Part shown: in pieces, positions 1-64,000 of the stretch
Numbering within the stretch: the stretch's first letter is position 1
Layout of the letters: each line of letters starts with the position of its first letter
NCBI RefSeq assembly: GCF_009729055.1
Contig: NZ_CP045484.1
Location: 434,001 to 498,000, forward strand
Direction: 5' to 3'
From: Sulfurisphaera ohwakuensis
GTDB taxonomy: Archaea > Thermoproteota > Thermoprotei_A > Sulfolobales > Sulfolobaceae
Length of the DNA: 64,000 nt
Position numbers and translations under genes: made by a program
The notes under the pieces: model-generated
What the model was told of the DNA's origin: nothing
Database searches by the model: none
What the model saw: only the letters and a program-made list of their open reading frames with translations

Positions 1-882
1 TTTCTAGGAGGAAAAGGTAAAAATGCAATAAAAGTACCAGAAGAGCTATATATCCTTTCAAAAAAATTCGACTTAGATTATGAAAAACTTGTAAGAGCTA
101 GTAGATTAGTAGCTAAAGTCGATAGTGTGCTAATACAAGATTCTCACACTCTTTATCATCATTCTTTTATGGTAACAACAACAGGTAAGTGGGGTATAAT
201 ACAACAGGGTATGAATATAGAAACTAAATTTGCAAGAAGATATCATTGGAAGGAAACAGAAAATTTTGTAAGTGAACCTCATTCTGGTATAGCTGGTACT
301 AAGCAGAACCTAGCAATAAACGTAGTTGAAAAAGATAAAGAAAATACAAGAAAATTAATAGTAGATCTAGTTAGAGAAAGACCTTCTAATATTGTTGGTC
401 AAGTTAAAAGAGCCATGTCTATGCTTAAAGGTCAAACCACCTTAGATTCTTTCAATAAAGCGTTCAACATCATAATTTCTCCACAAGCTAAATTAATTTA
501 TATGAAACCTATAGATGTAAACAGAATACAGAACGTATTACAGCAATTATATGAATATAATCCCTCAAATTTAGAGGAAGTTTTACTTAATGGACTAGGT
601 CCCTCTACAGCGAGGGCATTATATTTGGTTGCTGATTTAATATATAATGAGCCACCTTCTTACAAAGACCCGGTAAATTACCCCTATGATCCATTTAAAT
701 ATACTTTTGCTAGTGGTGGTAAAGACGGAATTCCGTTTCCCGTAAATAGGAAAGTTGCATGGGAAGTTATTTATACGTTAGAAGATATTATAGAAAAAGC
801 TAAGCTTGAAAGGAAAGATAAAGATTTTGCCTTAAATAAATTAAAAGAGATGGTAAAGTATGGAGATAAAGAAAGGTCTTGA
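1..882 (+). CDS. DUF763 family protein (5' end outside window)
   Basis: The reading frame is open from base 1, so the gene begins upstream and only about the last 293 residues are visible. Typical DUF763 pieces are present: a segment around VRASRLVAKVDS, then LYHHSFMV, then FARRYHW and an EPHSGIAG motif. The family is archaeal and bacterial and has no settled function. A GLGPSTARALYLVADL stretch near the C-terminus resembles a helix-hairpin-helix, so nucleic-acid binding is possible, but this is inference. The stop overlaps the citrate synthase start by 23 nt, so the two genes are probably co-transcribed. The family call is firm; the function is unknown. Confidence 0.85.
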   Translation, partial: FLGGKGKNAIKVPEELYILSKKFDLDYEKLVRASRLVAKVDSVLIQDSHTLYHHSFMVTTTGKWGIIQQGMNIETKFARRYHWKETENFVSEPHSGIAGTKQNLAINVVEKDKENTRKLIVDLVRERPSNIVGQVKRAMSMLKGQTTLDSFNKAFNIIISPQAKLIYMKPIDVNRIQNVLQQLYEYNPSNLEEVLLNGLGPSTARALYLVADLIYNEPPSYKDPVNYPYDPFKYTFASGGKDGIPFPVNRKVAWEVIYTLEDIIEKAKLERKDKDFALNKLKEMVKYGDKERS

Positions 883-1981
883 GGACGTTTATGTTAAAGA
901 GACAGAGATAACATATATTGATGGGGAACTAGGTAGGTTATATTATAGAGGTTACTCCATATATGACTTGGCTGAATTCTCTAATTTTGAAGAAGTAAGT
1001 TACCTAATATTATATGGTAAATTACCAAATAGAGAAGAATTAAACTGGTTCCAGGAAAAGCTAAGGGAAGAAAGATACTTACCAGATTTTATAATAAAAT
1101 TTCTAAGAGAAGTGAGAAAAGATGCTCAACCAATGGATATACTAAGAACTGCAGTGAGCTTACTTGGTATTGAAGATTCAAAAAATGATGAACGAACTGA
1201 TATAAGGGGCATAAAATTAATTTCAAAATTCCCTACTATTGTAGCTAATTATGCAAGATTAAGGAAAGGGTTGGATATAATTGAGCCAGATCCTAAACTT
1301 TCACACTCCGAGAATTTCTTGTACATGCTATATGGAGATAGACCAAATGAAATAAAATCAAAGGCTATGGATGTCACATTAATCTTACATATTGATCATG
1401 AAATGAACGCATCAACCTTTGCCTCATTAGTTGTAGCCTCTACTTTGTCAGATTTATATTCTTCTATAGTAGCTGGAATATCAGCATTGAAAGGTCCTTT
1501 ACATGGAGGGGCAAACTATGAGGCATTAAAAATGTTTAAGGAAATTGGATCTCCCGAAAAAGTTAACGATTATATTCTAAATAGGCTTTCTAACAAACAA
1601 AGAATAATGGGATTTGGACATCGTGTTTATAAAACTTATGATCCAAGGGCAAGAATATTAAAACAGTATGCTAAACTATTAGCTGAGAAAGAAGGAGGAG
1701 AAATATATACTTTATATCAAATAGCTGAGAAAGTTGAAGAGATTGGAATAAAGTATTTAGGTCCTAAAGGTATATATCCTAATGTTGATTTCTTCTCCAG
1801 TATTGTTTTCTACTCTTTAGGTTTCGAGCCAGACTTCTTTCCAGCAGTTTTTGCTTCAGCCAGAGTAGTTGGCTGGGTTGCTCATATCATGGAGTATATA
1901 AAAGATAATAAGATAATTAGGCCTAAAGCATACTATAAAGGGGAAATAGGAAAGAAATATATTCCAATTGATAGTAGGTAA
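860..1981 (+). CDS. gltA: Citrate synthase
   Basis: Condenses acetyl-CoA with oxaloacetate to citrate in the cytoplasm; archaeal homologues may also accept propionyl-CoA (2-methylcitrate synthase). The 373-residue length is normal for archaeal type I enzymes. The catalytic triad is visible as H215 in GPLHGGAN, H254 in GFGHRVY and D310 in PNVDFFSS, and the C-terminal VGWVAHIMEY segment is typical. The ATG lies inside the end of the DUF763 gene, and the stop overlaps the start of the next gene. Citrate versus methylcitrate activity cannot be settled from sequence. Confidence 0.95.
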   Translation: MEIKKGLEDVYVKETEITYIDGELGRLYYRGYSIYDLAEFSNFEEVSYLILYGKLPNREELNWFQEKLREERYLPDFIIKFLREVRKDAQPMDILRTAVSLLGIEDSKNDERTDIRGIKLISKFPTIVANYARLRKGLDIIEPDPKLSHSENFLYMLYGDRPNEIKSKAMDVTLILHIDHEMNASTFASLVVASTLSDLYSSIVAGISALKGPLHGGANYEALKMFKEIGSPEKVNDYILNRLSNKQRIMGFGHRVYKTYDPRARILKQYAKLLAEKEGGEIYTLYQIAEKVEEIGIKYLGPKGIYPNVDFFSSIVFYSLGFEPDFFPAVFASARVVGWVAHIMEYIKDNKIIRPKAYYKGEIGKKYIPIDSR

Positions 1982-2648
1982 TATTAAATTGATAAAAATT
2001 AGGATAAATAAAGAGGAAGAATTATTCAGTAAGTTAGTTAAGATGGGTGAAGATATTAAAACTGCTTGTGAAACATTAAAGCAACTATTTCTAGGTGCAA
2101 TTTATAATAATGAAGATGCGGTTAGTAGTAATTTAGTAAAAATAAAGACTATAACTGAAAAAATAGCAATGGCTAGAGAAGAAATTTTAGAACTTTTATA
2201 CGGTGGAGCGTTTTTACCCGATTTTAAGGAAGCCATGGTAATGTTAACTCAAGCATTATACCATACGAGTACATCTATAAAAGATTCAGCAAGATCTCTA
2301 GCATCAAGAAAGCCCTCAGAAAAATGCATTATCAGTATAAGGGAAAGTCTATTATCTTATCTTTCTCTCATTCAAGAAGCTTCAGAAAAAGTAATATTAA
2401 TGCTTTCAACTCTTTCAAGAGATATGCAAGAAGCCCTGAAAGTAGGCAGGGAAATACAAATGTTGGAAAGAGCGGGAGATGATATGAAAGATACTCTAAT
2501 AACAAAACTTTATGAATTAGAGAAAGAAATCGATTTAATAACAATTTTACAAATGCGTGATGTAATCTTCTTCCTTGACGATATATTAGATTCAATGGAG
2601 GATGCAACTTTAAGTGTAGAAATTCTATATGCAACGTTAAAGGCCTAA
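1968..2648 (+). CDS. PhoU-like DUF47 protein, putative phosphate transport regulator
   Basis: An all-helical protein of about 220 residues matching the DUF47/PhoU-like family (COG1392), which usually accompanies PiT-type phosphate permeases and is thought to modulate them. The helices contain the expected charged bundles (EEILELLYGGAF, EMLERAGDDMKD-like segments, then DDILDSMEDA near the end). The first possible start is a TTG at 1968 overlapping gltA. A second TTG at 1989, just after the gltA stop, is equally plausible, and neither has a strong ribosome site. The gene faces the PiT permease and the two overlap by 12 nt at their 3' ends, so they are neighbours but not one operon. Confidence 0.85.
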   Translation: MIVGNIKLIKIRINKEEELFSKLVKMGEDIKTACETLKQLFLGAIYNNEDAVSSNLVKIKTITEKIAMAREEILELLYGGAFLPDFKEAMVMLTQALYHTSTSIKDSARSLASRKPSEKCIISIRESLLSYLSLIQEASEKVILMLSTLSRDMQEALKVGREIQMLERAGDDMKDTLITKLYELEKEIDLITILQMRDVIFFLDDILDSMEDATLSVEILYATLKA

Positions 2649-3602
2649 AATGCTTTTTAATACACCATAAGTAGCTAAGCTAACTATTATTGCTAGAATT
2701 GGGGATACTGTCCAACCCCTAGCTATTTGTAATAATTGCCTTTTTATATCAAAACCAAAGCTCCTAAAACTCAGACCTATAATTCCTCCCATTATAGTTT
2801 GAGTTATTGAAATGGGAACACCAAATATAGTAAAAATTTCTGAAATTATATCACTACCAATTAGTGCTGATGAAGCCCCTATATATCCAAGTCTTGTAAC
2901 TCTAAAACCTACTGTAATGGCTGCTTTCTTAGAACTTAGGTAAAGACCAAGAACAGAAGCAATTGCATAAGTTAAAGCCGTAATATAATAAGGCTCTGCA
3001 ATTACTCCAGCTGATATTATTATTCCGATTGCATTAGCACCAGTAACATATGAAGTAAATATTGATGCTAAAATTAAAGAATACTTATAATATTTTATTT
3101 GTTTTAAGAAATTTCTTCTATTTCCTATTACTTTTAAGAGAATAAAGTACATAGATAAGGAAGTCACAATAGCTATAGACGGTGAAACACCCCACGAGCC
3201 TACAGTAAACCAGAATTTTTCCCAATCAAAATCTATTACTCCTCTAGAGATTAAAACTAGAACAGCAATAGAAGGATAAATCATTTGGCTTAATGATGCC
3301 GGTATACCTAATTTATTTAAATAATAAAATGTAGTGGTTGAAGCTAAAAGTATAGAAGATAATAAAATTTCTAATATAATTATTTGATCAGATTTAACTA
3401 TCCCATAAACGCTATTAAGCATTGTATAACTACCTAAAAAAGCACCTATAAATAAGGAAAGCGCATTAATAGTGTATGCATGTTTTCTTTTTAATACGTT
3501 TGTAGAGAGTAAAATTCCTAAAGCCACAGCAGAATTATTTCCTCCAACACTAAATGAAGCTAATAACCCTACAATAAAGATTAGTAATAACAAAGTATTC
3601 AT
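2637..3602 (-). CDS. PiT family inorganic phosphate permease
   Basis: A membrane protein of 321 residues with about 9-10 hydrophobic helices. The first helix carries the PiT signature GGNNSAVALG and a second copy, VTGANAIGIIISAG, lies in the middle, so both halves of the family's inverted repeat are present. It probably imports phosphate with a cation. The ATG overlaps the end of the CopG-type gene by 4 nt (ATGA), indicating translational coupling and regulator-permease co-transcription. Convergent with the DUF47 gene. Confidence 0.9.
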   Translation of the reverse strand: MNTLLLLIFIVGLLASFSVGGNNSAVALGILLSTNVLKRKHAYTINALSLFIGAFLGSYTMLNSVYGIVKSDQIIILEILLSSILLASTTTFYYLNKLGIPASLSQMIYPSIAVLVLISRGVIDFDWEKFWFTVGSWGVSPSIAIVTSLSMYFILLKVIGNRRNFLKQIKYYKYSLILASIFTSYVTGANAIGIIISAGVIAEPYYITALTYAIASVLGLYLSSKKAAITVGFRVTRLGYIGASSALIGSDIISEIFTIFGVPISITQTIMGGIIGLSFRSFGFDIKRQLLQIARGWTVSPILAIIVSLATYGVLKSILGL

Positions 3603-3817
3603 ATTTTCTTCTTTTCCTCATTCTCAATACTTTTTAGATACTGTATATACTCTATAATCGCATCTCTAATTAAATCACTTCTGTTAGAATAACCTAGCAT
3701 TTTTGTCATTTCATCAATTTCTCTCAGAAAATCTTCTTCTAATTTAAATGAAATTGTCTTAACTTCTCCTAGGTCAATTTCAAATGTTGTTTCATTTACT
3801 TTTCTTATAGTAGCCAT
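3599..3817 (-). CDS. CopG/RHH-type transcription regulator
   Basis: A protein of about 72 residues with the ribbon-helix-helix pattern: a short strand (KTISFKLEEDFLREIDEMTK) followed by GYSNRSDLIRDAIIEYI. RHH proteins bind DNA as dimers, often repressing their own operon. I prefer the ATG at 3817 (MATIRKV) to an upstream one at 3832, because a TATA element at 3845-3853 places the RNA start between them. It sits directly before the PiT permease with a 4-nt overlap, so phosphate transport may be its target (inference). Confidence 0.85.
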   Translation of the reverse strand: MATIRKVNETTFEIDLGEVKTISFKLEEDFLREIDEMTKMLGYSNRSDLIRDAIIEYIQYLKSIENEEKKKI

Positions 3818-3844
3818 AAGTATCATAAACAAATTGTAAGGACA

Positions 3845-3853
3845 TATAAAAAA
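3845..3853 (-). promoter_or_regulatory. TATA element for CopG-PiT operon
   Basis: On the minus strand the sequence reads TTTTTATAT, about 32 bp before the ATG at 3817. This suits a transcript with a very short leader. The assignment is by position and composition only. Confidence 0.5.
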
Positions 3854-3980
3854 CCTTTTCTCATACGGACATCCACGATAGAACTTATATAATGCTATAT
3901 AGAGTTACATTTTTCAAATAAGGACTATTAAGGGCAAAAATCCTTTTAAGACTTAATAAAAGAAAGATTATAGTTTTACA

Positions 3981-6095
3981 ATGGAAACAATTTCTATTGA
4001 CGATTTGCCGTTAGACATAAAAATTATAGATATTTTAAAAAGAAGAGGAATTAGAACTCTTAACCCACCACAATCTGAAGCAATAAAAAAAGGTTTACTA
4101 GATGGAAAAAGACTCTTAGTGACATCTCCTACTGCTTCTGGTAAAACTCTCATTGCAGAACTAGGCATGATTAATTATCTTCTATCAAAAGGCGGAAAAG
4201 CAATATATATTACTCCCCTTAGAGCATTAACTAATGAAAAATATAATACGTTTAAAGATTGGGAAACTCTTGGTATAAAAACTGGAATGACAAGTGGAGA
4301 TTATGATACTGATGACGCATGGCTCGAAAATTATGATATAATAGTAACTACATATGAAAAATTAGATTCTTTATGGAGACATAAGGCTAAATGGCTTAAC
4401 GAGGTTTCATATTTTGTTTTAGATGAGTTTCATTATTTAAACGATCCAGAAAGAGGTCCTACCGTTGAATCAGTTGCTATTAGAGCGAAGAAAAGAGGCA
4501 TAGTATTAGGATTAAGTGCAACAATTAGTAATGGTAAAGAGATAGCTAACTGGTTAAATGCTGAACTAGTAGCTACTAATTGGAGACCAGTCCCGCTAAA
4601 AGAAGGAATAATATATCCAGAAAAGAAAGGATTTATAGTATTGTACAAGGATAATACCAGCAGGAAAGTATATGGGGATGATGCTATAATAGCTTACACA
4701 CTAGATATAGTTTCAAAAGGAGGACAAGTTTTAGTGTTTCGTTCTTCGAGAAAGTTAACCGAAAATACAGCTAGAAAAATAGTTCAATATATGAATTTTG
4801 TAAAATTAGAGGATAAGAAATTACTGGAAATTGCTAGAAAAATTAAAGAAGTCGAAGATGCAGGGAGTAATGAGAAAGAGGACTTATATAACCTCGTATT
4901 AAGGGGTGTTGCTTATCATCATGCAGGTCTCTCTAAAGGACTTAGGGATATAATAGAATCTTCTTTTAGAGATAGAATATTGAAAGTGATAGTGGCAACA
5001 CCTACATTAGCTGCTGGAGTTAATTTACCTGCTAGGGCAGTAGTTATAGGTGATATTTATAGATATAATAGAAAAGTTGTCGGATATATGGATTTAATCC
5101 CAGTTATGGATTATAAGCAAATGAGTGGCAGGGCTGGAAGACCAGGTTTTGATGAAAATGGAGAAGCTGTTGTAGTTGTTAGGAACAAAAGAGAGGCAGA
5201 AAAAGTATACGAAAGGTATTTAATGTCTGATGTGGAACCAGTTGAATCAAAATTAGGTTCAGAAAGTGCATTTTATTCCTTCCTTATTAGTATTATAGCA
5301 TCTGAAGGTGAAAAAACCACAGAGGAACTAATGGACTATGTAAAGGAAACCTTACTTCCGAAAGAACTAGCTAAAAAATATTTTAGATCTGGGTTAGATT
5401 GGTTACTACAACATGATATCTTTGCTGAAATGAGTGATAAAATCACATTAACTAGATTTGGAAGAAGAATATCAGATCTATATATAAATCCTTTCACTGC
5501 AGTAACAATTAGAGAAGCTTTAGAAAAGAATGAAAAAGGATGCGAAATAGCATATCTTCACTTGTTAGCTTATACTCCAGATGGTCCTTCAATTGGAGTA
5601 AGTAGATCTGAGGAAGACGCTCTTATAGATGAGTTAAATTGTGAACTATTTGTTGATGAGCCCGAAGATGAATATGAATTTTCAAATTACATATCAGCAT
5701 TAAAAGTAGCTTATATTGTTTATGATTGGATAAATGAAATAGATGAAGATACAATCCTAGGGAAGTATGGAATAGGATCAGGTGATTTAAGGGCTATAAT
5801 AGATACAATGGATTGGTTAACTTATTCTGGTTATCATGTAGCCTCCGTCCTAGAATTAAAAGATCATAAGGATATCTTAGAAGAACTTCATGCTAGAGTT
5901 AAAGACGGAGTTAAACAAGAGCTGATTGAATTGGTAAAGATTCCTGGAATAGGAAGAGTAAGAGCCAGACTACTTTATCAACACGATATTAAGAAACCAG
6001 AAGATATTGTATTAAACCCAGAAAAGGTTAAGCAACTTTTAGGTCCTAACTTAGGTGAAAAAATTGTCAGAGAAGCTGCAAGAACTATTGCTTGA
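3981..6095 (+). CDS. hel308: Hel308/Hjm superfamily 2 DNA helicase
   Basis: ATP-dependent 3'-5' DNA helicase acting on stalled forks and Holliday-type junctions. The 704-residue length is typical. Visible motifs are Walker A SPTASGKT (49-56), motif II DEFH (148-151, where many homologues have DEIH), motif III SAT (179-181), and motif [15 protein letters not shown] winged-helix and ratchet region follows, and the C-terminal helix-hairpin-helix contains [16 protein letters not shown]. An A/T-rich TATA-like segment near 3951-3959 lies about 27 bp before the ATG, suggesting a leaderless mRNA. Confidence 0.96.
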
Positions 6096-6246
6096 ATATA
6101 TATTATATCAGAAACAAGAATTCTCAGTTCCATGTGATAGCATTGAAAAAATAAGGAAATTATTTTTAGCCTTAGGTAGAAATGTAGTAGTGAAAGAGAA
6201 AAAAGGGGAAGAATGTGTTATAATGGTATATTACCATGTTTCTTAG
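6088..6246 (+). CDS. Small hypothetical protein downstream of hel308
   Basis: A reading frame of about 52 residues starting at a TTG that overlaps the hel308 stop by 8 nt; a GTG at 6055 is an alternative start. The protein has a charged helix ([13 protein letters not shown]) followed by two beta-like stretches ([17 protein letters not shown]). I do not recognise it. It overlaps the convergent pccB 3' end by 29 nt. It may be a real small domain protein translated with hel308, or an accidental frame. Confidence 0.4.
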
Positions 6247-7789
6247 GATACCTATATTCCCTCTTAGTCTTTAGCATTTCTAATCCAGCTGCAATTACTC
6301 TTCTAGTATCTTTTGGCTCAATTACATCATCAACTAGTCCCTTCTCAGCAGCCCAGTACGGATTTGCAAACAACTTTCTATATTCTGCTATTCTTTGCTT
6401 TAATACCTCATCTGGATTTGAGGCTTGTTGAATTTCTCTTCTATATAGAATTCTTACTGCACCTTCCGGTCCTGTTACGGCAATCTCGGCTGTTGGCCAA
6501 GCATATACTAAATCTGCTCCTAAACTCTTTATGCTCATTGCTATATGTGCTCCTCCATAAGATTTTCTAACAATTACTGTAATTTTAGGTACAGTCGCTT
6601 CAGCAAATGCATATAGCATCTTTGCGCCATGCCTTATTATGCCTTTATACTCTTGATCAGTCCCCGGTACATAGCCTGGAGTATCTACTAGGCTAATTAG
6701 GGGTATGTTGAACGCATCACAGAATCTAATAAATCTTGCTGCCTTGTCAGCAGCATCGATATCTATAGAACCACCAAATTCTTCTGGGTTATTAGCTACT
6801 ATTCCAACAACATTACCCGCAATTCTTGCGAATCCTACTATTATGTTTTGTGCCCAATGTCTATGAACCTCAAGGAATTCACCATTATCTACAATCTTGT
6901 AAATTATTTCCCTCATGTTATAGGGTTTTGCCGCATCATTAGGAACTATTTGTTCTACTCCAGTTGCATCTCTATCTGCTGGATCTCCAGTATCAATATA
7001 AGGAGGTTCTTCCATGTTATTTGATGGTAAATATGATAATAGTCTTTTAGTTAAATTAATTGCTTCTTGTTCACTATCAACCATGAAATGTACTACACCG
7101 GACTTTGTTGCATGAACGATAGCTCCACCTAGATCTTGGAAAGATACTTCTTCTCCTAAAACTACTTTAGTAATTTCTGGTCCCGTTACAAACATATAGT
7201 ACGCGTCTCCTTTAATCATAATTATGAAATCCGTTAGTGCTGGCGAATAAACCGCACCACCTGCTGCTGGTCCAGCCATAATAGTTATTTGTGGAATCAC
7301 ACCAGAAGCCATTACATTCATTTTGAATACAGCACCATATCCTTCTAACGATAATGCACCTTCTTGTATTCTTGCACCACCAGAATCATTAATACCTACA
7401 ACTGGTGCTCCTACTTTTAGAGCTAATTCATAAGCTTTAACAATCTTATTTGCATGTGTCTCTCCTAAGCTTCCTCCTAATACTGTAAAATCTTGGGCAT
7501 ACGCAAAAACTGTTCTACCGTCAACTTTACCCCAACCAGTAACAACACCATCTCCATAGAATCTCTGCTTATCTAGACCGAATTCCGTAGCTCTGGTAGT
7601 TGCAAAAGTCATAATTTCATTAAATTTACCATCGTCAAATAAAAGTGCTAATCTCTCTCTAGCTGTAAGCTTACCTTTACTGTGCTGGAATTGTATTCTT
7701 TCATCTCCTCCTCCCTTATATGCTTTTTCTTTTAATTGTCTTAATTCTTCAATTAATTTTTCAACCGGAGGTTTTTCATACATAGACAT
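6218..7789 (-). CDS. pccB: Acetyl/propionyl-CoA carboxylase, carboxyltransferase subunit
   Basis: Transfers the carboxyl group from biotin to acetyl-CoA or propionyl-CoA. In Sulfolobales one promiscuous enzyme does both steps of the 3-hydroxypropionate/4-hydroxybutyrate cycle. The 523-residue protein has both crotonase-like halves: the N half with SGGARIQEG and GPAAGGAVYSPAL, the C half with DTPGYVPGTDQE and SYGGAHIAM. It ends in the usual [13 protein letters not shown]-type tail. The ATG at 7789 is preceded by GGTGATAAA, a good ribosome site. It is the last gene of accC-accB-pccB. Confidence 0.95.
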   Translation of the reverse strand: MSMYEKPPVEKLIEELRQLKEKAYKGGGDERIQFQHSKGKLTARERLALLFDDGKFNEIMTFATTRATEFGLDKQRFYGDGVVTGWGKVDGRTVFAYAQDFTVLGGSLGETHANKIVKAYELALKVGAPVVGINDSGGARIQEGALSLEGYGAVFKMNVMASGVIPQITIMAGPAAGGAVYSPALTDFIIMIKGDAYYMFVTGPEITKVVLGEEVSFQDLGGAIVHATKSGVVHFMVDSEQEAINLTKRLLSYLPSNNMEEPPYIDTGDPADRDATGVEQIVPNDAAKPYNMREIIYKIVDNGEFLEVHRHWAQNIIVGFARIAGNVVGIVANNPEEFGGSIDIDAADKAARFIRFCDAFNIPLISLVDTPGYVPGTDQEYKGIIRHGAKMLYAFAEATVPKITVIVRKSYGGAHIAMSIKSLGADLVYAWPTAEIAVTGPEGAVRILYRREIQQASNPDEVLKQRIAEYRKLFANPYWAAEKGLVDDVIEPKDTRRVIAAGLEMLKTKREYRYPKKHGNIPL

Positions 7790-7830
7790 ATTTTATCACC
7801 ATACCTTTTATAATAAAGAAAGAAAAAATA

Positions 7831-8334
7831 TCATTTAATAATAAGTAATAAATCACCTTTCTTTACACCTTGACCGGGTTTTACCATAATTTTTTGTACT
7901 ACTCCGCCTACTGGAGCTGAGATTATAGTTTCGCTTTTCATTGCTTCAATAGACAACAATGGCTGTCCTTTATTTACTGCATCGCCTTCTTTTACTCTTA
8001 TCTGAACAATTCTTCCTTGCATTGGTGATAAAATTTCACCCTCTTTCCCTCTTATCAAATCTTCAATAGACTTACCTTGTTCTATTGGTGTTTCTGTTAT
8101 TTTGTCTACCTTAAAGATTGTTTCGTCATCAATTATAATAAAACCATTATCTACATATACTCTATGAACTTCCCCATTAATCTTAAAGAGTAGTTCTCCT
8201 TCTCTCCAGCCAGGTCCAATATATTCTATTTCAAACTTATTATCCTCAAAATTAATTACATCTTTATTATTTTGTTGATCGTAAGTCATTACGTAATTAT
8301 CTCCTAATTCTGAGGATACCCTAAGTAACTTCAT
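7831..8334 (-). CDS. accB: Biotin carboxyl carrier protein of acetyl/propionyl-CoA carboxylase
   Basis: Carries biotin between the carboxylase and the transferase. The C-terminal 70 residues form a biotinyl domain with the modification site EAMKSE (lysine at about residue 133). The first 90 residues are a separate beta-rich region that probably contacts the partner subunits. The start is taken as the ATG at 8334, which shares its A with the accC stop (TAATG). A GTG six bases upstream is possible but less likely. Confidence 0.94.
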   Translation of the reverse strand: MKLLRVSSELGDNYVMTYDQQNNKDVINFEDNKFEIEYIGPGWREGELLFKINGEVHRVYVDNGFIIIDDETIFKVDKITETPIEQGKSIEDLIRGKEGEILSPMQGRIVQIRVKEGDAVNKGQPLLSIEAMKSETIISAPVGGVVQKIMVKPGQGVKKGDLLLIIK

Positions 8335-9875
8335 TACCACATCACCCTATAAGAGGATTGTTGCATTAAACCATATGTTTTCCAATTTGACCTCTTTGTC
8401 TGGCTTTGTGTTTGAACTGAAGTACTTGTTGTTGTTATTTTCTTTAATAACCCTCTTTGATATAATGTTGCAGCTAAAGCCGCTTTCATCTGCTCTTTTG
8501 TTTTTAAGAATTTTAAGAATTGTTCCCTCTTCTCAGCTATATATGCAGTTGAGAATTTACCTTTCTGGAAATCTTCCTCTTGGGATATCCATTTATATAA
8601 CTCAATTGTAGTTCTAACTCCGCCTATTTTGTAATCATTTAAAGCTCTTATTCCAGCTTGTATTGCATAAGCCCTATTTTCGCCATATACAATCAGTTTT
8701 GAAATCAATGAGTCATAAAATGGTGGTACATAGCTACCTAAAGTAACACCACTATCTACTCTTACGCCAGGACCAGTTGGTTCCTTATAGTATGTGATAA
8801 ATCCTGAGCTACCAGTAAAGTCATTTAACGGATCTTCAGCATTGATTCTATATTCGATTGCGTGCCCTCTTACTCTTTTATTCAATTCTTCTTGGGTAAA
8901 AGGTAAATGTTCACCTGCAGCGATATTTATTTGAAGTTTTACTAAGTCAATTCTAAATATCATTTCAGTAATTGGGTGTTCAACTTGAAGTCTTTTATTT
9001 AATTCAAGGAAATAGAATTCTCTCGTAGTATCTGAGAAAACTGTTTCAAATGTTCCTAATGTGTAATAATGAATAATTTGACCGAACTTGATAATGGGTT
9101 CAAACATTCTTTCTCGTTCTTCCATTTTTAGAGCTGGTGAGGGAGCTTCTTCAATTAATTTCTGATTTCTTCTTTGAATTGTACACTCTCTTTCCCATGC
9201 TACTACATAGTTGCCATATCTATCTCCTATTAGCTGAAACTCAATATGTCTAGGATTAACTGCGGCTTTTTCAATATATAAATCAGCTTTCCCAAAGGCT
9301 TGATAAGCTAACCTTTTATTCCTTTCCCAAACTTCAACTAATTGGTCTGGATTATCAACCCTAGTTATTCCAGTACCTCCACCACCGAATGCTGCTTTTA
9401 CCATTATTGGGTAGCCAATTTTTTCAGCTAATTTTAGAGCCTCATCTAAACTATCAACTGGACCGTCAGAACCCGGTGAAATAGGTACTCCAGCTTGTTT
9501 TGCAATTCTTTTACCGTCTAGCTTACTTTTAATAGCTCTCATAGCATCTACTGGTGGTCCAATCCATGTTAATCCAGCCTTTACAACAGCTTCAGCAAAA
9601 TCTGCGTTTTCAGATAAGAAGCCGTAACCTGGATGAACTGCATCAGCATGAGCTTTTTCTGCTGCATCAATAATGGCTTGAATATTTAAGTAGCTTTCTA
9701 ATGCTGGTGGAGGGCCTATATAATAAGCCTCATCTGCATATTTTACGTGTAATGCATATTTATCAGCTTCTGAATACACAGCAACAGCTTTCATGCCCAT
9801 TTCTTTAATTGCTTTCATCACTCTTACTGCAATTTCTCCTCTATTTGCAACAAGAACCTTTCCAAAGGGTGGCAT
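8334..9875 (-). CDS. accC: Biotin carboxylase subunit of acetyl/propionyl-CoA carboxylase
   Basis: ATP-grasp enzyme that carboxylates biotin on AccB. It has the N-terminal KVLVANRGEIAVRV segment, the glycine loop AAFGGGGTGITRV, the RECTIQRRNQKLIEEAPSP block, and the ELNKRLQVEHPITE active-site segment. At 513 residues it carries the extra archaeal C-terminal tail of about 60 residues ending in a Ser/Thr/Gln-rich stretch. It is first in the accC-accB-pccB operon; a TATA element lies at 9906-9920. Confidence 0.95.
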   Translation of the reverse strand: MPPFGKVLVANRGEIAVRVMKAIKEMGMKAVAVYSEADKYALHVKYADEAYYIGPPPALESYLNIQAIIDAAEKAHADAVHPGYGFLSENADFAEAVVKAGLTWIGPPVDAMRAIKSKLDGKRIAKQAGVPISPGSDGPVDSLDEALKLAEKIGYPIMVKAAFGGGGTGITRVDNPDQLVEVWERNKRLAYQAFGKADLYIEKAAVNPRHIEFQLIGDRYGNYVVAWERECTIQRRNQKLIEEAPSPALKMEERERMFEPIIKFGQIIHYYTLGTFETVFSDTTREFYFLELNKRLQVEHPITEMIFRIDLVKLQINIAAGEHLPFTQEELNKRVRGHAIEYRINAEDPLNDFTGSSGFITYYKEPTGPGVRVDSGVTLGSYVPPFYDSLISKLIVYGENRAYAIQAGIRALNDYKIGGVRTTIELYKWISQEEDFQKGKFSTAYIAEKREQFLKFLKTKEQMKAALAATLYQRGLLKKITTTSTSVQTQSQTKRSNWKTYGLMQQSSYRVMW

Positions 9876-9905
9876 TTTTTACCCTACTTATAATAGAGTA
9901 TTTAT

Positions 9906-9920
9906 GGTTTAAAAAGTTTT
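9906..9920 (-). promoter_or_regulatory. BRE/TATA promoter of accC-accB-pccB
   Basis: The minus strand reads AAAACTTTTTAAACC, a good Sulfolobales BRE plus TATA. Its centre is about 36 bp before the accC ATG, giving a leader of about 10 nt. Confidence 0.6.
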
Positions 9921-9965
9921 AATCTTTCAATTTTAATCATACAGATTATAAAAAGAATGCAATTA

Positions 9966-9982
9966 TAAAAAAGAAAAAGAAT
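9966..9982 (-). terminator. T-rich terminator after box C/D sRNA
   Basis: Directly after the D box, the minus strand runs into a tract of mostly T (ATTCTTTTTCTTTTTT). This fits archaeal termination. It would end both the ABC transporter transcript and the sRNA. Confidence 0.5.
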
Positions 9983-10030
9983 TCAGTGCTCGCGCATTTC
10001 ATCACACTCAGTTCCCGGATTCCACATCAT
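9983..10030 (-). ncRNA. Box C/D guide sRNA overlapping the ABC permease stop
   Basis: On the minus strand a complete C/D layout is visible. C box ATGATGT is at 10030-10024, a 12-nt guide GGAATCCGGGAA follows, and D' box CTGA is at 10011-10008. C' box TGATGA is at 10004-9999, then a second 12-nt guide AATGCGCGAGCA, then D box CTGA at 9986-9983. Such RNAs bind L7Ae, Nop5 and fibrillarin and direct 2'-O-methylation at the fifth base from each D box. The TGA in the C box is the stop codon of the upstream permease gene. I could not place the two guides on an rRNA from memory. Confidence 0.85.
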
Positions 10031-11658
10031 GCGAGATAAATTCCCTCTTCTGCAATATATTTCTTTCTCGCCAAATCCATTAATTTTCTAGTAAATAAAA
10101 TTGAATAAACCGCTACTATTATACCAAAAATCAGAGAGACCCATGATGCTAAAACAATGTTTCCTTCATTTGTAGCTACATCAATTAATTTCATCATTCC
10201 CGTATGAACCTCTAGATTGTAATTCTGTATTATGTCTGGCCAATATTCTCCTATTGCTAATCCTCCCCAAGCACTGTTTATAGTACTAGATAACCCCGCA
10301 ATGATATAAGGAAATGTCCCCGGTATAATTACATATCTAAGTTTTTGCCAGAATTTGAAATCATAGTTTTTCATTATCTCCCAATATTGTTGTGGAAGGT
10401 TCTTAACACCTATCCAAAAACTATAAAATACATAGTAAAAAGTAGATATAAAACCAAGAAACAAGACATAAAATTCGTTAGTAAATGGTCCAAAAACTGA
10501 ATGTATAAATGGTAGTGTAACTAAAAGGAAAAGCGGATAATATGCTGGGGCTGGAATAGCTGAATATGCTTGAATAATCGGAATCACAATTTTTTCAGTT
10601 CTCTCGTGAAAAGCAAGATAGTAACCAACGAATATCGCAAAAACGAAAGAAAGCAAAGCAATGATTCCAACTCTTATATAATCAAATAATATAGCTATTA
10701 AATCAGACGGTAATGTGGAAATTAAGTAACCCCAGGTTGAAAGAGGTACAGAAATAATTGTTGATATCGCACCATATAAGATAAGACCCAAAAGCATGAC
10801 TCCTACTATAATTCCACTTATCTTCCAGAAATATTTATGTTCTTTTTCCTCTTCTTCTTCAATATTAGATCTTAGTTTTATAGGTGTTGGGAAAACTTTT
10901 GCTAATTTAGCTGGATAAGATAGAGCACTAACTAATCTTGTAGAGTAACCAAAATGAATTCTTCCTCTTTTTCTAATAGAGATTTCAGTATCTAAACCAT
11001 ATCTTTCTACACTATATTTTGAAAATTCTCTGAGTAGTAAAGTAATTGCTATAGTAAATATAGCCAAAACTGCTATTCCATATAATGCGTCCGTATATTC
11101 TCCTTCGCTTACTAAATTAGCTATAACAGTTCCAATACCAAACACTTGATAAGTATGTGTTCCTACAGCGAACACTTCGCTAACAGTTATATAAAATAAG
11201 GCGTCAGCGAAACTTGGAATTAAATTTGCTGCAATTCTGGGTATAGAAAATGGAATATATAACTTATTCATAGTTCCCCAAAATTTAAGTCTGTAATTTT
11301 CAGAAACCTCCAATAGATCTTCTGGCACGGTTTTGAATGCTTGATACTCACCCATCCAAATATTCCAGGTAACAGCAGTAAAAACAAGAAATAAGACAGC
11401 AAATTCTACTCCTAAACTTCCACCTATATCATATATAAAGAATATTAAAACTATAGGAAAGAAACTAAATACTGGAACAGATTCAAAAACTTCGATTAAA
11501 CTAATATAAATATTTTCAAATATTTTATTTTTTATACTAGCGTATGCTAAAAACCACCCAGAAAATATAGAGAATAATATAGTAACCCAAACCCTTCCAA
11601 TAGTTACTAAAGAAGCCAAAATGAAAGTAATTAAAAGTGGAATATTCATATAACTCAT
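10027..11658 (-). CDS. ABC transporter permease with duplicated membrane domain
   Basis: A 543-residue protein with two repeats of about six membrane helices. Each repeat contains an EAA-type cytoplasmic loop: PEDLLEVSENY...IPFSIPRIAANLIPS in the first, PQQYWEIMKNYDFKFW...IIPGTFPYIIAG in the second. A charged linker (EEEEEKEHK) sits between them. The pattern matches duplicated permeases of the nitrate/sulfonate/bicarbonate class (COG4986). The substrate is unknown, and no binding-protein gene lies next to it. The ATG overlaps the ATPase stop by 4 nt. Confidence 0.88.
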   Translation of the reverse strand: MSYMNIPLLITFILASLVTIGRVWVTILFSIFSGWFLAYASIKNKIFENIYISLIEVFESVPVFSFFPIVLIFFIYDIGGSLGVEFAVLFLVFTAVTWNIWMGEYQAFKTVPEDLLEVSENYRLKFWGTMNKLYIPFSIPRIAANLIPSFADALFYITVSEVFAVGTHTYQVFGIGTVIANLVSEGEYTDALYGIAVLAIFTIAITLLLREFSKYSVERYGLDTEISIRKRGRIHFGYSTRLVSALSYPAKLAKVFPTPIKLRSNIEEEEEKEHKYFWKISGIIVGVMLLGLILYGAISTIISVPLSTWGYLISTLPSDLIAILFDYIRVGIIALLSFVFAIFVGYYLAFHERTEKIVIPIIQAYSAIPAPAYYPLFLLVTLPFIHSVFGPFTNEFYVLFLGFISTFYYVFYSFWIGVKNLPQQYWEIMKNYDFKFWQKLRYVIIPGTFPYIIAGLSSTINSAWGGLAIGEYWPDIIQNYNLEVHTGMMKLIDVATNEGNIVLASWVSLIFGIIVAVYSILFTRKLMDLARKKYIAEEGIYLA

Positions 11659-12377
11659 GCCTCCGTTGCCTTATTATTTCTTTTCTTTATTGGAGTGAGA
11701 GCTTTATATAACTCGTCCAGATACTGTGCAAATTTAGGATCTCTTGGGTCCCTAGGCCTTTCTAGTTCGATCTTTATCTCACCTACTACTGTAGCAGGAC
11801 TTCCATTTAAAACATAAATCCTATCTGATAATTCTACTACCTCATTAAGATTATGAGAAACTAGCACAGCTGCGCGCAGATTAGTTTCTGGAGAGAATAT
11901 CATTTGATAAATTTCCTGTCGTAATCCTTCGGCTGTTAACTCATCTAAGTGAGAAAAGGGTTCGTCCATGAGTAGTACTATAGGTTCTGCAGCCAATGCT
12001 CTAGCAATGGCTATTCTTTGTCTCATTCCTCCACTTAACTGTTTAGGATATAAATTCTCGAAACCAGATAACCCTACTACTTCAAGCATTTTTCTAGCAA
12101 TTTTATCTTCCTCCTCTTTAGGCAATTTCCTATATTTTAAACCTAACTTAACATTCTCAAGTGCTGTCATCCAAGGAAAAGTAGCTATAGACTGATGTAC
12201 CAAGGCAATTTTAGGGGTAGGTTTTGTAATCTTTTTTCCCAATAGTCTAACTTCACCTTCTCTTGGTTGTATGAAACCTCCTAATATTCTTAACAGAGTA
12301 GACTTTCCGATCCCAGAAGGACCTACAATTGCTATTAGTTCTTTATTATATGCTGTAATATTTACTCCTTTAAACAC
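11655..12377 (-). CDS. ABC transporter ATPase, nitrate/sulfonate type; 5' end uncertain
   Basis: Powers the duplicated permease that follows. It has Walker A GPSGIGKST, Q-loop VHQSIATFPWM, signature LSGGMRQRIAIARAL, Walker B VLLMDEPFSHLDE and the switch histidine in VLVSHN. The listed start is a GTG and removes the first beta strand. In the same frame, coding similarity continues upstream to about 12443 without any ATG, GTG or TTG (see the adjoining feature and finding). The C-terminus is the short form, without an AAA-associated domain. Confidence 0.85.
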   Translation of the reverse strand: MFKGVNITAYNKELIAIVGPSGIGKSTLLRILGGFIQPREGEVRLLGKKITKPTPKIALVHQSIATFPWMTALENVKLGLKYRKLPKEEEDKIARKMLEVVGLSGFENLYPKQLSGGMRQRIAIARALAAEPIVLLMDEPFSHLDELTAEGLRQEIYQMIFSPETNLRAAVLVSHNLNEVVELSDRIYVLNGSPATVVGEIKIELERPRDPRDPKFAQYLDELYKALTPIKKRNNKATEA

Positions 12378-12444
12378 AAAGTTATCATCGATATAAGCAT
12401 AAGCTAAATTAATTCCTTCTAAGATTCTTCCATTTAACCACCAT
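12378..12444 (-). other. Probable 5' coding extension of the ABC ATPase in two frames
   Basis: Upstream of the GTG, the ATPase frame reads ILEGINLAYAYIDDNFVFKG, the usual first strands of an ABC ATPase, but has no start codon before a stop near 12468. An ATG at 12444, about 24 bp after a TATA element (12461-12475), lies in another frame and meets a stop after 11 codons. Removing one base near 12433 would join them as MVVNGRILEG. This could be a sequencing error, a recent mutation or programmed frameshifting. Confidence 0.55.
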
Positions 12445-12460
12445 CTGTTAGTTTTTTGAT

Positions 12461-12475
12461 ATATTTATAAATTTT
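12461..12475 (-). promoter_or_regulatory. TATA promoter of the ABC transporter operon
   Basis: The minus strand reads AAATTTATAAATATA. The TATA centre at about 12468 predicts an RNA start at about 12442-12444, exactly at the out-of-frame ATG. Confidence 0.6.
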
Positions 12476-12528
12476 TTCTTTACCTATAATTCTGAGACAA
12501 TGCAGTAATATACTAAATTTATCATTAG

Positions 12529-12558
12529 GATAATTTAACTCTGTTCAAGTAAATTATC
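12529..12558. repeat. Inverted repeat between ABC and Tat promoters
   Basis: GATAATTTA at 12529-12537 and its exact complement TAAATTATC at 12550-12558 are separated by 12 bp. The pair lies between the two divergent promoters. It could be a protein-binding site, but the arms are AT-rich and chance is possible. Confidence 0.4.
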
Positions 12559-12605
12559 TTAGTAATATATATAAATCCACATATTTTGAAAAATCGAAAA
12601 CAAAG

Positions 12606-12613
12606 TTTATAAG
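12606..12613 (+). promoter_or_regulatory. TATA promoter of the tat operon
   Basis: AAAG followed by TTTATAAG; its centre is about 25 bp before the ATG at 12634, predicting a leaderless tatA mRNA. Confidence 0.6.
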
Positions 12614-12633
12614 TATGTAAAGCAGAATTTTAA

Positions 12634-12918
12634 ATGATAAAAATGGCTCTTGGCTCAGTATATGACGCAGCAATTATAATAGTGGTTGCTATAATACTAA
12701 TCTTTGGAGCCTCAAAGCTACCAGAAATTTTTAGATCACTAGGAAGAGCCACTGGAGAGTTTAAAAAAGGAAAACTTGAAGCCGAAATGGAGTTAGCTCA
12801 GTTACAACAAGTGCAACAACAGCAACAGACACAACAACAAAAAGATCTTCAGAGTAAGATTGATGAGTTACAAAAACAATTAGAGGAGCTAAAGAAGCAG
12901 CAATCACAGAATAAGTAA
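12634..12918 (+). CDS. tatA: Sec-independent (Tat) translocase subunit TatA
   Basis: Forms the pore component that moves folded proteins across the membrane. One N-terminal membrane helix (AAIIIVVAIILIFGA) is followed by the hallmark hinge FGASKLPEIFRSLGRATGEFKKG. A Gln-rich, coiled-coil-like tail follows (many consecutive Q residues, about 59-94). An ATG at 12643 would shorten it by 3 residues; the TATA spacing favours 12634. First gene of a tatA-tatA-like-tatC operon. Confidence 0.92.
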   Translation: MIKMALGSVYDAAIIIVVAIILIFGASKLPEIFRSLGRATGEFKKGKLEAEMELAQLQQVQQQQQTQQQKDLQSKIDELQKQLEELKKQQSQNK

Positions 12919-12947
12919 ATATTTTTTCTTCTTTTAGGGTGATAGGA

Positions 12948-13313
12948 ATGCTTGGAAGTTTAGATGATTTTTTAATTGTTTTATTGGTTGGAATATTATT
13001 ATTTGCAGGTGATAAAAATTCTGTTAATTCTATAAAAAATTTAATGAAGGGTTATAATGAATTTAAGAAAAGACGAGACGAGTTAATGGCTGAATTAAGG
13101 AGAGAATTAAATGAAGTAACTGAGGAGACTGCTACTCCTGTTAGAGAGATTTCTAATAAATTTAGGTCAGGAATACAAGAAATAAATAGCAATTATTCTG
13201 AGGTTAAAAATACTTTTCAAGATATGCGGGTTAAATTGCTTGAAGAAAGAATTAAAGAATTAGAGGAAGAAATACAAAAATTAAAGAATCAAACTAAAAG
13301 TGATACTAAATGA
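12948..13313 (+). CDS. Second TatA/B-like protein
   Basis: A protein of about 121 residues with a single N-terminal membrane helix (DDFLIVLLVGILLFAG) and then a long charged helix with heptad-like pattern to the end. The FG-x-KLP hinge is degenerate (FAGDKNSVNSIKNLMKGYNEFKK). The start is the ATG at 12948, preceded by GGGTGATAGGA, a good ribosome site. Its place between tatA and tatC suggests a TatB-like partner role (inference). Confidence 0.8.
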   Translation: MLGSLDDFLIVLLVGILLFAGDKNSVNSIKNLMKGYNEFKKRRDELMAELRRELNEVTEETATPVREISNKFRSGIQEINSNYSEVKNTFQDMRVKLLEERIKELEEEIQKLKNQTKSDTK

Positions 13314-14146
13314 GTATACAAAAACCGAGTACAGATAAAGAGGCTCCTCTGATTGAGCATTTAAAAGAATTAGGGCTTAGAATTAGAAACATGTTAATCT
13401 ACCTCGCAATCTTCTTCTTTATATATTTTGCGTTTGGAATTTCCACTATTAAAGTAGGTTCATTTACTTTACCTATTCTATATCCTTCAATTTATGATAG
13501 TATTGCAATTCAATTTACAAACGCATTTCTAGATAGAGAAAAACCATCCGGTTTACATTTAATTACCCTAAATCCTTTTGACCCATTATACTCTTCTATG
13601 TATGTTTCTCTTCTTTTAGCCATTATATCTGCATTTCCTTTAATATTTAGGGAGTTTTGGGCATTTGTTGCCCCAGGTTTATATGAGCACGAAAAGAGAA
13701 CAATCAGAAAAGTATTGTTACCGGCTACATCTCTATTTATAGCTGGAGCATCATTTGCATATTTTATTATTATTCCTTTTATGATGTTATTCGTCTATAA
13801 ACTAGATCTGAGTTTAGGCGTAGAACCTACATTAAGTTTAAGAGCTTATGTTAGTACGATTGTAACACTTATGATAGCAGTAGGGGCTTCCTTTGAATTC
13901 CCCCTAGTTATGACATCACTTACTCAACTTGGACTTGTTAAAGCACAAACTTGGAGACAAAATTGGAGATGGGGTGTATTAGTCTCATTCATAATTGCAT
14001 GGATAGTTTCACCTGGTACTACTGGTGGTCTGATAGAAACAACTATTGCAGTTACTCTATCCAGTTTATATTTTATTGGAGTTATAGTTTCGTCAATTAT
14101 CGAAAAGAGAAATACTAAAAACAAAAACCAATTACTAGTCAAATAA
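13310..14146 (+). CDS. tatC: Sec-independent (Tat) translocase subunit TatC
   Basis: Polytopic receptor for twin-arginine signal peptides. The 278 residues contain the family start pattern APLIEHLKELGLRIRN, about six membrane helices, and a conserved FREFWAFVAPGLYEHEKR loop between the first two. A long extracellular segment between helix 1 and helix 2 is typical for archaea. The ATG overlaps the previous stop by 4 nt. The extracytoplasmic Rieske and molybdenum proteins of Sulfolobales are the usual clients (known for the group). Confidence 0.95.
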   Translation: MSIQKPSTDKEAPLIEHLKELGLRIRNMLIYLAIFFFIYFAFGISTIKVGSFTLPILYPSIYDSIAIQFTNAFLDREKPSGLHLITLNPFDPLYSSMYVSLLLAIISAFPLIFREFWAFVAPGLYEHEKRTIRKVLLPATSLFIAGASFAYFIIIPFMMLFVYKLDLSLGVEPTLSLRAYVSTIVTLMIAVGASFEFPLVMTSLTQLGLVKAQTWRQNWRWGVLVSFIIAWIVSPGTTGGLIETTIAVTLSSLYFIGVIVSSIIEKRNTKNKNQLLVK

Positions 14147-14172
14147 CAAAAGTCGAACATATTTTAAAATAA

Positions 14173-14180
14173 TATTTATT
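14173..14180 (+). promoter_or_regulatory. TATA element of leuC-leuD
   Basis: TATTTATT centred about 27 bp before the GTG start of leuC; it implies a leaderless mRNA and supports that start. Confidence 0.45.
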
Positions 14181-14203
14181 TTCTCTGACTCTTTCTTATA
14201 CTC

Positions 14204-15451
14204 GTGCCTCAAACTTTAACGGAAAAAATCCTAAGTAGAGCCTCGGGTAAATCAGTAGCTCCAGGAGATGTAGTGGAGGTTAAAGTAGATATTGCAGCTT
14301 TCCATGACTTGACTGGGTATCATGTAATAGAAGTTATGGAGAAAGCGGGTATGTTAAAAGTTTTTGATAAACAAAAAATTGTAATAGCTTTTGATCATTT
14401 AGCTCCTCCACCAGATGTAAGAAGTGCCGAGATTCAAACTCAAATAAGAAAATTTGTAAAAGAGCTAAAGATACCAAACTTCCATGATATAAATGTAGGT
14501 ATCTTACATCAAATATTACTAGAAAAATACGCTAATCCAGGATATGTAATAGTGGCTGCTGATAGTCATACTACAACTTCCGGTGCTGTGGGAGCTTTCG
14601 CACAAGGTTTAGGTGCAAGTGATGTTGCAGCTGCAGTTATAACTGGCAAAACATGGGTTATGGTTCCACAACCGTTTAAGATAATGTTAGAAGGTAAACC
14701 CGGTAAATGGATAAATGGAAAAGATGTAGCATTAAAGATCCTTGGCGATTTTAAGGCTGACTACTTTAATGGAATGAGTATAGAAATATTCGTAAGGGAA
14801 CCGTCTGCATTTCCAATGGACTTTAGGGCAACAGTTTCTAATATGGGAATAGAAATGAATGCTGATGCATTAATGTTTGTTCCAGATGACGAGACAGTTA
14901 ATTACATTAAGACTAATAGAGGTTACGAACCAAATACTGTTAGGCCGGATGAAGGAGCAAAATACGTTGATGAATATACGATTGATTTAGGAAAATTAGA
15001 ACCCTTAGTTGCTGCTCCTCATAGTGTTGATAACGTTAAAACAGTTAATGAAGTTGAAGGTTTAGATGTAGATCAGGTATTCATAGGATCTTGTACAAAT
15101 GGTAGAATAAGTGATTTCGAAATTGCTGCAAAAATTCTAAAGGGAAAGAGAGTTAAAAGTAGATGCATAGCCATACCAGCATCTTATGATTTATTTAAGA
15201 AGGCTATGGAGCTAGGCTATATAGAGACTTTAGTTAATGCTGGATGTATTGTCACATATGGTACTTGTGGACCATGTCTAGGAGGTCACTTTGGTGTGGC
15301 TGGCCCAGGTGAGACAATAGTTTCGACTAGTTCAAGGAACTTTAAAGGTAGAATGGGGAGTAACGATTCAAAAGTATATTTAGCTGGACCAGCAGTTGCA
15401 GCAGCTTCTGCTTTAGAAGGCAAAATAACTGATCCGAGGAGATTCTCATGA
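14204..15451 (+). CDS. leuC: 3-isopropylmalate dehydratase / homoaconitase large subunit
   Basis: Isomerises isopropylmalate (leucine pathway) or homocitrate (lysine pathway) using a 4Fe-4S cluster. The three cluster cysteines are C297 in GSCTNGR and C355 and C358 in [24 protein letters not shown] and the [10 protein letters not shown] block are also present. The 415 residues fit the archaeal large subunit. The GTG start is supported by the TATA spacing. Which substrate it prefers cannot be read from this subunit alone. Confidence 0.93.
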
Positions 15452-15954
15452 TAGTAGAAGGTAAGGTTTTAAAATTCGGTGATAAAATAGATACTGACAT
15501 CATTATACCAGCAAGGTATCTGAAATACACTGATCCGCAATACTTAGCACAGCACGCAATGGAACCTCTAGATCCAGAATTTTATAAAAAAGCTTCTGCT
15601 GGTGTAATTTTAGTTGCTGGCAAAGTCTTTGGAATGGGTTCATCAAGAGAGCAAGCTGCTATTGCATTAAAGGCTTCTGGTGTTAGGGCTATTATAGCTG
15701 AATCGTTTGCAAGGATATTCTATAGGAATGCTATAAATAATGGTTTGCCAGCTATTGTTTTACCTGGTGTAACTCAGCTAATAAATGAGGGTGATTATGT
15801 AAAGATAAATGTAGAAACCGGAGAAATAATAGTGAATAATCAGAAAGTTTATAAAGGAAGAGGAATAACTGGAATGCCGTTAAAAATACTTGAGAGCGGC
15901 GGTTTACTGGATTATTTAAAGAAAGTTTCGATTCAGAATCAAGGAGGTAACTGA
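15448..15954 (+). CDS. leuD: 3-isopropylmalate dehydratase / homoaconitase small subunit
   Basis: Swivelling domain partner of the large subunit; the ATG overlaps its stop by 4 nt. Conserved pieces are [15 protein letters not shown] at the N-terminus and [14 protein letters not shown]. The specificity loop reads YLKY (residues 24-27), unlike the YLRT-type loop I recall for a methanogen homoaconitase, so broad substrate use is possible (inference). 168 residues is normal. Confidence 0.93.
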
Positions 15955-15957
15955 AAT

Positions 15958-15982
15958 AAAAAAGTTTGTATACAACTTTTTT
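15958..15982. promoter_or_regulatory. Near-perfect palindrome after leuD
   Basis: A perfect 10-bp palindrome TTGTATACAA (15966-15975) is flanked by an A6-G run on the left and a C-T6 run on the right. Together they make a 25-bp inverted repeat with one extra T. It could act as a terminator for leuCD (hairpin then T6) or as an operator for the small membrane-protein gene that starts 12 bp later. Confidence 0.5.
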
Positions 15983-15994
15983 AAAATATTTCTT

Positions 15995-16231
15995 ATGAGG
16001 TTTACTTTCGTTATACTCTCCCTCATTTTTATGTTTATAGACGAGACTTTTTCACTTTATATGCTTGAAAGGATTTACGGATACGAGGTTTTTAAATTAG
16101 CAATTACACCATGGTTTCTAATTCCTTATTCAATTTTAATATTTCTAGTAGAATATATTTTGATTAGACTTATATATTTCTCAATAACTAAATTTTTGCA
16201 TTTTTTAAGGCGTTTAATAGCTTTTCATTAG
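15995..16231 (+). CDS. Small hypothetical membrane protein
   Basis: 78 residues with two hydrophobic segments (about 3-20 and 37-62) and a basic C-terminus; probably a two-helix inner-membrane protein. I do not recognise a family. Its end overlaps the convergent BluB-like gene by 44 nt. The palindrome and an A/T-rich TATA-like run precede it too closely for a leaderless start, so the true start or even reality of the gene is uncertain. Confidence 0.45.
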
Positions 16232-16868
16232 GCATGTTGTTCCATGTATTTTCAAATACTAGGGTTTCTATGGGTAGTCTTCTATTCCAACCTTTTTCCT
16301 CTAGTTCTGGTTTTTCTGGGAATTTAGTTACATAACAAAGGGTTAAATACCCAATTAGTTCTACTTCATCCGGTATTCCTAGTATTCTTTTAACATCTTC
16401 TTTTCTAAAGAAACTTACCCAGCCCACCCCTATTCCTTCAGCTGTTGCAGCCAGCCATAAATTTTCTATAGCTAAAACAGTGGAATAGTTGCAAGTCTCT
16501 GGAATTGTTAATCTTCCTAATACATAGGGACCAAATCTATTTCTATCACAAGTTATAGCAATATTAACTGGTGATTCAAGTATAGCATCTATTTTTATCC
16601 TATCAAAAATCTTTCTTTTCTCTTCATCAAGTTTCTTCCTAAATTCTTCTCTTTGTTCGTCAACTAACTCTTTAATTTTTCTTTTTATTTTCTCATCTCT
16701 TATTATTATGAAATTCCAAGGCTGTGAATAACCAACCGAAGGTGCTAAATGAGCTGCTAGAAGTATTTTAGCTAATACTTCATCTGGTATTGGGTCACTT
16801 TTGCAATAACTTCTGATATCTCTTCTTCTTTTTATAACTTCATATATGTCCATGGATAGGTTATCCAT
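16188..16868 (-). CDS. BluB-like nitroreductase-family flavoprotein
   Basis: A 226-residue FMN-binding nitroreductase fold with BluB-type features: RRDIRSY near the start, [17 protein letters not shown], a [30 protein letters not shown] block, and [11 protein letters not shown]. BluB splits reduced FMN to make 5,6-dimethylbenzimidazole, the lower ligand of B12. Most archaea use other bases, so the assignment to that reaction is inference. It lies 15 nt after the aminotransferase gene, likely in one transcript. An ATG at 16853 is an alternative start. Confidence 0.75.
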
Positions 16869-16883
16869 AAGGAGGAATAAAAA

Positions 16884-18053
16884 TTATTTTGCCAAATATA
16901 ATTGAGTTGCTTTTATGCCTTCTCCTAATCTTATATCTTCTCCTAATTTACTCAGAACTCTTTCTATTGAGGCTATTGTTACTATGGCATCATTTTCAGT
17001 CACCCATCCCATATGGCCAATCCTAAAGTACTTTCCTTGTAATTTTGGATGAACTCCTGGAGCTAATTCAACACCTTCTGAAACTATTTCAGAAAGTACG
17101 TTACCAGCATTAGTTTTCTTAAGAATTACTCCAGTTACAGTATTACTATAGGCTTCCGGTTTTTTAGCAACTATTTCTAATCCCATTCCCTCAATTCCAG
17201 CTCTTATTGCACTAGCCACTTTTTCATGTCTTTTAATTCTACTTTCTAACCCCTCTTCATCTATAATTATTTTTAATGCCTCAGACAGCATCAAAATTGT
17301 ATGCACTGGAGGTGTAGAGAAATATGAGGCTTTCCCATTTTCCATACTATTCATAACTGGTAGCCAATTCCTTAAGTCTAAGTAATAACCAGCAATACTT
17401 TTTTCATCTTTTAACCTTTCCATGGCCCTTTCGGAAAGTACTAAAATTCCTAACCCTGGAGGAACACCTAGGGCTTTTTGACTAGCTGTTAAATAAACAT
17501 CAACTCCCCAATCCTTTGCCTTTACTTCTTCTGCACCAACACTTGAAACTCCATCAACAACTACTAAATCAACATAATCCCTTACAGCTTTTACACTATC
17601 CTTGATTGGTTGTCTTACTCCAGTGCTTGTCTCCACATGCGTGAAGGTAACTAATGTATATTTGTCCTTTTTTACTTCTTTTTCAATTGTCTCCGGTTCA
17701 ACATAATAACCAGGTTCTGTGCTTAATACGTTAACTTTTATTGGATATTTTCTGAATATGTTTACCCACCTATCCCCAAAGACTCCGTTAGTAACTACTA
17801 AGACTTTTTCACCTTCTTTAAGTAATGATGTTACACTTTCCATTGCTGACGTTCCTCCACCGGGTATTAAAAACGGTTGATATGTATTGTCAACTTGGAA
17901 TAATTCTCTTGTTTTCTTTAAGGAGAATTGAAAAGCTTCTACGAATTCTTGAGACGTAAAACCTACATTATTTTTTAAACCCGCATATAGTACTCTATCT
18001 AAAATATTTACTGGGCCTACATGCATTAAGAGCTTTTTTTCTTTTTGAATCAT
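16884..18053 (-). CDS. Class V aminotransferase (alanine-glyoxylate / serine-pyruvate type)
   Basis: PLP enzyme of 389 residues. The cofactor lysine is K193 in [15 protein letters not shown]167 in VVVDGVSS holds the pyridine nitrogen, and GGGTSAME binds phosphate. It probably moves an amino group between alanine or serine and glyoxylate, linking glycine and serine metabolism. A TATA-like AATAAATAATTA (18076-18089) suits a leaderless start at the ATG. The BluB-like gene follows in the same direction. Confidence 0.9.
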
Positions 18054-18185
18054 GAGATATTAAGGTGAAACATAATTATTTATTCTTTCTATTCATAAGT
18101 TTGTTTAAAATTTTTCGATATTCTAGAATTTAACATAGAAATACCATTGTTCACTTATTTAATAATACTGAACAATATATTAACT

Positions 18186-18509
18186 ATGACTGATTTAGCT
18201 AGTTATATTGTTATAAGAAGGACTTATGAGAATTTTAAAAATGAACTATCTATGTGTTATAATGTTAAGGAACTAAAACTGAAGATACAGAAATTCTTAT
18301 CTTTCCTTTCTTCATTTGATTTTGAAATAGAAACTAAATTAAAAGAATTTGTCAGCAAACAAAAGGAGATAGCTAAAAAATTACTTCTGATCATCAATAT
18401 AAGATATGTGATTATCTTTATATACAAATATATAGTTAATAAACTTCTGTCAGAATTAATAAACCTAATAAATGTAGTATTGAGAGAGTTAAATTATAGA
18501 GGCTTTTAA
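18186..18509 (+). CDS. Hypothetical helical protein
   Basis: About 107 residues, mostly helical, with a hydrophobic segment near residues 75-95 (LLLIINIRYVIIFIYKYIV) and charged helices before it. I find no known family. The ATG at 18186 is chosen because a TATA-like TTATTTAATAAT lies about 27 bp upstream; an earlier in-frame start at 18147 is less likely. The end overlaps the convergent EVE gene by 21 nt. Confidence 0.5.
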   Translation: MTDLASYIVIRRTYENFKNELSMCYNVKELKLKIQKFLSFLSSFDFEIETKLKEFVSKQKEIAKKLLLIINIRYVIIFIYKYIVNKLLSELINLINVVLRELNYRGF

Positions 18510-18932
18510 GCATTCCTCAATTTTTTTAGCATCTTCTTCTGGTATAGGTCTTTTTAAGTTTGCTGGGACATTCCTTAAATACTTAGAAAATTGAAATTTA
18601 TCTTCTATGAATGAAAGATTCCAGATAATGTCTTTAGAGGGACATTCGCCTATGATTATTGGTTCTAGCTTTATTCTATAAACTTCAATGGCTTTACCTA
18701 CGAGCTTTTCATTGGGAAAGACTACTGTTTCATCATAAAACCAGTCTGAAATTACTTTAAATATTCCTACGAATTTACCTCCGTATTTTTTAGCATAGTA
18801 TTTACCCACATAAAATATTATAAAATCACCTGGTTTGATGTATTTCTCAACAGATTCTTTATGAAAACCAAAGAGGTTTGTTTTTACTACCGTCTCCCAA
18901 AAATCTTCTTGCACTGGAATTAGCCAATACAT
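18489..18932 (-). CDS. EVE (PUA-like) domain protein
   Basis: A single-domain protein of about 147 residues. It begins with MYWLIPVQEDFWETVV, continues with IKPGDFIIFYVGKYY and KFVGIFKVISDWFYDE, and ends in the usual NLSFIEDKFQFSKYLRN region. EVE/PUA-like domains bind modified bases in DNA or RNA. A strong TATA (CTTTTATATAG, 18953-18963) fits a leaderless start at the ATG 18932. The bound modification is unknown. Confidence 0.85.
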   Translation of the reverse strand: MYWLIPVQEDFWETVVKTNLFGFHKESVEKYIKPGDFIIFYVGKYYAKKYGGKFVGIFKVISDWFYDETVVFPNEKLVGKAIEVYRIKLEPIIIGECPSKDIIWNLSFIEDKFQFSKYLRNVPANLKRPIPEEDAKKIEECLKASII

Positions 18933-19057
18933 CAATTTTTAACTCTCAGTTAGGCTATATAAAAGTACTGTAATACTACCGTTTGAAAACAAGAGGTGAA
19001 ATTGTGGGAGTTGCATTTTTAGGAAACTTTATTAGTTATCTGTAATAGTTAAATAAC

Positions 19058-19321
19058 GTGAAGAAACTATTTCTATTTACTACCCCTAAAAGAACCTCAT
19101 CAATAGAAGATTATGAACTTGATATATTATATAAAATTTCTGATAAATTTTCACTAGGTGATTTACTTGAATATAGTAGATGGACAGAGGGGAATATTAA
19201 TTTTATTTATGCCAGATTTAAGGGTGGTTCTGTTAAGCTAAAATATATTGAGGGTAAAGAAGGTATTGCTCTTATTAGGGTTAAAAAGAGGTATCTAAAC
19301 AAGAATAAGGATTTCAGCTAA
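19058..19321 (+). CDS. Hypothetical protein
   Basis: 87 residues starting with GTG, basic, mixed alpha/beta; contains an acidic patch SIEDYELDILYKI and a basic C-terminal segment. No family recognised. A TATA-like TTTATTAG about 27 bp upstream supports the GTG as a leaderless start. The 3' end overlaps the convergent DUF1614 gene by 27 nt. Confidence 0.55.
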   Translation: MKKLFLFTTPKRTSSIEDYELDILYKISDKFSLGDLLEYSRWTEGNINFIYARFKGGSVKLKYIEGKEGIALIRVKKRYLNKNKDFS

Positions 19322-20029
19322 CATAACAGCAAATAAGCCGGACATAAATATCCCATCAAATGTTCCCATTCCTCCTATACTAACTATTTGTGGACTTGAC
19401 TCAATTATTCTCTTTAGATTAAATAAGTCTGCACCAATAAGTGAACCTAAAACACTACTTACGTAAGCCGATACTGGGACCAGATAACTCATTTTAAAGA
19501 AAAACGCATAGCTTATTAATGCTGAGAATAAAGGTGCTATTAAAGGATTCATCACGACCCCTACTCCAGTAATCACTTTTGAGAATACGTTGCATATAAT
19601 GCTCAATAAAATTATATCTACGATAAGTAAAATTATAGAAAAACCATGAAAGGCTAAAAATATTAGTGTTATTGATAATAACGAAGGAATAATAGCTCCT
19701 CCAACATTAACAGCAACTAATGTCTTTCTTAACTGATAAGAGAGCCTAGGCACGTAAATAGGAATTCCAAAAACGTATACGACATCAACCTCTGGAGCTA
19801 GTGCTGGTCTATTTATTTCTTTCACAACAATATTTACTGGACTAAGGATTAAACTTAACAAAGCTAGTTCTACTGCTAAAAAATAACTTATTGCTTCATT
19901 AACTCCAACTATCTTAAGTAAACTTGAAAAATATCCTATAGAGATAATGAATATTATTAGGCCTAAAAATGCATAACCTATAGCGTAAATTCCCCTAAAA
20001 GGAGTTAGTATTAGAACTCTTTTAGCCAC
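19295..20029 (-). CDS. DUF1614 family membrane protein
   Basis: 244 residues with about 6-7 membrane helices and the C-terminal GGMGTFDGIFMSGLFAVMLAE motif typical of DUF1614. Function unknown. The GTG start shares one base with the stop of the CobY-like gene (TAGTG), so the pair is translationally coupled. The steady partner genes (CobY-like, AIR-synthase-like) hint at a shared cofactor pathway (inference). Confidence 0.85.
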   Translation of the reverse strand: MAKRVLILTPFRGIYAIGYAFLGLIIFIISIGYFSSLLKIVGVNEAISYFLAVELALLSLILSPVNIVVKEINRPALAPEVDVVYVFGIPIYVPRLSYQLRKTLVAVNVGGAIIPSLLSITLIFLAFHGFSIILLIVDIILLSIICNVFSKVITGVGVVMNPLIAPLFSALISYAFFFKMSYLVPVSAYVSSVLGSLIGADLFNLKRIIESSPQIVSIGGMGTFDGIFMSGLFAVMLAEILILV

Positions 20030-20517
20030 TAGCTATATTCTATTGTCTTGCATAAATTTTTAACAGTAATGTAGTCTGATAAAGTGTTTACATTAATTAT
20101 TTCTCCTTCATAGTAAACATCCTCATACTCATTAAGTTTTAATTCATTCCATAAGCTAATTCCTACAAAACCAGATTTAGTTACAAGAGTGCATATAGAT
20201 TTCTTACATGAATAGAGCTTATATATTGCTTCTTCTGGAATAAATGGAGTATCTGCAGGGACAACAATTACTGGTAGACCAACCTTTCCTATAGCTTGAA
20301 TAACGTCATTTTCATAACCTTTACCATCTGTAATAACTTTCTTAAAAGAGGAAAATATAAGAGGATTATATCTTGTTATGGCTAAATAAATCTCATCTGT
20401 AAAGTTAAGCAAGGATCTATAAACCCAATAGAACATTGGATAACCGCACAAGTCAATCAATGGTTTTAATGGTGATAGTCTAGTCCCTTTTCCTCCAGCC
20501 ATAATAATTGCTTTCAA
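20029..20517 (-). CDS. cobY: CobY-like nucleotidyltransferase
   Basis: A small nucleotidyltransferase of about 162 residues with the sugar-nucleotide motif MAGGKGTRLSPLKPL and a VVPADTPFIPEE metal site. It fits CobY, the archaeal GTP:adenosylcobinamide-phosphate guanylyltransferase for B12 assembly; a MobA-like role is the alternative. The start is set at TTG 20517 (LKAIIMAGG); a TTG at 20538 would overlap the upstream gene further. Part of a three-gene operon. Confidence 0.75.
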   Translation of the reverse strand: MKAIIMAGGKGTRLSPLKPLIDLCGYPMFYWVYRSLLNFTDEIYLAITRYNPLIFSSFKKVITDGKGYENDVIQAIGKVGLPVIVVPADTPFIPEEAIYKLYSCKKSICTLVTKSGFVGISLWNELKLNEYEDVYYEGEIINVNTLSDYITVKNLCKTIEYS

Positions 20518-21430
20518 ACTTAACCAACTCTTCCTCAAAATCTTCCTTATATACTTTATCTCCTTTTACCTCTAAGACATCTTCCCCTTCTACTATCTTC
20601 CCTATGATTACTCCTCCAAACTCTTCAATTTTTTGTGGATTTCTTGTTATTACAATAAAAGCTCCAGACGAAATTAGCGTGTAAGGGTTAATATTCAAAA
20701 CTTTAGTAATCTCTAAAGTTTCTTGTAAAATTGGAGGATCTCTAAAGATAAGCACTTTTTTCTTAGTAGACTTTGCAACCTCTAATAATGCTTGATATAT
20801 TCCTCCTTCAGTAGCATCATGCATAGCTATTACATCATCCTTAACTTTCAGTGCTTTTTCTTGAACTGGGATGAAATATTTTAGTTTTTTGGCCTTCTCT
20901 AATATCTCATGTTTAACTCCCCTTTTAACCAATTCATTTTCAAATTCATTAGCCAATATCCACGTCCCTTCAGTACCAGCAAAACCAAAAACTCCTATAT
21001 AATCACCAACTTTACCATCAGAGAGTTTCATTATTTTATCACTAAACGAAAATGCAGTTGTAACTACAATATCTTGTTGTAAACCTCTTGTAACTTCTGT
21101 ATGTCCACCTACTACTGAACATCCAATAAAATTACATGCCTCATTAATTCCATCAATTATTACATCCAGATTTTCCCTTTTTGTAAGAAGAACGGTAGTT
21201 AAAACCCATTTACATGGAACGCCTTTCATGTTAACATCGTTGCATGCAACTGCTACTGATAGAAACCCAGCATCTTTTCCTGCTTCCGTAATTGGATCTG
21301 AATGAATAACCAAATAATTTCCTTCACTCCTTATGATTGCATCATCTTCTCCTATTTCTGGACAAATCTCACAATTTCCGGTCTTTATTTTATTCAAAAA
21401 GTCTCTTACTGGAATTTTTCCAAAAAACAT
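20480..21430 (-). CDS. AIR synthase-related (PurM/HypE/ThiL superfamily) protein
   Basis: About 317 residues. The N domain has PEIGEDDAIIRSEGNYLVIHSDP and AVACNDVNMKGVPCKWV; the C domain has VGGHTEVTRG and MHDATEGGIYQALLEVAK, all hallmarks of the ATP-binding PurM fold. It lacks the C-terminal cysteine of HypE. Function is unproven; small-molecule phosphorylation is likely. The start at ATG 21430 is the fusion-free one; it is divergent from the ABC ATPase with only 27 bp between start codons. Confidence 0.75.
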   Translation of the reverse strand: MFFGKIPVRDFLNKIKTGNCEICPEIGEDDAIIRSEGNYLVIHSDPITEAGKDAGFLSVAVACNDVNMKGVPCKWVLTTVLLTKRENLDVIIDGINEACNFIGCSVVGGHTEVTRGLQQDIVVTTAFSFSDKIMKLSDGKVGDYIGVFGFAGTEGTWILANEFENELVKRGVKHEILEKAKKLKYFIPVQEKALKVKDDVIAMHDATEGGIYQALLEVAKSTKKKVLIFRDPPILQETLEITKVLNINPYTLISSGAFIVITRNPQKIEEFGGVIIGKIVEGEDVLEVKGDKVYKEDFEEELVKFESNYYGWRKRD

Positions 21431-21457
21431 AAATTTTATACGGTGAAGTGGGTAAAT
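21431..21457. promoter_or_regulatory. 27-bp divergent promoter region
   Basis: Only 27 bp separate the ATG codons of the AIR-synthase-like gene (minus) and the ABC ATPase (plus). AAATTTTATAC at 21431-21440 can serve the plus strand; the minus strand has only a weaker CATATTTAC. The two promoters must overlap, so expression may be mutually exclusive. Confidence 0.4.
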
Positions 21458-22186
21458 ATGCATATTATTGAAGTTGAAGATCTTTGGAAGATTTATAAGA
21501 ATGGTATTGAAGCTTTACGCGGTATTTCCTTCACCGTAGATGAGGGAGAAATTTTCTCATTTCTAGGTCCTAACGGAGCTGGGAAAACTACAACGATAAA
21601 AATCCTTTCTTGTGTATTAAAACCTTCTAAAGGTAAAGTAGTAGTCAATGGTTTTTCTTCACCTAAAGAATGCGAAAAAATTAGGAAAATTATAACCACT
21701 GTTCCCCAAGAATTTCAAGGTTTTTCTGATCTAACTGTAAGAGAAAACATTGAATATTTTGCAAAGCTTTATGATACAACAGATAAAGTTGATGAAATTA
21801 TACAGAAACTAAATTTGAAAGAACATGAAAGGAAGAGATTTAAGGAATTATCTGGTGGTTTGAAAAGAAAAGTTGCCATAGCGTGCGGTCTTGTTGGCAA
21901 TCCAAAAGTAATATTTCTTGATGAGCCTACAGTAGGATTGGATCCCAAATCTAGAAGAAATTTATGGGAATTAATTAAATCATTAAAAGATATGAAAATA
22001 ACTATTTTTTTAGCAACTCATTACCTAGAAGAGGCAGAACGACTAGCAGATAGAGTTGGTGTACTATATAAGGGTAAGATAGTCAGAATTTCAACACCAT
22101 CAGAATTAATGAATGAGTTCAAGAAAGAGAATTTAGAAGAGGCCTATTTGGCATTAATGGAAGAAATGAAAAGTGAGGAAGAATGA
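21458..22186 (+). CDS. ABC transporter ATPase (ABC-2 exporter type)
   Basis: 243 residues with Walker A GPNGAGKTTT, Q-loop TTVPQEFQG, signature LSGGLKRKVAIACGL, Walker B VIFLDEPTVGLDP and switch histidine in ATHY. The best match is the exporter class that pairs with ABC-2 membrane proteins. The reading frame is open further upstream, but the ATG at 21458 matches the family start. It overlaps the next gene by 4 nt (ATGA). Confidence 0.9.
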   Translation: MHIIEVEDLWKIYKNGIEALRGISFTVDEGEIFSFLGPNGAGKTTTIKILSCVLKPSKGKVVVNGFSSPKECEKIRKIITTVPQEFQGFSDLTVRENIEYFAKLYDTTDKVDEIIQKLNLKEHERKRFKELSGGLKRKVAIACGLVGNPKVIFLDEPTVGLDPKSRRNLWELIKSLKDMKITIFLATHYLEEAERLADRVGVLYKGKIVRISTPSELMNEFKKENLEEAYLALMEEMKSEEE

Positions 22187-23166
22187 AAAAAATTATACCA
22201 ACAACGATAGCAATAATAAAAGATAATTTAAGAAGTCCTATTACTATTTTCTTTATTCTATTTTTCCCTTTAATGTTGGCAATAATATTCTCTTTAATAT
22301 CAGTAGTTCCTCAACAACATATAGTAGTTTATGTTAATGGTAAAAATGATAGTGAGATTGCTTCATATTTAAATCAAAGTAAATTATTCATAGGTATTGT
22401 AGGTGGTAATCCTCAGCTAGTAAAGCTTAATCAACAAGTTATATTTTATAATTCGACAAGTAAAAAGGTCTATTATAATCAACTTGAAGCTAATTTTATT
22501 CCTGTCCTTGAGACGTATCTATTATCCATTCATCAAAAAGATCTTCTTTCCTCATATGAGTTAATAACAAGAAACACTCCAGAGGCTTATGAAATTTCTG
22601 GAGTTATTGGTGTTATATCTTTGTCTAATGGTATTTTGGGTATTACGGGCGTAGGAAGTGGTTATTATAGGGATAAGCTTATTGAAAGATTAGCTTCTTC
22701 GCCACTTAAAGATTATGAATGGGTAATTTCCTTAATGTTATATGAGGTTCTAATTACAATAATGTCTACTATAGTGGTTCTTATATTCGGTATAATTATC
22801 GGTTTCCTGCCAATTATTAGCTTATCATTTATTGGCATTCTTGCTCTATCAACATTAATGTTCTCTGGACTTGGTGCAATAATTTTCGGTCTATCACCAA
22901 AGGACAAAATAGCTATTTCTAATACTGTAGCTACAGTTATAGTTTTTCCACTCATGTTTATTAGTAATGCGTTCTTTTATGTTGATGAATTTCCACAGTT
23001 TTTCAGAGCCTTTGTTAGTTATCAACCTGTATCTTTAGTTAATGATATGGTTAGGGATATTCTTATTTACGATAAATTGCCAAGTCCCACAAACTTCTTT
23101 ATTATTATCCTTTTAACCGCAATATTTATAGGAATAGGGAGTAGGCTGTTAAAACTTAGAGAATAG
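22183..23166 (+). CDS. ABC-2 type transporter permease
   Basis: 327 residues: one N-terminal membrane helix, a large extracytoplasmic domain (about 45-170), then five helices with the ABC-2 pattern ending GIGSRLLKLRE. With the preceding ATPase it forms an exporter; the substrate (lipid, drug or peptide) cannot be told. The 3' end overlaps the convergent crotonase gene by 11 nt. Confidence 0.88.
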   Translation: MKKIIPTTIAIIKDNLRSPITIFFILFFPLMLAIIFSLISVVPQQHIVVYVNGKNDSEIASYLNQSKLFIGIVGGNPQLVKLNQQVIFYNSTSKKVYYNQLEANFIPVLETYLLSIHQKDLLSSYELITRNTPEAYEISGVIGVISLSNGILGITGVGSGYYRDKLIERLASSPLKDYEWVISLMLYEVLITIMSTIVVLIFGIIIGFLPIISLSFIGILALSTLMFSGLGAIIFGLSPKDKIAISNTVATVIVFPLMFISNAFFYVDEFPQFFRAFVSYQPVSLVNDMVRDILIYDKLPSPTNFFIIILLTAIFIGIGSRLLKLRE

Positions 23167-23914
23167 CCCATTTAGGCTTAGTTTTAGTTAGAAACGATAT
23201 TACTCCTGTCCTAGCGTCTTCTGTTAATACTTGGTCAATTAGTTCTTGGAAAGCTTTTTCTAACTCTTTTTCATGTTCCGTGAATAAAATTTTCCTCATC
23301 ATGGATAAAGACGAAGGTGCTATTTGCTTAAGCTCTCTAATTAAGTTAGCATTTGTATCTTCAAAATTATCAGTTATTTCATAAACTAAGCCTATTTGTT
23401 TTGCTTCTTCTGCATTTAATTCTCTCCCTAAAAATGCCATTTTTAACACATTGTTCCATCCAAGCCTATATTTTCCTAGTGTAAGCATTACTGGAGGGAA
23501 TACTCCTATTTTTCCACCAGGAACTGCGAATTTTGAATTTTTTGATGCAATAACAAAATCAGTTGCTAATAGGATTTCCATTGATGCACCATAAGCTATA
23601 CCTTCGACATTTGCTATTGTAATTTTGGATAAATTAAGCAAAGTTCGAAACATTTCGAACATTGTTGAAAAGAAATTTGTGGCATATTCTCTATTATCTG
23701 AAGCTCTTCTTAGTTCGCCTATGTCTGCTCCTGCACCAAAATTATTTATTCCCCTTATAATCACAAATCTAACTTCTTTATTTGAGTCTAACATTCTCAA
23801 GGAATCTATAAGATTATGCATAAACTTTATATCCACTAGATTGTATTTTCCTTCTTCATTACTTATCAGTATTTTACCTATATCCGACTCTTTTTGAACA
23901 AGTACTTTAGTCAT
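23156..23914 (-). CDS. Enoyl-CoA hydratase/isomerase family protein
   Basis: A 252-residue crotonase. The first oxyanion-hole loop NNFGAGADIGEL and the second AYGASMEILLATDFVIA are clear. The first catalytic glutamate is kept (E113), but the second, in the usual F-x-x-P-E position, is glycine (G133 in FAVPGGKIGVFP). Loss of that glutamate argues for an isomerase or other crotonase reaction rather than simple hydration. It stands alone, convergent with the ABC exporter. Confidence 0.85.
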   Translation of the reverse strand: MTKVLVQKESDIGKILISNEEGKYNLVDIKFMHNLIDSLRMLDSNKEVRFVIIRGINNFGAGADIGELRRASDNREYATNFFSTMFEMFRTLLNLSKITIANVEGIAYGASMEILLATDFVIASKNSKFAVPGGKIGVFPPVMLTLGKYRLGWNNVLKMAFLGRELNAEEAKQIGLVYEITDNFEDTNANLIRELKQIAPSSLSMMRKILFTEHEKELEKAFQELIDQVLTEDARTGVISFLTKTKPKWAIL

Positions 23915-24033
23915 TTATTAGTTGATTGCAAAGGTCTCTTATAATCTTTTCTTGCTTTTTGTTGGAAAATAAGGAACTAAAAAATAAACAAAATTAAATA
24001 TTTCGTTTAAATGCTTTTATACATCTTTATTAA

Positions 24034-24044
24034 CTTTATAAAAA
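24034..24044 (+). promoter_or_regulatory. TATA promoter of doxB-like gene
   Basis: CTTTATAAAAA centred near 24039. The expected RNA start is about 24066, leaving a leader of about 29 nt that carries the ribosome site AGGTGA at 24084-24089, 5 nt before the ATG. This leadered arrangement is the exception among monocistronic genes here. Confidence 0.6.
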
Positions 24045-24094
24045 TACATTTAAGTCAGAAAAAGTAAAAAGTGGTATCTGATTAGGTGAAAGTC

Positions 24095-25784
<1,690 letters not shown>

Positions 25785-25795
<11 letters not shown>

Positions 25796-26024
25796 TAACT
25801 TTTTTTCCTATTTGTTTTAATATTTCTTCATGTTCTGGGAATCTTTTCTCTTGATATCTTGAAAAAATTAGTTCCCCATCTAAATATACATCAAATATTC
25901 CATTTTTGCCCTGTTCCAAAGTGACTTCTACGTTCTCAAAATAAGCGAGTATATCTCTAGCTAAATTTATAGCTCTATCTAAATATCCGCAAGGTCTACA
26001 GTAAACTATCTTTACGGAGTGCAT
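25785..26024 (-). CDS. SelW/SelT/Rdx-type thioredoxin-like protein
   Basis: 79 residues with the redox motif CRPC (C9, C12) right after the first beta strand (KIVYCRPCGY) and a GIFDVYLDGELIFSR segment typical of Rdx/SelW proteins. In selenoprotein W one of these cysteines is selenocysteine; here both are cysteines. It probably acts in thiol redox or sulfur handling. The stop overlaps doxB's end by 11 nt; it opens toward the sulfur cluster. Confidence 0.85.
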
Positions 26025-26167
26025 ACTAAATTTTCTTTTTCTTTCTTAATATGCCTTTCTTTATAATGTTTTAAAGGTTGTGAAATAAAGGCTTTATAAA
26101 ATTGTTTTACTTGACTTTTTATAAAATCATGATATAAGGCTATAATTTGTTAAGTATGTGAACTAAA

Positions 26168-26523
26168 ATGAGAATAGTTGTAACATATGACAAGGAATTT
26201 AATCTAAAACCTCTCGATGAGGCAGAAATAATTGGGCTAATCGATGAAGAAAAGAAAGAAGTGGAGCAATACGAGAATCCTGGTATTGGGAGTAAAGAAA
26301 TGACCATGGATGCAATCTTAAGTCTTAATCCAGACGCTATAGTAGTTAGTAAAGGTTTCTTATGCCCCGGTTCTTATATGATGTCTTATGGAAGAATAAA
26401 ATATATACCAACAGAATTCAAGACATTAAATGATGTGTTGAATCACCTAGAAGAATTAAAAAAGAATATGAAAGAAGAATTAGAAGAAGACATGTATGCT
26501 GAAGAACACATGCATCATCGCTT

Positions 26524-26530
<7 letters not shown>
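26168..26530 (+). CDS. NifX/NafY-like (RNase H-fold) protein
   Basis: 120 residues. The first 95 look like the dinitrogenase iron-molybdenum cofactor-binding fold: MRIVVTYD, then an EAEIIGLIDEE segment, then MDAILSLNPDAIVVSKGFLCPGSYM and the final helix LNDVLNHLEEL. The C-terminal tail is acidic with a His-rich end (EEHMHHRFY), a possible metal site. No nitrogenase genes are near, so metal or sulfur carriage is the likelier role. Fold call is moderate. Confidence 0.55.
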
Positions 26531-26925
<395 letters not shown>

Positions 26926-27125
26926 TTCTAATCTATCTTTAACATTGTTAAAGGAGCTTAAATTTTTTTCTTTTAAAAGAATTTAACTCAATTAGTTTGT
27001 TTTCAATAAAAGAAACAATCTATATCTCATTTTGGTATTTCCAAAACTATTATTGGCTTTGTAAAAACTATATTTAGTAAAAATTGTACATATAAAATAA
27101 AATTTTATGAAAATGCATTTAGCGA

Positions 27126-27137
27126 AATATTTAAATA
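27126..27137 (+). promoter_or_regulatory. TATA promoter of the tusA-sqr-dsrE-DUF1641 operon
   Basis: AATATTTAAATA preceded by GCGA gives a predicted RNA start near 27158. The short leader carries GGGGTG at 27162-27167, 6 nt before the ATG at 27174. Confidence 0.55.
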
Positions 27138-27173
27138 TTGTATAAGATATGAATATAATAAGGGGTGTATTAT

Positions 27174-27407
27174 ATGAGTCAACTCAAAATATATAAAGAA
27201 CTTGATCTAACAAGCTCTTCATGTGCTGGTCCTATAGGAGAACTTTCTGGCGTACTAGAAGAAATTAAAGAAGGAGAGGCTGTTAAAGTAATTTTAGGAG
27301 ATGAAGCCACTAAAAAAGATGTAGAAGCTTTTGTAAAGAAAAAGGGGTATAAGATAGTCCAATCTACACAAGATGGAAAGAATTTTGTACTCCTAATTAC
27401 TAGGTGA
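27174..27407 (+). CDS. TusA-like sulfur carrier
   Basis: 77 residues with the TusA beta-alpha-beta fold: KELDLTSSSCAGPIGELSGVLEEIKEGEAVKVILGDEATKKDVEAF in pieces. The sulfur-carrying cysteine is C17. The usual C-P-x-P motif reads C-A-G-P, losing the first proline. TusA proteins take sulfur from rhodanese or DsrE partners and hand it on. First gene of a tight operon with SQR, DsrE and DUF1641. Confidence 0.85.
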   Translation: MSQLKIYKELDLTSSSCAGPIGELSGVLEEIKEGEAVKVILGDEATKKDVEAFVKKKGYKIVQSTQDGKNFVLLITR

Positions 27408-27413
27408 GAGAAA

Positions 27414-28568
27414 ATGAAGAGAGTTATAATTGCTGGAGGAAATATAGCTGGTACAATTGTTGCAAATAGGTTAGCTAAAAAGCTAGATGAAGAGTTAGAT
27501 AAGGGCGAAGTAGAAATAGTGGTTCTTAATAACACTGATGAGCATGTTTACTTGCCCGGTCAATTATTAGTTGCTTATGGTTTAGAGAACCCAATCGAAT
27601 TAAAAAGGAAAGAGAGCGAATTGTTAGATCCTAGGATTAAATTCCTTCACGGACAGAAGGGTACTATAACAAAAATAGATGTTGCAAATCATTCAGTTAT
27701 AACAGCCGATGGATTGTCTCATTCATACGATTATTTAGTTATAACTACTGGTGTTGAATATACTTGGGATGAGGTTCCAGGTTATAGATCTGCAGCATTA
27801 TCTCCATATGAGTTTGACGGGGCATTAAAGATGAGGGAGGCATTAGAAAAATTCCAAGGAGGTACTGTTGTAGTTAATGTAGCTAAACTGCCTCATAGAT
27901 GTCCAGTTGCGCCATTGGAAATGACTTTAATACTTGATGATTATTTAAGAAAGAGAGGAATTAGAGATAAGACAAAGATAATATACACTTATCCGACTCA
28001 AGGGGTATTTGGTAGACCTATAACAAATAAGTTTATGCTAAAATTATTTGAGGAAAGGGGCATAGAAGTTCATTCACCATTTAATGTTACTAAAGTAGAT
28101 CCTAATGAGAAAATTATTGAATCACAAGAAGGTGGTAAGATTAAGTTCGACCTATTATTAGGTGTACCTCCAAACATGGGTGCTAAAGTTATTGAAGATT
28201 CTGGAATTGGTGACAGAAGAAGATGGGTACCAACTGATAAATTCACGCTAAGAATGAAAGATCAAAGCAATGTATATGTAATGGGTGATGCAACAGATTT
28301 ACCGGTGTCAAAGGCTGGATCTACAGCTGATTTTGAATCTTATATTGTTGCTCATAACATTGCTAATGATATTAAAGGAAACATGGGTGTAAAGCATTAT
28401 GGAGGAGACGTATTATGTTATATAGCTACTGGTACAGATACGGCAACGTATATTAGATTTAGCTATACGATGAACGAGAATCCACCACCACCTTCATATG
28501 TACATTGGTGGGGTAAAATAGGGTATAATAAATTATACTGGACTGTAACGGCTAAAGCTGTGGTGTGA
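27414..28568 (+). CDS. sqr: Sulfide:quinone oxidoreductase
   Basis: FAD flavoprotein of 384 residues that oxidises sulfide and reduces membrane quinone. The dinucleotide-binding start is [12 protein letters not shown]; the second is [11 protein letters not shown]. Only two cysteines are present, C163 in [10 protein letters not shown] and C335 in VLCYIATG, at the positions that form the redox pair in SQR; the third cysteine of some SQRs is absent. The C-terminus has a Trp/Tyr-rich amphipathic stretch for membrane attachment. 6 nt after tusA. Confidence 0.9.
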
Positions 28569-28569
28569 A

Positions 28570-28953
28570 ATGGCCAAAGTAGGGATTGTTTTAGGTACTA
28601 ATGAACTTTCAAAAGTCCTATATGCTGGAATGTGGGCTGTAATATCAACATCAATGGGAGACGAAGTAATAGTTTTTGCTACCATGGACGGTGTTAAAGC
28701 TTTCCTTAAGGAAAACCCAGATTTTAAAGTTACTGATGAAGCCTCAAAAAAAGTAAAAGAGAGTAAAGAGGATGTTCTGTCTTACTATAGAAAGGCCAAG
28801 AAAACTGGGAAACTTAAAATCTATGCATGTTCTTATGCATCTAAGCTTTTCGGTTTAGAGAAAGGTAACTATGATGATGTAGTTGATGATATTGTAGGAA
28901 TTACAAGTTTTCAAATGGATTTAGAGGGAGGTCAACTACTTTCAATTTGGTGA
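28570..28953 (+). CDS. DsrE-family sulfur carrier
   Basis: 127 residues of the DsrE/DsrEFH-like fold: KVGIVLGTNELSKVLYAG, then DEVIVFATMDGVKAF, then KIYACSYASKLFGL with a candidate sulfur-binding cysteine C87. It starts one base after the SQR stop, so the two are co-translated. Probable role: accept the sulfane sulfur made by SQR and pass it to TusA-like protein (inference from context). Confidence 0.88.
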   Translation: MAKVGIVLGTNELSKVLYAGMWAVISTSMGDEVIVFATMDGVKAFLKENPDFKVTDEASKKVKESKEDVLSYYRKAKKTGKLKIYACSYASKLFGLEKGNYDDVVDDIVGITSFQMDLEGGQLLSIW

Positions 28954-28957
28954 TTAA

Positions 28958-30079
28958 ATGCAAGAGCTTAATTTAGAGAAACTAGTAGAGAAACTTGATA
29001 ATAAAAAGATAGAAGAACTGACGGAAATCCTAGATCAACTTCCTACATTAAATGAGACACTAAAAACTGTCTCACAACTTAAAGAGTCTGGTGCGTTAGA
29101 TGCATTAGTTAATCTTTCATATTCAGCTAAAGTTGTAAGGGATATGTTAACTGATGATGCTATTGAAAATGTAGCAGATATGTTAGGAGGACTAATGGAA
29201 TTATCTGAAATTATATCAGAAAACGGCAATAAATTTGCTGAATTTGTGAAGCATCTAGACTTAATGGATGAGTTACTTCATACTCTTCATCAACTTAAAG
29301 AGACCGGTGCATTAAATGCTGCAATTGATGCATTATATGGATTAAAGACTTTGCGTGATATGTTGAATGATGAGGCTATAAGTAATTTATCTGATTCTCT
29401 TTCTGGCATTTTAGAATTTTCATCAGTATTCTTACAAAATTATGATAAAATTAGCGAAACTATAAGACATATAGGAGTCGTGAATGATCTTATACTAAAA
29501 GTTAAAGAATTAAACGATTCAGGGGCGCTGAATGCATTGACTGATTCAGCTTATATGTTAAAGACTTTGCGTGATATGTTGAATGATGAGGCTATAAGTA
29601 ACCTAGCTACTTCAATATCCGGCTTACTTGAATTATCTTCCGCTGTATACGAAAACTATGATCATGTTATGAAAGTAATTAAAAATATTGATGTGGCTAG
29701 TGAAATTTTAGATAAAATGAAAGAATTAAAGTCTAGTGGTGCATTAGATGCAGTGTTTGATGCAACATATTTTCTAAAGACTTTGAAAGATATGTTAAAC
29801 GATGAGGCTGTAGCAAATATAACAACAACATTATCACTTACGCTAGATTTCTTACCTAGAGGTATAGAATTTCTCAATCATGCTATGAATCCAGTATTCT
29901 ATAACATGGTGTCTTCACTCACATCTCCAGAAGCTCAGAAACTTCTATCAAATCCCCCAAAGATTACTTTAGGTGGATTAGTTGCTGCATTTAGGGATGA
30001 AGATATTCAACGTGGCTTTGGTATTTTCTTAACAATTTTAAAAATTTTGGGGAAAAACTACAAAATAAATTTATCGTAG
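28958..30079 (+). CDS. DUF1641 protein with four tandem 72-residue repeats
   Basis: 373 residues, almost all helical. The DUF1641 core recurs four times with exact 72-residue spacing, with GALDA/GALNA at residues 45, 117, 189 and 261, each followed by a K-x-x-RDML-x-D(D/E)A segment. DUF1641 genes often sit beside SQR or formate dehydrogenase genes; function is unknown, and a helical scaffold or membrane-contact role is plausible. Most family members I know have one core. It begins 4 nt after dsrE. Confidence 0.88.
   Translation: MQELNLEKLVEKLDNKKIEELTEILDQLPTLNETLKTVSQLKESGALDALVNLSYSAKVVRDMLTDDAIENVADMLGGLMELSEIISENGNKFAEFVKHLDLMDELLHTLHQLKETGALNAAIDALYGLKTLRDMLNDEAISNLSDSLSGILEFSSVFLQNYDKISETIRHIGVVNDLILKVKELNDSGALNALTDSAYMLKTLRDMLNDEAISNLATSISGLLELSSAVYENYDHVMKVIKNIDVASEILDKMKELKSSGALDAVFDATYFLKTLKDMLNDEAVANITTTLSLTLDFLPRGIEFLNHAMNPVFYNMVSSLTSPEAQKLLSNPPKITLGGLVAAFRDEDIQRGFGIFLTILKILGKNYKINLS
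29342..29601 (+). repeat. 44-bp perfect direct repeat within DUF1641 gene
   Basis: The segment at 29342-29385 recurs base for base at 29558-29601, 216 bp (72 codons) apart. It encodes the LKTLRDMLNDEAISN part of repeats 2 and 3. Perfect identity at third positions suggests recent duplication or gene conversion between repeats. Confidence 0.85.
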
Positions 30080-30128
30080 AAAAGTTTTAAAGTGATCTTT
30101 TTTATATCTTTTTTTGGTGCATTCAAAT

Positions 30129-31517
30129 ATGGACATATTTACGAAATTTAAAGAGAATTTAGAAGTTTACAAAAGTATGGGTTTAAATCCTTTGTCTCTT
30201 GCAACCGGTTGTGCTGTCAAAGTTGATTTGATAGATACTGTATACCCAGCATTAGAGAAAATAAAGCGAATTCTTGAGGAAAGAAATATTACTATATTAC
30301 CCAGAGAAGATGCCGATATCTTTGTCAGTAGAGAGAAAATGGAAATGAAAAGGCTAATTAATGGTGGGGAATTTGATGCAGACAGAGCTATAAGTCTTAT
30401 TCAAGTTAATCAGGAGACTGCTGGCAACCCAGACGCATTTTCAGAGTTTCTAGTTAGGGTTTATACTTCGATTAAAACTACTAGGAAATTAACTATAGGA
30501 AAAGGTCATTCAATTGTTACTACAAAGAAAGATGGCGAGGTTGCAGTTTTAGATTTATTTAGATTAGAGGGAAGAGAAGAAAAATCTTATACAGTTGCAA
30601 ACAATGATACTATACAAATAGTCGACCCACTAGATAATCCTGGTTCTCAAGTTCAGGTTGATGTTGCTATATCTAACTCTCTTAACGATTTATTTACAAA
30701 AGGAGTCTTTCAAGATTTAACCGTCGTACCTGTCGTAGACGCACCAAATAATGAATTAAAAAACAAATTACTATCTAACTATGAAAATTACGTTAAGAAA
30801 TATAATATGAACTTGAGAAATGATATTCAGCCATCTGTTGGAACTTTAATGATGGGTGCTACAGTAGTAGGTAAGAGTGATCATGAACTTCCAACTTTTT
30901 ATGATAAAGTTAATGAGAACATGGTAATTATAACCACTAGATTCTTCGGTGAACTAACACCGATAAATGTTCACCTTTGGTCATTGGCTGTACCGGAACT
31001 TATTGAGATGATGGAGAGTAGAGGAATATCTTTCTCTAGATTAGAGAAAGTTAAAAGTGAAGCATTAGAAATAATGAGAAAGCCGAATATACACGTAGCT
31101 AAGGTGATTTACTCTTATTTACCAGAATTCGGTAAATCTTTTGATGAAAAATCACATATAGCTATGACAACTGATGTCACTGGCCCAGGAATATTTGTTA
31201 TAAAGGAATTTGCTGAAAAGGCTAAAGTTGACGTTGAATTAAATGATATTCCGGTTATCGATAGAGATATATGTGAATTTGCAACAGAGAATTTCATAAT
31301 ACCGAATTCTACTATAGGAACTAATGGTGCTATTGTAATGTTTGCAGATAAGAGAATTGCTGATGATATAATGGAGGATCTGGTTAAGATTGGTGAAAAG
31401 CCAGAAATTGTGGGTTATGTTAAGGGTAAAGGTAACGGCACAGTATATGCACCTAAAGATGTAATGAAATTAATAAGAAGGGACAATGTATTAAAGCAAT
31501 TTAAAATAAAAGAGTAG
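30129..31517 (+). CDS. SelD-like (selenophosphate synthetase-related) protein
   Basis: 463 residues of the PurM superfamily. The N-terminus [14 protein letters not shown] matches the SelD active-site region, with C28 where SelD has Cys or Sec but without the GCGCK pair. Downstream come a [15 protein letters not shown] segment and an [15 protein letters not shown] segment typical of the AIRS C-domain. Sulfolobales lack selenocysteine insertion, so it may activate sulfur or serve selenium use in tRNA. It has its own TATA (AAAGTTTTAAAG near 30082-30093) and follows the SQR operon. Confidence 0.75.
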
Positions 31518-31564
31518 AATGTTTGATAACAAACTTTATTTTTTATTTTTACTACCTCCTTATT

Positions 31565-32434
31565 ATGCGTGTTGGCTTAGCTGGTTTAGGTGTTATGGGA
31601 TATAGGATAGGTGCAAACTTAGTAAAAGCTGGTAAACTAGATGTAGTATATAACAGAACTGTTAGCAGGGCGGAACAGTTTAGTAAGGAATATGGTGTTA
31701 AGTACGTAACTGACCCTAAAGAGCTAATTAAATCTGTAGATTTGTTAATAACAATGTTAGCTGACGATAGTGCAGTTTCTTCATTCCTATTGCCTTTATC
31801 CCCTTATGCTAAAGATAAAATAATTGTTGACATGTCTACAATATCTCCTTCAACTTCAATTAGTATTGCTAATGAAATAATGAAGAATGGTGGTATAATG
31901 TATGATGCCCCGGTAATTGGTACTTCAATATTTGCAGAACAGAAGAAATTAACTGTATTATTAGGTGGGCCAGAATCTCATGTAAATACTGTTACGGAAA
32001 TTTTGAAGGAAACAGCTTCCACAATAATCTACATGGGTAAGAATGGAATGGGTCTTTATGCAAAGTTAGTTAATAATCTTATGGTCGGTGTATATGTAGC
32101 AGCTTTAGCTGAGGCTTATAATTTTGGAATTTCTGCTGGATTAAAACCAGAAGATGTTCGTAAAGTTTTAGCATTATATGGTAGTGCTAAATCTCCAACT
32201 TCAGAGTTAAAAGTTCCAAAGATGATGAACTCAGATTATTCAACTCAATTTGCAACTAAACATATGAGAAAAGACTTAGAAATTATAACCAAGGAAACGC
32301 AGAATTTACACGTTGTTAATCCGTTATCATCTTTAGCACTTCAGCTTTATCGTTTTGCTGAAGCTTTAGGATATTCAGAATCTGATTATGCAGCTGTTCT
32401 TGAGGTATACAAGAAGGCCAACTTAGTTAAGTAA
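31565..32434 (+). CDS. 3-hydroxyisobutyrate dehydrogenase-family oxidoreductase
   Basis: 290-residue beta-hydroxyacid dehydrogenase. The Rossmann start GLAGLGVMGYRIGANL, substrate motif DAPVIGTSIFAEQKKLTVLLGG and the catalytic-lysine motif GMGLYAKLVNNLMVG are all clear. The exact substrate (hydroxyisobutyrate, tartronate semialdehyde, glyoxylate or succinic semialdehyde) is open. The ATG at 31565 is 27 bp after a TATA-like CTTTATTTTTTA, hence leaderless. Confidence 0.9.
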   Translation: MRVGLAGLGVMGYRIGANLVKAGKLDVVYNRTVSRAEQFSKEYGVKYVTDPKELIKSVDLLITMLADDSAVSSFLLPLSPYAKDKIIVDMSTISPSTSISIANEIMKNGGIMYDAPVIGTSIFAEQKKLTVLLGGPESHVNTVTEILKETASTIIYMGKNGMGLYAKLVNNLMVGVYVAALAEAYNFGISAGLKPEDVRKVLALYGSAKSPTSELKVPKMMNSDYSTQFATKHMRKDLEIITKETQNLHVVNPLSSLALQLYRFAEALGYSESDYAAVLEVYKKANLVK

Positions 32435-32795
32435 GGGCTAGGATATCTTCTTTTCCATTAATCTTCTTTCTACCTCTAAATCCTTCTTCTGCGTAATGCC
32501 AGAATTCAATATCTTTTTCATCAATTTTCCAGCAAAGATATGCTGGCCTATTATTAATTACTGCAGGGAAGTCTACTAATCCCATATCTGGATCTCTAAT
32601 AATAATCCCTTTTTGTGTTATTTCTTTTACAATTCTGTCAATCTGAATAGTATACTGAATTAGTGCTTCTTTATCTCCTTTCATTAATGCCTCTTCAGTA
32701 AGATATTTAATTTTTTTCATTTCTGAAAGTTTATTTCTAAGCCATGGCAGTAATTGTCTAGCTGTATTTAGATCAAAGTATGGATATTCTGTCAC
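32427..32795 (-). CDS. DUF2203 family protein
   Basis: 122 residues: YFDLNTARQLLPWLRNKL at the N-terminus, a helical middle, then KGIIIRDPDMGLVDFPAVINNRPAYLCWKID and WHYAEEGFRGRKKI in pieces, which is the DUF2203 pattern. Function unknown. The GTG start is 27 bp from a TATA-like GTTTTTAAC, implying a leaderless mRNA. An 18-bp palindrome lies just upstream of that promoter. Confidence 0.88.
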   Translation of the reverse strand: MTEYPYFDLNTARQLLPWLRNKLSEMKKIKYLTEEALMKGDKEALIQYTIQIDRIVKEITQKGIIIRDPDMGLVDFPAVINNRPAYLCWKIDEKDIEFWHYAEEGFRGRKKINGKEDILALT

Positions 32796-32830
32796 ATAAT
32801 ATAATATGTCATCATAAGTTAAAAACTTAG

Positions 32831-32848
32831 AATAGACAAATGTCTATT
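32831..32848. promoter_or_regulatory. 18-bp perfect palindrome upstream of DUF2203
   Basis: AATAGACA-AA-TGTCTATT: 8-bp perfect arms around AA. It sits 8-25 bp upstream of the minus-strand TATA element of the DUF2203 gene, where an activator or repressor dimer could act. Confidence 0.55.
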
Positions 32849-32965
32849 ACATTATATGGCTAAGGTTAAAATAATACGGGGATAAGTACTATGTTGATCA
32901 AAAATGATATACAGAGAAATAGATTTAGATGAATATTTAACCTTGATGGCACTAGGATTTTATTG

Positions 32966-33286
32966 ATGAGACTATCAGAGCAATACATAAAAAATGCTTT
33001 ATCCTTAAGCTTAGAGATGCTTAGTAAGAATGATGGAACTATTGCCGCTAGGGTATGGGAAAACGTTATAAAGGCTATAGTAGCTTTTGCACAAGAGAAG
33101 AGTGGAAAAGATGTTTTAGCTTATGCTTTAGCTTTTGCCTCTTTTCAGTCCGAGTTTAAAGCTGGAGATTATATACCTATAATAAAGGAAACATTAAAGG
33201 TAGCTGAAAAAATTGGAATAGAAGATAAAGAGACAAAAGAGTTATACGATAAGGTTAAAGGTCAGTTAAGTCAAAGGTCTTCATAA
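32966..33286 (+). CDS. Hypothetical helical protein (possibly HEPN/PaREP1-like)
   Basis: 106 residues, all helical, starting MRLSEQYIKNALSLSLEML and containing VWENVIKAIVAFAQEKSGK. The layout (short helices, an A-x-x-WEN-x-IKA motif) resembles small HEPN or PaREP1 proteins, but the match is loose. The ATG is about 28 bp after a TATA (GAATATTTAACC). The 3' end overlaps a candidate box C/D RNA on the other strand. Confidence 0.6.
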   Translation: MRLSEQYIKNALSLSLEMLSKNDGTIAARVWENVIKAIVAFAQEKSGKDVLAYALAFASFQSEFKAGDYIPIIKETLKVAEKIGIEDKETKELYDKVKGQLSQRSS

Positions 33287-33311
33287 GATCCGTGGGTTCT
33301 GACCTCATCAC
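33262..33311 (-). ncRNA. Candidate box C/D sRNA overlapping a stop codon
   Basis: Minus strand: C box GTGATGA (33311-33305), a G/C-rich guide-like stretch ending in AACCCACGGAT, weak D' CTTA, C' TGAAGA (33283-33278), 12 nt, then D box CTGA (33265-33262). A TATA-like TAATTATAG about 26 bp upstream fits transcription from the C box. The C box contains the TGA stop of the upstream ATPase-like gene. The D' box is poor and no rRNA target is recognised, so this is tentative. Confidence 0.4.
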
Positions 33312-34150
33312 CAATCCTTTTCGTTAGATACTATAATTACTTTACTTTTTGTTTCATTTATCCATTTTTTCACTAATTCTTTTTCCTCCTCATCTAAATG
33401 CGCTTCAGGATCTTCTATTATTATTAATTCTTTTTCAGTACCTCTAGTTAAAAAGAGTTTTAGTGATAAAAGGCTTAACACGTCTGATGTAGCATTATAG
33501 AGTATGTTATCATCAACATATACATAATTATTTTCTTGATTAACCCATATTTTATGATTATTTATTTCGTCGGTAAAACCTTGAGGCAAAAGCATAGAGT
33601 TAATAAATTCTGCAGCAATTCCAAAGGCTTTTGGAATTCCTGGTGCTCCCTCATATTGATACACAAGGAATTTAGAGAAAGCGTAAAGCAAGCCAGCTCT
33701 AGAAGAAGGAATTATATACGGTTTTATTCTTTCTAATTTAGAAAAATAGAATGAGTCAACTTGAAAATTACCTTGTATACCTTGAGATATATTTATAGGT
33801 TTTTCTTTTAGAATAATTTTTACAGAAATATTAAGATTATCAATCTTACCCGAAATATTAATACTCGGTTGATCTATCTCAAAATCACCCTTAAAATATG
33901 TTGATGAAATTTCAAAATCTGATTTTAAAAGCTGAAGAAAATATCTTTCAAAAATCTGTCTCCAGCTCTCTATAGGATCTCCTTTTATATATCCATATAG
34001 TCTAGGTATGTTATAGATACTTTTCATCAAATAATATAGTAATCTCACTGTATAATACTTATTTTCTCCCTTTTCTGATATGATAATTTTCTTTGCATTT
34101 GTAATATCTAATACTTTTTCACTCTGATTGACGTTTATTTTTACTATCAT
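33308..34150 (-). CDS. Degenerate ABC/SMC-type ATPase-like protein lacking Walker A
   Basis: 280 residues. Near the C-terminus there is a clear Walker B/D-loop of the OLD/SMC-like class, ELIIIEDPEAHLDEEEKELVKKW, followed by KSKVIIVSNEKDW in the switch-histidine place, where the histidine is missing. At the N-terminus, where G-x-N-G-x-GKS should be, the sequence reads SEKGENKYYTV, so ATP binding looks lost. Function unknown. The ATG at 34150 is 26 bp from an AAATATATACC element; the gene is divergent from the aminopeptidase. Confidence 0.65.
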   Translation of the reverse strand: MIVKINVNQSEKVLDITNAKKIIISEKGENKYYTVRLLYYLMKSIYNIPRLYGYIKGDPIESWRQIFERYFLQLLKSDFEISSTYFKGDFEIDQPSINISGKIDNLNISVKIILKEKPINISQGIQGNFQVDSFYFSKLERIKPYIIPSSRAGLLYAFSKFLVYQYEGAPGIPKAFGIAAEFINSMLLPQGFTDEINNHKIWVNQENNYVYVDDNILYNATSDVLSLLSLKLFLTRGTEKELIIIEDPEAHLDEEEKELVKKWINETKSKVIIVSNEKDW

Positions 34151-34193
34151 CACTAAAGGGTAGATTTATAGGTATATATTTTTCATATTGAAT
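34151..34193. promoter_or_regulatory. 43-bp divergent promoter of ATPase-like gene and aminopeptidase
   Basis: Two TATA-like elements overlap in 43 bp: ATTTATAGG (plus, about 27 bp before ATG 34194) and AAATATATACC (minus, about 26 bp before ATG 34150). Both transcripts would be leaderless. Confidence 0.45.
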
Positions 34194-36539
34194 ATGGTCT
34201 CTATAGATAAATACGAAATCTTCCTTGATTTTGATTTTAAGAATTTGATATATAAGGGATATGAGAAGATATATTTAAGCACTGATAATGAAGTAGTTCT
34301 AGATAGCGTGGGACTAAATATAGTTTCTGTTAAGACTGAGGGGAAGAGTGTTCCATTCAAAGTTTCTGACAGTCAACTATTCATTCAAACTGGAAAATTT
34401 GATGGAGTTTTAGAAATAGAATTTGAAGGAAAAGTAAAGGAAAGGGGCTTAGTGGGTATTTATAAGGCTCCTTATAATCACAGTTATATAATTACGACCC
34501 AATTTGAATCTGTTCATGCTAGGGAATTTATACCTTGTATAGATCATCCAGCATTCAAAGCTAGATTTAAATTAAGTGTGAAGGTGGACAAGGATTTAGA
34601 TGTAATATCTAATATGCCTATAGAGGATGTAAGGGAAGAAGGTGATAAAAAAATTGTAACTTTTCAGGAGACTCCGAGAATGTCAACATATTTGCTATAT
34701 TTGGGTATTGGTAAATTTGAAGAAATTAAGGATAAACTTGGAGAAGTTGATATTATAGTTGCTACAGTTCCAGGAAGAATAAGTAAAGGTAAATTCGCTC
34801 TAGACGTTGCAAAGAAAGTAATTGGGTATTATGAAGATTACTTTGGTATAAAATATCAGTTACCCAAAGAGCATCTAATAGCTATCCCAGAATTCGCTTT
34901 TGGAGCAATGGAGAATTGGGGAGCAATAACCTTTAGAGAGACTGCTTTATTAGCAGATGAATCTTCTTCAGTGCAGCAGAAAATGAGGGTAGCTTCTGTT
35001 GTTGCTCACGAATTAGCCCACCAATGGTTTGGAGATTTAGTAACAATGAAATGGTGGGATGACTTATGGTTAAATGAGAGTTTTGCGACCTTTATGAGTC
35101 ATAAAGCTATTGCTGAATTATATAAGGAATGGGATTTCTGGGGTACCTTTATAAATAGTGAAACTTCCGGAGCTCTATTTAGAGATTCCTTAACTACAAC
35201 CCATCCAATAGAAGCTCATGTAACTTCTCCAGAAGAAATTGAACAATTATTTGATGATATAAGTTATGGTAAGGGAGCTAGCATTTTAAGGATGATAGAA
35301 GCTTATTTAGGAGAGGAAGATTTTAGAAAAGGTATTCAAATTTATCTAAATACTTATAAATATAGTAATGCTACTGGAAGTGATTTTTGGAATAGTTTAG
35401 AAAAAGGTTCTGGAAAACCAGTAAGTGAAATAGTAAAGGATTGGATAACTAAGGATGGTTATCCTGTAGTTTATGTATCCGTTAATGGTAGTAAGATAAA
35501 CTTAGAGCAAGAGAGGTTTTATTTAAAAGGAAATGGAAAGAATGCAGTCTATAAGGTTCCTTTAACACTTGAGGTAAATGGAAGAAAAATAACGTATTTA
35601 CTTGAAAAAGAGAAGGATAGTATTGAGATTGGAAGTGATATAAAGACTATAAAAGTAAACATAGATAGAGCTGGATTCTATAGAGTGTATTATAACGATT
35701 TATCCCTAGTTTTTAACTCAAAACTTTCTCATTTAGATAAATGGGGACTACTTAACGACTACTTTAACTTCTTCTTAGCTGGTAGAGTAAATTACACAAC
35801 TTATGAGAGTATAGCAAAACAATTTATGAAAGACGACAATTATTTAGTAGTGGATGAACTTGTTAGTGAGTTATACTATCTCTGGAGAGTTAATAGAGAT
35901 AAGTATAAATTACTATATGAGGTATTACCATATCAAGTAAAGCGATTTTCAAAGAGAAAGGACGAATTATCAAGAAGGACCTATAGTTATTTATTAAGTA
36001 CTTTTGCATTTGTGGATGAGAAGTTTGCTAGTGGACTTGCTGTAGCGTTTGAGAAATATGATACCTTAGATCCTAATGTAAAGGAAGCTGTTGCAATTGC
36101 ATATGCCGTAACTTATGGTGAAGATGCTTATGATGAGCTTCTTAAGAAGTATAGAAGTGAAAAGTTCGATGAAGAGAAAACTAGATTATTATATGGTCTC
36201 TTAAGTTTCAGAGAACCCTATTTAGTTGTTAATACGATGAGTTTAGCATTAACTGGTGAAATTAAGAGACAAGATGTAGCTAGGATATTGCCTTATGCAA
36301 GTTATAATCCATATTCTCGTTTAGCACTGTGGAAGTGGCTTAAGACTCATATGGAGTTCTTAAGAAGTATATATGCTGGTACAGCTATATTAGGTAGAAC
36401 CTTAAGGAGCGTAATACCCTTCTTAGGACTTAATAACACTGAAGTCGTTGAGTACTTCACTACTAATAGATTTCCAGAAATGGAAGTGGAGATAAAGAGT
36501 GGGTTAGAGATTTTAGATTCACTAAGAAGAATTATCTAA
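34194..36539 (+). CDS. M1 family zinc aminopeptidase
   Basis: A 781-residue cytoplasmic aminopeptidase related to tricorn-interacting factors F2/F3, trimming peptides made by the proteasome. The zinc site is H272-E273-x2-H276 in HELAHQWFGD with E295 in LNESFA, and the exopeptidase motif is GAMENWG. An ERAP-like helical C-domain follows. The TATA spacing selects ATG 34194 over TTG 34188. The 3' end overlaps the convergent PLD-like gene by 18 nt. Confidence 0.95.
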   Translation: MVSIDKYEIFLDFDFKNLIYKGYEKIYLSTDNEVVLDSVGLNIVSVKTEGKSVPFKVSDSQLFIQTGKFDGVLEIEFEGKVKERGLVGIYKAPYNHSYIITTQFESVHAREFIPCIDHPAFKARFKLSVKVDKDLDVISNMPIEDVREEGDKKIVTFQETPRMSTYLLYLGIGKFEEIKDKLGEVDIIVATVPGRISKGKFALDVAKKVIGYYEDYFGIKYQLPKEHLIAIPEFAFGAMENWGAITFRETALLADESSSVQQKMRVASVVAHELAHQWFGDLVTMKWWDDLWLNESFATFMSHKAIAELYKEWDFWGTFINSETSGALFRDSLTTTHPIEAHVTSPEEIEQLFDDISYGKGASILRMIEAYLGEEDFRKGIQIYLNTYKYSNATGSDFWNSLEKGSGKPVSEIVKDWITKDGYPVVYVSVNGSKINLEQERFYLKGNGKNAVYKVPLTLEVNGRKITYLLEKEKDSIEIGSDIKTIKVNIDRAGFYRVYYNDLSLVFNSKLSHLDKWGLLNDYFNFFLAGRVNYTTYESIAKQFMKDDNYLVVDELVSELYYLWRVNRDKYKLLYEVLPYQVKRFSKRKDELSRRTYSYLLSTFAFVDEKFASGLAVAFEKYDTLDPNVKEAVAIAYAVTYGEDAYDELLKKYRSEKFDEEKTRLLYGLLSFREPYLVVNTMSLALTGEIKRQDVARILPYASYNPYSRLALWKWLKTHMEFLRSIYAGTAILGRTLRSVIPFLGLNNTEVVEYFTTNRFPEMEVEIKSGLEILDSLRRII

Positions 36540-37208
36540 CTTTTTAAAAATCTCTTTTATCTTTTCCTCATTTAGTTCTTCGAAAAAAGTAAGCTCCTGT
36601 AGGTTTTCTTTACTACATAATCTCAAAGGTGTAACTATACCTTTTCCATCTACGATTACTACAGTAAACCCAACCTTTTTATTTACTTTTACAACTAAAT
36701 TCTTTAGGATTTCCTGCCTTATTCCTTCTATTTCTGTTTCTCTTTGAGTAATCATAGTTTTAAGAACAGCAATTTGATTGTTGAAATTATGAATTAACCT
36801 ATTAAAGTAATAAATAAGAACTCCGCTTATTATGACACCAGGTAATATGGGAATCCAAAATAATTTAAAAAATAATAAACCTGAGATAACAGAGACACCA
36901 GTAATAATTATAGGTAAAATTATCTGTAAAATTTGAAATTCTCTTTCTTTTTTTAGATTATAATCCATTTCTTTTTGATAATGTTGTATTTCATCCATAC
37001 CGTAAGAGGACTTCTTACTTTCTAACCAATCTGCCCAGTTAGTATCTCTTGTGATGACATTAACCCTTATACCTTTAGAAGCTTTTAGAAGAAGTATTTC
37101 AGCTATCTCATCACTTAATTCTTTAGTCATAACTGTAACGACTCTCTCAGCGGAGGCTAACATGTCTTTAATCTTATTAAACAAATCTAAAGATTCTATT
37201 AATTGCAT
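36522..37208 (-). CDS. PLD-like domain protein with a membrane hairpin
   Basis: 228 residues. The first 60 resemble the phospholipase D-like fold (AERVVTVMTKELSDEIAEILLLKASKGIRVNVITRD), as seen in TrmB-type and related proteins, without an HKD motif. Two membrane helices follow (about 94-132), then a coiled segment and a beta-rich C-terminus (FTVVIVDGKGIVTPLRL). Function unknown. The ATG is preceded by GGTGATATT and lies 8 nt after the LeuRS stop, so it is co-transcribed with leuS. Confidence 0.6.
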   Translation of the reverse strand: MQLIESLDLFNKIKDMLASAERVVTVMTKELSDEIAEILLLKASKGIRVNVITRDTNWADWLESKKSSYGMDEIQHYQKEMDYNLKKEREFQILQIILPIIITGVSVISGLLFFKLFWIPILPGVIISGVLIYYFNRLIHNFNNQIAVLKTMITQRETEIEGIRQEILKNLVVKVNKKVGFTVVIVDGKGIVTPLRLCSKENLQELTFFEELNEEKIKEIFKKLDNSS

Positions 37209-37216
37209 AATATCAC

Positions 37217-40054
37217 CTATAATATTGCTATTCCCGGTTTATATGGTAATGCCAAATCCTTTTTACCAAGGATATTTGGTGCTTTCTCATCAGTAGAAGA
37301 ATACACTATCATTTCTCTCAAATCCAATTTATTCATTAAGAAATTAATATTTTGTACTATAACCTCCTCTTCATCAATATCAGTTGTTACTATCAGATCT
37401 CTTATAGTACTAGGAAGAACATTGGCTAGCTCATATATTCTCCTTGCTGTTTTATCGTCGACATTATTTTCTATCATAAAGTCCCTCAATGATTTTCTAT
37501 CTTTTATTGCAATTATTGCCTTTTTCAGCAATTCTTTTAAATTATTATCGTCATTAACATAAATTACGACTTTCTCTGCTTCTTTCCCTAATTCAGATGA
37601 TAATCTATTTACATCCTCAATTATACTTCTTAAATACTCAACTTTCAGTAATGACTTCTCATTATACTCTACTTCATTTATGCTAGGAAATTTCTCTTTG
37701 ACTACGAAAGTGTTACTCATTTTATGCCACAATTCCTCTGCAAGATGAGGAGTTATAGGAGCCATTAATCTTAACCAAATCGAAATTACTTTTTTAATAA
37801 TATCCTTGTTTATTTTAGCGTTTGTAAGCTCTATATAATCTCTAATTGTTTCGTATATCGTGTAATAGACCGTCATGTATACTGTTCTTAAGTCTAGGTT
37901 CTCGTAAGCTTTATCTACATCTTCAATATATCTCTTAAATATTGAAAGTAACCATACATCTGGGTCTCTTCTCTCATTAACTCCTTCAATTTCAAGTAGT
38001 TTAGAAATAAGATCATGGATTTTTTTCAACTGTTCTGCAATACTTTTTGCAATATTTGAGTTAAACTCAATATCATCCGAGATAGAAGAGGTAGAAGTAA
38101 GTGCTATTCTAACAGTTTCTACACCATATTCGTCAATAGCCCTATTTAATGGGTAAATGTTTCCAAAACTTTTGCTCATTTTCTTTCCTCCAACTCTAAT
38201 GAATCCGTTAGTAACAATTTGTCTAGGTAAAAATTTCTCGCTAAATATAGCAAAATGATGGAACAGATAGTATGGTAAATGATTTTGTATTAAATCTCTT
38301 CCGCTATGTCTCGAATCTACTGGATACCAATACTTAAATTCGCTCTTGATTTCTTCTAATTGTTCTTTAGGAATTCCTAATTCTTTAGATACCTCATCAG
38401 CTGTACCTCTATCAAGTAAAATATAATCCCAGAACTTGTCACTAAGTAGCGATATAGGATATTTGAGCCTATGAACAATTGTATAAAATGCGGTGTAAAT
38501 TGTTGAGTCACTAAGACTATCAATTATTTCTTTTTCATCCCAAGGTAATCTAACTCCTAAACCTCTAGATCTTGTAAATGCTCTAGGTTGAAGATTAAAG
38601 ATTATTTTTTCCATTTCTTTCTTTGAATCAGCAGGAATAAAATTGATTTTATCCAAGGATTTGAGAACAGAAGTCTTCCAAATCGGATTAGAGTAATCTA
38701 TAAACCACTGACCTTTAATAACTTTAACCACAATCTCTGCCCCACATCTGCAATATACTGGTCCATTACTAATTTCATAGATAGTGATTCTTGAATTTAA
38801 CATATCCAGTAATTCTCTAGTCTTTTCTCTTGCGTCTTTAACGAGCTTCCCAGCAATTTTATCCTTTACGAACTCTTTCATAAAATTTGGGACTAGATCA
38901 ACCAGATCTTCTCTCATTATCCCCTTATGATACTCGATTCTATAGATCGTGTCAATATAATCTTTTAGCTCAGCTGGATTTCTTGTCTGAGCTAATCCTA
39001 CTGCTTCTACTCCAGGTAATTCTCCTAATTCATCGGTCTTAATAACAGGTATTAACTCAAATTCCTCTTTAAGTTCTGTCAAAGCAATATAGTGTAAGGG
39101 TTCATGTGAAGGTACTGCCATAACAACTCCAGTGCCTATGCTGGGGTCTACAAACTTGCTAGGCAATACTTTTATCTCCTTTTCTGTTACTGGGTTTTTA
39201 GCTATCATTCCCACAAGATTTTTTCCTTTCTTCTCTCCTTCCTCTCTGAAATTTATCTGATATTTTAACTTATCATAAGCTTGTCTTGATATGATCACTT
39301 TCCTATTCAGACTATCTGTAGCAATAACATAATCTGCTTCAGGATTGACAAGAAGTGCCACTGCACCAAATATAGTTTCTGGTCTTGGAGTAGCTGCTAT
39401 AAAAAAGTAATCCCCAGAAGGAAAGTAAATTCCGTCTAAGTCTGTTATTTCTGGTTCTACATCTCCTTTTGTATCATGCATACCTACTGGAAATTCATCT
39501 CTTGGACAGTAAGCCACTGGTGAATCTTCCCTCTTTATATATCCTAACTCCATTAATTTTCTATATTGCCACTGCACAAATTTCTCAAAAGCTGGATCAA
39601 CTGTAGTAAATTCTCTTCGCCAATCTACACTTAATCCTAGTTTTTTAGCGGTACTTTTCATATCATTTTTGAAATACTCTGCAAGATATGTGGGATCTGA
39701 GAATTTTTCAATTTCCTCTTTTGGTATTTGATAAATATTTACGAAAGTTGATATTATCTCTTCATCTCCTCTCTTAACAGATTCAGCAATTGAAAGAATT
39801 GGTGTACCGGTAAATTGGAATGCAAAAGGGAAAAGCACGTTATAACCTTTCATTCGTAAGTACCTTGCATAAATATCTGCAGTTATGTAAGTTCTTCCAT
39901 GACCAATATGTAAGGGGCTATTTGTATAAGGGAAGGCAACTGTAATAAATTTCTTAGGCCTATCTGTCTCTGGATTAGCCTCATATACTTTGTTATTTTC
40001 CCATTCTTTTTGCCATTTAAAAGCAATCTCATTAAAGAAATTTGCAAGACTCAT
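37217..40054 (-). CDS. leuS: Leucyl-tRNA synthetase, archaeal type
   Basis: Charges tRNA-Leu; 945 residues, class I. The HIGH motif is H49-H52 (LHIGHGRTY) and KMSKS is at 625-629 (KMSKSFGN). An editing domain lies between, a zinc-like CRCG motif before the WFIDYSNP segment, and an archaeal C-terminal extension. Sulfolobales are known to carry two LeuRS paralogues, one of which is catalytically atypical; this copy keeps both signature motifs. A TATA-like TTAATATAT lies 22-26 bp upstream. Confidence 0.95.
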   Translation of the reverse strand: MSLANFFNEIAFKWQKEWENNKVYEANPETDRPKKFITVAFPYTNSPLHIGHGRTYITADIYARYLRMKGYNVLFPFAFQFTGTPILSIAESVKRGDEEIISTFVNIYQIPKEEIEKFSDPTYLAEYFKNDMKSTAKKLGLSVDWRREFTTVDPAFEKFVQWQYRKLMELGYIKREDSPVAYCPRDEFPVGMHDTKGDVEPEITDLDGIYFPSGDYFFIAATPRPETIFGAVALLVNPEADYVIATDSLNRKVIISRQAYDKLKYQINFREEGEKKGKNLVGMIAKNPVTEKEIKVLPSKFVDPSIGTGVVMAVPSHEPLHYIALTELKEEFELIPVIKTDELGELPGVEAVGLAQTRNPAELKDYIDTIYRIEYHKGIMREDLVDLVPNFMKEFVKDKIAGKLVKDAREKTRELLDMLNSRITIYEISNGPVYCRCGAEIVVKVIKGQWFIDYSNPIWKTSVLKSLDKINFIPADSKKEMEKIIFNLQPRAFTRSRGLGVRLPWDEKEIIDSLSDSTIYTAFYTIVHRLKYPISLLSDKFWDYILLDRGTADEVSKELGIPKEQLEEIKSEFKYWYPVDSRHSGRDLIQNHLPYYLFHHFAIFSEKFLPRQIVTNGFIRVGGKKMSKSFGNIYPLNRAIDEYGVETVRIALTSTSSISDDIEFNSNIAKSIAEQLKKIHDLISKLLEIEGVNERRDPDVWLLSIFKRYIEDVDKAYENLDLRTVYMTVYYTIYETIRDYIELTNAKINKDIIKKVISIWLRLMAPITPHLAEELWHKMSNTFVVKEKFPSINEVEYNEKSLLKVEYLRSIIEDVNRLSSELGKEAEKVVIYVNDDNNLKELLKKAIIAIKDRKSLRDFMIENNVDDKTARRIYELANVLPSTIRDLIVTTDIDEEEVIVQNINFLMNKLDLREMIVYSSTDEKAPNILGKKDLALPYKPGIAIL

Positions 40055-40080
40055 ACATAACTCTAATAAAAACAGATATA

Positions 40081-41133
40081 TTAAGGTATAACCTCGGTAG
40101 AGTCCTCTGTGGGGTCATAGTATAAATCACTTAACTTAATAACACCTTGTTTTACAAGTTCAGTTATTTCTGGTACTATAGATAAAACACTCTTCAGATA
40201 TTCCTTAGTAACCTCATCAACAATCTTAAACCCTTCCTCTCCCCAATATTTCTCTTTAATAGCATACAAACATCTCCCTCCACAATAATCTTTGTATTCA
40301 CAGCTTCTACATTCCTCTGGTAAAGGCTCATCAAGAAGCTTAAAGGAATCTAAAGTACCTAATTCAGCCCACTTTTCCCTAACTGCTATAGGGCATGAAA
40401 GTACTCTACCATCAGTAGATATTGATATACTATCATACCCTGCACCACAAGCTACTCCTCTATATTTCTTGAAGAAATGTGCACTTAAAACACCTAATAT
40501 TGGTATAATTTTTACAATTCTTCCTTTCCTCAATTCTGAAATAAAATAGTCAATAAGTTTTTTCAGCCCAGGCAAATAGGACTTGTAGGCCCACTCTTCA
40601 AAATTCCATCTCTCACTCCATATTACATTTAATTGCCAATGTATTTTATCAAATACTCCAAGAGAAATTAGATGCATAACCTCTTCATAGATATTTGAGT
40701 CTTCAGTTACAGCCATTCTTGCTATAGTTTCCACTCCTAATTCTTTTAAGTACTTAGCATGCTTTACAACAATCTTGTAAACTCCCTTACCTCTGTGTTT
40801 GTCCGTTATTTCTTCTCTACCATCAATTGAAAGAAGTGCTACATTCATCTTTTTCCAGTATTTTTCTGGTAATAGTTTTACAGCAATACCATTAGTTTGT
40901 ATACCCCACCTCTTAGCCTTCACATTATCCATCACTTGCATTATAAATTTAGGATTCATTAATGGTTCTCCACCGTAGAAAATGACAGTGGCATTTTGGT
41001 CTTTTTCGATTGCATTTTTAAGTTTCTGAATATCATATTTTATACTCCAGGGAACTATATGACTAGGGAAAGAACCTCCACAATAATCACATGTTAAATT
41101 GCACTTTCCCGTTGTTAAAACTAACCATAACAT
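40081..41133 (-). CDS. Radical SAM/SPASM protein (AF1577-like, putative peptide modification)
   Basis: 350 residues. The cluster motif is C11-x3-C15-x2-C18 ([12 protein letters not shown]), followed by [11 protein letters not shown] and QTNG as in SPASM enzymes. The C-terminal SPASM cysteines appear in [20 protein letters not shown] and [14 protein letters not shown]. Relatives are annotated as possible peptide-modifying enzymes of archaea (AF1577 family), unproven. It starts one base after the M20 peptidase stop and ends 26 bp before leuS. No precursor peptide is evident nearby. Confidence 0.82.
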
Positions 41134-42402
41134 CTAGATCACTCTGAGAAACTCTTTCATCCATGATATAGCTTTATAATAGTCGTCAACATAGATATTC
41201 TCGTTAAATGAGTGGATATTAGAACCATAATAGTCAACTCCTATACCATCTGCTATTTGGTTCAATTTCAAATACCTAGCTATCATTTCCATCGGTCCTG
41301 TACCCGGACTATTTGGTAAAACTACTGGATCTTGACCATAAACATTCTTTGCTGATACAATTAATGCTTGCGCTATTTCACTATTAATTGAAGTTCTGTA
41401 TGGTCTTACTTTCCCATGTATTATGATTTCTACGTTATATGGTGATATGTATTCTTCCAAATATTTCAGTATCTCATCTGGGTCTTGGTCAGGTACAAGC
41501 CTAAAGTCAATTTTTACGAAAGAATATGAGGGAATTACTGTTTTAGAGCCTTCTCCAGTATAGCCAGCATAAATACCATCTATATTACATGTTGGATTAG
41601 AGACTAATTTTATCATAGCATCCGTGTCCTTTATACTTTGTCCTATTGCATCTTCTAGGTATTTCTTGTCGATATTTAAATATTTTTTCTCTTCCTCACC
41701 TAACCATTTTACTTTATCATAGAAGTGTGGGACCAATACTTTACCATCTTCAGTTCTTAAAGATCTTAATAAGTAAACTAAATCCCAAGCTGGATTTTGG
41801 GCTATAGGAGCATACATAGAATGAAGATCTTTACTTGTTCTTTTTCTTAATTCTACATAAAGTAATCCCTTTACCCCTAAGACTATCTGTGGTGCATTGT
41901 TAGGAGCTTTACCGGATCCTTCCCAAAGAACATAATCTGCTTTTAATTTTTCAGAGTAATCTTTAAGGAACTCTTCCATGTTAGGACTTCCTATTTCTTC
42001 TTCACCCTCATATAGAAACTTTATGTTTACGTTTAACTTTCCCTCCCTCATAACCTCTATAATGGCTTGCAACCTAGCCATTAAAGTACCCTTATCATCA
42101 CCTACACCTCTAGCGAAAATTTTACCTTCTTTTACTGTTGGTGTAAAGGGATCAGTATTCCATTTATCTAATGGCTCAGCTGGTTGTACATCGTAATGGT
42201 TATAAATTAGCAACGTCTTTTTTGCACCAAGATTTATTTCTCCATAAACGTAAGGATTCTTTGCCTTATGCCTTATTAGTTCAGCTTCAATCCCGTGATT
42301 TTTCATGTAATCAACAATGAATTTAGCACCTTCCTCACCTTTTCCTTTAGCTGATGTAGTATCTATTTTGAGGAATTCAAAGAGGTCTTGTAAATAGTCC
42401 AT
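41134..42402 (-). CDS. M20 family metallopeptidase (dipeptidase / ArgE-DapE-like)
   Basis: 422-residue zinc peptidase: NHYDVQPAEPLDKW and GRGVGDDKG-like ARGVGDDKGTLMARL supply zinc ligands and EGEEEIGSPN gives the bridging and catalytic glutamates. Many of these enzymes are broad di- and tripeptidases. It leads directly into the radical SAM gene with no gap. Its promoter overlaps that of a divergent small gene (32 bp between starts). Confidence 0.9.
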   Translation of the reverse strand: MDYLQDLFEFLKIDTTSAKGKGEEGAKFIVDYMKNHGIEAELIRHKAKNPYVYGEINLGAKKTLLIYNHYDVQPAEPLDKWNTDPFTPTVKEGKIFARGVGDDKGTLMARLQAIIEVMREGKLNVNIKFLYEGEEEIGSPNMEEFLKDYSEKLKADYVLWEGSGKAPNNAPQIVLGVKGLLYVELRKRTSKDLHSMYAPIAQNPAWDLVYLLRSLRTEDGKVLVPHFYDKVKWLGEEEKKYLNIDKKYLEDAIGQSIKDTDAMIKLVSNPTCNIDGIYAGYTGEGSKTVIPSYSFVKIDFRLVPDQDPDEILKYLEEYISPYNVEIIIHGKVRPYRTSINSEIAQALIVSAKNVYGQDPVVLPNSPGTGPMEMIARYLKLNQIADGIGVDYYGSNIHSFNENIYVDDYYKAISWMKEFLRVI

Positions 42403-42434
42403 AAGGTTTTTAATGAAATCGAGTAAATTAATTT
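42403..42434. promoter_or_regulatory. 32-bp divergent promoter
   Basis: GTTTTTAATG (plus, about 26 bp before ATG 42435) and ATAAATTAATTT (minus, about 27 bp before ATG 42402) fill the gap between two start codons. Each TATA lies at the other gene's RNA start. Confidence 0.45.
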
Positions 42435-42740
42435 ATGCTTAAATATGTTGAGTATACAAGGCACTCAATGGCAGAACCTTTAGCTACAATTAATATATAT
42501 AAAAAAGTTGAGGATGGAAAAATAATTTCAACGTTCAAAATTTTGGTATATAAGAACATGAGTATAACTGTCTTTGAGACTGATAAATTAGAAGGTGGAC
42601 AAATTATCGAAATGACTTCAGAGAAAATCGAGTCTATAATAAAAATTATAAACAAGTACTATGATGAAAAAACGGACGATTTAACAATTTTGGGAGAAGA
42701 GAGAGTAGTAGATGAGATAATAGATAAATTAAAAACTTAA
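42435..42740 (+). CDS. Hypothetical protein
   Basis: 101 residues, alpha/beta. A short N-terminal part (MLKYVEYTRHSMAEPLA) is followed by several strands and a C-terminal helix pair ending EERVVDEIIDKLKT. No family recognised. The ATG start is supported by the leaderless TATA spacing. A box C/D RNA gene lies directly downstream on the same strand. Confidence 0.6.
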   Translation: MLKYVEYTRHSMAEPLATINIYKKVEDGKIISTFKILVYKNMSITVFETDKLEGGQIIEMTSEKIESIIKIINKYYDEKTDDLTILGEERVVDEIIDKLKT

Positions 42741-42761
42741 AATTCAGTTAAAAAGAATCAG

Positions 42762-42812
42762 ATGAGGAAAATACTGGGACAGCTGAATGATGAAGAACCA
42801 TTCATGCGCTGA
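42762..42812 (+). ncRNA. Box C/D guide sRNA with two 23S rRNA guides
   Basis: C box ATGAGGA (42762-42768); guide ATACTGGGACAG (42771-42782); D' CTGA (42783-42786); C' TGATGA (42788-42793); guide AGAACCATTCATGCG (42794-42808); D CTGA (42809-42812). The second guide is complementary to CGCAUGAAUGG and the first to CUGUCCC. Both segments occur close together in archaeal and eukaryal large-subunit rRNA (E. coli helix 71 region). Predicted 2'-O-methylation is at the U of CGCAU and the fifth base C of CUGUC. A TATA-like AACTTAAAATT lies about 25 bp upstream. Confidence 0.9.
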
Positions 42813-42813
42813 T

Positions 42814-43023
42814 TTAACCAAAAATAAATTTACCCCACTTATGTCTGAATACTGCTCCTATTATTAGGAAAACTACAGCCATAGGAACAGCAATATATGG
42901 CACTAATTGCCATCCTGGAAATTTTTCTAATTGTTCAGCAACCCATATTGTGATTATGAGAAATACTGCTAGTGGACCTATAGTTATAAACCAAGTAGTT
43001 GCACTCCATTTCTTAGAAGTCAT
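42814..43023 (-). CDS. Small two-helix membrane protein
   Basis: 69 residues with two membrane helices (about 11-30 and 41-58) and a basic tail RHKWGKFIFG. No family recognised. A TATA-like TTAAATTTA about 26 bp upstream supports the ATG. The stop lies 1 bp from the box C/D RNA gene on the other strand. Confidence 0.65.
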   Translation of the reverse strand: MTSKKWSATTWFITIGPLAVFLIITIWVAEQLEKFPGWQLVPYIAVPMAVVFLIIGAVFRHKWGKFIFG

Positions 43024-43047
43024 AAAGTCTATTTAGAATTCATAAAT

Positions 43048-43497
43048 TTAAGTTTGTTTATTTAAAACTTTGGAAATGAGAGAATACATTTCTTTATCTT
43101 TTTCTTGAATTCTTTTTAGACTCCATGGTTTCAAACCCTTATTTTTTACACCTCTTAAGACAGACTTTAGCCAAGATTCGTAAATCTTTCCACCACCCTT
43201 TTTATAGTAAAACTCTTCTAACCTTTTTATAGCTTCATCCTCAGATAATCCTTTAATGTTTACAAGATACCTACTTCCAACATAGAGAATAAATCTTTTT
43301 CTAGCATCTTCTAGCCCTTCATCCAACACTTTATCAATCCACTCATAGTTTATTTTCCTCGGTTTTGGAGGGAAAATACCCTCTACTTCAAAAAGAAAAT
43401 TACCATTTTCGTCGTAAACCTTTGATGTTTTTCCGTCAAATATAACATAACCAGCCGGTGTATCATCGGGATAATGTAAAAATATTTTAACTTTCAT
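43048..43497 (-). CDS. Possible primase accessory subunit (PriX-like)
   Basis: 149 residues. The N-terminal third is beta-rich ([20 protein letters not shown]). The rest is helical with [46 protein letters not shown] and [11 protein letters not shown]. That order resembles the C-terminal domain of the primase large subunit and the PriX subunit known from Sulfolobus primase, without cluster cysteines. The call is by pattern memory and moderate. The ATG overlaps the tRNA-thiolase stop by 4 nt, so the genes are coupled. Confidence 0.45.
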
Positions 43498-44450
43498 TTT
43501 ATATTAACTGTCTGTCCAGTCATTTTTAACCTTACTGCACAAAATGAGCATATTTCTCTATCCTTAGTTGTGGGCCTACCGCAAATCTTACAATGGCCTA
43601 GTTCCTCTTCTTTTATATATTTCTCCTTTAAAGCTGGTTGTATTTTATTTATGAAATTCTCCACTAACATTAACATATAGCCCGGTATTGTCTCTTCAAG
43701 TTCTTCCAATTTTCTCCTTATAGTATCTTGAGTAACACCACCAACTCTGAATGTATGTGGGCAAGAATCATATAGGAACGGAATTCCTTTTACTAAAGCA
43801 TAAGTTAAAATCTCTTTCTCATATATTAGGAATAGCGGTTTAACTTTCATTACTCTATATCCCTTTTCTGGTGGGGTTATAATATCTAGCCTGGCTAAAT
43901 CTCTTACATCCCCATTAAAGTATCCAGCCATTATAAATTGTGCCATGTCATTTAAATTGTGACCAGTTACTATAGTATCTGCTCCTTCTTCTTCCGCAAC
44001 TTCTGTTAAAGTATATCTTTTTACTAAACCACAGGTACTACATACGGGTCTTTTTATCTTATGCTTTGCGTCATCAATAGTAAACCCATATCTCTCTTTT
44101 ATCCTTACAATTCTATATTTAACACCTAACATTTCGAAATTCTTTAAAGCAAACTCAGTACTCTTCGAAGAATATTGTTTACCCATGTCTATACCTAAAT
44201 CAATGTTTATACCGATTATTTCAAATCCCTTCTTTTCACTAAGCTTCTTCATTAGATGAAGCAAAGTTGTACTATCTTTTCCCCCAGAAACTGCTACAGC
44301 TATTTTCTTCGAGTTTTCAAACATCTTATACTTATCAACTATCCTCTCAAACCTTTTTTCAAACCACTCAATAAAGTGATCTTTACATAACGCCAGATTA
44401 GAGTAAGGGATTTTTATAATAGCCTTATTATCACACTTACTACATTTCAT
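43494..44450 (-). CDS. tRNA 2-thiolation enzyme (TtuA/TtcA/Ncs6 family)
   Basis: 318 residues; adenylates a tRNA uridine or cytidine and inserts sulfur. The PP-loop is SGGKDST at 55-61. Zinc-finger-like cysteines are at the N-terminus (C3, C6, C22, then H25) and C-terminus (CKICGRP, CSFC). A mid-protein CSTCG provides the cluster or catalytic cysteine. This layout matches TtuA/Ncs6. Divergent from the MTHFR-like gene with 33 bp between starts; both TATA elements fit leaderless starts. Confidence 0.88.
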
Positions 44451-44483
44451 AATGCTTTATAATACTTTTATCCTTTTAAGTTA
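44451..44483. promoter_or_regulatory. 33-bp divergent promoter
   Basis: CTTTATAATAC serves the plus strand (centre about 26 bp before 44484) and TTAACTTAAAAGG serves the minus strand (centre about 26 bp from 44450). Confidence 0.5.
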
Positions 44484-45170
44484 ATGATGCAAATTCTAGC
44501 TGAATTGCATCCGAAGACTAAGATAGAAAAAATAGAGAGAGAGCTCAAAGAGCTAGAAAGCTTTGATGGATTTGATATACCAGATTCACCGTTAGGATTA
44601 CCCTCTCCTTTGCCTTCTGTAGTCGCTACGCTTATTAGAACTAAGTATGGGGATAAGAGAATAATAGTTAATCAGAGACTTTTAGACGTTAATGAGTTAT
44701 TTATAGCCTCTTTATCTTTAACATCCAAATTAGTTGGTTTCGAGATTGCATTTACTAAAGGGGATAAACCTAGAATAGGAAAAGAAATCGGTTATTTAAC
44801 TTCGGAACAAGCTCTCTTACTGTCAAAAAAATATAATAAAGACTTAAAGGTAGGTTTAATGATAAGTTTTAGAAGGGAAAAGAGCGAAATTATAAAAAGA
44901 CTTAATTTTGAACCGGCTGACTTCTTTTTGGTATTACGATTAGAAAGTGAAGACCAGTTAGAAGGTATTAAGACTTCTAAATTAATTCCTTACATTATAA
45001 TAAAAACAGAGAAAAATAAGACTTTAGCCGATTCATTATCACAGCCAGTTTTTGATGAGAACATTGTATTAGATTTTATTTACAAGCTTGAGGATAAAGG
45101 AATAGAAGGGATTTTACTCTCTGCATTAGGTGACACAGAAGCTTTAAACAGAATAATCAAAAAATACTAG
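44484..45170 (+). CDS. Methylenetetrahydrofolate reductase-like protein
   Basis: 228 residues that look like a shortened MTHFR TIM barrel: FDIPDSPLGLPSPLPSVVATL, then RIIVNQRLLDVNELFIASLSL, then GFEIAFTKGDKPRIGKEIGYLT, similar to the flavin-site GD-x-P loop. Full MTHFRs are near 290 residues, so one or two barrel units may be missing or diverged. Substrate unknown; pterin-based C1 metabolism is the natural guess. ATG 44487 is an alternative start. Confidence 0.55.
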   Translation: MMQILAELHPKTKIEKIERELKELESFDGFDIPDSPLGLPSPLPSVVATLIRTKYGDKRIIVNQRLLDVNELFIASLSLTSKLVGFEIAFTKGDKPRIGKEIGYLTSEQALLLSKKYNKDLKVGLMISFRREKSEIIKRLNFEPADFFLVLRLESEDQLEGIKTSKLIPYIIIKTEKNKTLADSLSQPVFDENIVLDFIYKLEDKGIEGILLSALGDTEALNRIIKKY

Positions 45171-45218
45171 GTGATGATAAAAAATAAGCAGATTTATGAA
45201 GAGCGGTGTAGGGTCTGA
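45171..45218 (+). ncRNA. Box C/D sRNA at the 3' end of sir2
   Basis: C box GTGATGA (45171-45177) directly after the MTHFR-like stop; D'-like CAGA (45189-45192); C' ATGAAGA (45196-45202); a 12-nt guide GCGGTGTAGGGT (45203-45214); D CTGA (45215-45218). A TATA-like CTTTAAACA about 26 bp upstream predicts transcription from the C box. The guide overlaps the last sir2 codons in antisense. No rRNA target is recognised from memory. Confidence 0.6.
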
Positions 45219-45946
45219 TTTTTAATATAATCTACAACACACGGCAAAAACTCTTCAACTCTTTCTCTAATTATTATATCTGCTATGTTATCAAGAGGCG
45301 TTTCTTCTGCGTTTAGGATTATCAGTTTTCCACCCATTTCTTTAACAGTTAGGGGTATCATATTTGCTGGATAGACAGTTAACGAACTTCCAATTGCCAA
45401 AACTAAATCGGCTTCTCTAGCTATCTCTAATGCTGTTGAAATATTATATACTGGTTCACCGAATAAAACAACATCTGGTCTTATTACTCCTCCGCACTCA
45501 CATTTAGGTGGCAATCCCTCTTTATCTATTTTATCTAACACTGTGTCACTATCATAAGTTTTTAGGCATTTCACACAATAGCATTTTCTTATATTTCCGT
45601 GAAGTTCAATTACATTTCTTGAACCAGCTAATTGATGTAAACCGTCAATATTTTGTGTTATTATAGCTCTTATTAATCCCATTTTTTCTAGTTCAGCTAA
45701 TGCATAGTGTGCTTTATTTGGTAAAGCTGTAAACAGTCCTCTCATTCTTAAGCTATAAAACTCCCAAAAGCCTCTAGGATCTTTTTTAAAATACTCTATT
45801 GTAGCTAGCTCTGGAGAGTACTTTTTCCATAAACCATTAGGTCCTCTAAAATCTGGTATCCCAGACGCTGTACTAATCCCTGCTCCAGTAAAGGCTATAG
45901 CGTAAGTTGATGTTAAAAGCAAATCACCAACTTTATCACATTCCAT
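45194..45946 (-). CDS. sir2: Sir2 family NAD-dependent protein deacylase
   Basis: 250 residues; removes acetyl or other acyl groups from lysines using NAD, with the chromatin protein Alba as the classic archaeal target. Motifs: GAGISTASGIPDFRG (21-35), TQNIDGLH (98-104), catalytic H116 in ELHG, zinc cysteines C124, C127, C149, C151. Leaderless start supported by a TATA-like TTTTTATTTTTC. Both ends are bordered by box C/D-like RNA genes. Confidence 0.93.
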   Translation of the reverse strand: MECDKVGDLLLTSTYAIAFTGAGISTASGIPDFRGPNGLWKKYSPELATIEYFKKDPRGFWEFYSLRMRGLFTALPNKAHYALAELEKMGLIRAIITQNIDGLHQLAGSRNVIELHGNIRKCYCVKCLKTYDSDTVLDKIDKEGLPPKCECGGVIRPDVVLFGEPVYNISTALEIAREADLVLAIGSSLTVYPANMIPLTVKEMGGKLIILNAEETPLDNIADIIIRERVEEFLPCVVDYIKNQTLHRSS

Positions 45947-45974
45947 ATCAATAAGATGTTTGAGAAAAATAAAA

Positions 45975-46021
45975 ATGATGAGTTTGCCGAGTACGGAAAG
46001 ATGAAGAAAAATATTATCTGA
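45975..46021 (+). ncRNA. Candidate box C/D sRNA upstream of sir2
   Basis: C box ATGATGA (45975-45981); guide GTTTGCCGAGTA (45982-45993); degenerate D' CGGA (45994-45997); C' ATGAAGA (46001-46007); AT-only spacer; D CTGA (46018-46021). The G/C-rich guide stands out in an AT-rich gap. Ten of its bases pair with ACUCGGCAAA, a segment I recall from bacterial 23S rRNA, though the archaeal version may differ. No clear TATA was seen. Confidence 0.5.
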
Positions 46022-46607
46022 TATAACAAATTATTATATTATCTTCATTCTTTATTTTATCACATTCTATTCTGCTTACTCCTATTAACCGGCTTAATTC
46101 CTTTCTTAATTCTGGCGTTATGTACAAAACCCTATATGCAGTTAGCATAAACCAGGGATCACGTTGATTTACAACAAGTAACGTGGGTTTAATATTTCTT
46201 AGCGAGCCTAATTCTTCGTCAAAATTTTTATTTGTTCCTACGACTCTGTATTCTTTAATTACTGTTTCTCCATCTACTCCACAGACAGATACTCCGTCAA
46301 CATAAATAGTAAGTAAAGCATTTTCCCTTAAGATAATCCTTGTATCTAAATTTTCAATTTCTATTTGATACTTACTAACATAATTTTCCCATCTTTTTAA
46401 TTTTCTTCCTCTTAATTTCCTGCTAAGAATAGAAGAGAAACTAAATGACTCTAAAACATCTTGTGGTGTTATTAATATATAATCTGGATCTCTAAATATC
46501 ATAGAACCCTTACATTCACTTTGTTTTATCTCTCCATCACAAATATAGGAGTATTCTGGTAATGGTGGAACAAGTAATTCTTCTACTCTTTTTGTAATTA
46601 ATCTCAC
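46014..46607 (-). CDS. Hypothetical protein
   Basis: 197 residues, mixed alpha/beta, with cysteines C23, C34, C110, C182 and C194 by eye. The middle has basic helices (SRKLRGRKLKRWENYVSKY) and a beta region (ALLTIYVDGVSVCGVDGETV). I do not recognise it. The GTG start is supported by a TATA-like AAATATAATACGG about 27 bp upstream. The 3' end overlaps a candidate C/D RNA. Confidence 0.55.
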   Translation of the reverse strand: MRLITKRVEELLVPPLPEYSYICDGEIKQSECKGSMIFRDPDYILITPQDVLESFSFSSILSRKLRGRKLKRWENYVSKYQIEIENLDTRIILRENALLTIYVDGVSVCGVDGETVIKEYRVVGTNKNFDEELGSLRNIKPTLLVVNQRDPWFMLTAYRVLYITPELRKELSRLIGVSRIECDKIKNEDNIIICYIR

Positions 46608-46783
46608 AATTATAATTGCATCGTATGCCGTATTATATTTTCTTATAGAAGCATAAAGAGTAACATACTTTGTTGATTTTTAATTTACTTTTTCTTTAAA
46701 TAGAGAAATAGAATTTCAATAGTAAGCTATACTTCTTAAATGTAGTTAAAAAATAGATTTATTGTGATAACTAGGGATACAAA

Positions 46784-46792
46784 CTTTATAAG
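46784..46792 (+). promoter_or_regulatory. TATA promoter of DUF3311-symporter operon
   Basis: CTTTATAAG gives a predicted RNA start near 46814, 10 nt before the ATG. Confidence 0.55.
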
Positions 46793-46823
46793 CAAAATAA
46801 GAATTTTTATTTTTTGATCAACT

Positions 46824-47012
46824 ATGAAACAAAAGTATTATATTGCAGTATTCATAGCCCTCATACTCGATATCGTACTCTACTCAGTATTCCCAGTGTA
46901 TAATATAGCAACTCCTAGTATTGGAGGACTTCCCTTCTTTTATGTATACCAAATAATAATGCTGGCTGTTACTGCGGTAATCTATTTGATAGTAGCGTTC
47001 ATAAAGGGGTGA
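46824..47012 (+). CDS. DUF3311 small membrane protein (symporter partner)
   Basis: 62 residues with two membrane helices (about 6-24 and 38-60) separated by a short polar loop ([16 protein letters not shown]), the DUF3311 layout. These proteins are usually encoded just before a sodium:solute symporter and are thought to be its small subunit. The stop lies 6 nt before the symporter ATG. Confidence 0.85.
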
Positions 47013-47018
47013 TAGAGG

Positions 47019-48593
47019 ATGAACAATTATAATTTAAATATAGATGGCATAACTGTCGTTGTATTTTTAATACTTTTTGCCCTCTTTACCTTCTTAGGAT
47101 TTTACGGAGCTAAATGGAGAAAGGGGGACTTAAATAAGCTTGATGAATGGGGGCTTGGAGGAAGAAGATTAGGATGGCTACTAATATGGTTCTTATTAGG
47201 AGCAGACCTATTTACAGCCTATACATTTATCGCAGTTCCTTCAGCATTCTTTGCTACTGGTTCATTATACTTCTTTGCTGTTCCTTATGTAGCTTGGGGA
47301 TTTGGAGTAGCAATGCTAACGATGCCAAAACTTTGGGCAGTAGCTAGAAATAAAGGCTATGTGACTGCTGCAGATTATGTAAAAGATAGATTCAATAGTA
47401 AAGGGCTAGCGATTGCTGTAGCGTTAACTGGTGCTGTAGCTGAATTACCATATATCGCATTACAGATTATAGGAATGCAAGCAGTTATTGCCATACTCTT
47501 TATAGGATTAGGAATTAGTAGTACAAAATTAAGCAGCGATCTAGCATTATTAATAGCATTTATAATACTAGCCGCATTTACCTTTGTTAGCGGTTTAAGA
47601 GGTGCAGCTCTAAGCGGAGTTTATAAGGACATACTAGTTTGGATTACGGTGTTAACTACAATTGGTGTAGTCTTGACTCATTATGGTAATTTCCAAGGGG
47701 CACTAACTATAGCCCACCAAGTATCGCCTAAAGTAAATTTCCTTGATTTACCACCTAAACTCTTCTTAGCTTATTGGAGCTTGGCATTAGGAAGCACTTT
47801 TGCCCTATATTTATATCCGCATGCTATAAACGGTTCATTATCCGCTGAAAGCAGAGAAAGATTAAAAATAGGTACGGCATTACTACCTCTATACGGAATA
47901 GGACTAGCATTAATTACGTTGTTTGGACTATTAATCTTCTTAGTACCAAACGCATTAAAAGTTGTATTAACTACTAAAAATGGCGCATTAACAGTTCCTT
48001 CTCTAATCGCTGCTACAACTCCAGACTGGTTTACTGGTTTAGCATTTACGGCAATATTTATTGGTGGTCTAGTTCCTGCTGCTATTATGGCTATAGGTGT
48101 TGCAAACTTGCTTACACGAAATGTAATTGGTGAGTTTACTAAACTCTCACCAACAAATGAAGCAAGGCTCGCTAAAATACTCTCAACAGTATTTAAGTTT
48201 ATAGCATTAGCTTTCGTGTTTATTGTTCCAGCAACATATGCTATACAACTTCAATTATTAGGAGGTATAATTGTGACCCAAACATTACCAGCAGTATTCC
48301 TTTCTCTATTTACTGATAAACTTGAGAAGAACTCCACTTTAGCTGGCTGGGCGTCAGGTGTAATAAGCGGTGTAGGATTGGTGGTTTATGTTAACTTAGT
48401 CCTAGAGCGTTATGGTTCACTAAAAACGTCATTATTTACTACACCATTAGGTCCTATATATATTGCTTTGATAGCTTTAGGAATCAACTTGCTGGTAACG
48501 TTAGTTGGTTCCTTAGTTGCATATGCTAGTGGTTGGAGACCCTACAAGAAGATAAGCGCAAAAGACTTTGAAGTAGAAGAAGTTGTAAAGTAA
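47019..48593 (+). CDS. Sodium:solute symporter (SSS family)
   Basis: A 524-residue transporter with about 13 membrane helices. It begins with a [26 protein letters not shown] cytoplasmic segment typical of SSS carriers and contains the core AADYVKDRF and [18 protein letters not shown] motifs. It likely imports an organic acid or amino acid with sodium or protons. GGTGAT overlapping the DUF3311 stop acts as ribosome site. No catabolic gene nearby names the substrate. Confidence 0.9.
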
Positions 48594-48604
48594 GCAAAGG
48601 AATA

Positions 48605-48628
48605 AAATATTTTTCTCTTTACTTCTTT
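48605..48628. terminator. T-rich convergent terminator region
   Basis: After the symporter stop the plus strand reads ATATTTTTCTCTTTACTTCTTTTT, a T-rich tract typical of archaeal termination. The convergent winged-helix gene ends right beyond it. Confidence 0.45.
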
Positions 48629-49015
48629 TTACATATTATTGAAAATATCGAATAAAATTATATCTTCAAGCATCATCGTTTCTATTAAAGACAATGCAGC
48701 CATGAGAGGGATTAAATCTATATAATCTTCTGGTATCTCGCCTCCTCCCTGTATTATTTGTTGTAACTCATTAGCTTTGTTTTGCACTTTTTCGTAGGCT
48801 TTCTCAGCTTCCTCTAATCCAGTAGGAGTCAACTCATAAGCATCATGTTTTTTAATAAATCCCTTCTTCACTTTTCTAACTAATTTTTCATTTTCTAAAA
48901 CTCTTAAAGTCGCCTGAACATAATCTACCTCTTCTTTTATCTTATCGGCTATTTCTTCAGCAGTAGCACTTTTCTTGTCGAAAAGATAAGCTAATACTTT
49001 ATCTCTTAGATTCAT
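48629..49015 (-). CDS. Winged helix-turn-helix transcription regulator
   Basis: 128 residues. The first 75 form a winged helix: VLAYLFDKKSATAEEIADKIKEEVDYVQATLRVLENEKLVRKV, then the wing KKGFIKKHDAYELT. The C-terminal helices (PLMAALSLIETMMLEDII) probably dimerise. It may repress itself, because a perfect palindrome TCGTTAACGA lies between its TATA (ATTTTATATC near 49041) and its start codon. Target genes unknown; the neighbours are transporters. Confidence 0.8.
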   Translation of the reverse strand: MNLRDKVLAYLFDKKSATAEEIADKIKEEVDYVQATLRVLENEKLVRKVKKGFIKKHDAYELTPTGLEEAEKAYEKVQNKANELQQIIQGGGEIPEDYIDLIPLMAALSLIETMMLEDIILFDIFNNM

Positions 49016-49025
49016 AAAAAAATCT

Positions 49026-49035
49026 TCGTTAACGA
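49026..49035. promoter_or_regulatory. Perfect 10-bp palindrome at winged-helix gene promoter
   Basis: TCGTTAACGA sits 11-20 bp upstream of the ATG and downstream of the TATA. Such a site at the RNA start is where an archaeal repressor would block polymerase. Confidence 0.45.
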
Positions 49036-49046
49036 GATATAAAATC

Positions 49047-49982
49047 TTATCTTGATAACATTACGTAATTCTCCCCTTCTTTTATGATTTTGAGATCTTT
49101 TAATAAATCTGGCACCCTGGGTTTCTTTTCAGATACAAGTATAATTTCTTCAAAATTATCCTTTGCCAAAGAAAGGATTTTGTTTATAAATTCTTCATTA
49201 TATATTGCTTGAAGAGCTTCGAATTTGTAATAATTCCCCTCTTCAAAATAATCTTTGAAATATTCTCTCCAAATATCAATAATTTTTCCATCCCTCTTAG
49301 CTGGAGATGAGAATAAGGGAATTACTGCAGTTCTTCCTTTCAAATTATTTGTAAAATTCAAAATTTTGAAGTAATCGTCTACAACATCGAAGAATTTTTT
49401 CATATAATATGTAGCAACTTCTACGACATACACTTTATCTTTATCATACTTTGCATGGAATTCACTGTATATTTGATTATAAGCCTCAATTATCTCATCT
49501 CTCTTGTTACGTATTACGTCGTAATACTTTGCATTAGGAATTCTAATACTCATACCTATAACTACTACGTCGTCTTTGTTAATATCTAAACTAGGCTTTA
49601 GGTCTGCTAATGGTTCAGCGCCTATTCCGTAAATTACACCTTCTCCATATTCTGTGGTAGAATAAAATACTATTCTGTAATGATCTAGGAAAACAGCGTT
49701 AGGATACCATTGTTTATATTCTTCGTACCCTTCATTTTTTATTTCCTCAATTGCTTCATAAATTTTATCGAACGCATCTTCATAGTTATTAAATTTTCCA
49801 TTTAGTTCTCCATAAGGAATAAATATTGGTTCTCCTACTCGTGGTGTCAAATATTTTAATCCATAATATTTAGCAATATCATGTAGGTTCACATCCATAA
49901 CGGTTTTCAGTGTCACTCTCATTTTTTCAGGTAAATGATCTATATGATATATTTTCTCTTTTCCTCGTCTTAAAATTGGCAT
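49047..49982 (-). CDS. Hypothetical protein
   Basis: 311 residues, soluble, alpha/beta, Tyr-rich. Parts that stand out are DDVVVIGMSIRIPNAKYYDVIRNKRDEII and KDKVYVVEVATYYMKKFFDVVDDYFKIL, looking like alternating strands and helices. No motif I can tie to a family or reaction. The ATG is leaderless by TATA spacing (ATTTTTATAATTTG near 50007), sharing the TATA region with the divergent antiporter gene. The winged-helix gene follows 31 nt downstream, probably co-transcribed. Confidence 0.6.
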   Translation of the reverse strand: MPILRRGKEKIYHIDHLPEKMRVTLKTVMDVNLHDIAKYYGLKYLTPRVGEPIFIPYGELNGKFNNYEDAFDKIYEAIEEIKNEGYEEYKQWYPNAVFLDHYRIVFYSTTEYGEGVIYGIGAEPLADLKPSLDINKDDVVVIGMSIRIPNAKYYDVIRNKRDEIIEAYNQIYSEFHAKYDKDKVYVVEVATYYMKKFFDVVDDYFKILNFTNNLKGRTAVIPLFSSPAKRDGKIIDIWREYFKDYFEEGNYYKFEALQAIYNEEFINKILSLAKDNFEEIILVSEKKPRVPDLLKDLKIIKEGENYVMLSR

Positions 49983-49997
49983 TAGGTATATGTAACA

Positions 49998-50012
49998 AAT
50001 TATAAAAATAAA
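49998..50012. promoter_or_regulatory. Shared bidirectional TATA region
   Basis: CAAATTATAAAAATAAA can serve both the minus-strand gene starting at 49982 and the antiporter at 50032; both start codons lie about 25-27 bp from its centre. Confidence 0.45.
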
Positions 50013-50031
50013 ATTACGCTATTTGAATCAT

Positions 50032-51231
50032 GTGAATACAAATGATATAGTAATTTTGACACTCCTTGAACTTTCTATTTTACTTACAGCCTCTCAAACA
50101 GTTAGATTACTGACACAAAGATATTATTTACCATCGATCTTCGCTGAGTTGATAGTTGGTATAATTCTTAGTCCCTATGCTATAGGTGGGATTATAAATG
50201 GAATATTTAAGGTAAATCTATTTGATATAAATTCCTATTTGACATTATTTGCTAACTTCTCAGTTATTTTGCTAATTTTTGCCGCGGGTTTGTCACATGG
50301 TTATAAAAATTTGAAATCTTCTGGGTTTCTCGGTTTTCTAGCAGCAACATTCGGTGCAGTTATACCAACGATTTTAGTTTATTTTACCTTTAGTGTAATT
50401 TATCCTTCCCAAGTTTCTGCATTAATGGGTGCTGCTAGTGCTGCTACAAGCTTAGCCGCTACTTCGTCAATAATAGAAGATTTCAAATTATATAGAAGAA
50501 ATTTCGCTAGAATAGTTATATCAGCGGCAGCAATAGATGATGTAGTCTCCTTAATAATTCTGTCTGTTGTACTAGAAATATTAAGTATAAAAATTCTATC
50601 ATTCGTAACTATTTTCTATAATATTTCATTAACTATAATTTCCTGGGTAATAATTCTATTTCTATCAGTAATCATAATTCCACGAATTTTAAAATACATA
50701 AGAGATGACCTAGTTAACGATGTATCTTTAGTTATCCTCTTTTTGGTCGTTTTCTTAATGATTTTACTGGGATTTGAACCAATTATAGCTGCTTTTATAG
50801 TTGGTATAGCTATAGCTGAAAGCGTCAAATCATCAAGAATAACGTCTTTCACTTCTTCCCTTTTAGCAATTTTCGGTCCAGTATTCTTTATTTATGTTGG
50901 AATGGAAACACCAATATCTATATTTATAAACGTTGGTGACGTACTATTAGGTCTTCTTATGACATTTCTAGCGATAATAGGTAAAATCGCAGGCATATTT
51001 CCTTTCGCCTTTCTTTATACGAAGGATCTTAAGGAGTCGTTTCTAGCGTCTGTAGGTATGTTACCAAGAGGAGAAGTAGGATTAATTATCGCCACATTAG
51101 GTTTATCTTCTGCAATACTTGACGTCAATCAATTCTCTCAAGTTGTAATCATGGCTTTACTTACTACATTAATAGGCGGTTCACTTTTCTCTTATCTTGT
51201 GAGAAAATGGATTTTAGAGCGTTCAGCTTAA
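50032..51231 (+). CDS. Cation:proton antiporter (CPA2 / Kef-NapA type)
   Basis: About 399 residues with 12-13 membrane helices. The RYYLPSIFAELIVGIILSPYAIGG start, the GAASAATSLAATSSIIEDF discontinuous helix and the AIDDVVSLIILS motif with its paired acidic residues are the CPA2 core. GMLPRGEVGLIIATLG is the usual late motif. It exchanges Na+ or K+ for protons. GTG 50032 is preferred over TTG 50023 because of the TATA spacing. Confidence 0.9.
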   Translation: MNTNDIVILTLLELSILLTASQTVRLLTQRYYLPSIFAELIVGIILSPYAIGGIINGIFKVNLFDINSYLTLFANFSVILLIFAAGLSHGYKNLKSSGFLGFLAATFGAVIPTILVYFTFSVIYPSQVSALMGAASAATSLAATSSIIEDFKLYRRNFARIVISAAAIDDVVSLIILSVVLEILSIKILSFVTIFYNISLTIISWVIILFLSVIIIPRILKYIRDDLVNDVSLVILFLVVFLMILLGFEPIIAAFIVGIAIAESVKSSRITSFTSSLLAIFGPVFFIYVGMETPISIFINVGDVLLGLLMTFLAIIGKIAGIFPFAFLYTKDLKESFLASVGMLPRGEVGLIIATLGLSSAILDVNQFSQVVIMALLTTLIGGSLFSYLVRKWILERSA

Positions 51232-51271
51232 AGGAATTTCTTCACCACTCAGTTACGGTCGCACACATCAC
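51223..51271 (-). ncRNA. Box C/D guide sRNA targeting conserved 16S rRNA
   Basis: Minus strand: C box GTGATGT (51271-51265), guide GTGCGACCGTAA (51264-51253), D' CTGA (51252-51249), C' GTGGTGA (51248-51242), guide AGAAATTCCTTTAAG (51241-51227), D CTGA (51226-51223). The second guide pairs over 12 bases with CUUAAAGGAAUU, present in essentially all archaeal 16S rRNAs; the predicted methylated base is the A at position 5 of that match. A TATA (CTTTTATAGTC, 51301-51291) lies about 26 bp before the C box, so the gene has its own promoter. Confidence 0.92.
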
Positions 51272-51290
51272 TAAGTTTTAATATGTACCA

Positions 51291-51301
51291 GACTATAAAA
51301 G
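51291..51301 (-). promoter_or_regulatory. TATA promoter of the box C/D sRNA
   Basis: CTTTTATAGTC on the minus strand; predicted RNA start at about 51270, matching the C box. Confidence 0.6.
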
Positions 51302-51305
51302 AATA

Positions 51306-53057
51306 ATGATCGCATGCACAAGGGACTGTTATGATACTTGTATATTTGATTCTAATTATAAACCTTTGAACATTTTTCCGATAAATGGTTTTACTTGTTC
51401 TAGGGGAATTACTGATTTAAAAAGAAATGAAATTAACAGAGTGGACTCAGCCTACATTGAAGGTAAACCGGTTTCCATAGATGAAGCAGTGAAGTACGTA
51501 GTAAAAAAGATAAAAGAAATTAAAAGGGAAGAAATTCTTCATGTTGACTATGATGGAAATCAAGGGCTATTAACATGGTATTATCCAGCAAGATTTTGGA
51601 ATGCAATTGGCTCAGCATCTACTGATTATTCAATTTGCTCTGCTGAAGGTCACGAAGCTATTAAGCTCCATTATGGTACTTCTTTTGGTGCGTTACCAGA
51701 AGATTTTGCTAAGTATAATGCTGTAGTCTTTTGGGGATCAGAAGCTATTTTCTCTTTTATTCATGGATGGAGAATTCTGTCTAAGAAGTACAAGATAACA
51801 ATTGATGTAAGAATGAGCGAAACTGCAAAAAGAAGTGAAAAGGCATATATTATAAATCCAGGTTCGGACGCATTTTTAGCAATTGGAATTATTAAAACGT
51901 TATTTTATGAAGGTCTTTATGATTCTTCATTAATTGACGATATAGAAACCCTTAAGAATTATGTAAATTCTTATGATTTCTCTTTAATAGAAGAAGTTAC
52001 TGGTTTATCTCAGGAAGAAATTGAAGAGTTAGCTGAACTTTATTACTATTACAAACCCTTAACAATAATTGGTTTCGCTTTAGGAAGAACATATAATGGT
52101 GGTGATGCTATCTCATTAATTTCTTTGATTCCCGCTTTATTGGGCATGAAGAGAGGCTTCTTCTACTCAAACAGTCAAGGATGGGGAATAGACTTTTCTT
52201 ATCTCCGTGGTCTACATATAGCAAAACCTAGCAGGATTATAGGTATGGCTGAAGTAGGGAAAGAGGTCGAAAAAGGTAATATAAAGCTTCTATTTAATTG
52301 GAATTCCAATCCTATTCATTCTTTGCCAGGAAGTGATAAAATAAAAGAAGCTGTAGAAGAAGGAAAGCTATTTTTAGTTTCTCATGATCCTTTTTGGAAT
52401 GAGACAACAAAAATAGCAAATGTTGTTATTCCAGCACCAACTTTTTTAGAAAAGTATGATGTAGTATATAGTTATTGGCATAACTATCTTGTTTACAACG
52501 AGCCTATTAGACCACAAAGAGGGATTACTGAAGTTGAATTAATGAAAAAACTTGCCAAAGAATACGGTATTATTTCCCATCCTCTCATTGAGGAAAACGA
52601 ATGGAGTGCTGTAAATAACGCAATAAGAGGTACTGGGGTTTCTTTACAAGAATTAAAAGACAAGAAGATAGTTAAAATGAATAAGACTATTGAAGTTAAC
52701 AAAGTTAAAGTCGAGCCTTTACCCAAACTAACTTCTCCTCCTAAGGGAATTTACTTGGTCTTCTCTTCACATCCTAATCATACAAACTCCCAGTTTAAGG
52801 AAATATATTCTCAGATGCCTATAGCATATAATAATCAATTTGATGGTATAGGTTACCTAGAAAATTCTAATGGTAAAGTTAAGGTACTTCTGAAAAGAGA
52901 TGAGAACATACCTAACAACGTAGTTTTCATGTTTAAGAGCTCCCTAATTGGATTAGATGATAAGCCAGTCAACTCACTTATTGGTAGTGAAAAAGGAAAA
53001 TACGGAGGAACTCCATTACTTAACGGGTATACTGTTAATATTAGATTAATAAAATAA
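51306..53057 (+). CDS. Molybdopterin oxidoreductase (DMSO reductase family)
   Basis: 583 residues. An N-terminal 4Fe-4S site is formed by C4, C8, C12 and C31. The likely Mo/W ligand is C111 in [23 protein letters not shown] and the [24 protein letters not shown] block are usual in this family. No twin-arginine signal is visible, so it is probably cytoplasmic. The substrate (formate, polysulfide, other) is unknown and no partner subunit lies next to it. A TATA (AAGTTTTAATATG) fits a leaderless ATG. Confidence 0.9.
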
Positions 53058-53145
53058 ATGTTATACTATTGAATAACTATTATATTGTAATACCACAAAT
53101 AAAAGCATAATCTTAATTAATTACTGTAGTCAGACATAATCTTGA

Positions 53146-53346
<201 letters not shown>

Positions 53347-53348
53347 AA

Positions 53349-54914
53349 CTAAATTATTTTTTGTTCGCCCTCTCCTTCCGCTTTTTCTTCTCTAAATACG
53401 CACTTAAACAATTTTCCTTCTCCAATAAGCCTTATCCTATGCCCAGGATTATTCCCAGCTCTTAGCTTAATTTCCTTTAATCTTCCCTCTCTAGATATAG
53501 TAAGAAGAACTTCTTCCTTAACTTCTATTTGCTTTTTAATTCTGTCCACGGCTATTATTTCGTCTCCTATATTTAATCCGGCTAAGTCAGCAGGAGAGTT
53601 ATCTTCAATAAATGTAATAACGTTATTCTCTACCTTTATACCATAGTAGGGTTTATCTTTATCGGTAAATATTATTTTCATATAACGGCCTAGGTACTCG
53701 AAAATTGGCGGATTTCTTTTATATACTAATTCGTCTAAGTTTTCAAACCCTAAGCTCTCAGCAATTCTCTTTACATCAGCGTAAGTATATTTGCTTATTT
53801 TATATAATTCTCTGAAGAAATCTATTATACTCTTTTTACACTCATTATTTTCCCTTATAGCGAAGTCCATTAAAAGTCCTAAAATAAATCCTGCATCGTA
53901 ATAGGAAATGCCGATATTAGGGTAATTTTCATCCTTTTTGTAGAGTTTAATCCAGGTTAACTTAGATGATTCTGCAATACTCATTCTCTTAAATCCTGGG
54001 AAAGTGAGATTTTGAAGAATATTTGCGGCAGCTTTCATTGCGTCAGTAGCGTTTAGAACTCCACTTTCTATTAAAGATAAGAAGGCTATGTAGTCAGTTA
54101 AACCTTCAGCAACCCAAAGTAATTCAGTATAACTTTCATGTTCATAGTCTATCTTTAAATCCTTCGGTTTAATTCTCTTTATATTCCATCTGTGAAAGTA
54201 CTCATGAGCAAACAGCCATATTAGGTCTTTTCTATCCCAAGTAGTAACTATCGCAGAAGAATCTTTGTGTTCTATCCCTCCTAGGTTTTTATCACTTCTT
54301 CTAAAAAAGAAAATATAGTTTGGTAAAGAGTCTGGAAGATAAGAATCTAGTATATATATAACGCGTTTTAGCTTTTCCACTTCTGGAAAATCATCTATTG
54401 TTGAAATTGAATGTTTTTCGTCAATCTTAATTAGTCTTAGATGTGGTGATGCTTGGATAGGCGAATCAGCAAATTCTTCATAGTTATCTCCGCAATACCA
54501 TTCACCCTCCTTTCTCAAAGTTGTATGAATAGACCAGTCAACATTAATTTTTACACAATATTTTTCATTTAGATCTTGGAATGGGAATAAGGATACTGGA
54601 TTTATGAAAAGATAATCTGAGAGTGAAATAACCTCTCGTTGATCCTTTGAATTGGCGTAATAAATGTATTTGAATTTTCCGTTTATCCAGAACTTATTTT
54701 TAGAAACCTGAGAACTATAGTCATAAAATATCACGTTCCTTTCTTGATCTCTAATAAAATATGAACCTGGAACCCATGTTGGAAAAGTTATTATTCCTTC
54801 TCTACCTTCCCCTTCAACTTCAATATATCTATTTCTCGGTGTTACAATAAACCTCATCTGGTATACTCTGACAATTTCAGAAGCTTTAATGTTTATCCAT
54901 AATAGATATTGCAA
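53349..54914 (-). CDS. M61 family peptidase with PDZ domain
   Basis: 521 residues. An N-terminal beta domain (TFPTWVPGSYFIRDQERNV) is typical for M61 glycyl aminopeptidases. The zinc site is HEYFHRW, with the later ligand in WVAEGLTDYIAF. The C-terminal PDZ domain reads FIEDNSPADLAGLNIGDEIIAVD. The start at TTG 54914 is uncertain; ATG 54857 would cut into the first strand. It ends 2 bp after the convergent Sul7d gene. Confidence 0.9.
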   Translation of the reverse strand: MQYLLWINIKASEIVRVYQMRFIVTPRNRYIEVEGEGREGIITFPTWVPGSYFIRDQERNVIFYDYSSQVSKNKFWINGKFKYIYYANSKDQREVISLSDYLFINPVSLFPFQDLNEKYCVKINVDWSIHTTLRKEGEWYCGDNYEEFADSPIQASPHLRLIKIDEKHSISTIDDFPEVEKLKRVIYILDSYLPDSLPNYIFFFRRSDKNLGGIEHKDSSAIVTTWDRKDLIWLFAHEYFHRWNIKRIKPKDLKIDYEHESYTELLWVAEGLTDYIAFLSLIESGVLNATDAMKAAANILQNLTFPGFKRMSIAESSKLTWIKLYKKDENYPNIGISYYDAGFILGLLMDFAIRENNECKKSIIDFFRELYKISKYTYADVKRIAESLGFENLDELVYKRNPPIFEYLGRYMKIIFTDKDKPYYGIKVENNVITFIEDNSPADLAGLNIGDEIIAVDRIKKQIEVKEEVLLTISREGRLKEIKLRAGNNPGHRIRLIGEGKLFKCVFREEKAEGEGEQKII

Positions 54915-55013
54915 GCCATGTCTGGAGATATGCTCGTACTAAACAGTAGTGCTAGTTATAAAACTCAGAGGTTTAGTGAGCTAAAATCTCGCTTTTATTA
55001 GTATAAAGACAAT

Positions 55014-55523
55014 GTGGCTTTAGTTTATAATTTCGCTTTCTTAAATTTACTCGTGGAGGAACTAATTAAAAGAGCTAAAGAGAAAGGTATTGACGTAGAA
55101 GATTTACTAATCAGAGAAATATCAAAAGAAGATCCACAAGAAGGGATTAAATTAAGACTAGAAATTGCCGAAAAATATATGAATGAAGCATACGAATATT
55201 TGAAGAAAGGTGATCCTGTTCAAGCATCTGAGAAAGCTTATAAGGTTGCCGAGGAGATTGTAAAAGCTTTAGCCGAGAAATTTAATACTGAAGAGTATAA
55301 ACAAGCTATGGTTGAAGGAAGATGGTACACATATTTACTTGCAAGTACTACTAACGATCTGTCAAAAAGATTAGGTGATTGGGTTGCTGATGGGTGGAAC
55401 GCTGGTTATGTCTTACATGTCTGGGGATTTCATGAAGGCAAATTAAGTGTTAATAAAATTACCGTAAATATGGAGAAAGTGAAGAAAATGTTAGAAAATG
55501 CAAAAAGTGTATTAATGTCTTGA
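55014..55523 (+). CDS. PaREP1 family protein
   Basis: 169 residues, helical, with the PaREP1 core EKYMNEAYEYLKKGDPVQASEKAYKVAEEIVKALAEKF. The family is expanded in thermophilic Crenarchaeota and related to HEPN folds; function unsettled. The GTG start follows a TATA-like GCTTTTATTAG by about 25 bp. Another PaREP1-like gene lies at 62622-63065. Confidence 0.85.
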   Translation: MALVYNFAFLNLLVEELIKRAKEKGIDVEDLLIREISKEDPQEGIKLRLEIAEKYMNEAYEYLKKGDPVQASEKAYKVAEEIVKALAEKFNTEEYKQAMVEGRWYTYLLASTTNDLSKRLGDWVADGWNAGYVLHVWGFHEGKLSVNKITVNMEKVKKMLENAKSVLMS

Positions 55524-55831
55524 TTTAGAGAATGGTTAACAAGGTAATAAATTTCATGAGGTTTTGAAATAGAAATATAGTAAATCAGGTTATTTAGGTC
55601 TATATTTGTGAGGCTCTATAAACTATTACCTTTCAAATCTCATAAATAGAAAATCTTCTTTAAAAAATTATTTAGATAAATATATTATGGATCACATAGC
55701 TGTCTGTGTCATCTCTTATTTATTATAACTAAATATATCTAAGTGTGGACAACAATTTTGTTAATTTAGTATAAATTATAAAAAATATAAAAATTATTAA
55801 CTTAATTTGAATTATAATTCCTCATTTACTA
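55524..55831. other. 308-bp AT-rich intergenic region
   Basis: No open frame with coding character, no C/D or tRNA pattern. The last 100 bases before the surface-protein stop are nearly all A/T, which suits termination of the convergent transcripts. I see nothing further in it. Confidence 0.4.
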
Positions 55832-57340
55832 TTAGCTATAGTTTAAGTAGAACACACCAGTAGGTATTATGTAATATTGCCCATTAATATCGTATAGGGC
55901 ACTGTAATTTGAATAATATACATTAAGTGGTGTAGCAAGCTCATTTCTTACACCCAATATTAACGCTGAACTTGATATTTGACTACTAGAAATACTAACC
56001 CCAATATTTACCATGCCTAATTCTGCGGTAAATGCTGGTGAAGCCTCGGGCATTACAAGAGTAGCTAAAGCACCAACATTAAGTCCAACCTGAAACTGTG
56101 AATTAATACCATGAATATACATGCTTCCATATGAAAAAACTTGTTCACCGCTAGATGAACCAAGATATGTTAGATTATTGAAGTAAACTGGAGCTATACA
56201 ACCTCTACCACCCCCCGGACTATAGAAAATGAAAGGTTTAATAGTTGAGTAACTATTCCTAGGCAACTCATTATAAGAAGTATTAGGAATATATGAATTA
56301 TAATAGTATATTTTTGGTGCTACTGCATTCCCATTCTCTACTGACACAATTTCTGTTAATATTACTTGCAGAAAGTGATAAACTTGATAAATACTATCAT
56401 GAGGTATATAATAAATCTCAGTCCAATTAACCCATGCAACCTGACCTAAAACATACAACTGACCAACATCATATGGGGATGGAGTACCTATTTCTGTGGT
56501 ATTATATGCTTCAACTATACTGTTACTATCGCATACTGTTAATGATGGACCGGGAATAGTAACCCTAATAGGTAATTGACCCAGTAGAGGTTGAGAAATA
56601 TAAAATCCAATACTAACAGAATAACCTTGTTGATTAGAGACAATAACTCCTAATGTAGATTCATAGTAGTTTAGGTTGTTTTGCGGTCCTATTATTGTTG
56701 CTATTGCTATTGGTCCTACTGATTTGTTGTTTGGGTACCATCCTATGATGTTTGGTATGTATTCTGTTATTACGTAACCTCCGTTTGTTTTGGATGTTAT
56801 TGTTGTGGTTGTTGTTTGTTGTACTATTTTTTGGTTTTTGTTGTTTTTTAGTTTTATTTTGTGTTTTATTGGTGTTTTGAATTTTATTATTATGTTTTTT
56901 CCTCCTTGTCCGTTAATTATTTGTGTTATGTTTAGTGGTGTTGCGTATGTTTGTGTTAGTGTTATTATTGTTGTTTGGTTTATTATACTGTATGTTGCTA
57001 GGATTAGGATTGATGGGTAGATTATTGTTTTTTCTTTTTTATTGAATTTTATCCATTGTTCTGCCCATTTATCTAGTTTTTTTACTGGGAATTGGTAGTA
57101 TTGTTTATTGCTTGCGTTGTATATTTTTTGGAATGTTGTTCCGTTTGATGTTGGGTAGAATGCGAAGACTGATATTGAGGCATTAGTTATTAGTTTGTGG
57201 TGAGAGTATAAGAAGATTTTTATAGTATTTGCTGTTGTTAATGCTTGTTGAATCGTAATATTTAACTGTGGATAATATAGTCCAAGCAAGATTATTAACA
57301 ATAAGATAATTGGAATAAAATAGTAATAAAATCTCCTCAT
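55832..57340 (-). CDS. Large secreted or surface protein with mosaic codon usage
   Basis: 502 residues: a short basic N-terminus (MRRFYYY), one hydrophobic segment (IPIILLLIILLGLY) serving as signal or anchor, then a Thr/Asn/Ser/Tyr-rich beta-type exodomain with many NxS/T glycosylation sites. No catalytic motif. ATG 57340 is chosen because TTTATAAATATG lies about 26 bp before it. Residues about 43-225 are written with a different codon set from the rest (see finding). Function unknown; cell-surface or adhesion role is inference. Confidence 0.7.
   Translation of the reverse strand: MRRFYYYFIPIILLLIILLGLYYPQLNITIQQALTTANTIKIFLYSHHKLITNASISVFAFYPTSNGTTFQKIYNASNKQYYQFPVKKLDKWAEQWIKFNKKEKTIIYPSILILATYSIINQTTIITLTQTYATPLNITQIINGQGGKNIIIKFKTPIKHKIKLKNNKNQKIVQQTTTTTITSKTNGGYVITEYIPNIIGWYPNNKSVGPIAIATIIGPQNNLNYYESTLGVIVSNQQGYSVSIGFYISQPLLGQLPIRVTIPGPSLTVCDSNSIVEAYNTTEIGTPSPYDVGQLYVLGQVAWVNWTEIYYIPHDSIYQVYHFLQVILTEIVSVENGNAVAPKIYYYNSYIPNTSYNELPRNSYSTIKPFIFYSPGGGRGCIAPVYFNNLTYLGSSSGEQVFSYGSMYIHGINSQFQVGLNVGALATLVMPEASPAFTAELGMVNIGVSISSSQISSSALILGVRNELATPLNVYYSNYSALYDINGQYYIIPTGVFYLNYS
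56666..57215 (-). other. Block of atypical codon usage inside the surface-protein gene
   Basis: Within this stretch every Tyr I read is TAC, every Phe TTC, nearly every Asn AAC, and Leu is mostly CTA. Outside it, the same gene uses TAT, TTT, AAT and TTA. The downstream edge is sharp: AAC-CTA-AAC-TAC switches to TAT-GAA-TCT at 56665/56666. The coding strand of the block is nearly devoid of G and T at third positions. Confidence 0.8.
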
Positions 57341-57718
57341 ACTACGAGATATTTTCAAAACATATTTATAAATTTTTTCACAAATTCTCTATCTAAAAAT
57401 CCTTAAACAGTTCTTCCTATTTTAAACCTTCTATTCGTCATTAAAAAGTATTTTCATAATTTCTCTGAAGATTTCTGTAAAATACTCATTGCTAATTTCA
57501 AGATATATAACAAGAGATAAGTATTTTAAACTGTAAGATTCAAGATTTAAAGTTTAATTTTTCTGAAAATCATCTATTTCTACAATTTTCCGCAAAATGT
57601 TAATGTTAGTTTACCTGCACTTCGTTTTTTCCATAGGCAGCTAATTAATAACTTTTCCCAAAATTCGATCATCAAAATGAAAGTAAAAAGGGGCATAGTG
57701 TGAATTAAAGAAGCAAAA
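57341..57718. other. 378-bp intergenic region
   Basis: Contains the TATA element of the surface-protein gene (TTTATAAATATG, about 57360-57373, minus strand). The remainder is AT-rich with no coding frame, RNA motif or repeat that I can support. The MFS gene ends at its far side. Confidence 0.4.
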
Positions 57719-58843
57719 TCATTTGCTCTTCTGCGGAGTTTTTCTTATTGACATCATAAACACAGCTAGAAGTGATAAAACTCCTATTAAACCGAAAACT
57801 ACTGTATAAATTTCAGAATATATTAGTCCTAGTTGATAAATTATAGCAAATATAACACTTCCCAATGCCCCACCTAAGGCTTTTCCAGTATATAAGATTC
57901 CACTATTTATTGTAGAGAATCTAGTTCCAAAAATCTCACCGGCAACGTTAAAATATAAGGTTATCATTGAACCACCAGCAAATCCTATTAAAACTACTGA
58001 TACTGGTAATTGATTAAGAAGAAGGAAACTGGCACCTATTGTTATGATAACATTAAGTAGTAATGTAGTCTTTACTATTCCTAATCTGTCTGCAATAAAA
58101 CCAAATAAAGGTCGTAGACCTCCGCTCAGTAGAGGTAATATTGAAATTAGTGCAATTAGTTCTTCTTGTGGTAAATTTTTACCTAACACTGGTAATTCTG
58201 ACGACATGACGGTTAAGGGTGTAACTGCGCCTACGAATGAGATATATATCAACCAGAATTTAAGTGATAAGATAACTTGCTTTGGTGCTTGCCCAGCTAA
58301 ATTTTGAGGATACTCTGAGAAATAAAGGAGTAGTGGTAACAATATGACTTCTGTCAAACCTATTGTTAAAGTGACTATACGATAATTCCCAGCAAGGGCT
58401 ATAAAAGGGTTCGCAATAGCTGACCCTAAACCAAAGCCCATTGATACTATACCAGTGGCAAAGCCCATTCTATCCCTAAACCATTTCATTGCCAAATTTG
58501 CAGCTATTCCATAAAGTATTCCCTCACCTATGCTCCCCAATGACCATGCTAAATAGAAAAAGTAAATATTTGGCGAAAAGTACGTTCCTAGGAATCCAAT
58601 AGCAGATAGTATTGCTGAAATAATTCCAATTTTTCTAGGTCCACTTTTATCAGCAAAATGTCCTCCAATTGGTTGAAACCCAGAGGAAAATATGCTAAAT
58701 AATGTGAATCCTAAAGCAATTTGAACAAGGCTAACGTTAAATCCTTCTTTAAGCAGAGGTTCAAGAGCATTCCATGAGTATTGGTACAAGGAGTTAAAGC
58801 ACATTACAACGAATCCTATAGCTAGGTACTTACCTCTGCCCAT
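57719..58843 (-). CDS. Major facilitator superfamily transporter
   Basis: 374 residues with about 12 membrane helices. The loop between helices 2 and 3, GGHFADKSGPRKIG, is the MFS signature, and its second-half counterpart GFIADRLGIVKT is present. IGEGILYGIAANLAMKWF resembles oxalate/formate (OFA) or monocarboxylate carriers. The substrate is probably an organic acid (inference). Stands alone. Confidence 0.88.
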   Translation of the reverse strand: MGRGKYLAIGFVVMCFNSLYQYSWNALEPLLKEGFNVSLVQIALGFTLFSIFSSGFQPIGGHFADKSGPRKIGIISAILSAIGFLGTYFSPNIYFFYLAWSLGSIGEGILYGIAANLAMKWFRDRMGFATGIVSMGFGLGSAIANPFIALAGNYRIVTLTIGLTEVILLPLLLYFSEYPQNLAGQAPKQVILSLKFWLIYISFVGAVTPLTVMSSELPVLGKNLPQEELIALISILPLLSGGLRPLFGFIADRLGIVKTTLLLNVIITIGASFLLLNQLPVSVVLIGFAGGSMITLYFNVAGEIFGTRFSTINSGILYTGKALGGALGSVIFAIIYQLGLIYSEIYTVVFGLIGVLSLLAVFMMSIRKTPQKSK

Positions 58844-58860
58844 ACTTAAATAGTTGAATG

Positions 58861-58877
58861 TTAGGTAATAAACCTAA
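58861..58877. repeat. Small inverted repeat upstream of MFS and AIM24 genes
   Basis: TTAGGT-AATAA-ACCTAA: 6-bp perfect arms in the divergent gap. Short enough to be chance, but it lies at the MFS promoter. Confidence 0.35.
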
Positions 58878-58936
58878 TTACTAACACTCTACTTGCTCTA
58901 GTTTAAATTTATATAATTGAAGTTAAAAAAATAAAT

Positions 58937-59629
58937 ATGCCTCAATATCAAATCTTTGGAAATGATTTACAATATCTAAAAGTCATCTTAGCTCCAGGTG
59001 AAGGAATATATGCTGATGCTGGGCACATGATAGCAAAACAAGCTTCTGTTACGCTTCAAACAAGACTAAGAGGCGGAATACTCAGTGGATTAAAAAGAGT
59101 TTTAACTGGTGGCTCATTTTTTGTTACTGAATTTTACGGTCCTGGAGAGTTATATTTATCTGGTATTTTTCCTGGCAAAATTATCCAAATTCCTTTGGAG
59201 GGAAGAGGAATTTTAGCTGAAGCACATACTTTCCTTGCAGCTGAAAATAGTGTAAACTATAATACACAATTGGCAAAGCTTACGGCTGGATGGTTAGGTG
59301 GCGAGGGACTTTTCTTAGCTAAATTTAGAGGATTTGGGAATGTATTTCTACATTCTTATGGAGATGTCATAGTGAGAGATCTAGCTCCTGGAGAAATTTT
59401 ACAAGTTGAGGCATCTCATCTAATGGCATTTCAAGAAGGAATGAACTATGATGTTCAGTTAGTGGGAGGATTAAGATCAATATTCTTTGCTCATGAAGGC
59501 TTATTCTTTGTGACTATTCAAGGCCCAGGTAGAGTATGGTTACATACACTAACAGCAGAACAATTGGCTTCAGCACTAATACCATTTTTGCCTCAAGGAC
59601 AGCAAGGGGGAATTAATTTACCATTTTAA
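58937..59629 (+). CDS. AIM24/TIGR00266 family protein
   Basis: 230 residues, all beta with repeated Gly-rich turns: QYLKVILAPGEGIYADAGHMIA, LSGLKRVLTGGSFFVTEFYGPGELYL, and the later parallel VIVRDLAPGEILQVEASHLMAF. This is the AIM24 (formerly DUF124) double-psi-like beta roll. Function unknown. TTTAAATTTATATAA at about 58900-58914 gives a near-leaderless start. Confidence 0.88.
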   Translation: MPQYQIFGNDLQYLKVILAPGEGIYADAGHMIAKQASVTLQTRLRGGILSGLKRVLTGGSFFVTEFYGPGELYLSGIFPGKIIQIPLEGRGILAEAHTFLAAENSVNYNTQLAKLTAGWLGGEGLFLAKFRGFGNVFLHSYGDVIVRDLAPGEILQVEASHLMAFQEGMNYDVQLVGGLRSIFFAHEGLFFVTIQGPGRVWLHTLTAEQLASALIPFLPQGQQGGINLPF

Positions 59630-59661
59630 AAGTTTTTAATTTTTCTATGTTTTGATAGCTT

Positions 59662-60441
59662 ATGAGAGTAAGTATAATAGGAGTAGGTAAGATAGGTTAT
59701 GCTATTTTAAAAGGAGTAAAAAGCCTTAATGTTGAAATCATAGGTACTGGAAGAAGTGAAGAGACCTTAGATAAAATTAAAAAAGAAGGCGTAGAGGCTA
59801 CTAGAGACAATGAGTATGCTATAAAAAAGAGTGATATAATTATATTGGCTGTAAAACCTCAACATTTCCATTCCATCTTAGACAAGGTAAGTAAAACTGC
59901 ATGGGAGGGTAAAAAAGTTGTTTCAGTTATGGCTGGTATAAGGATTTCTACGTTAACGAGGCTGACGAATGCTAAAGTGTATAGAGCTATGCCTAATATA
60001 AATGCGGTCATTGGTAAGGCTACAACAGCATTAGCTGAAGAAAGAGATGAGGAAGTTGAAAGAATTTTTAGGACTATTGGAAACGTTTACTGGATTCCAG
60101 AGGAATTGTTTGATGCATGGACAGCAATAATTGGTAGTGGTCCAGCGTTTGTTGCAGAGATAATAGATGCATTCGCATTAGGTGCTGTAGCATGTGGAAT
60201 GCCAAGAGAACTTGCCTATCAAGCAATATTAGATATGGTAGAAGGTACTGTATATACTTTAAGAAAGGATAAAACTCATCCAGTTCTATTAAGAGATCAG
60301 GTAACTACTCCTGCCGGTACCACTATTAGGGGGTTAATGGTTATGGAAAGTGAGGGAATAAAATCAGCTATTATTAAGACTATTGAGGCTGCATATCAAA
60401 GGTCAATGGCTATCGGTAAAGAGATCGATAAAATGTATTAA
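59662..60441 (+). CDS. proC: Pyrroline-5-carboxylate reductase
   Basis: Last step of proline synthesis (or recycling), using NAD(P)H. 259 residues: Rossmann start RVSIIGVGKIGYAI, ILAVKPQHF, and the C-terminal signature DQVTTPAGTTIRGLMVME with GSGPAFVAEIIDA before it. A TATA-like AAGTTTTTAA centred about 26 bp upstream supports a leaderless ATG. Confidence 0.93.
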   Translation: MRVSIIGVGKIGYAILKGVKSLNVEIIGTGRSEETLDKIKKEGVEATRDNEYAIKKSDIIILAVKPQHFHSILDKVSKTAWEGKKVVSVMAGIRISTLTRLTNAKVYRAMPNINAVIGKATTALAEERDEEVERIFRTIGNVYWIPEELFDAWTAIIGSGPAFVAEIIDAFALGAVACGMPRELAYQAILDMVEGTVYTLRKDKTHPVLLRDQVTTPAGTTIRGLMVMESEGIKSAIIKTIEAAYQRSMAIGKEIDKMY

Positions 60442-60472
60442 GCTTATTAGTAATGAAATCGAGTATTACCTT

Positions 60473-60811
60473 ATGATAGTCATATCATCACTTTTAGATA
60501 AAAGAATGAGTGATCACAATCTTAATGCTAAAGATGTTATTGATGAGATTCTACCAAAGTTACTCAGCTCTGTCCACATGTTTAGAAGTAAAGGCGTTAT
60601 TTACGCTGCTACGTTCACTAACAAGTACATATGGACTATGAAGATAAATACTCAAATGTTCTCTATCGAAATTTGTAAATATAAGTATAAGTACTGGGAG
60701 CTTCCAGATCTTAACATTAAAAAAGTTGAATGTTATAGATTAATGGGAGAATTACTTGATTATGTTAGACAGAAATTAAACTCAGTAATCGCTCCTAGCA
60801 ATATCTCTTAA
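60473..60811 (+). CDS. Hypothetical protein
   Basis: About 112 residues, alpha then beta: MIVISSLLDKRMSDHNL, a helix DVIDEILPKLLSSVHMF, strands GVIYAATFTNKYIWTMKI and MFSIEICKYKYKYW, and a last helix. No family recognised. ATG 60473 is chosen from a TATA-like ATTAAGCTTATT 27 bp upstream; the frame is open further up, into proC. The end overlaps nadM by 30 nt. Confidence 0.55.
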   Translation: MIVISSLLDKRMSDHNLNAKDVIDEILPKLLSSVHMFRSKGVIYAATFTNKYIWTMKINTQMFSIEICKYKYKYWELPDLNIKKVECYRLMGELLDYVRQKLNSVIAPSNIS

Positions 60812-61300
60812 TCTTTCGTCCCCCTTAATCTCTTTTATAAAACTGTAGACACTTTTAGGAACTAGTTCGCTCCAACTTTCATTATTTTCCAACATTAACT
60901 TTCTTATTTTAGTAGCATTATACATTTCCCTGTTAAACATTGGAGGTAGATCTACTATATATCCAGCTTCTCTAGCATTAGATATAACCAAAGGATTTCC
61001 GCTTACTACTACATCAAATTTGGGTGAATATAGTTCTAAGTTTCTAATCCATAATCCGCTAGTAAATGAATCCATTATTGGAAAGAATATAACTCTAGTG
61101 AAATCTACGTTAAATTCTTTGAGTCCTTTTTTAATCATAAGGATTCTTTCTCCTGCTGTAAAAGGATTATATATAGTATGACTATCTTTCCCGCTTCCTA
61201 CAACTATAATTAGTTCGTCATATTTGCTGAGTAACCATTCTATTACAGCTAAATGACCTAAATGGAAGGGCTGAAATCTTCCTGGAAATACAGCTCTCAT
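60782..61300 (-). CDS. nadM: Nicotinamide-nucleotide adenylyltransferase
   Basis: Makes NAD from NMN and ATP. 172 residues with the archaeal NadM start [16 protein letters not shown] (HxGH-type motif at 13-16), [19 protein letters not shown], and VSGNPLV. The start is ATG 61300, which overlaps the upstream oxidase stop by 4 nt (ATGA). Sir2 at 45 kb consumes NAD, but the genes are far apart. Confidence 0.92.
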
Positions 61301-62619
61301 TTCTTTTCCCACGATTTATATGCTAATTCAACATACTTATTAGGGTTCATAATATCGTAAGGATCTATTAGATCTTTAATCCCCTTCATTATTTTAAGTA
61401 CTTCTTCACCATTATGGCTGACAATTTGTTCTGCAAGTAGCTTAGCTTTCTGATAACCAATTCCATGTTCACCAGATACTGAACCTCCTAGATCTATAGC
61501 TATTTTTGCTACTTCCTCAAAGATTTGTTCAGCTAAAGAAGTATCGCTAAGCATAATGTTAGGATGAAGGTTCCCATCCCCTATGTGAGCTATTACGGGC
61601 ATTCTGATACTATATTTTCTTTCGATCTCTTTTAATCTCTTTATAGCATCAATTAATTTAGATACTGGAACAACTATATCTTCAACAAACATATACTTGC
61701 TCTCAGCCCTTATCGCTATAGCTGATTGAGCCCTAATAGAATAGATTTTTTCAGCCTCTTCTCCTTCAGCAATAATGTAGTCCCTTCCTTTTAATATATC
61801 TTTTAATTCATCAAGATAATCCTCCTCAACAGATATGATAAAGGCACCTCCTTCACTTTCTTTCAATCCAGCATTTAAATTCTTATTTAAAGCTCTTATA
61901 ACATCTATGTCGATATATTCGGAAATTTCTGGTAAAATTCTCCTCTTCCTTAGCTCAACTATAGTTTCAGCTGTATCTTCAAGACTTTTCATATAAGCTA
62001 AAACTGTATATATTTTCTTTCTTGGCAAGGGCGTAATCCTTAACCATATTTCCGTTATAATTCCTAATGTTCCTTCACTTCCGACAAAGAGATGGACTAG
62101 ATCATATCCCCCTCTATTCTTTCTTAATGGTTCACCAACCTTAATGACTTTTCCGTTAGGTAAAACAACTTTTAATGCTAAAACCCAATCCCTAAAAGTT
62201 CCGTATTTTACACCTCTCATTCCTCCAGATGAATTTGCTGTTGCGCCTCCTACAGTACATAAGAAAAAGCTAGCTGGATCTGGGGGAAAGAAAAAGCCTT
62301 TCTTATTTAATTCCTTATTTAAATATTCAAGGTTAACTCCAGGTTGTACATGAGCATACCAGTCTATCTCGTTTATTTCTATTATCTTATTCATGTATTT
62401 GCTCATATCAAGAAGAATACATCCTTCACACATTAAATGTCCAGAAAGGCTTGTCCCAGCACCCCAAGTTACAATAGGTGTTTTAGTCTCTCTGGCATAA
62501 TTAACTACTTTGACAATTTCCTCTTCATTCTTTGGGTAAACAATTATTTTAGGTTTAACCTTAAATCCTACAAAATCTTCTCTTTCTTCTCCTTGGGTAT
62601 ATTCAATTCCTTCAAGCAC
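61297..62619 (-). CDS. FAD-linked oxidase, GlcD / D-lactate dehydrogenase type
   Basis: 440 residues. The FAD-binding (PCMH) part has [12 protein letters not shown] and [26 protein letters not shown]; the C-terminal part has [12 protein letters not shown] and [13 protein letters not shown]. It oxidises a 2-hydroxy acid such as glycolate or D-lactate. No iron-sulfur partner (GlcF) is adjacent. The GTG start lies 2 nt after the PaREP1-like stop, so PaREP1-like, oxidase and nadM form one operon. Confidence 0.9.
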
Positions 62620-62621
62620 AA

Positions 62622-63065
62622 TTAATCATTATAATACTTTGTAATAATTTTTTTGATGTTTTCGATTCTCTCTTTTATTTCCTTTTCACCTGGTTGCCTG
62701 TCTATCAACGAGTATACTGAAGATAAATAAGAGCTTAAACCTAATTTTTCCGCTATCTTTTCCATGCTTTTTGGTGTCCATTTACCCTCGTTTTCGTTTT
62801 TAATTGCTTCATCAATTTTTTTAGATAAAGCTAGTGAGCGTATTATAAGTTCTACTGATTTACAAAGCTTATCGACTGCCTCACTTAAATTTCCTCCTTT
62901 AAGAAGTTCACATGCTCTCTCTAAAGTTATTTGACTTAACTCAGAATAAATTTTGGGTTTTAAGTCATCATTAATGTTAAATGAGCTTAGAACTAGTTCT
63001 GCAATATCAGCCTCATCAACGTTCATTCGTATTAACTCTTTAACGAGTGTTGGCGGTAATCTCAC
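62622..63065 (-). CDS. PaREP1-like protein
   Basis: 147 residues, helical: [35 protein letters not shown] is the PaREP1-type core, followed by [15 protein letters not shown]. Function unknown. The GTG is a leaderless start by its CTTTTTAATTCC TATA (centre about 26 bp upstream). It leads an operon with the FAD-linked oxidase and nadM, an odd pairing. Confidence 0.7.
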
Positions 63066-63099
63066 AGAATAGTAAAAATTTGCCGGAATTAAAAAGCGT

Positions 63100-64000
63100 T
63101 TATACTGTTAAAGATGCATGATAAGGGACATTAAAGGCAGAATTTACAAGTAATCTACTATATATTTTTTTAATTAAAATATAATTTCTGTTAAAATCTA
63201 GTAATAATTTGATTCCTTCTTTTCCCTTATCAAATCTCAGTATACCACTATTATCACCAGCCTCCATAATGCACAGAACACCTTGAGAGTAATATTCTCT
63301 ATTTAAATGAAGAAAATGAGTTACAGCATTCTCAGCTGAAATCATAGCACTCCTAGCCGTTTTAGCTGGAATCATACCCTTAGCTAAGTCTCCAAGAGCA
63401 TAAATTCTATCGCTATGTAAAAAGTAAGGTAATTTTACTGGGACAAAACCAGAATCGTCAGTTAAACCGGATTTTATTATTACTTCTGGGGCTGAAAGAG
63501 TTGGAAGTACAGATATAACGTCAGCCTCAATCTCCTGATCATTACCTAAAATGACCTTGTTCTTCCTTATTTCCTTTACATATGTACCTTTTATCACTTT
63601 TATACCTCTTCTCTGAAAATATCCGTTTGCTTTCTCAGCAATCTTATCATTTTGTAAAATCCCAAATACTCCCTTAGGACTTTGAGTAACTAAATAGACT
63701 TCTCCCTTTATTCCTCTCTTTCTTAAAATATACTCAGAAATTAGGGCAACTTGATAAGAGGGTCCTTCAATTGGACTATTTCTAGCATTACCAACTAAAA
63801 TTCTTACACCGTCTTCGGCACTTTCCAAAGCTTTTTTCAATCCTAAAAAGCCCTCAAGAGTGTGATGCATAAACGCAAACTCATGTCCTGGTATTTTCTC
63901 AAAGTTTTCCTCATAAGCACCACCCAATGCAATAAATAAATAATCGTAATCGAAAGTACCCTTAGTGGTTTTAACTTCTCTAGTTTGTGGTAAAATTTCA
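63100..64000 (-). CDS. SQR/NDH-2-like FAD oxidoreductase (5' end outside window)
   Basis: The minus-strand frame runs open through the window edge, so only about the last 299 residues are seen. DYDYLFIALGG and RIYALGDLAKG are the usual flavoprotein motifs. A cysteine sits in GVLCIMEAGDN, where SQR has its C-terminal redox cysteine, but the partner cysteine region reads VGNARNSPIEGPSYQ without Cys. It may be a single-cysteine SQR relative or an NADH dehydrogenase of type II. Confidence 0.75.
   Translation of the reverse strand, partial: EILPQTREVKTTKGTFDYDYLFIALGGAYEENFEKIPGHEFAFMHHTLEGFLGLKKALESAEDGVRILVGNARNSPIEGPSYQVALISEYILRKRGIKGEVYLVTQSPKGVFGILQNDKIAEKANGYFQRRGIKVIKGTYVKEIRKNKVILGNDQEIEADVISVLPTLSAPEVIIKSGLTDDSGFVPVKLPYFLHSDRIYALGDLAKGMIPAKTARSAMISAENAVTHFLHLNREYYSQGVLCIMEAGDNSGILRFDKGKEGIKLLLDFNRNYILIKKIYSRLLVNSAFNVPYHASLTV

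What the first reader, a model, noticed from the sequence alone, without database searches (positions are those of the whole stretch)
51223..51271. Box C/D sRNA whose guide matches universal 16S rRNA, with its own promoter
All four boxes, two guides and a TATA at the right distance are visible. One guide is complementary over 12 bases to CUUAAAGGAAUU, the conserved segment near E. coli 16S position 910. The D' guide GTGCGACCGTAA has no target I recognise. The gene lies antisense across the end of an antiporter gene and so is easily missed by gene callers.
Basis: partly seen in the sequence, partly recalled or inferred. Interest (0 to 1): 0.75.

Follow-up and report, generated by a model that had tools for sequence, protein, structure and literature searches.

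The report
Archaeal guide RNA for 16S rRNA
This is a real small guide RNA gene in a Sulfolobus-like archaeon that most likely steers ribose methylation of two neighbouring spots in the ribosome's small-subunit RNA; it is a good new example of a well-known RNA class rather than a surprise.

Summary
The finding holds up. At 51271..51223 (minus strand) lies a 49-nt box C/D sRNA core with C, D', C' and D boxes. A strict C/D pattern finds 0.06 such cores per random window of the same composition; none of 150 random windows had both guides matching rRNA, as this one does. The same 49-nt RNA occurs once per genome in 18 of 31 genomes of the family, in 5 genera. Boxes and guide cores are nearly invariant, spacers and flanks vary, and neighbouring genes differ. 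A TATA-like box sits 30-36 nt upstream of the C box in most homologs, so the RNA most likely has its own promoter.

The D guide pairs with 16S C910-U921 (12 bp, +5 nucleotide A914). It is therefore a double guide spanning helix 27. It overlaps the last 9 bp (stop codon included) of an Na+/H+ antiporter gene, antisense; in two genera the overlapped gene is a Na+/Ca2+ exchanger instead.

It is a new member of a known kind. The S. acidocaldarius ortholog may already be catalogued, but I could not check. Expression and methylation are untested.

The parts
51223..51271 (-). box C/D sRNA core, 49 nt
   Evidence: boxes by sequence; 18 homologs of identical length with conserved boxes and guides
51265..51271 (-). 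C box GTGATGT
   Evidence: sequence; TGA core and the G at column 6 invariant in the 15-sequence alignment
51254..51263 (-). D' guide TGCGACCGTA, pairs with 16S U891-A900 (E. coli numbering); predicted Gm894
   Evidence: 10 contiguous WC pairs to same-genus 16S
51249..51252 (-). D' box CTGA
   Evidence: sequence; GA invariant
51240..51245 (-). C' box GTGAAG
   Evidence: sequence; TGA invariant
51227..51238 (-). D guide AATTCCTTTAAG, pairs with 16S C910-U921; predicted Am914
   Evidence: 12 contiguous WC pairs to same-genus 16S
51223..51226 (-). D box CTGA
   Evidence: sequence; CTGA in 14 of the 15 aligned homologs, CAGA in G012
51295..51301 (-). TATA-box-like CTTTTAT, 30 nt upstream of the C box
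   Evidence: TATA-like heptamer at conserved distance in homologs; 0 of 2000 shuffles reach the observed score
50023..51231 (+). Na+/H+ antiporter gene whose last 9 bp (incl. stop) overlap the sRNA in antisense
   Evidence: ORF, PF00999 E=9.2e-45
51306..53057 (+). molybdopterin oxidoreductase gene, divergent from the sRNA
   Evidence: ORF, PF00384 E=1.9e-14

Best explanation
A double-guide archaeal box C/D sRNA, transcribed from its own TATA promoter. It assembles with L7Ae, Nop5 and fibrillarin and directs 2'-O-methylation of 16S rRNA at G894 (D' guide) and A914 (D guide), E. coli numbering, during ribosome assembly. The two targets are 20 nt apart and lie on either side of the helix 27 hairpin, so simultaneous pairing would hold that helix open until release (inferred). 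Shown: sequence architecture, guide-target complementarity, conservation, promoter-like element, presence of fibrillarin and Nop genes. Inferred: transcription, RNP assembly, methylation, chaperone effect.
For: Boxes and geometry. Several Rfam archaeal C/D models align over the full core below their cut-offs, the best being sR9 with E=0.0016. Complementarity of 10 and 12 bp to 16S, with no hit of 8 bp or more in 23S. Random expectation far lower. 18 homologs in 5 genera, one strong copy per genome, core always 49 nt, invariant columns being the boxes and guide cores. TATA-like element at -36 to -30. Conserved even where neighbouring genes differ. Fibrillarin (E=2.2e-105) and Nop (E=9.3e-81) genes in the genome, adjacent to each other. 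Helix 27 is part of a reported archaeal 2'-O-methylation hotspot (PMC4644070).
Against: No expression or methylation data. The C' box is weak. The own-genome 16S is masked, so targets were read from a congener. In G025 the D' target carries a mismatch (UACGGCCGC against GCGACCGUA). No strong match to the family model in 13 of 31 genomes of the family.
Confidence: 0.93

Rival explanations
1. A cis-antisense RNA that regulates the antiporter mRNA by pairing with its 3' end.
For: It is antisense to the antiporter stop codon and 3' flank.
Against: The RNA is conserved in genera where the overlapped gene is a Na+/Ca2+ exchanger (g7, g11) or where no gene's stop lies within it (g8). Overlap is only 9 bp of coding sequence. 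Boxes and rRNA guides are what is conserved.
Confidence: 0.03
2. A genuine C/D sRNA in which only the D guide is active; the D' duplex acts as an anchor or chaperone without methylating G894.
For: D' complementarity is shorter (9-10 bp) and mismatched in G025; guide-target interactions predicted to be unproductive for methylation are described (PMC4644070).
Against: The 9-nt D' guide core is invariant in all 15 aligned homologs and pairs correctly at the +5 position.
Confidence: 0.2
3. Chance resemblance or coding-sequence constraint.
For: The D box and part of the D guide encode the last codons and stop of the antiporter.
Against: Random expectation; conservation in g8 where no ORF stop lies in the sRNA; invariance of D' guide and C box core outside coding sequence.
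Confidence: 0.01

Closest known systems
Archaeal double-guide box C/D sRNAs (S. acidocaldarius, Pyrobaculum and others; PMC4644070)
   Same: C/D'/C'/D architecture, about 50-nt core, N+5 rule, two guides to sites within 100 nt of rRNA, helix 27 within a hotspot region
   Different: this guide pair could not be matched to a listed sRNA because the paper's supplements were not readable here
Rfam sR9 (RF01312), sR5, sR28, snoPyro_CD
   Same: boxes align over the full length, 19-26 bits
   Different: below gathering scores (36-45 bits), guides unrelated
C/D sRNAs overlapping the 3' end of a gene and carrying its stop codon (reviewed in PMC7994747)
   Same: stop codon of a neighbouring gene lies inside the sRNA
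   Different: here the overlap is antisense, the stop lies in the D guide, and the sRNA appears to have its own promoter

Membership tests
archaeal box C/D sRNA | C (RUGAUGA) and D (CUGA) boxes at the ends, D' and C' inside | tested here: met
   GTGATGT, CTGA, GTGAAG, CTGA; TGA/GA cores conserved in homologs
archaeal box C/D sRNA | guide of at least 9 nt complementary to rRNA/tRNA upstream of D or D', Watson-Crick pair at +5 | tested here: met
   12 bp (D) and 10 bp (D') to 16S, +5 at A914 and G894
archaeal box C/D sRNA | fibrillarin and Nop5 present in the genome | tested here: met
   L7Ae not searched
archaeal box C/D sRNA | expressed 50-60 nt RNA bound by L7Ae/Nop5/fibrillarin | not testable with these tools
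   needs RNA-seq or RIP-seq
archaeal box C/D sRNA | 2'-O-methyl at the predicted nucleotides | not testable with these tools
   needs primer extension, RiboMethSeq or mass spectrometry
Rfam sR9 / snoPyro_CD | score above gathering threshold | tested here: not met
   26.0 against 36 and 21.7 against 45 bits

The most novel reading that the evidence does not exclude
A conserved Sulfolobaceae sRNA whose two guides simultaneously unfold 16S helix 27 and so act mainly as a folding chaperone for the decoding-site neighbourhood; weaker candidate sRNAs in other families of the order may also target the helix 27 region with different guide pairings.
Probability: 0.35. Interest if true: 0.4.

Novelty: new member of a known kind. 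Interest (0 to 1): 0.25.

Why it matters
It adds a well-supported rRNA modification guide, conserved across five genera and absent from Rfam. It predicts two testable methyl sites around the functionally sensitive helix 27, and shows an sRNA gene overlapping the 3' ends of different transporter genes in different genera.

Tried and rejected
Rfam at gathering score: no hit for the locus or 10 homologous loci. Direct use of the window genome's own 16S: masked; same-genus G028 used instead. Sequence-string search of the literature for the guides: no relevant paper. Database-wide pattern search: 49 hits, of which only Sulfolobus sp. UBA167 is in the family; my rough estimate for this pattern is some 80 matches by chance, so I take the rest as chance, and near relatives may be left out of that scan. 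Alternative 23S targets: none with 8 bp or more. tRNA targets were not searched. Cis-antisense regulation of the antiporter: argued against by gene turnover next to the sRNA. Weak model hits in other families (L110-L118): L110, L111, L112, L114 and L118 look like C/D sRNAs for the helix 27 region, but were compared only with a Sulfolobaceae 16S, not with their own.

Full report
Observation. The minus strand at 51271..51223 reads GTGATGT GTGCGACCGTAA CTGA GTG GTGAAG AAATTCCTTTAAG CTGA. This is the order C box, guide, D', C', guide, D box of an archaeal box C/D sRNA. The finding's coordinates are exact. A strict C/D pattern finds 5 candidate cores in the window against 0.06 on average in 150 Markov-1 random windows; only this one has both guides matching rRNA by 9 nt or more, and no random window had one. 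Rfam C/D models (sR9, snoPyro_CD, sR5, sR28) align to the core below their gathering scores.

Targets. The window genome's own 16S is masked, so I used the 16S and 23S of same-genus genome G028. The D guide pairs over 12 contiguous bases with C910-U921, and the +5 nucleotide is A914. Neither guide has an 8-bp match in 23S. E. coli numbers were assigned by anchoring C910 from my own knowledge of the 907/915 primer sites. The two sites lie 20 nt apart on either side of helix 27, the usual layout of a double guide (PMC4644070). Helix 27 belongs to the reported hotspot of predicted 16S methylation (PMC4644070).

Conservation. A DNA search found homologs in congeners and other genera. A sequence model of the core found strong matches (43 bits or more) in 18 of the 31 genomes of the family, in five genera, one per genome. 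The core is always 49 nt; in the 15-sequence alignment the columns GCGACCGTA and ATTCCTTTAA and the box cores are invariant, while spacer columns vary. Two further, more diverged copies (G023, G024) differ slightly in the guides. G023 has the genome length I recall for S. acidocaldarius DSM 639, and G030 that of S. tokodaii (identifications by length, not by name). In the G023 ortholog the guides keep the same +5 targets. In G025 the 16S D' site has changed, leaving one mismatch.

Context. In the window's genus and in g10 the sRNA overlaps, in antisense, the last 9 bp of an antiporter gene (Na+/H+ exchanger by Pfam in the window); in g7 and g11 a different gene, a Na+/Ca2+ exchanger by Pfam in the two examples scanned, ends at the same place; in g8 no stop codon of a long ORF lies within it. 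So the RNA, not the neighbour, is what is kept. A TATA-like heptamer lies 30-36 nt upstream of the C box in most homologs; the band score exceeds all 2000 dinucleotide shuffles. This fits an independent promoter; only about 20% of the C/D sRNA genes in a six-species study show a TATA-like motif upstream (PMC7994747). The heptamer scoring scheme was my own simple consensus.

Mechanism. Fibrillarin and Nop genes are present and adjacent. The most likely function is guided 2'-O-methylation of 16S G894 and A914, perhaps with a chaperone effect on helix 27. Expression, RNP assembly and methylation are inferred from the family, not shown.

Novelty. The RNA is a new member of a known kind, not in Rfam. 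S. acidocaldarius has 61-62 C/D sRNAs by RNA-seq (PMC4644070, PMC5539422); its ortholog may well be among them, but supplementary tables could not be opened, so 'already catalogued in a relative' remains possible.

Noticed in passing
9981..10034 (-): A second C/D sRNA, Rfam sR33 (64.3 bits).
   Followed up: partly
45171..45218 (+): C/D-like candidate; D guide has 10 bp to 23S, 1-nt offset from the D box.
   Followed up: partly
45975..46021 (+): C/D-like candidate; D' guide has 10 bp to 23S, D' box CGGA.
   Followed up: partly
33262..33311 (-): C/D-like candidate; D' guide has 10 bp to 23S and D guide 8 bp to 16S.
   Followed up: partly
L118 1501-1532 and flanks (G225): A different sRNA-like element in another family whose guides match 16S 884-892 and 911-921, again on both sides of helix 27, with a shifted predicted site A915; compared with G028 16S only.
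   Followed up: partly
L110, L111, L112, L114: C/D-like RNAs in another family of the order with a related D' guide (GCGGYCGTA-like) but a different D guide resembling the complement of 16S AAGCCCGC near 873: possible guide reshuffling.
   Followed up: partly
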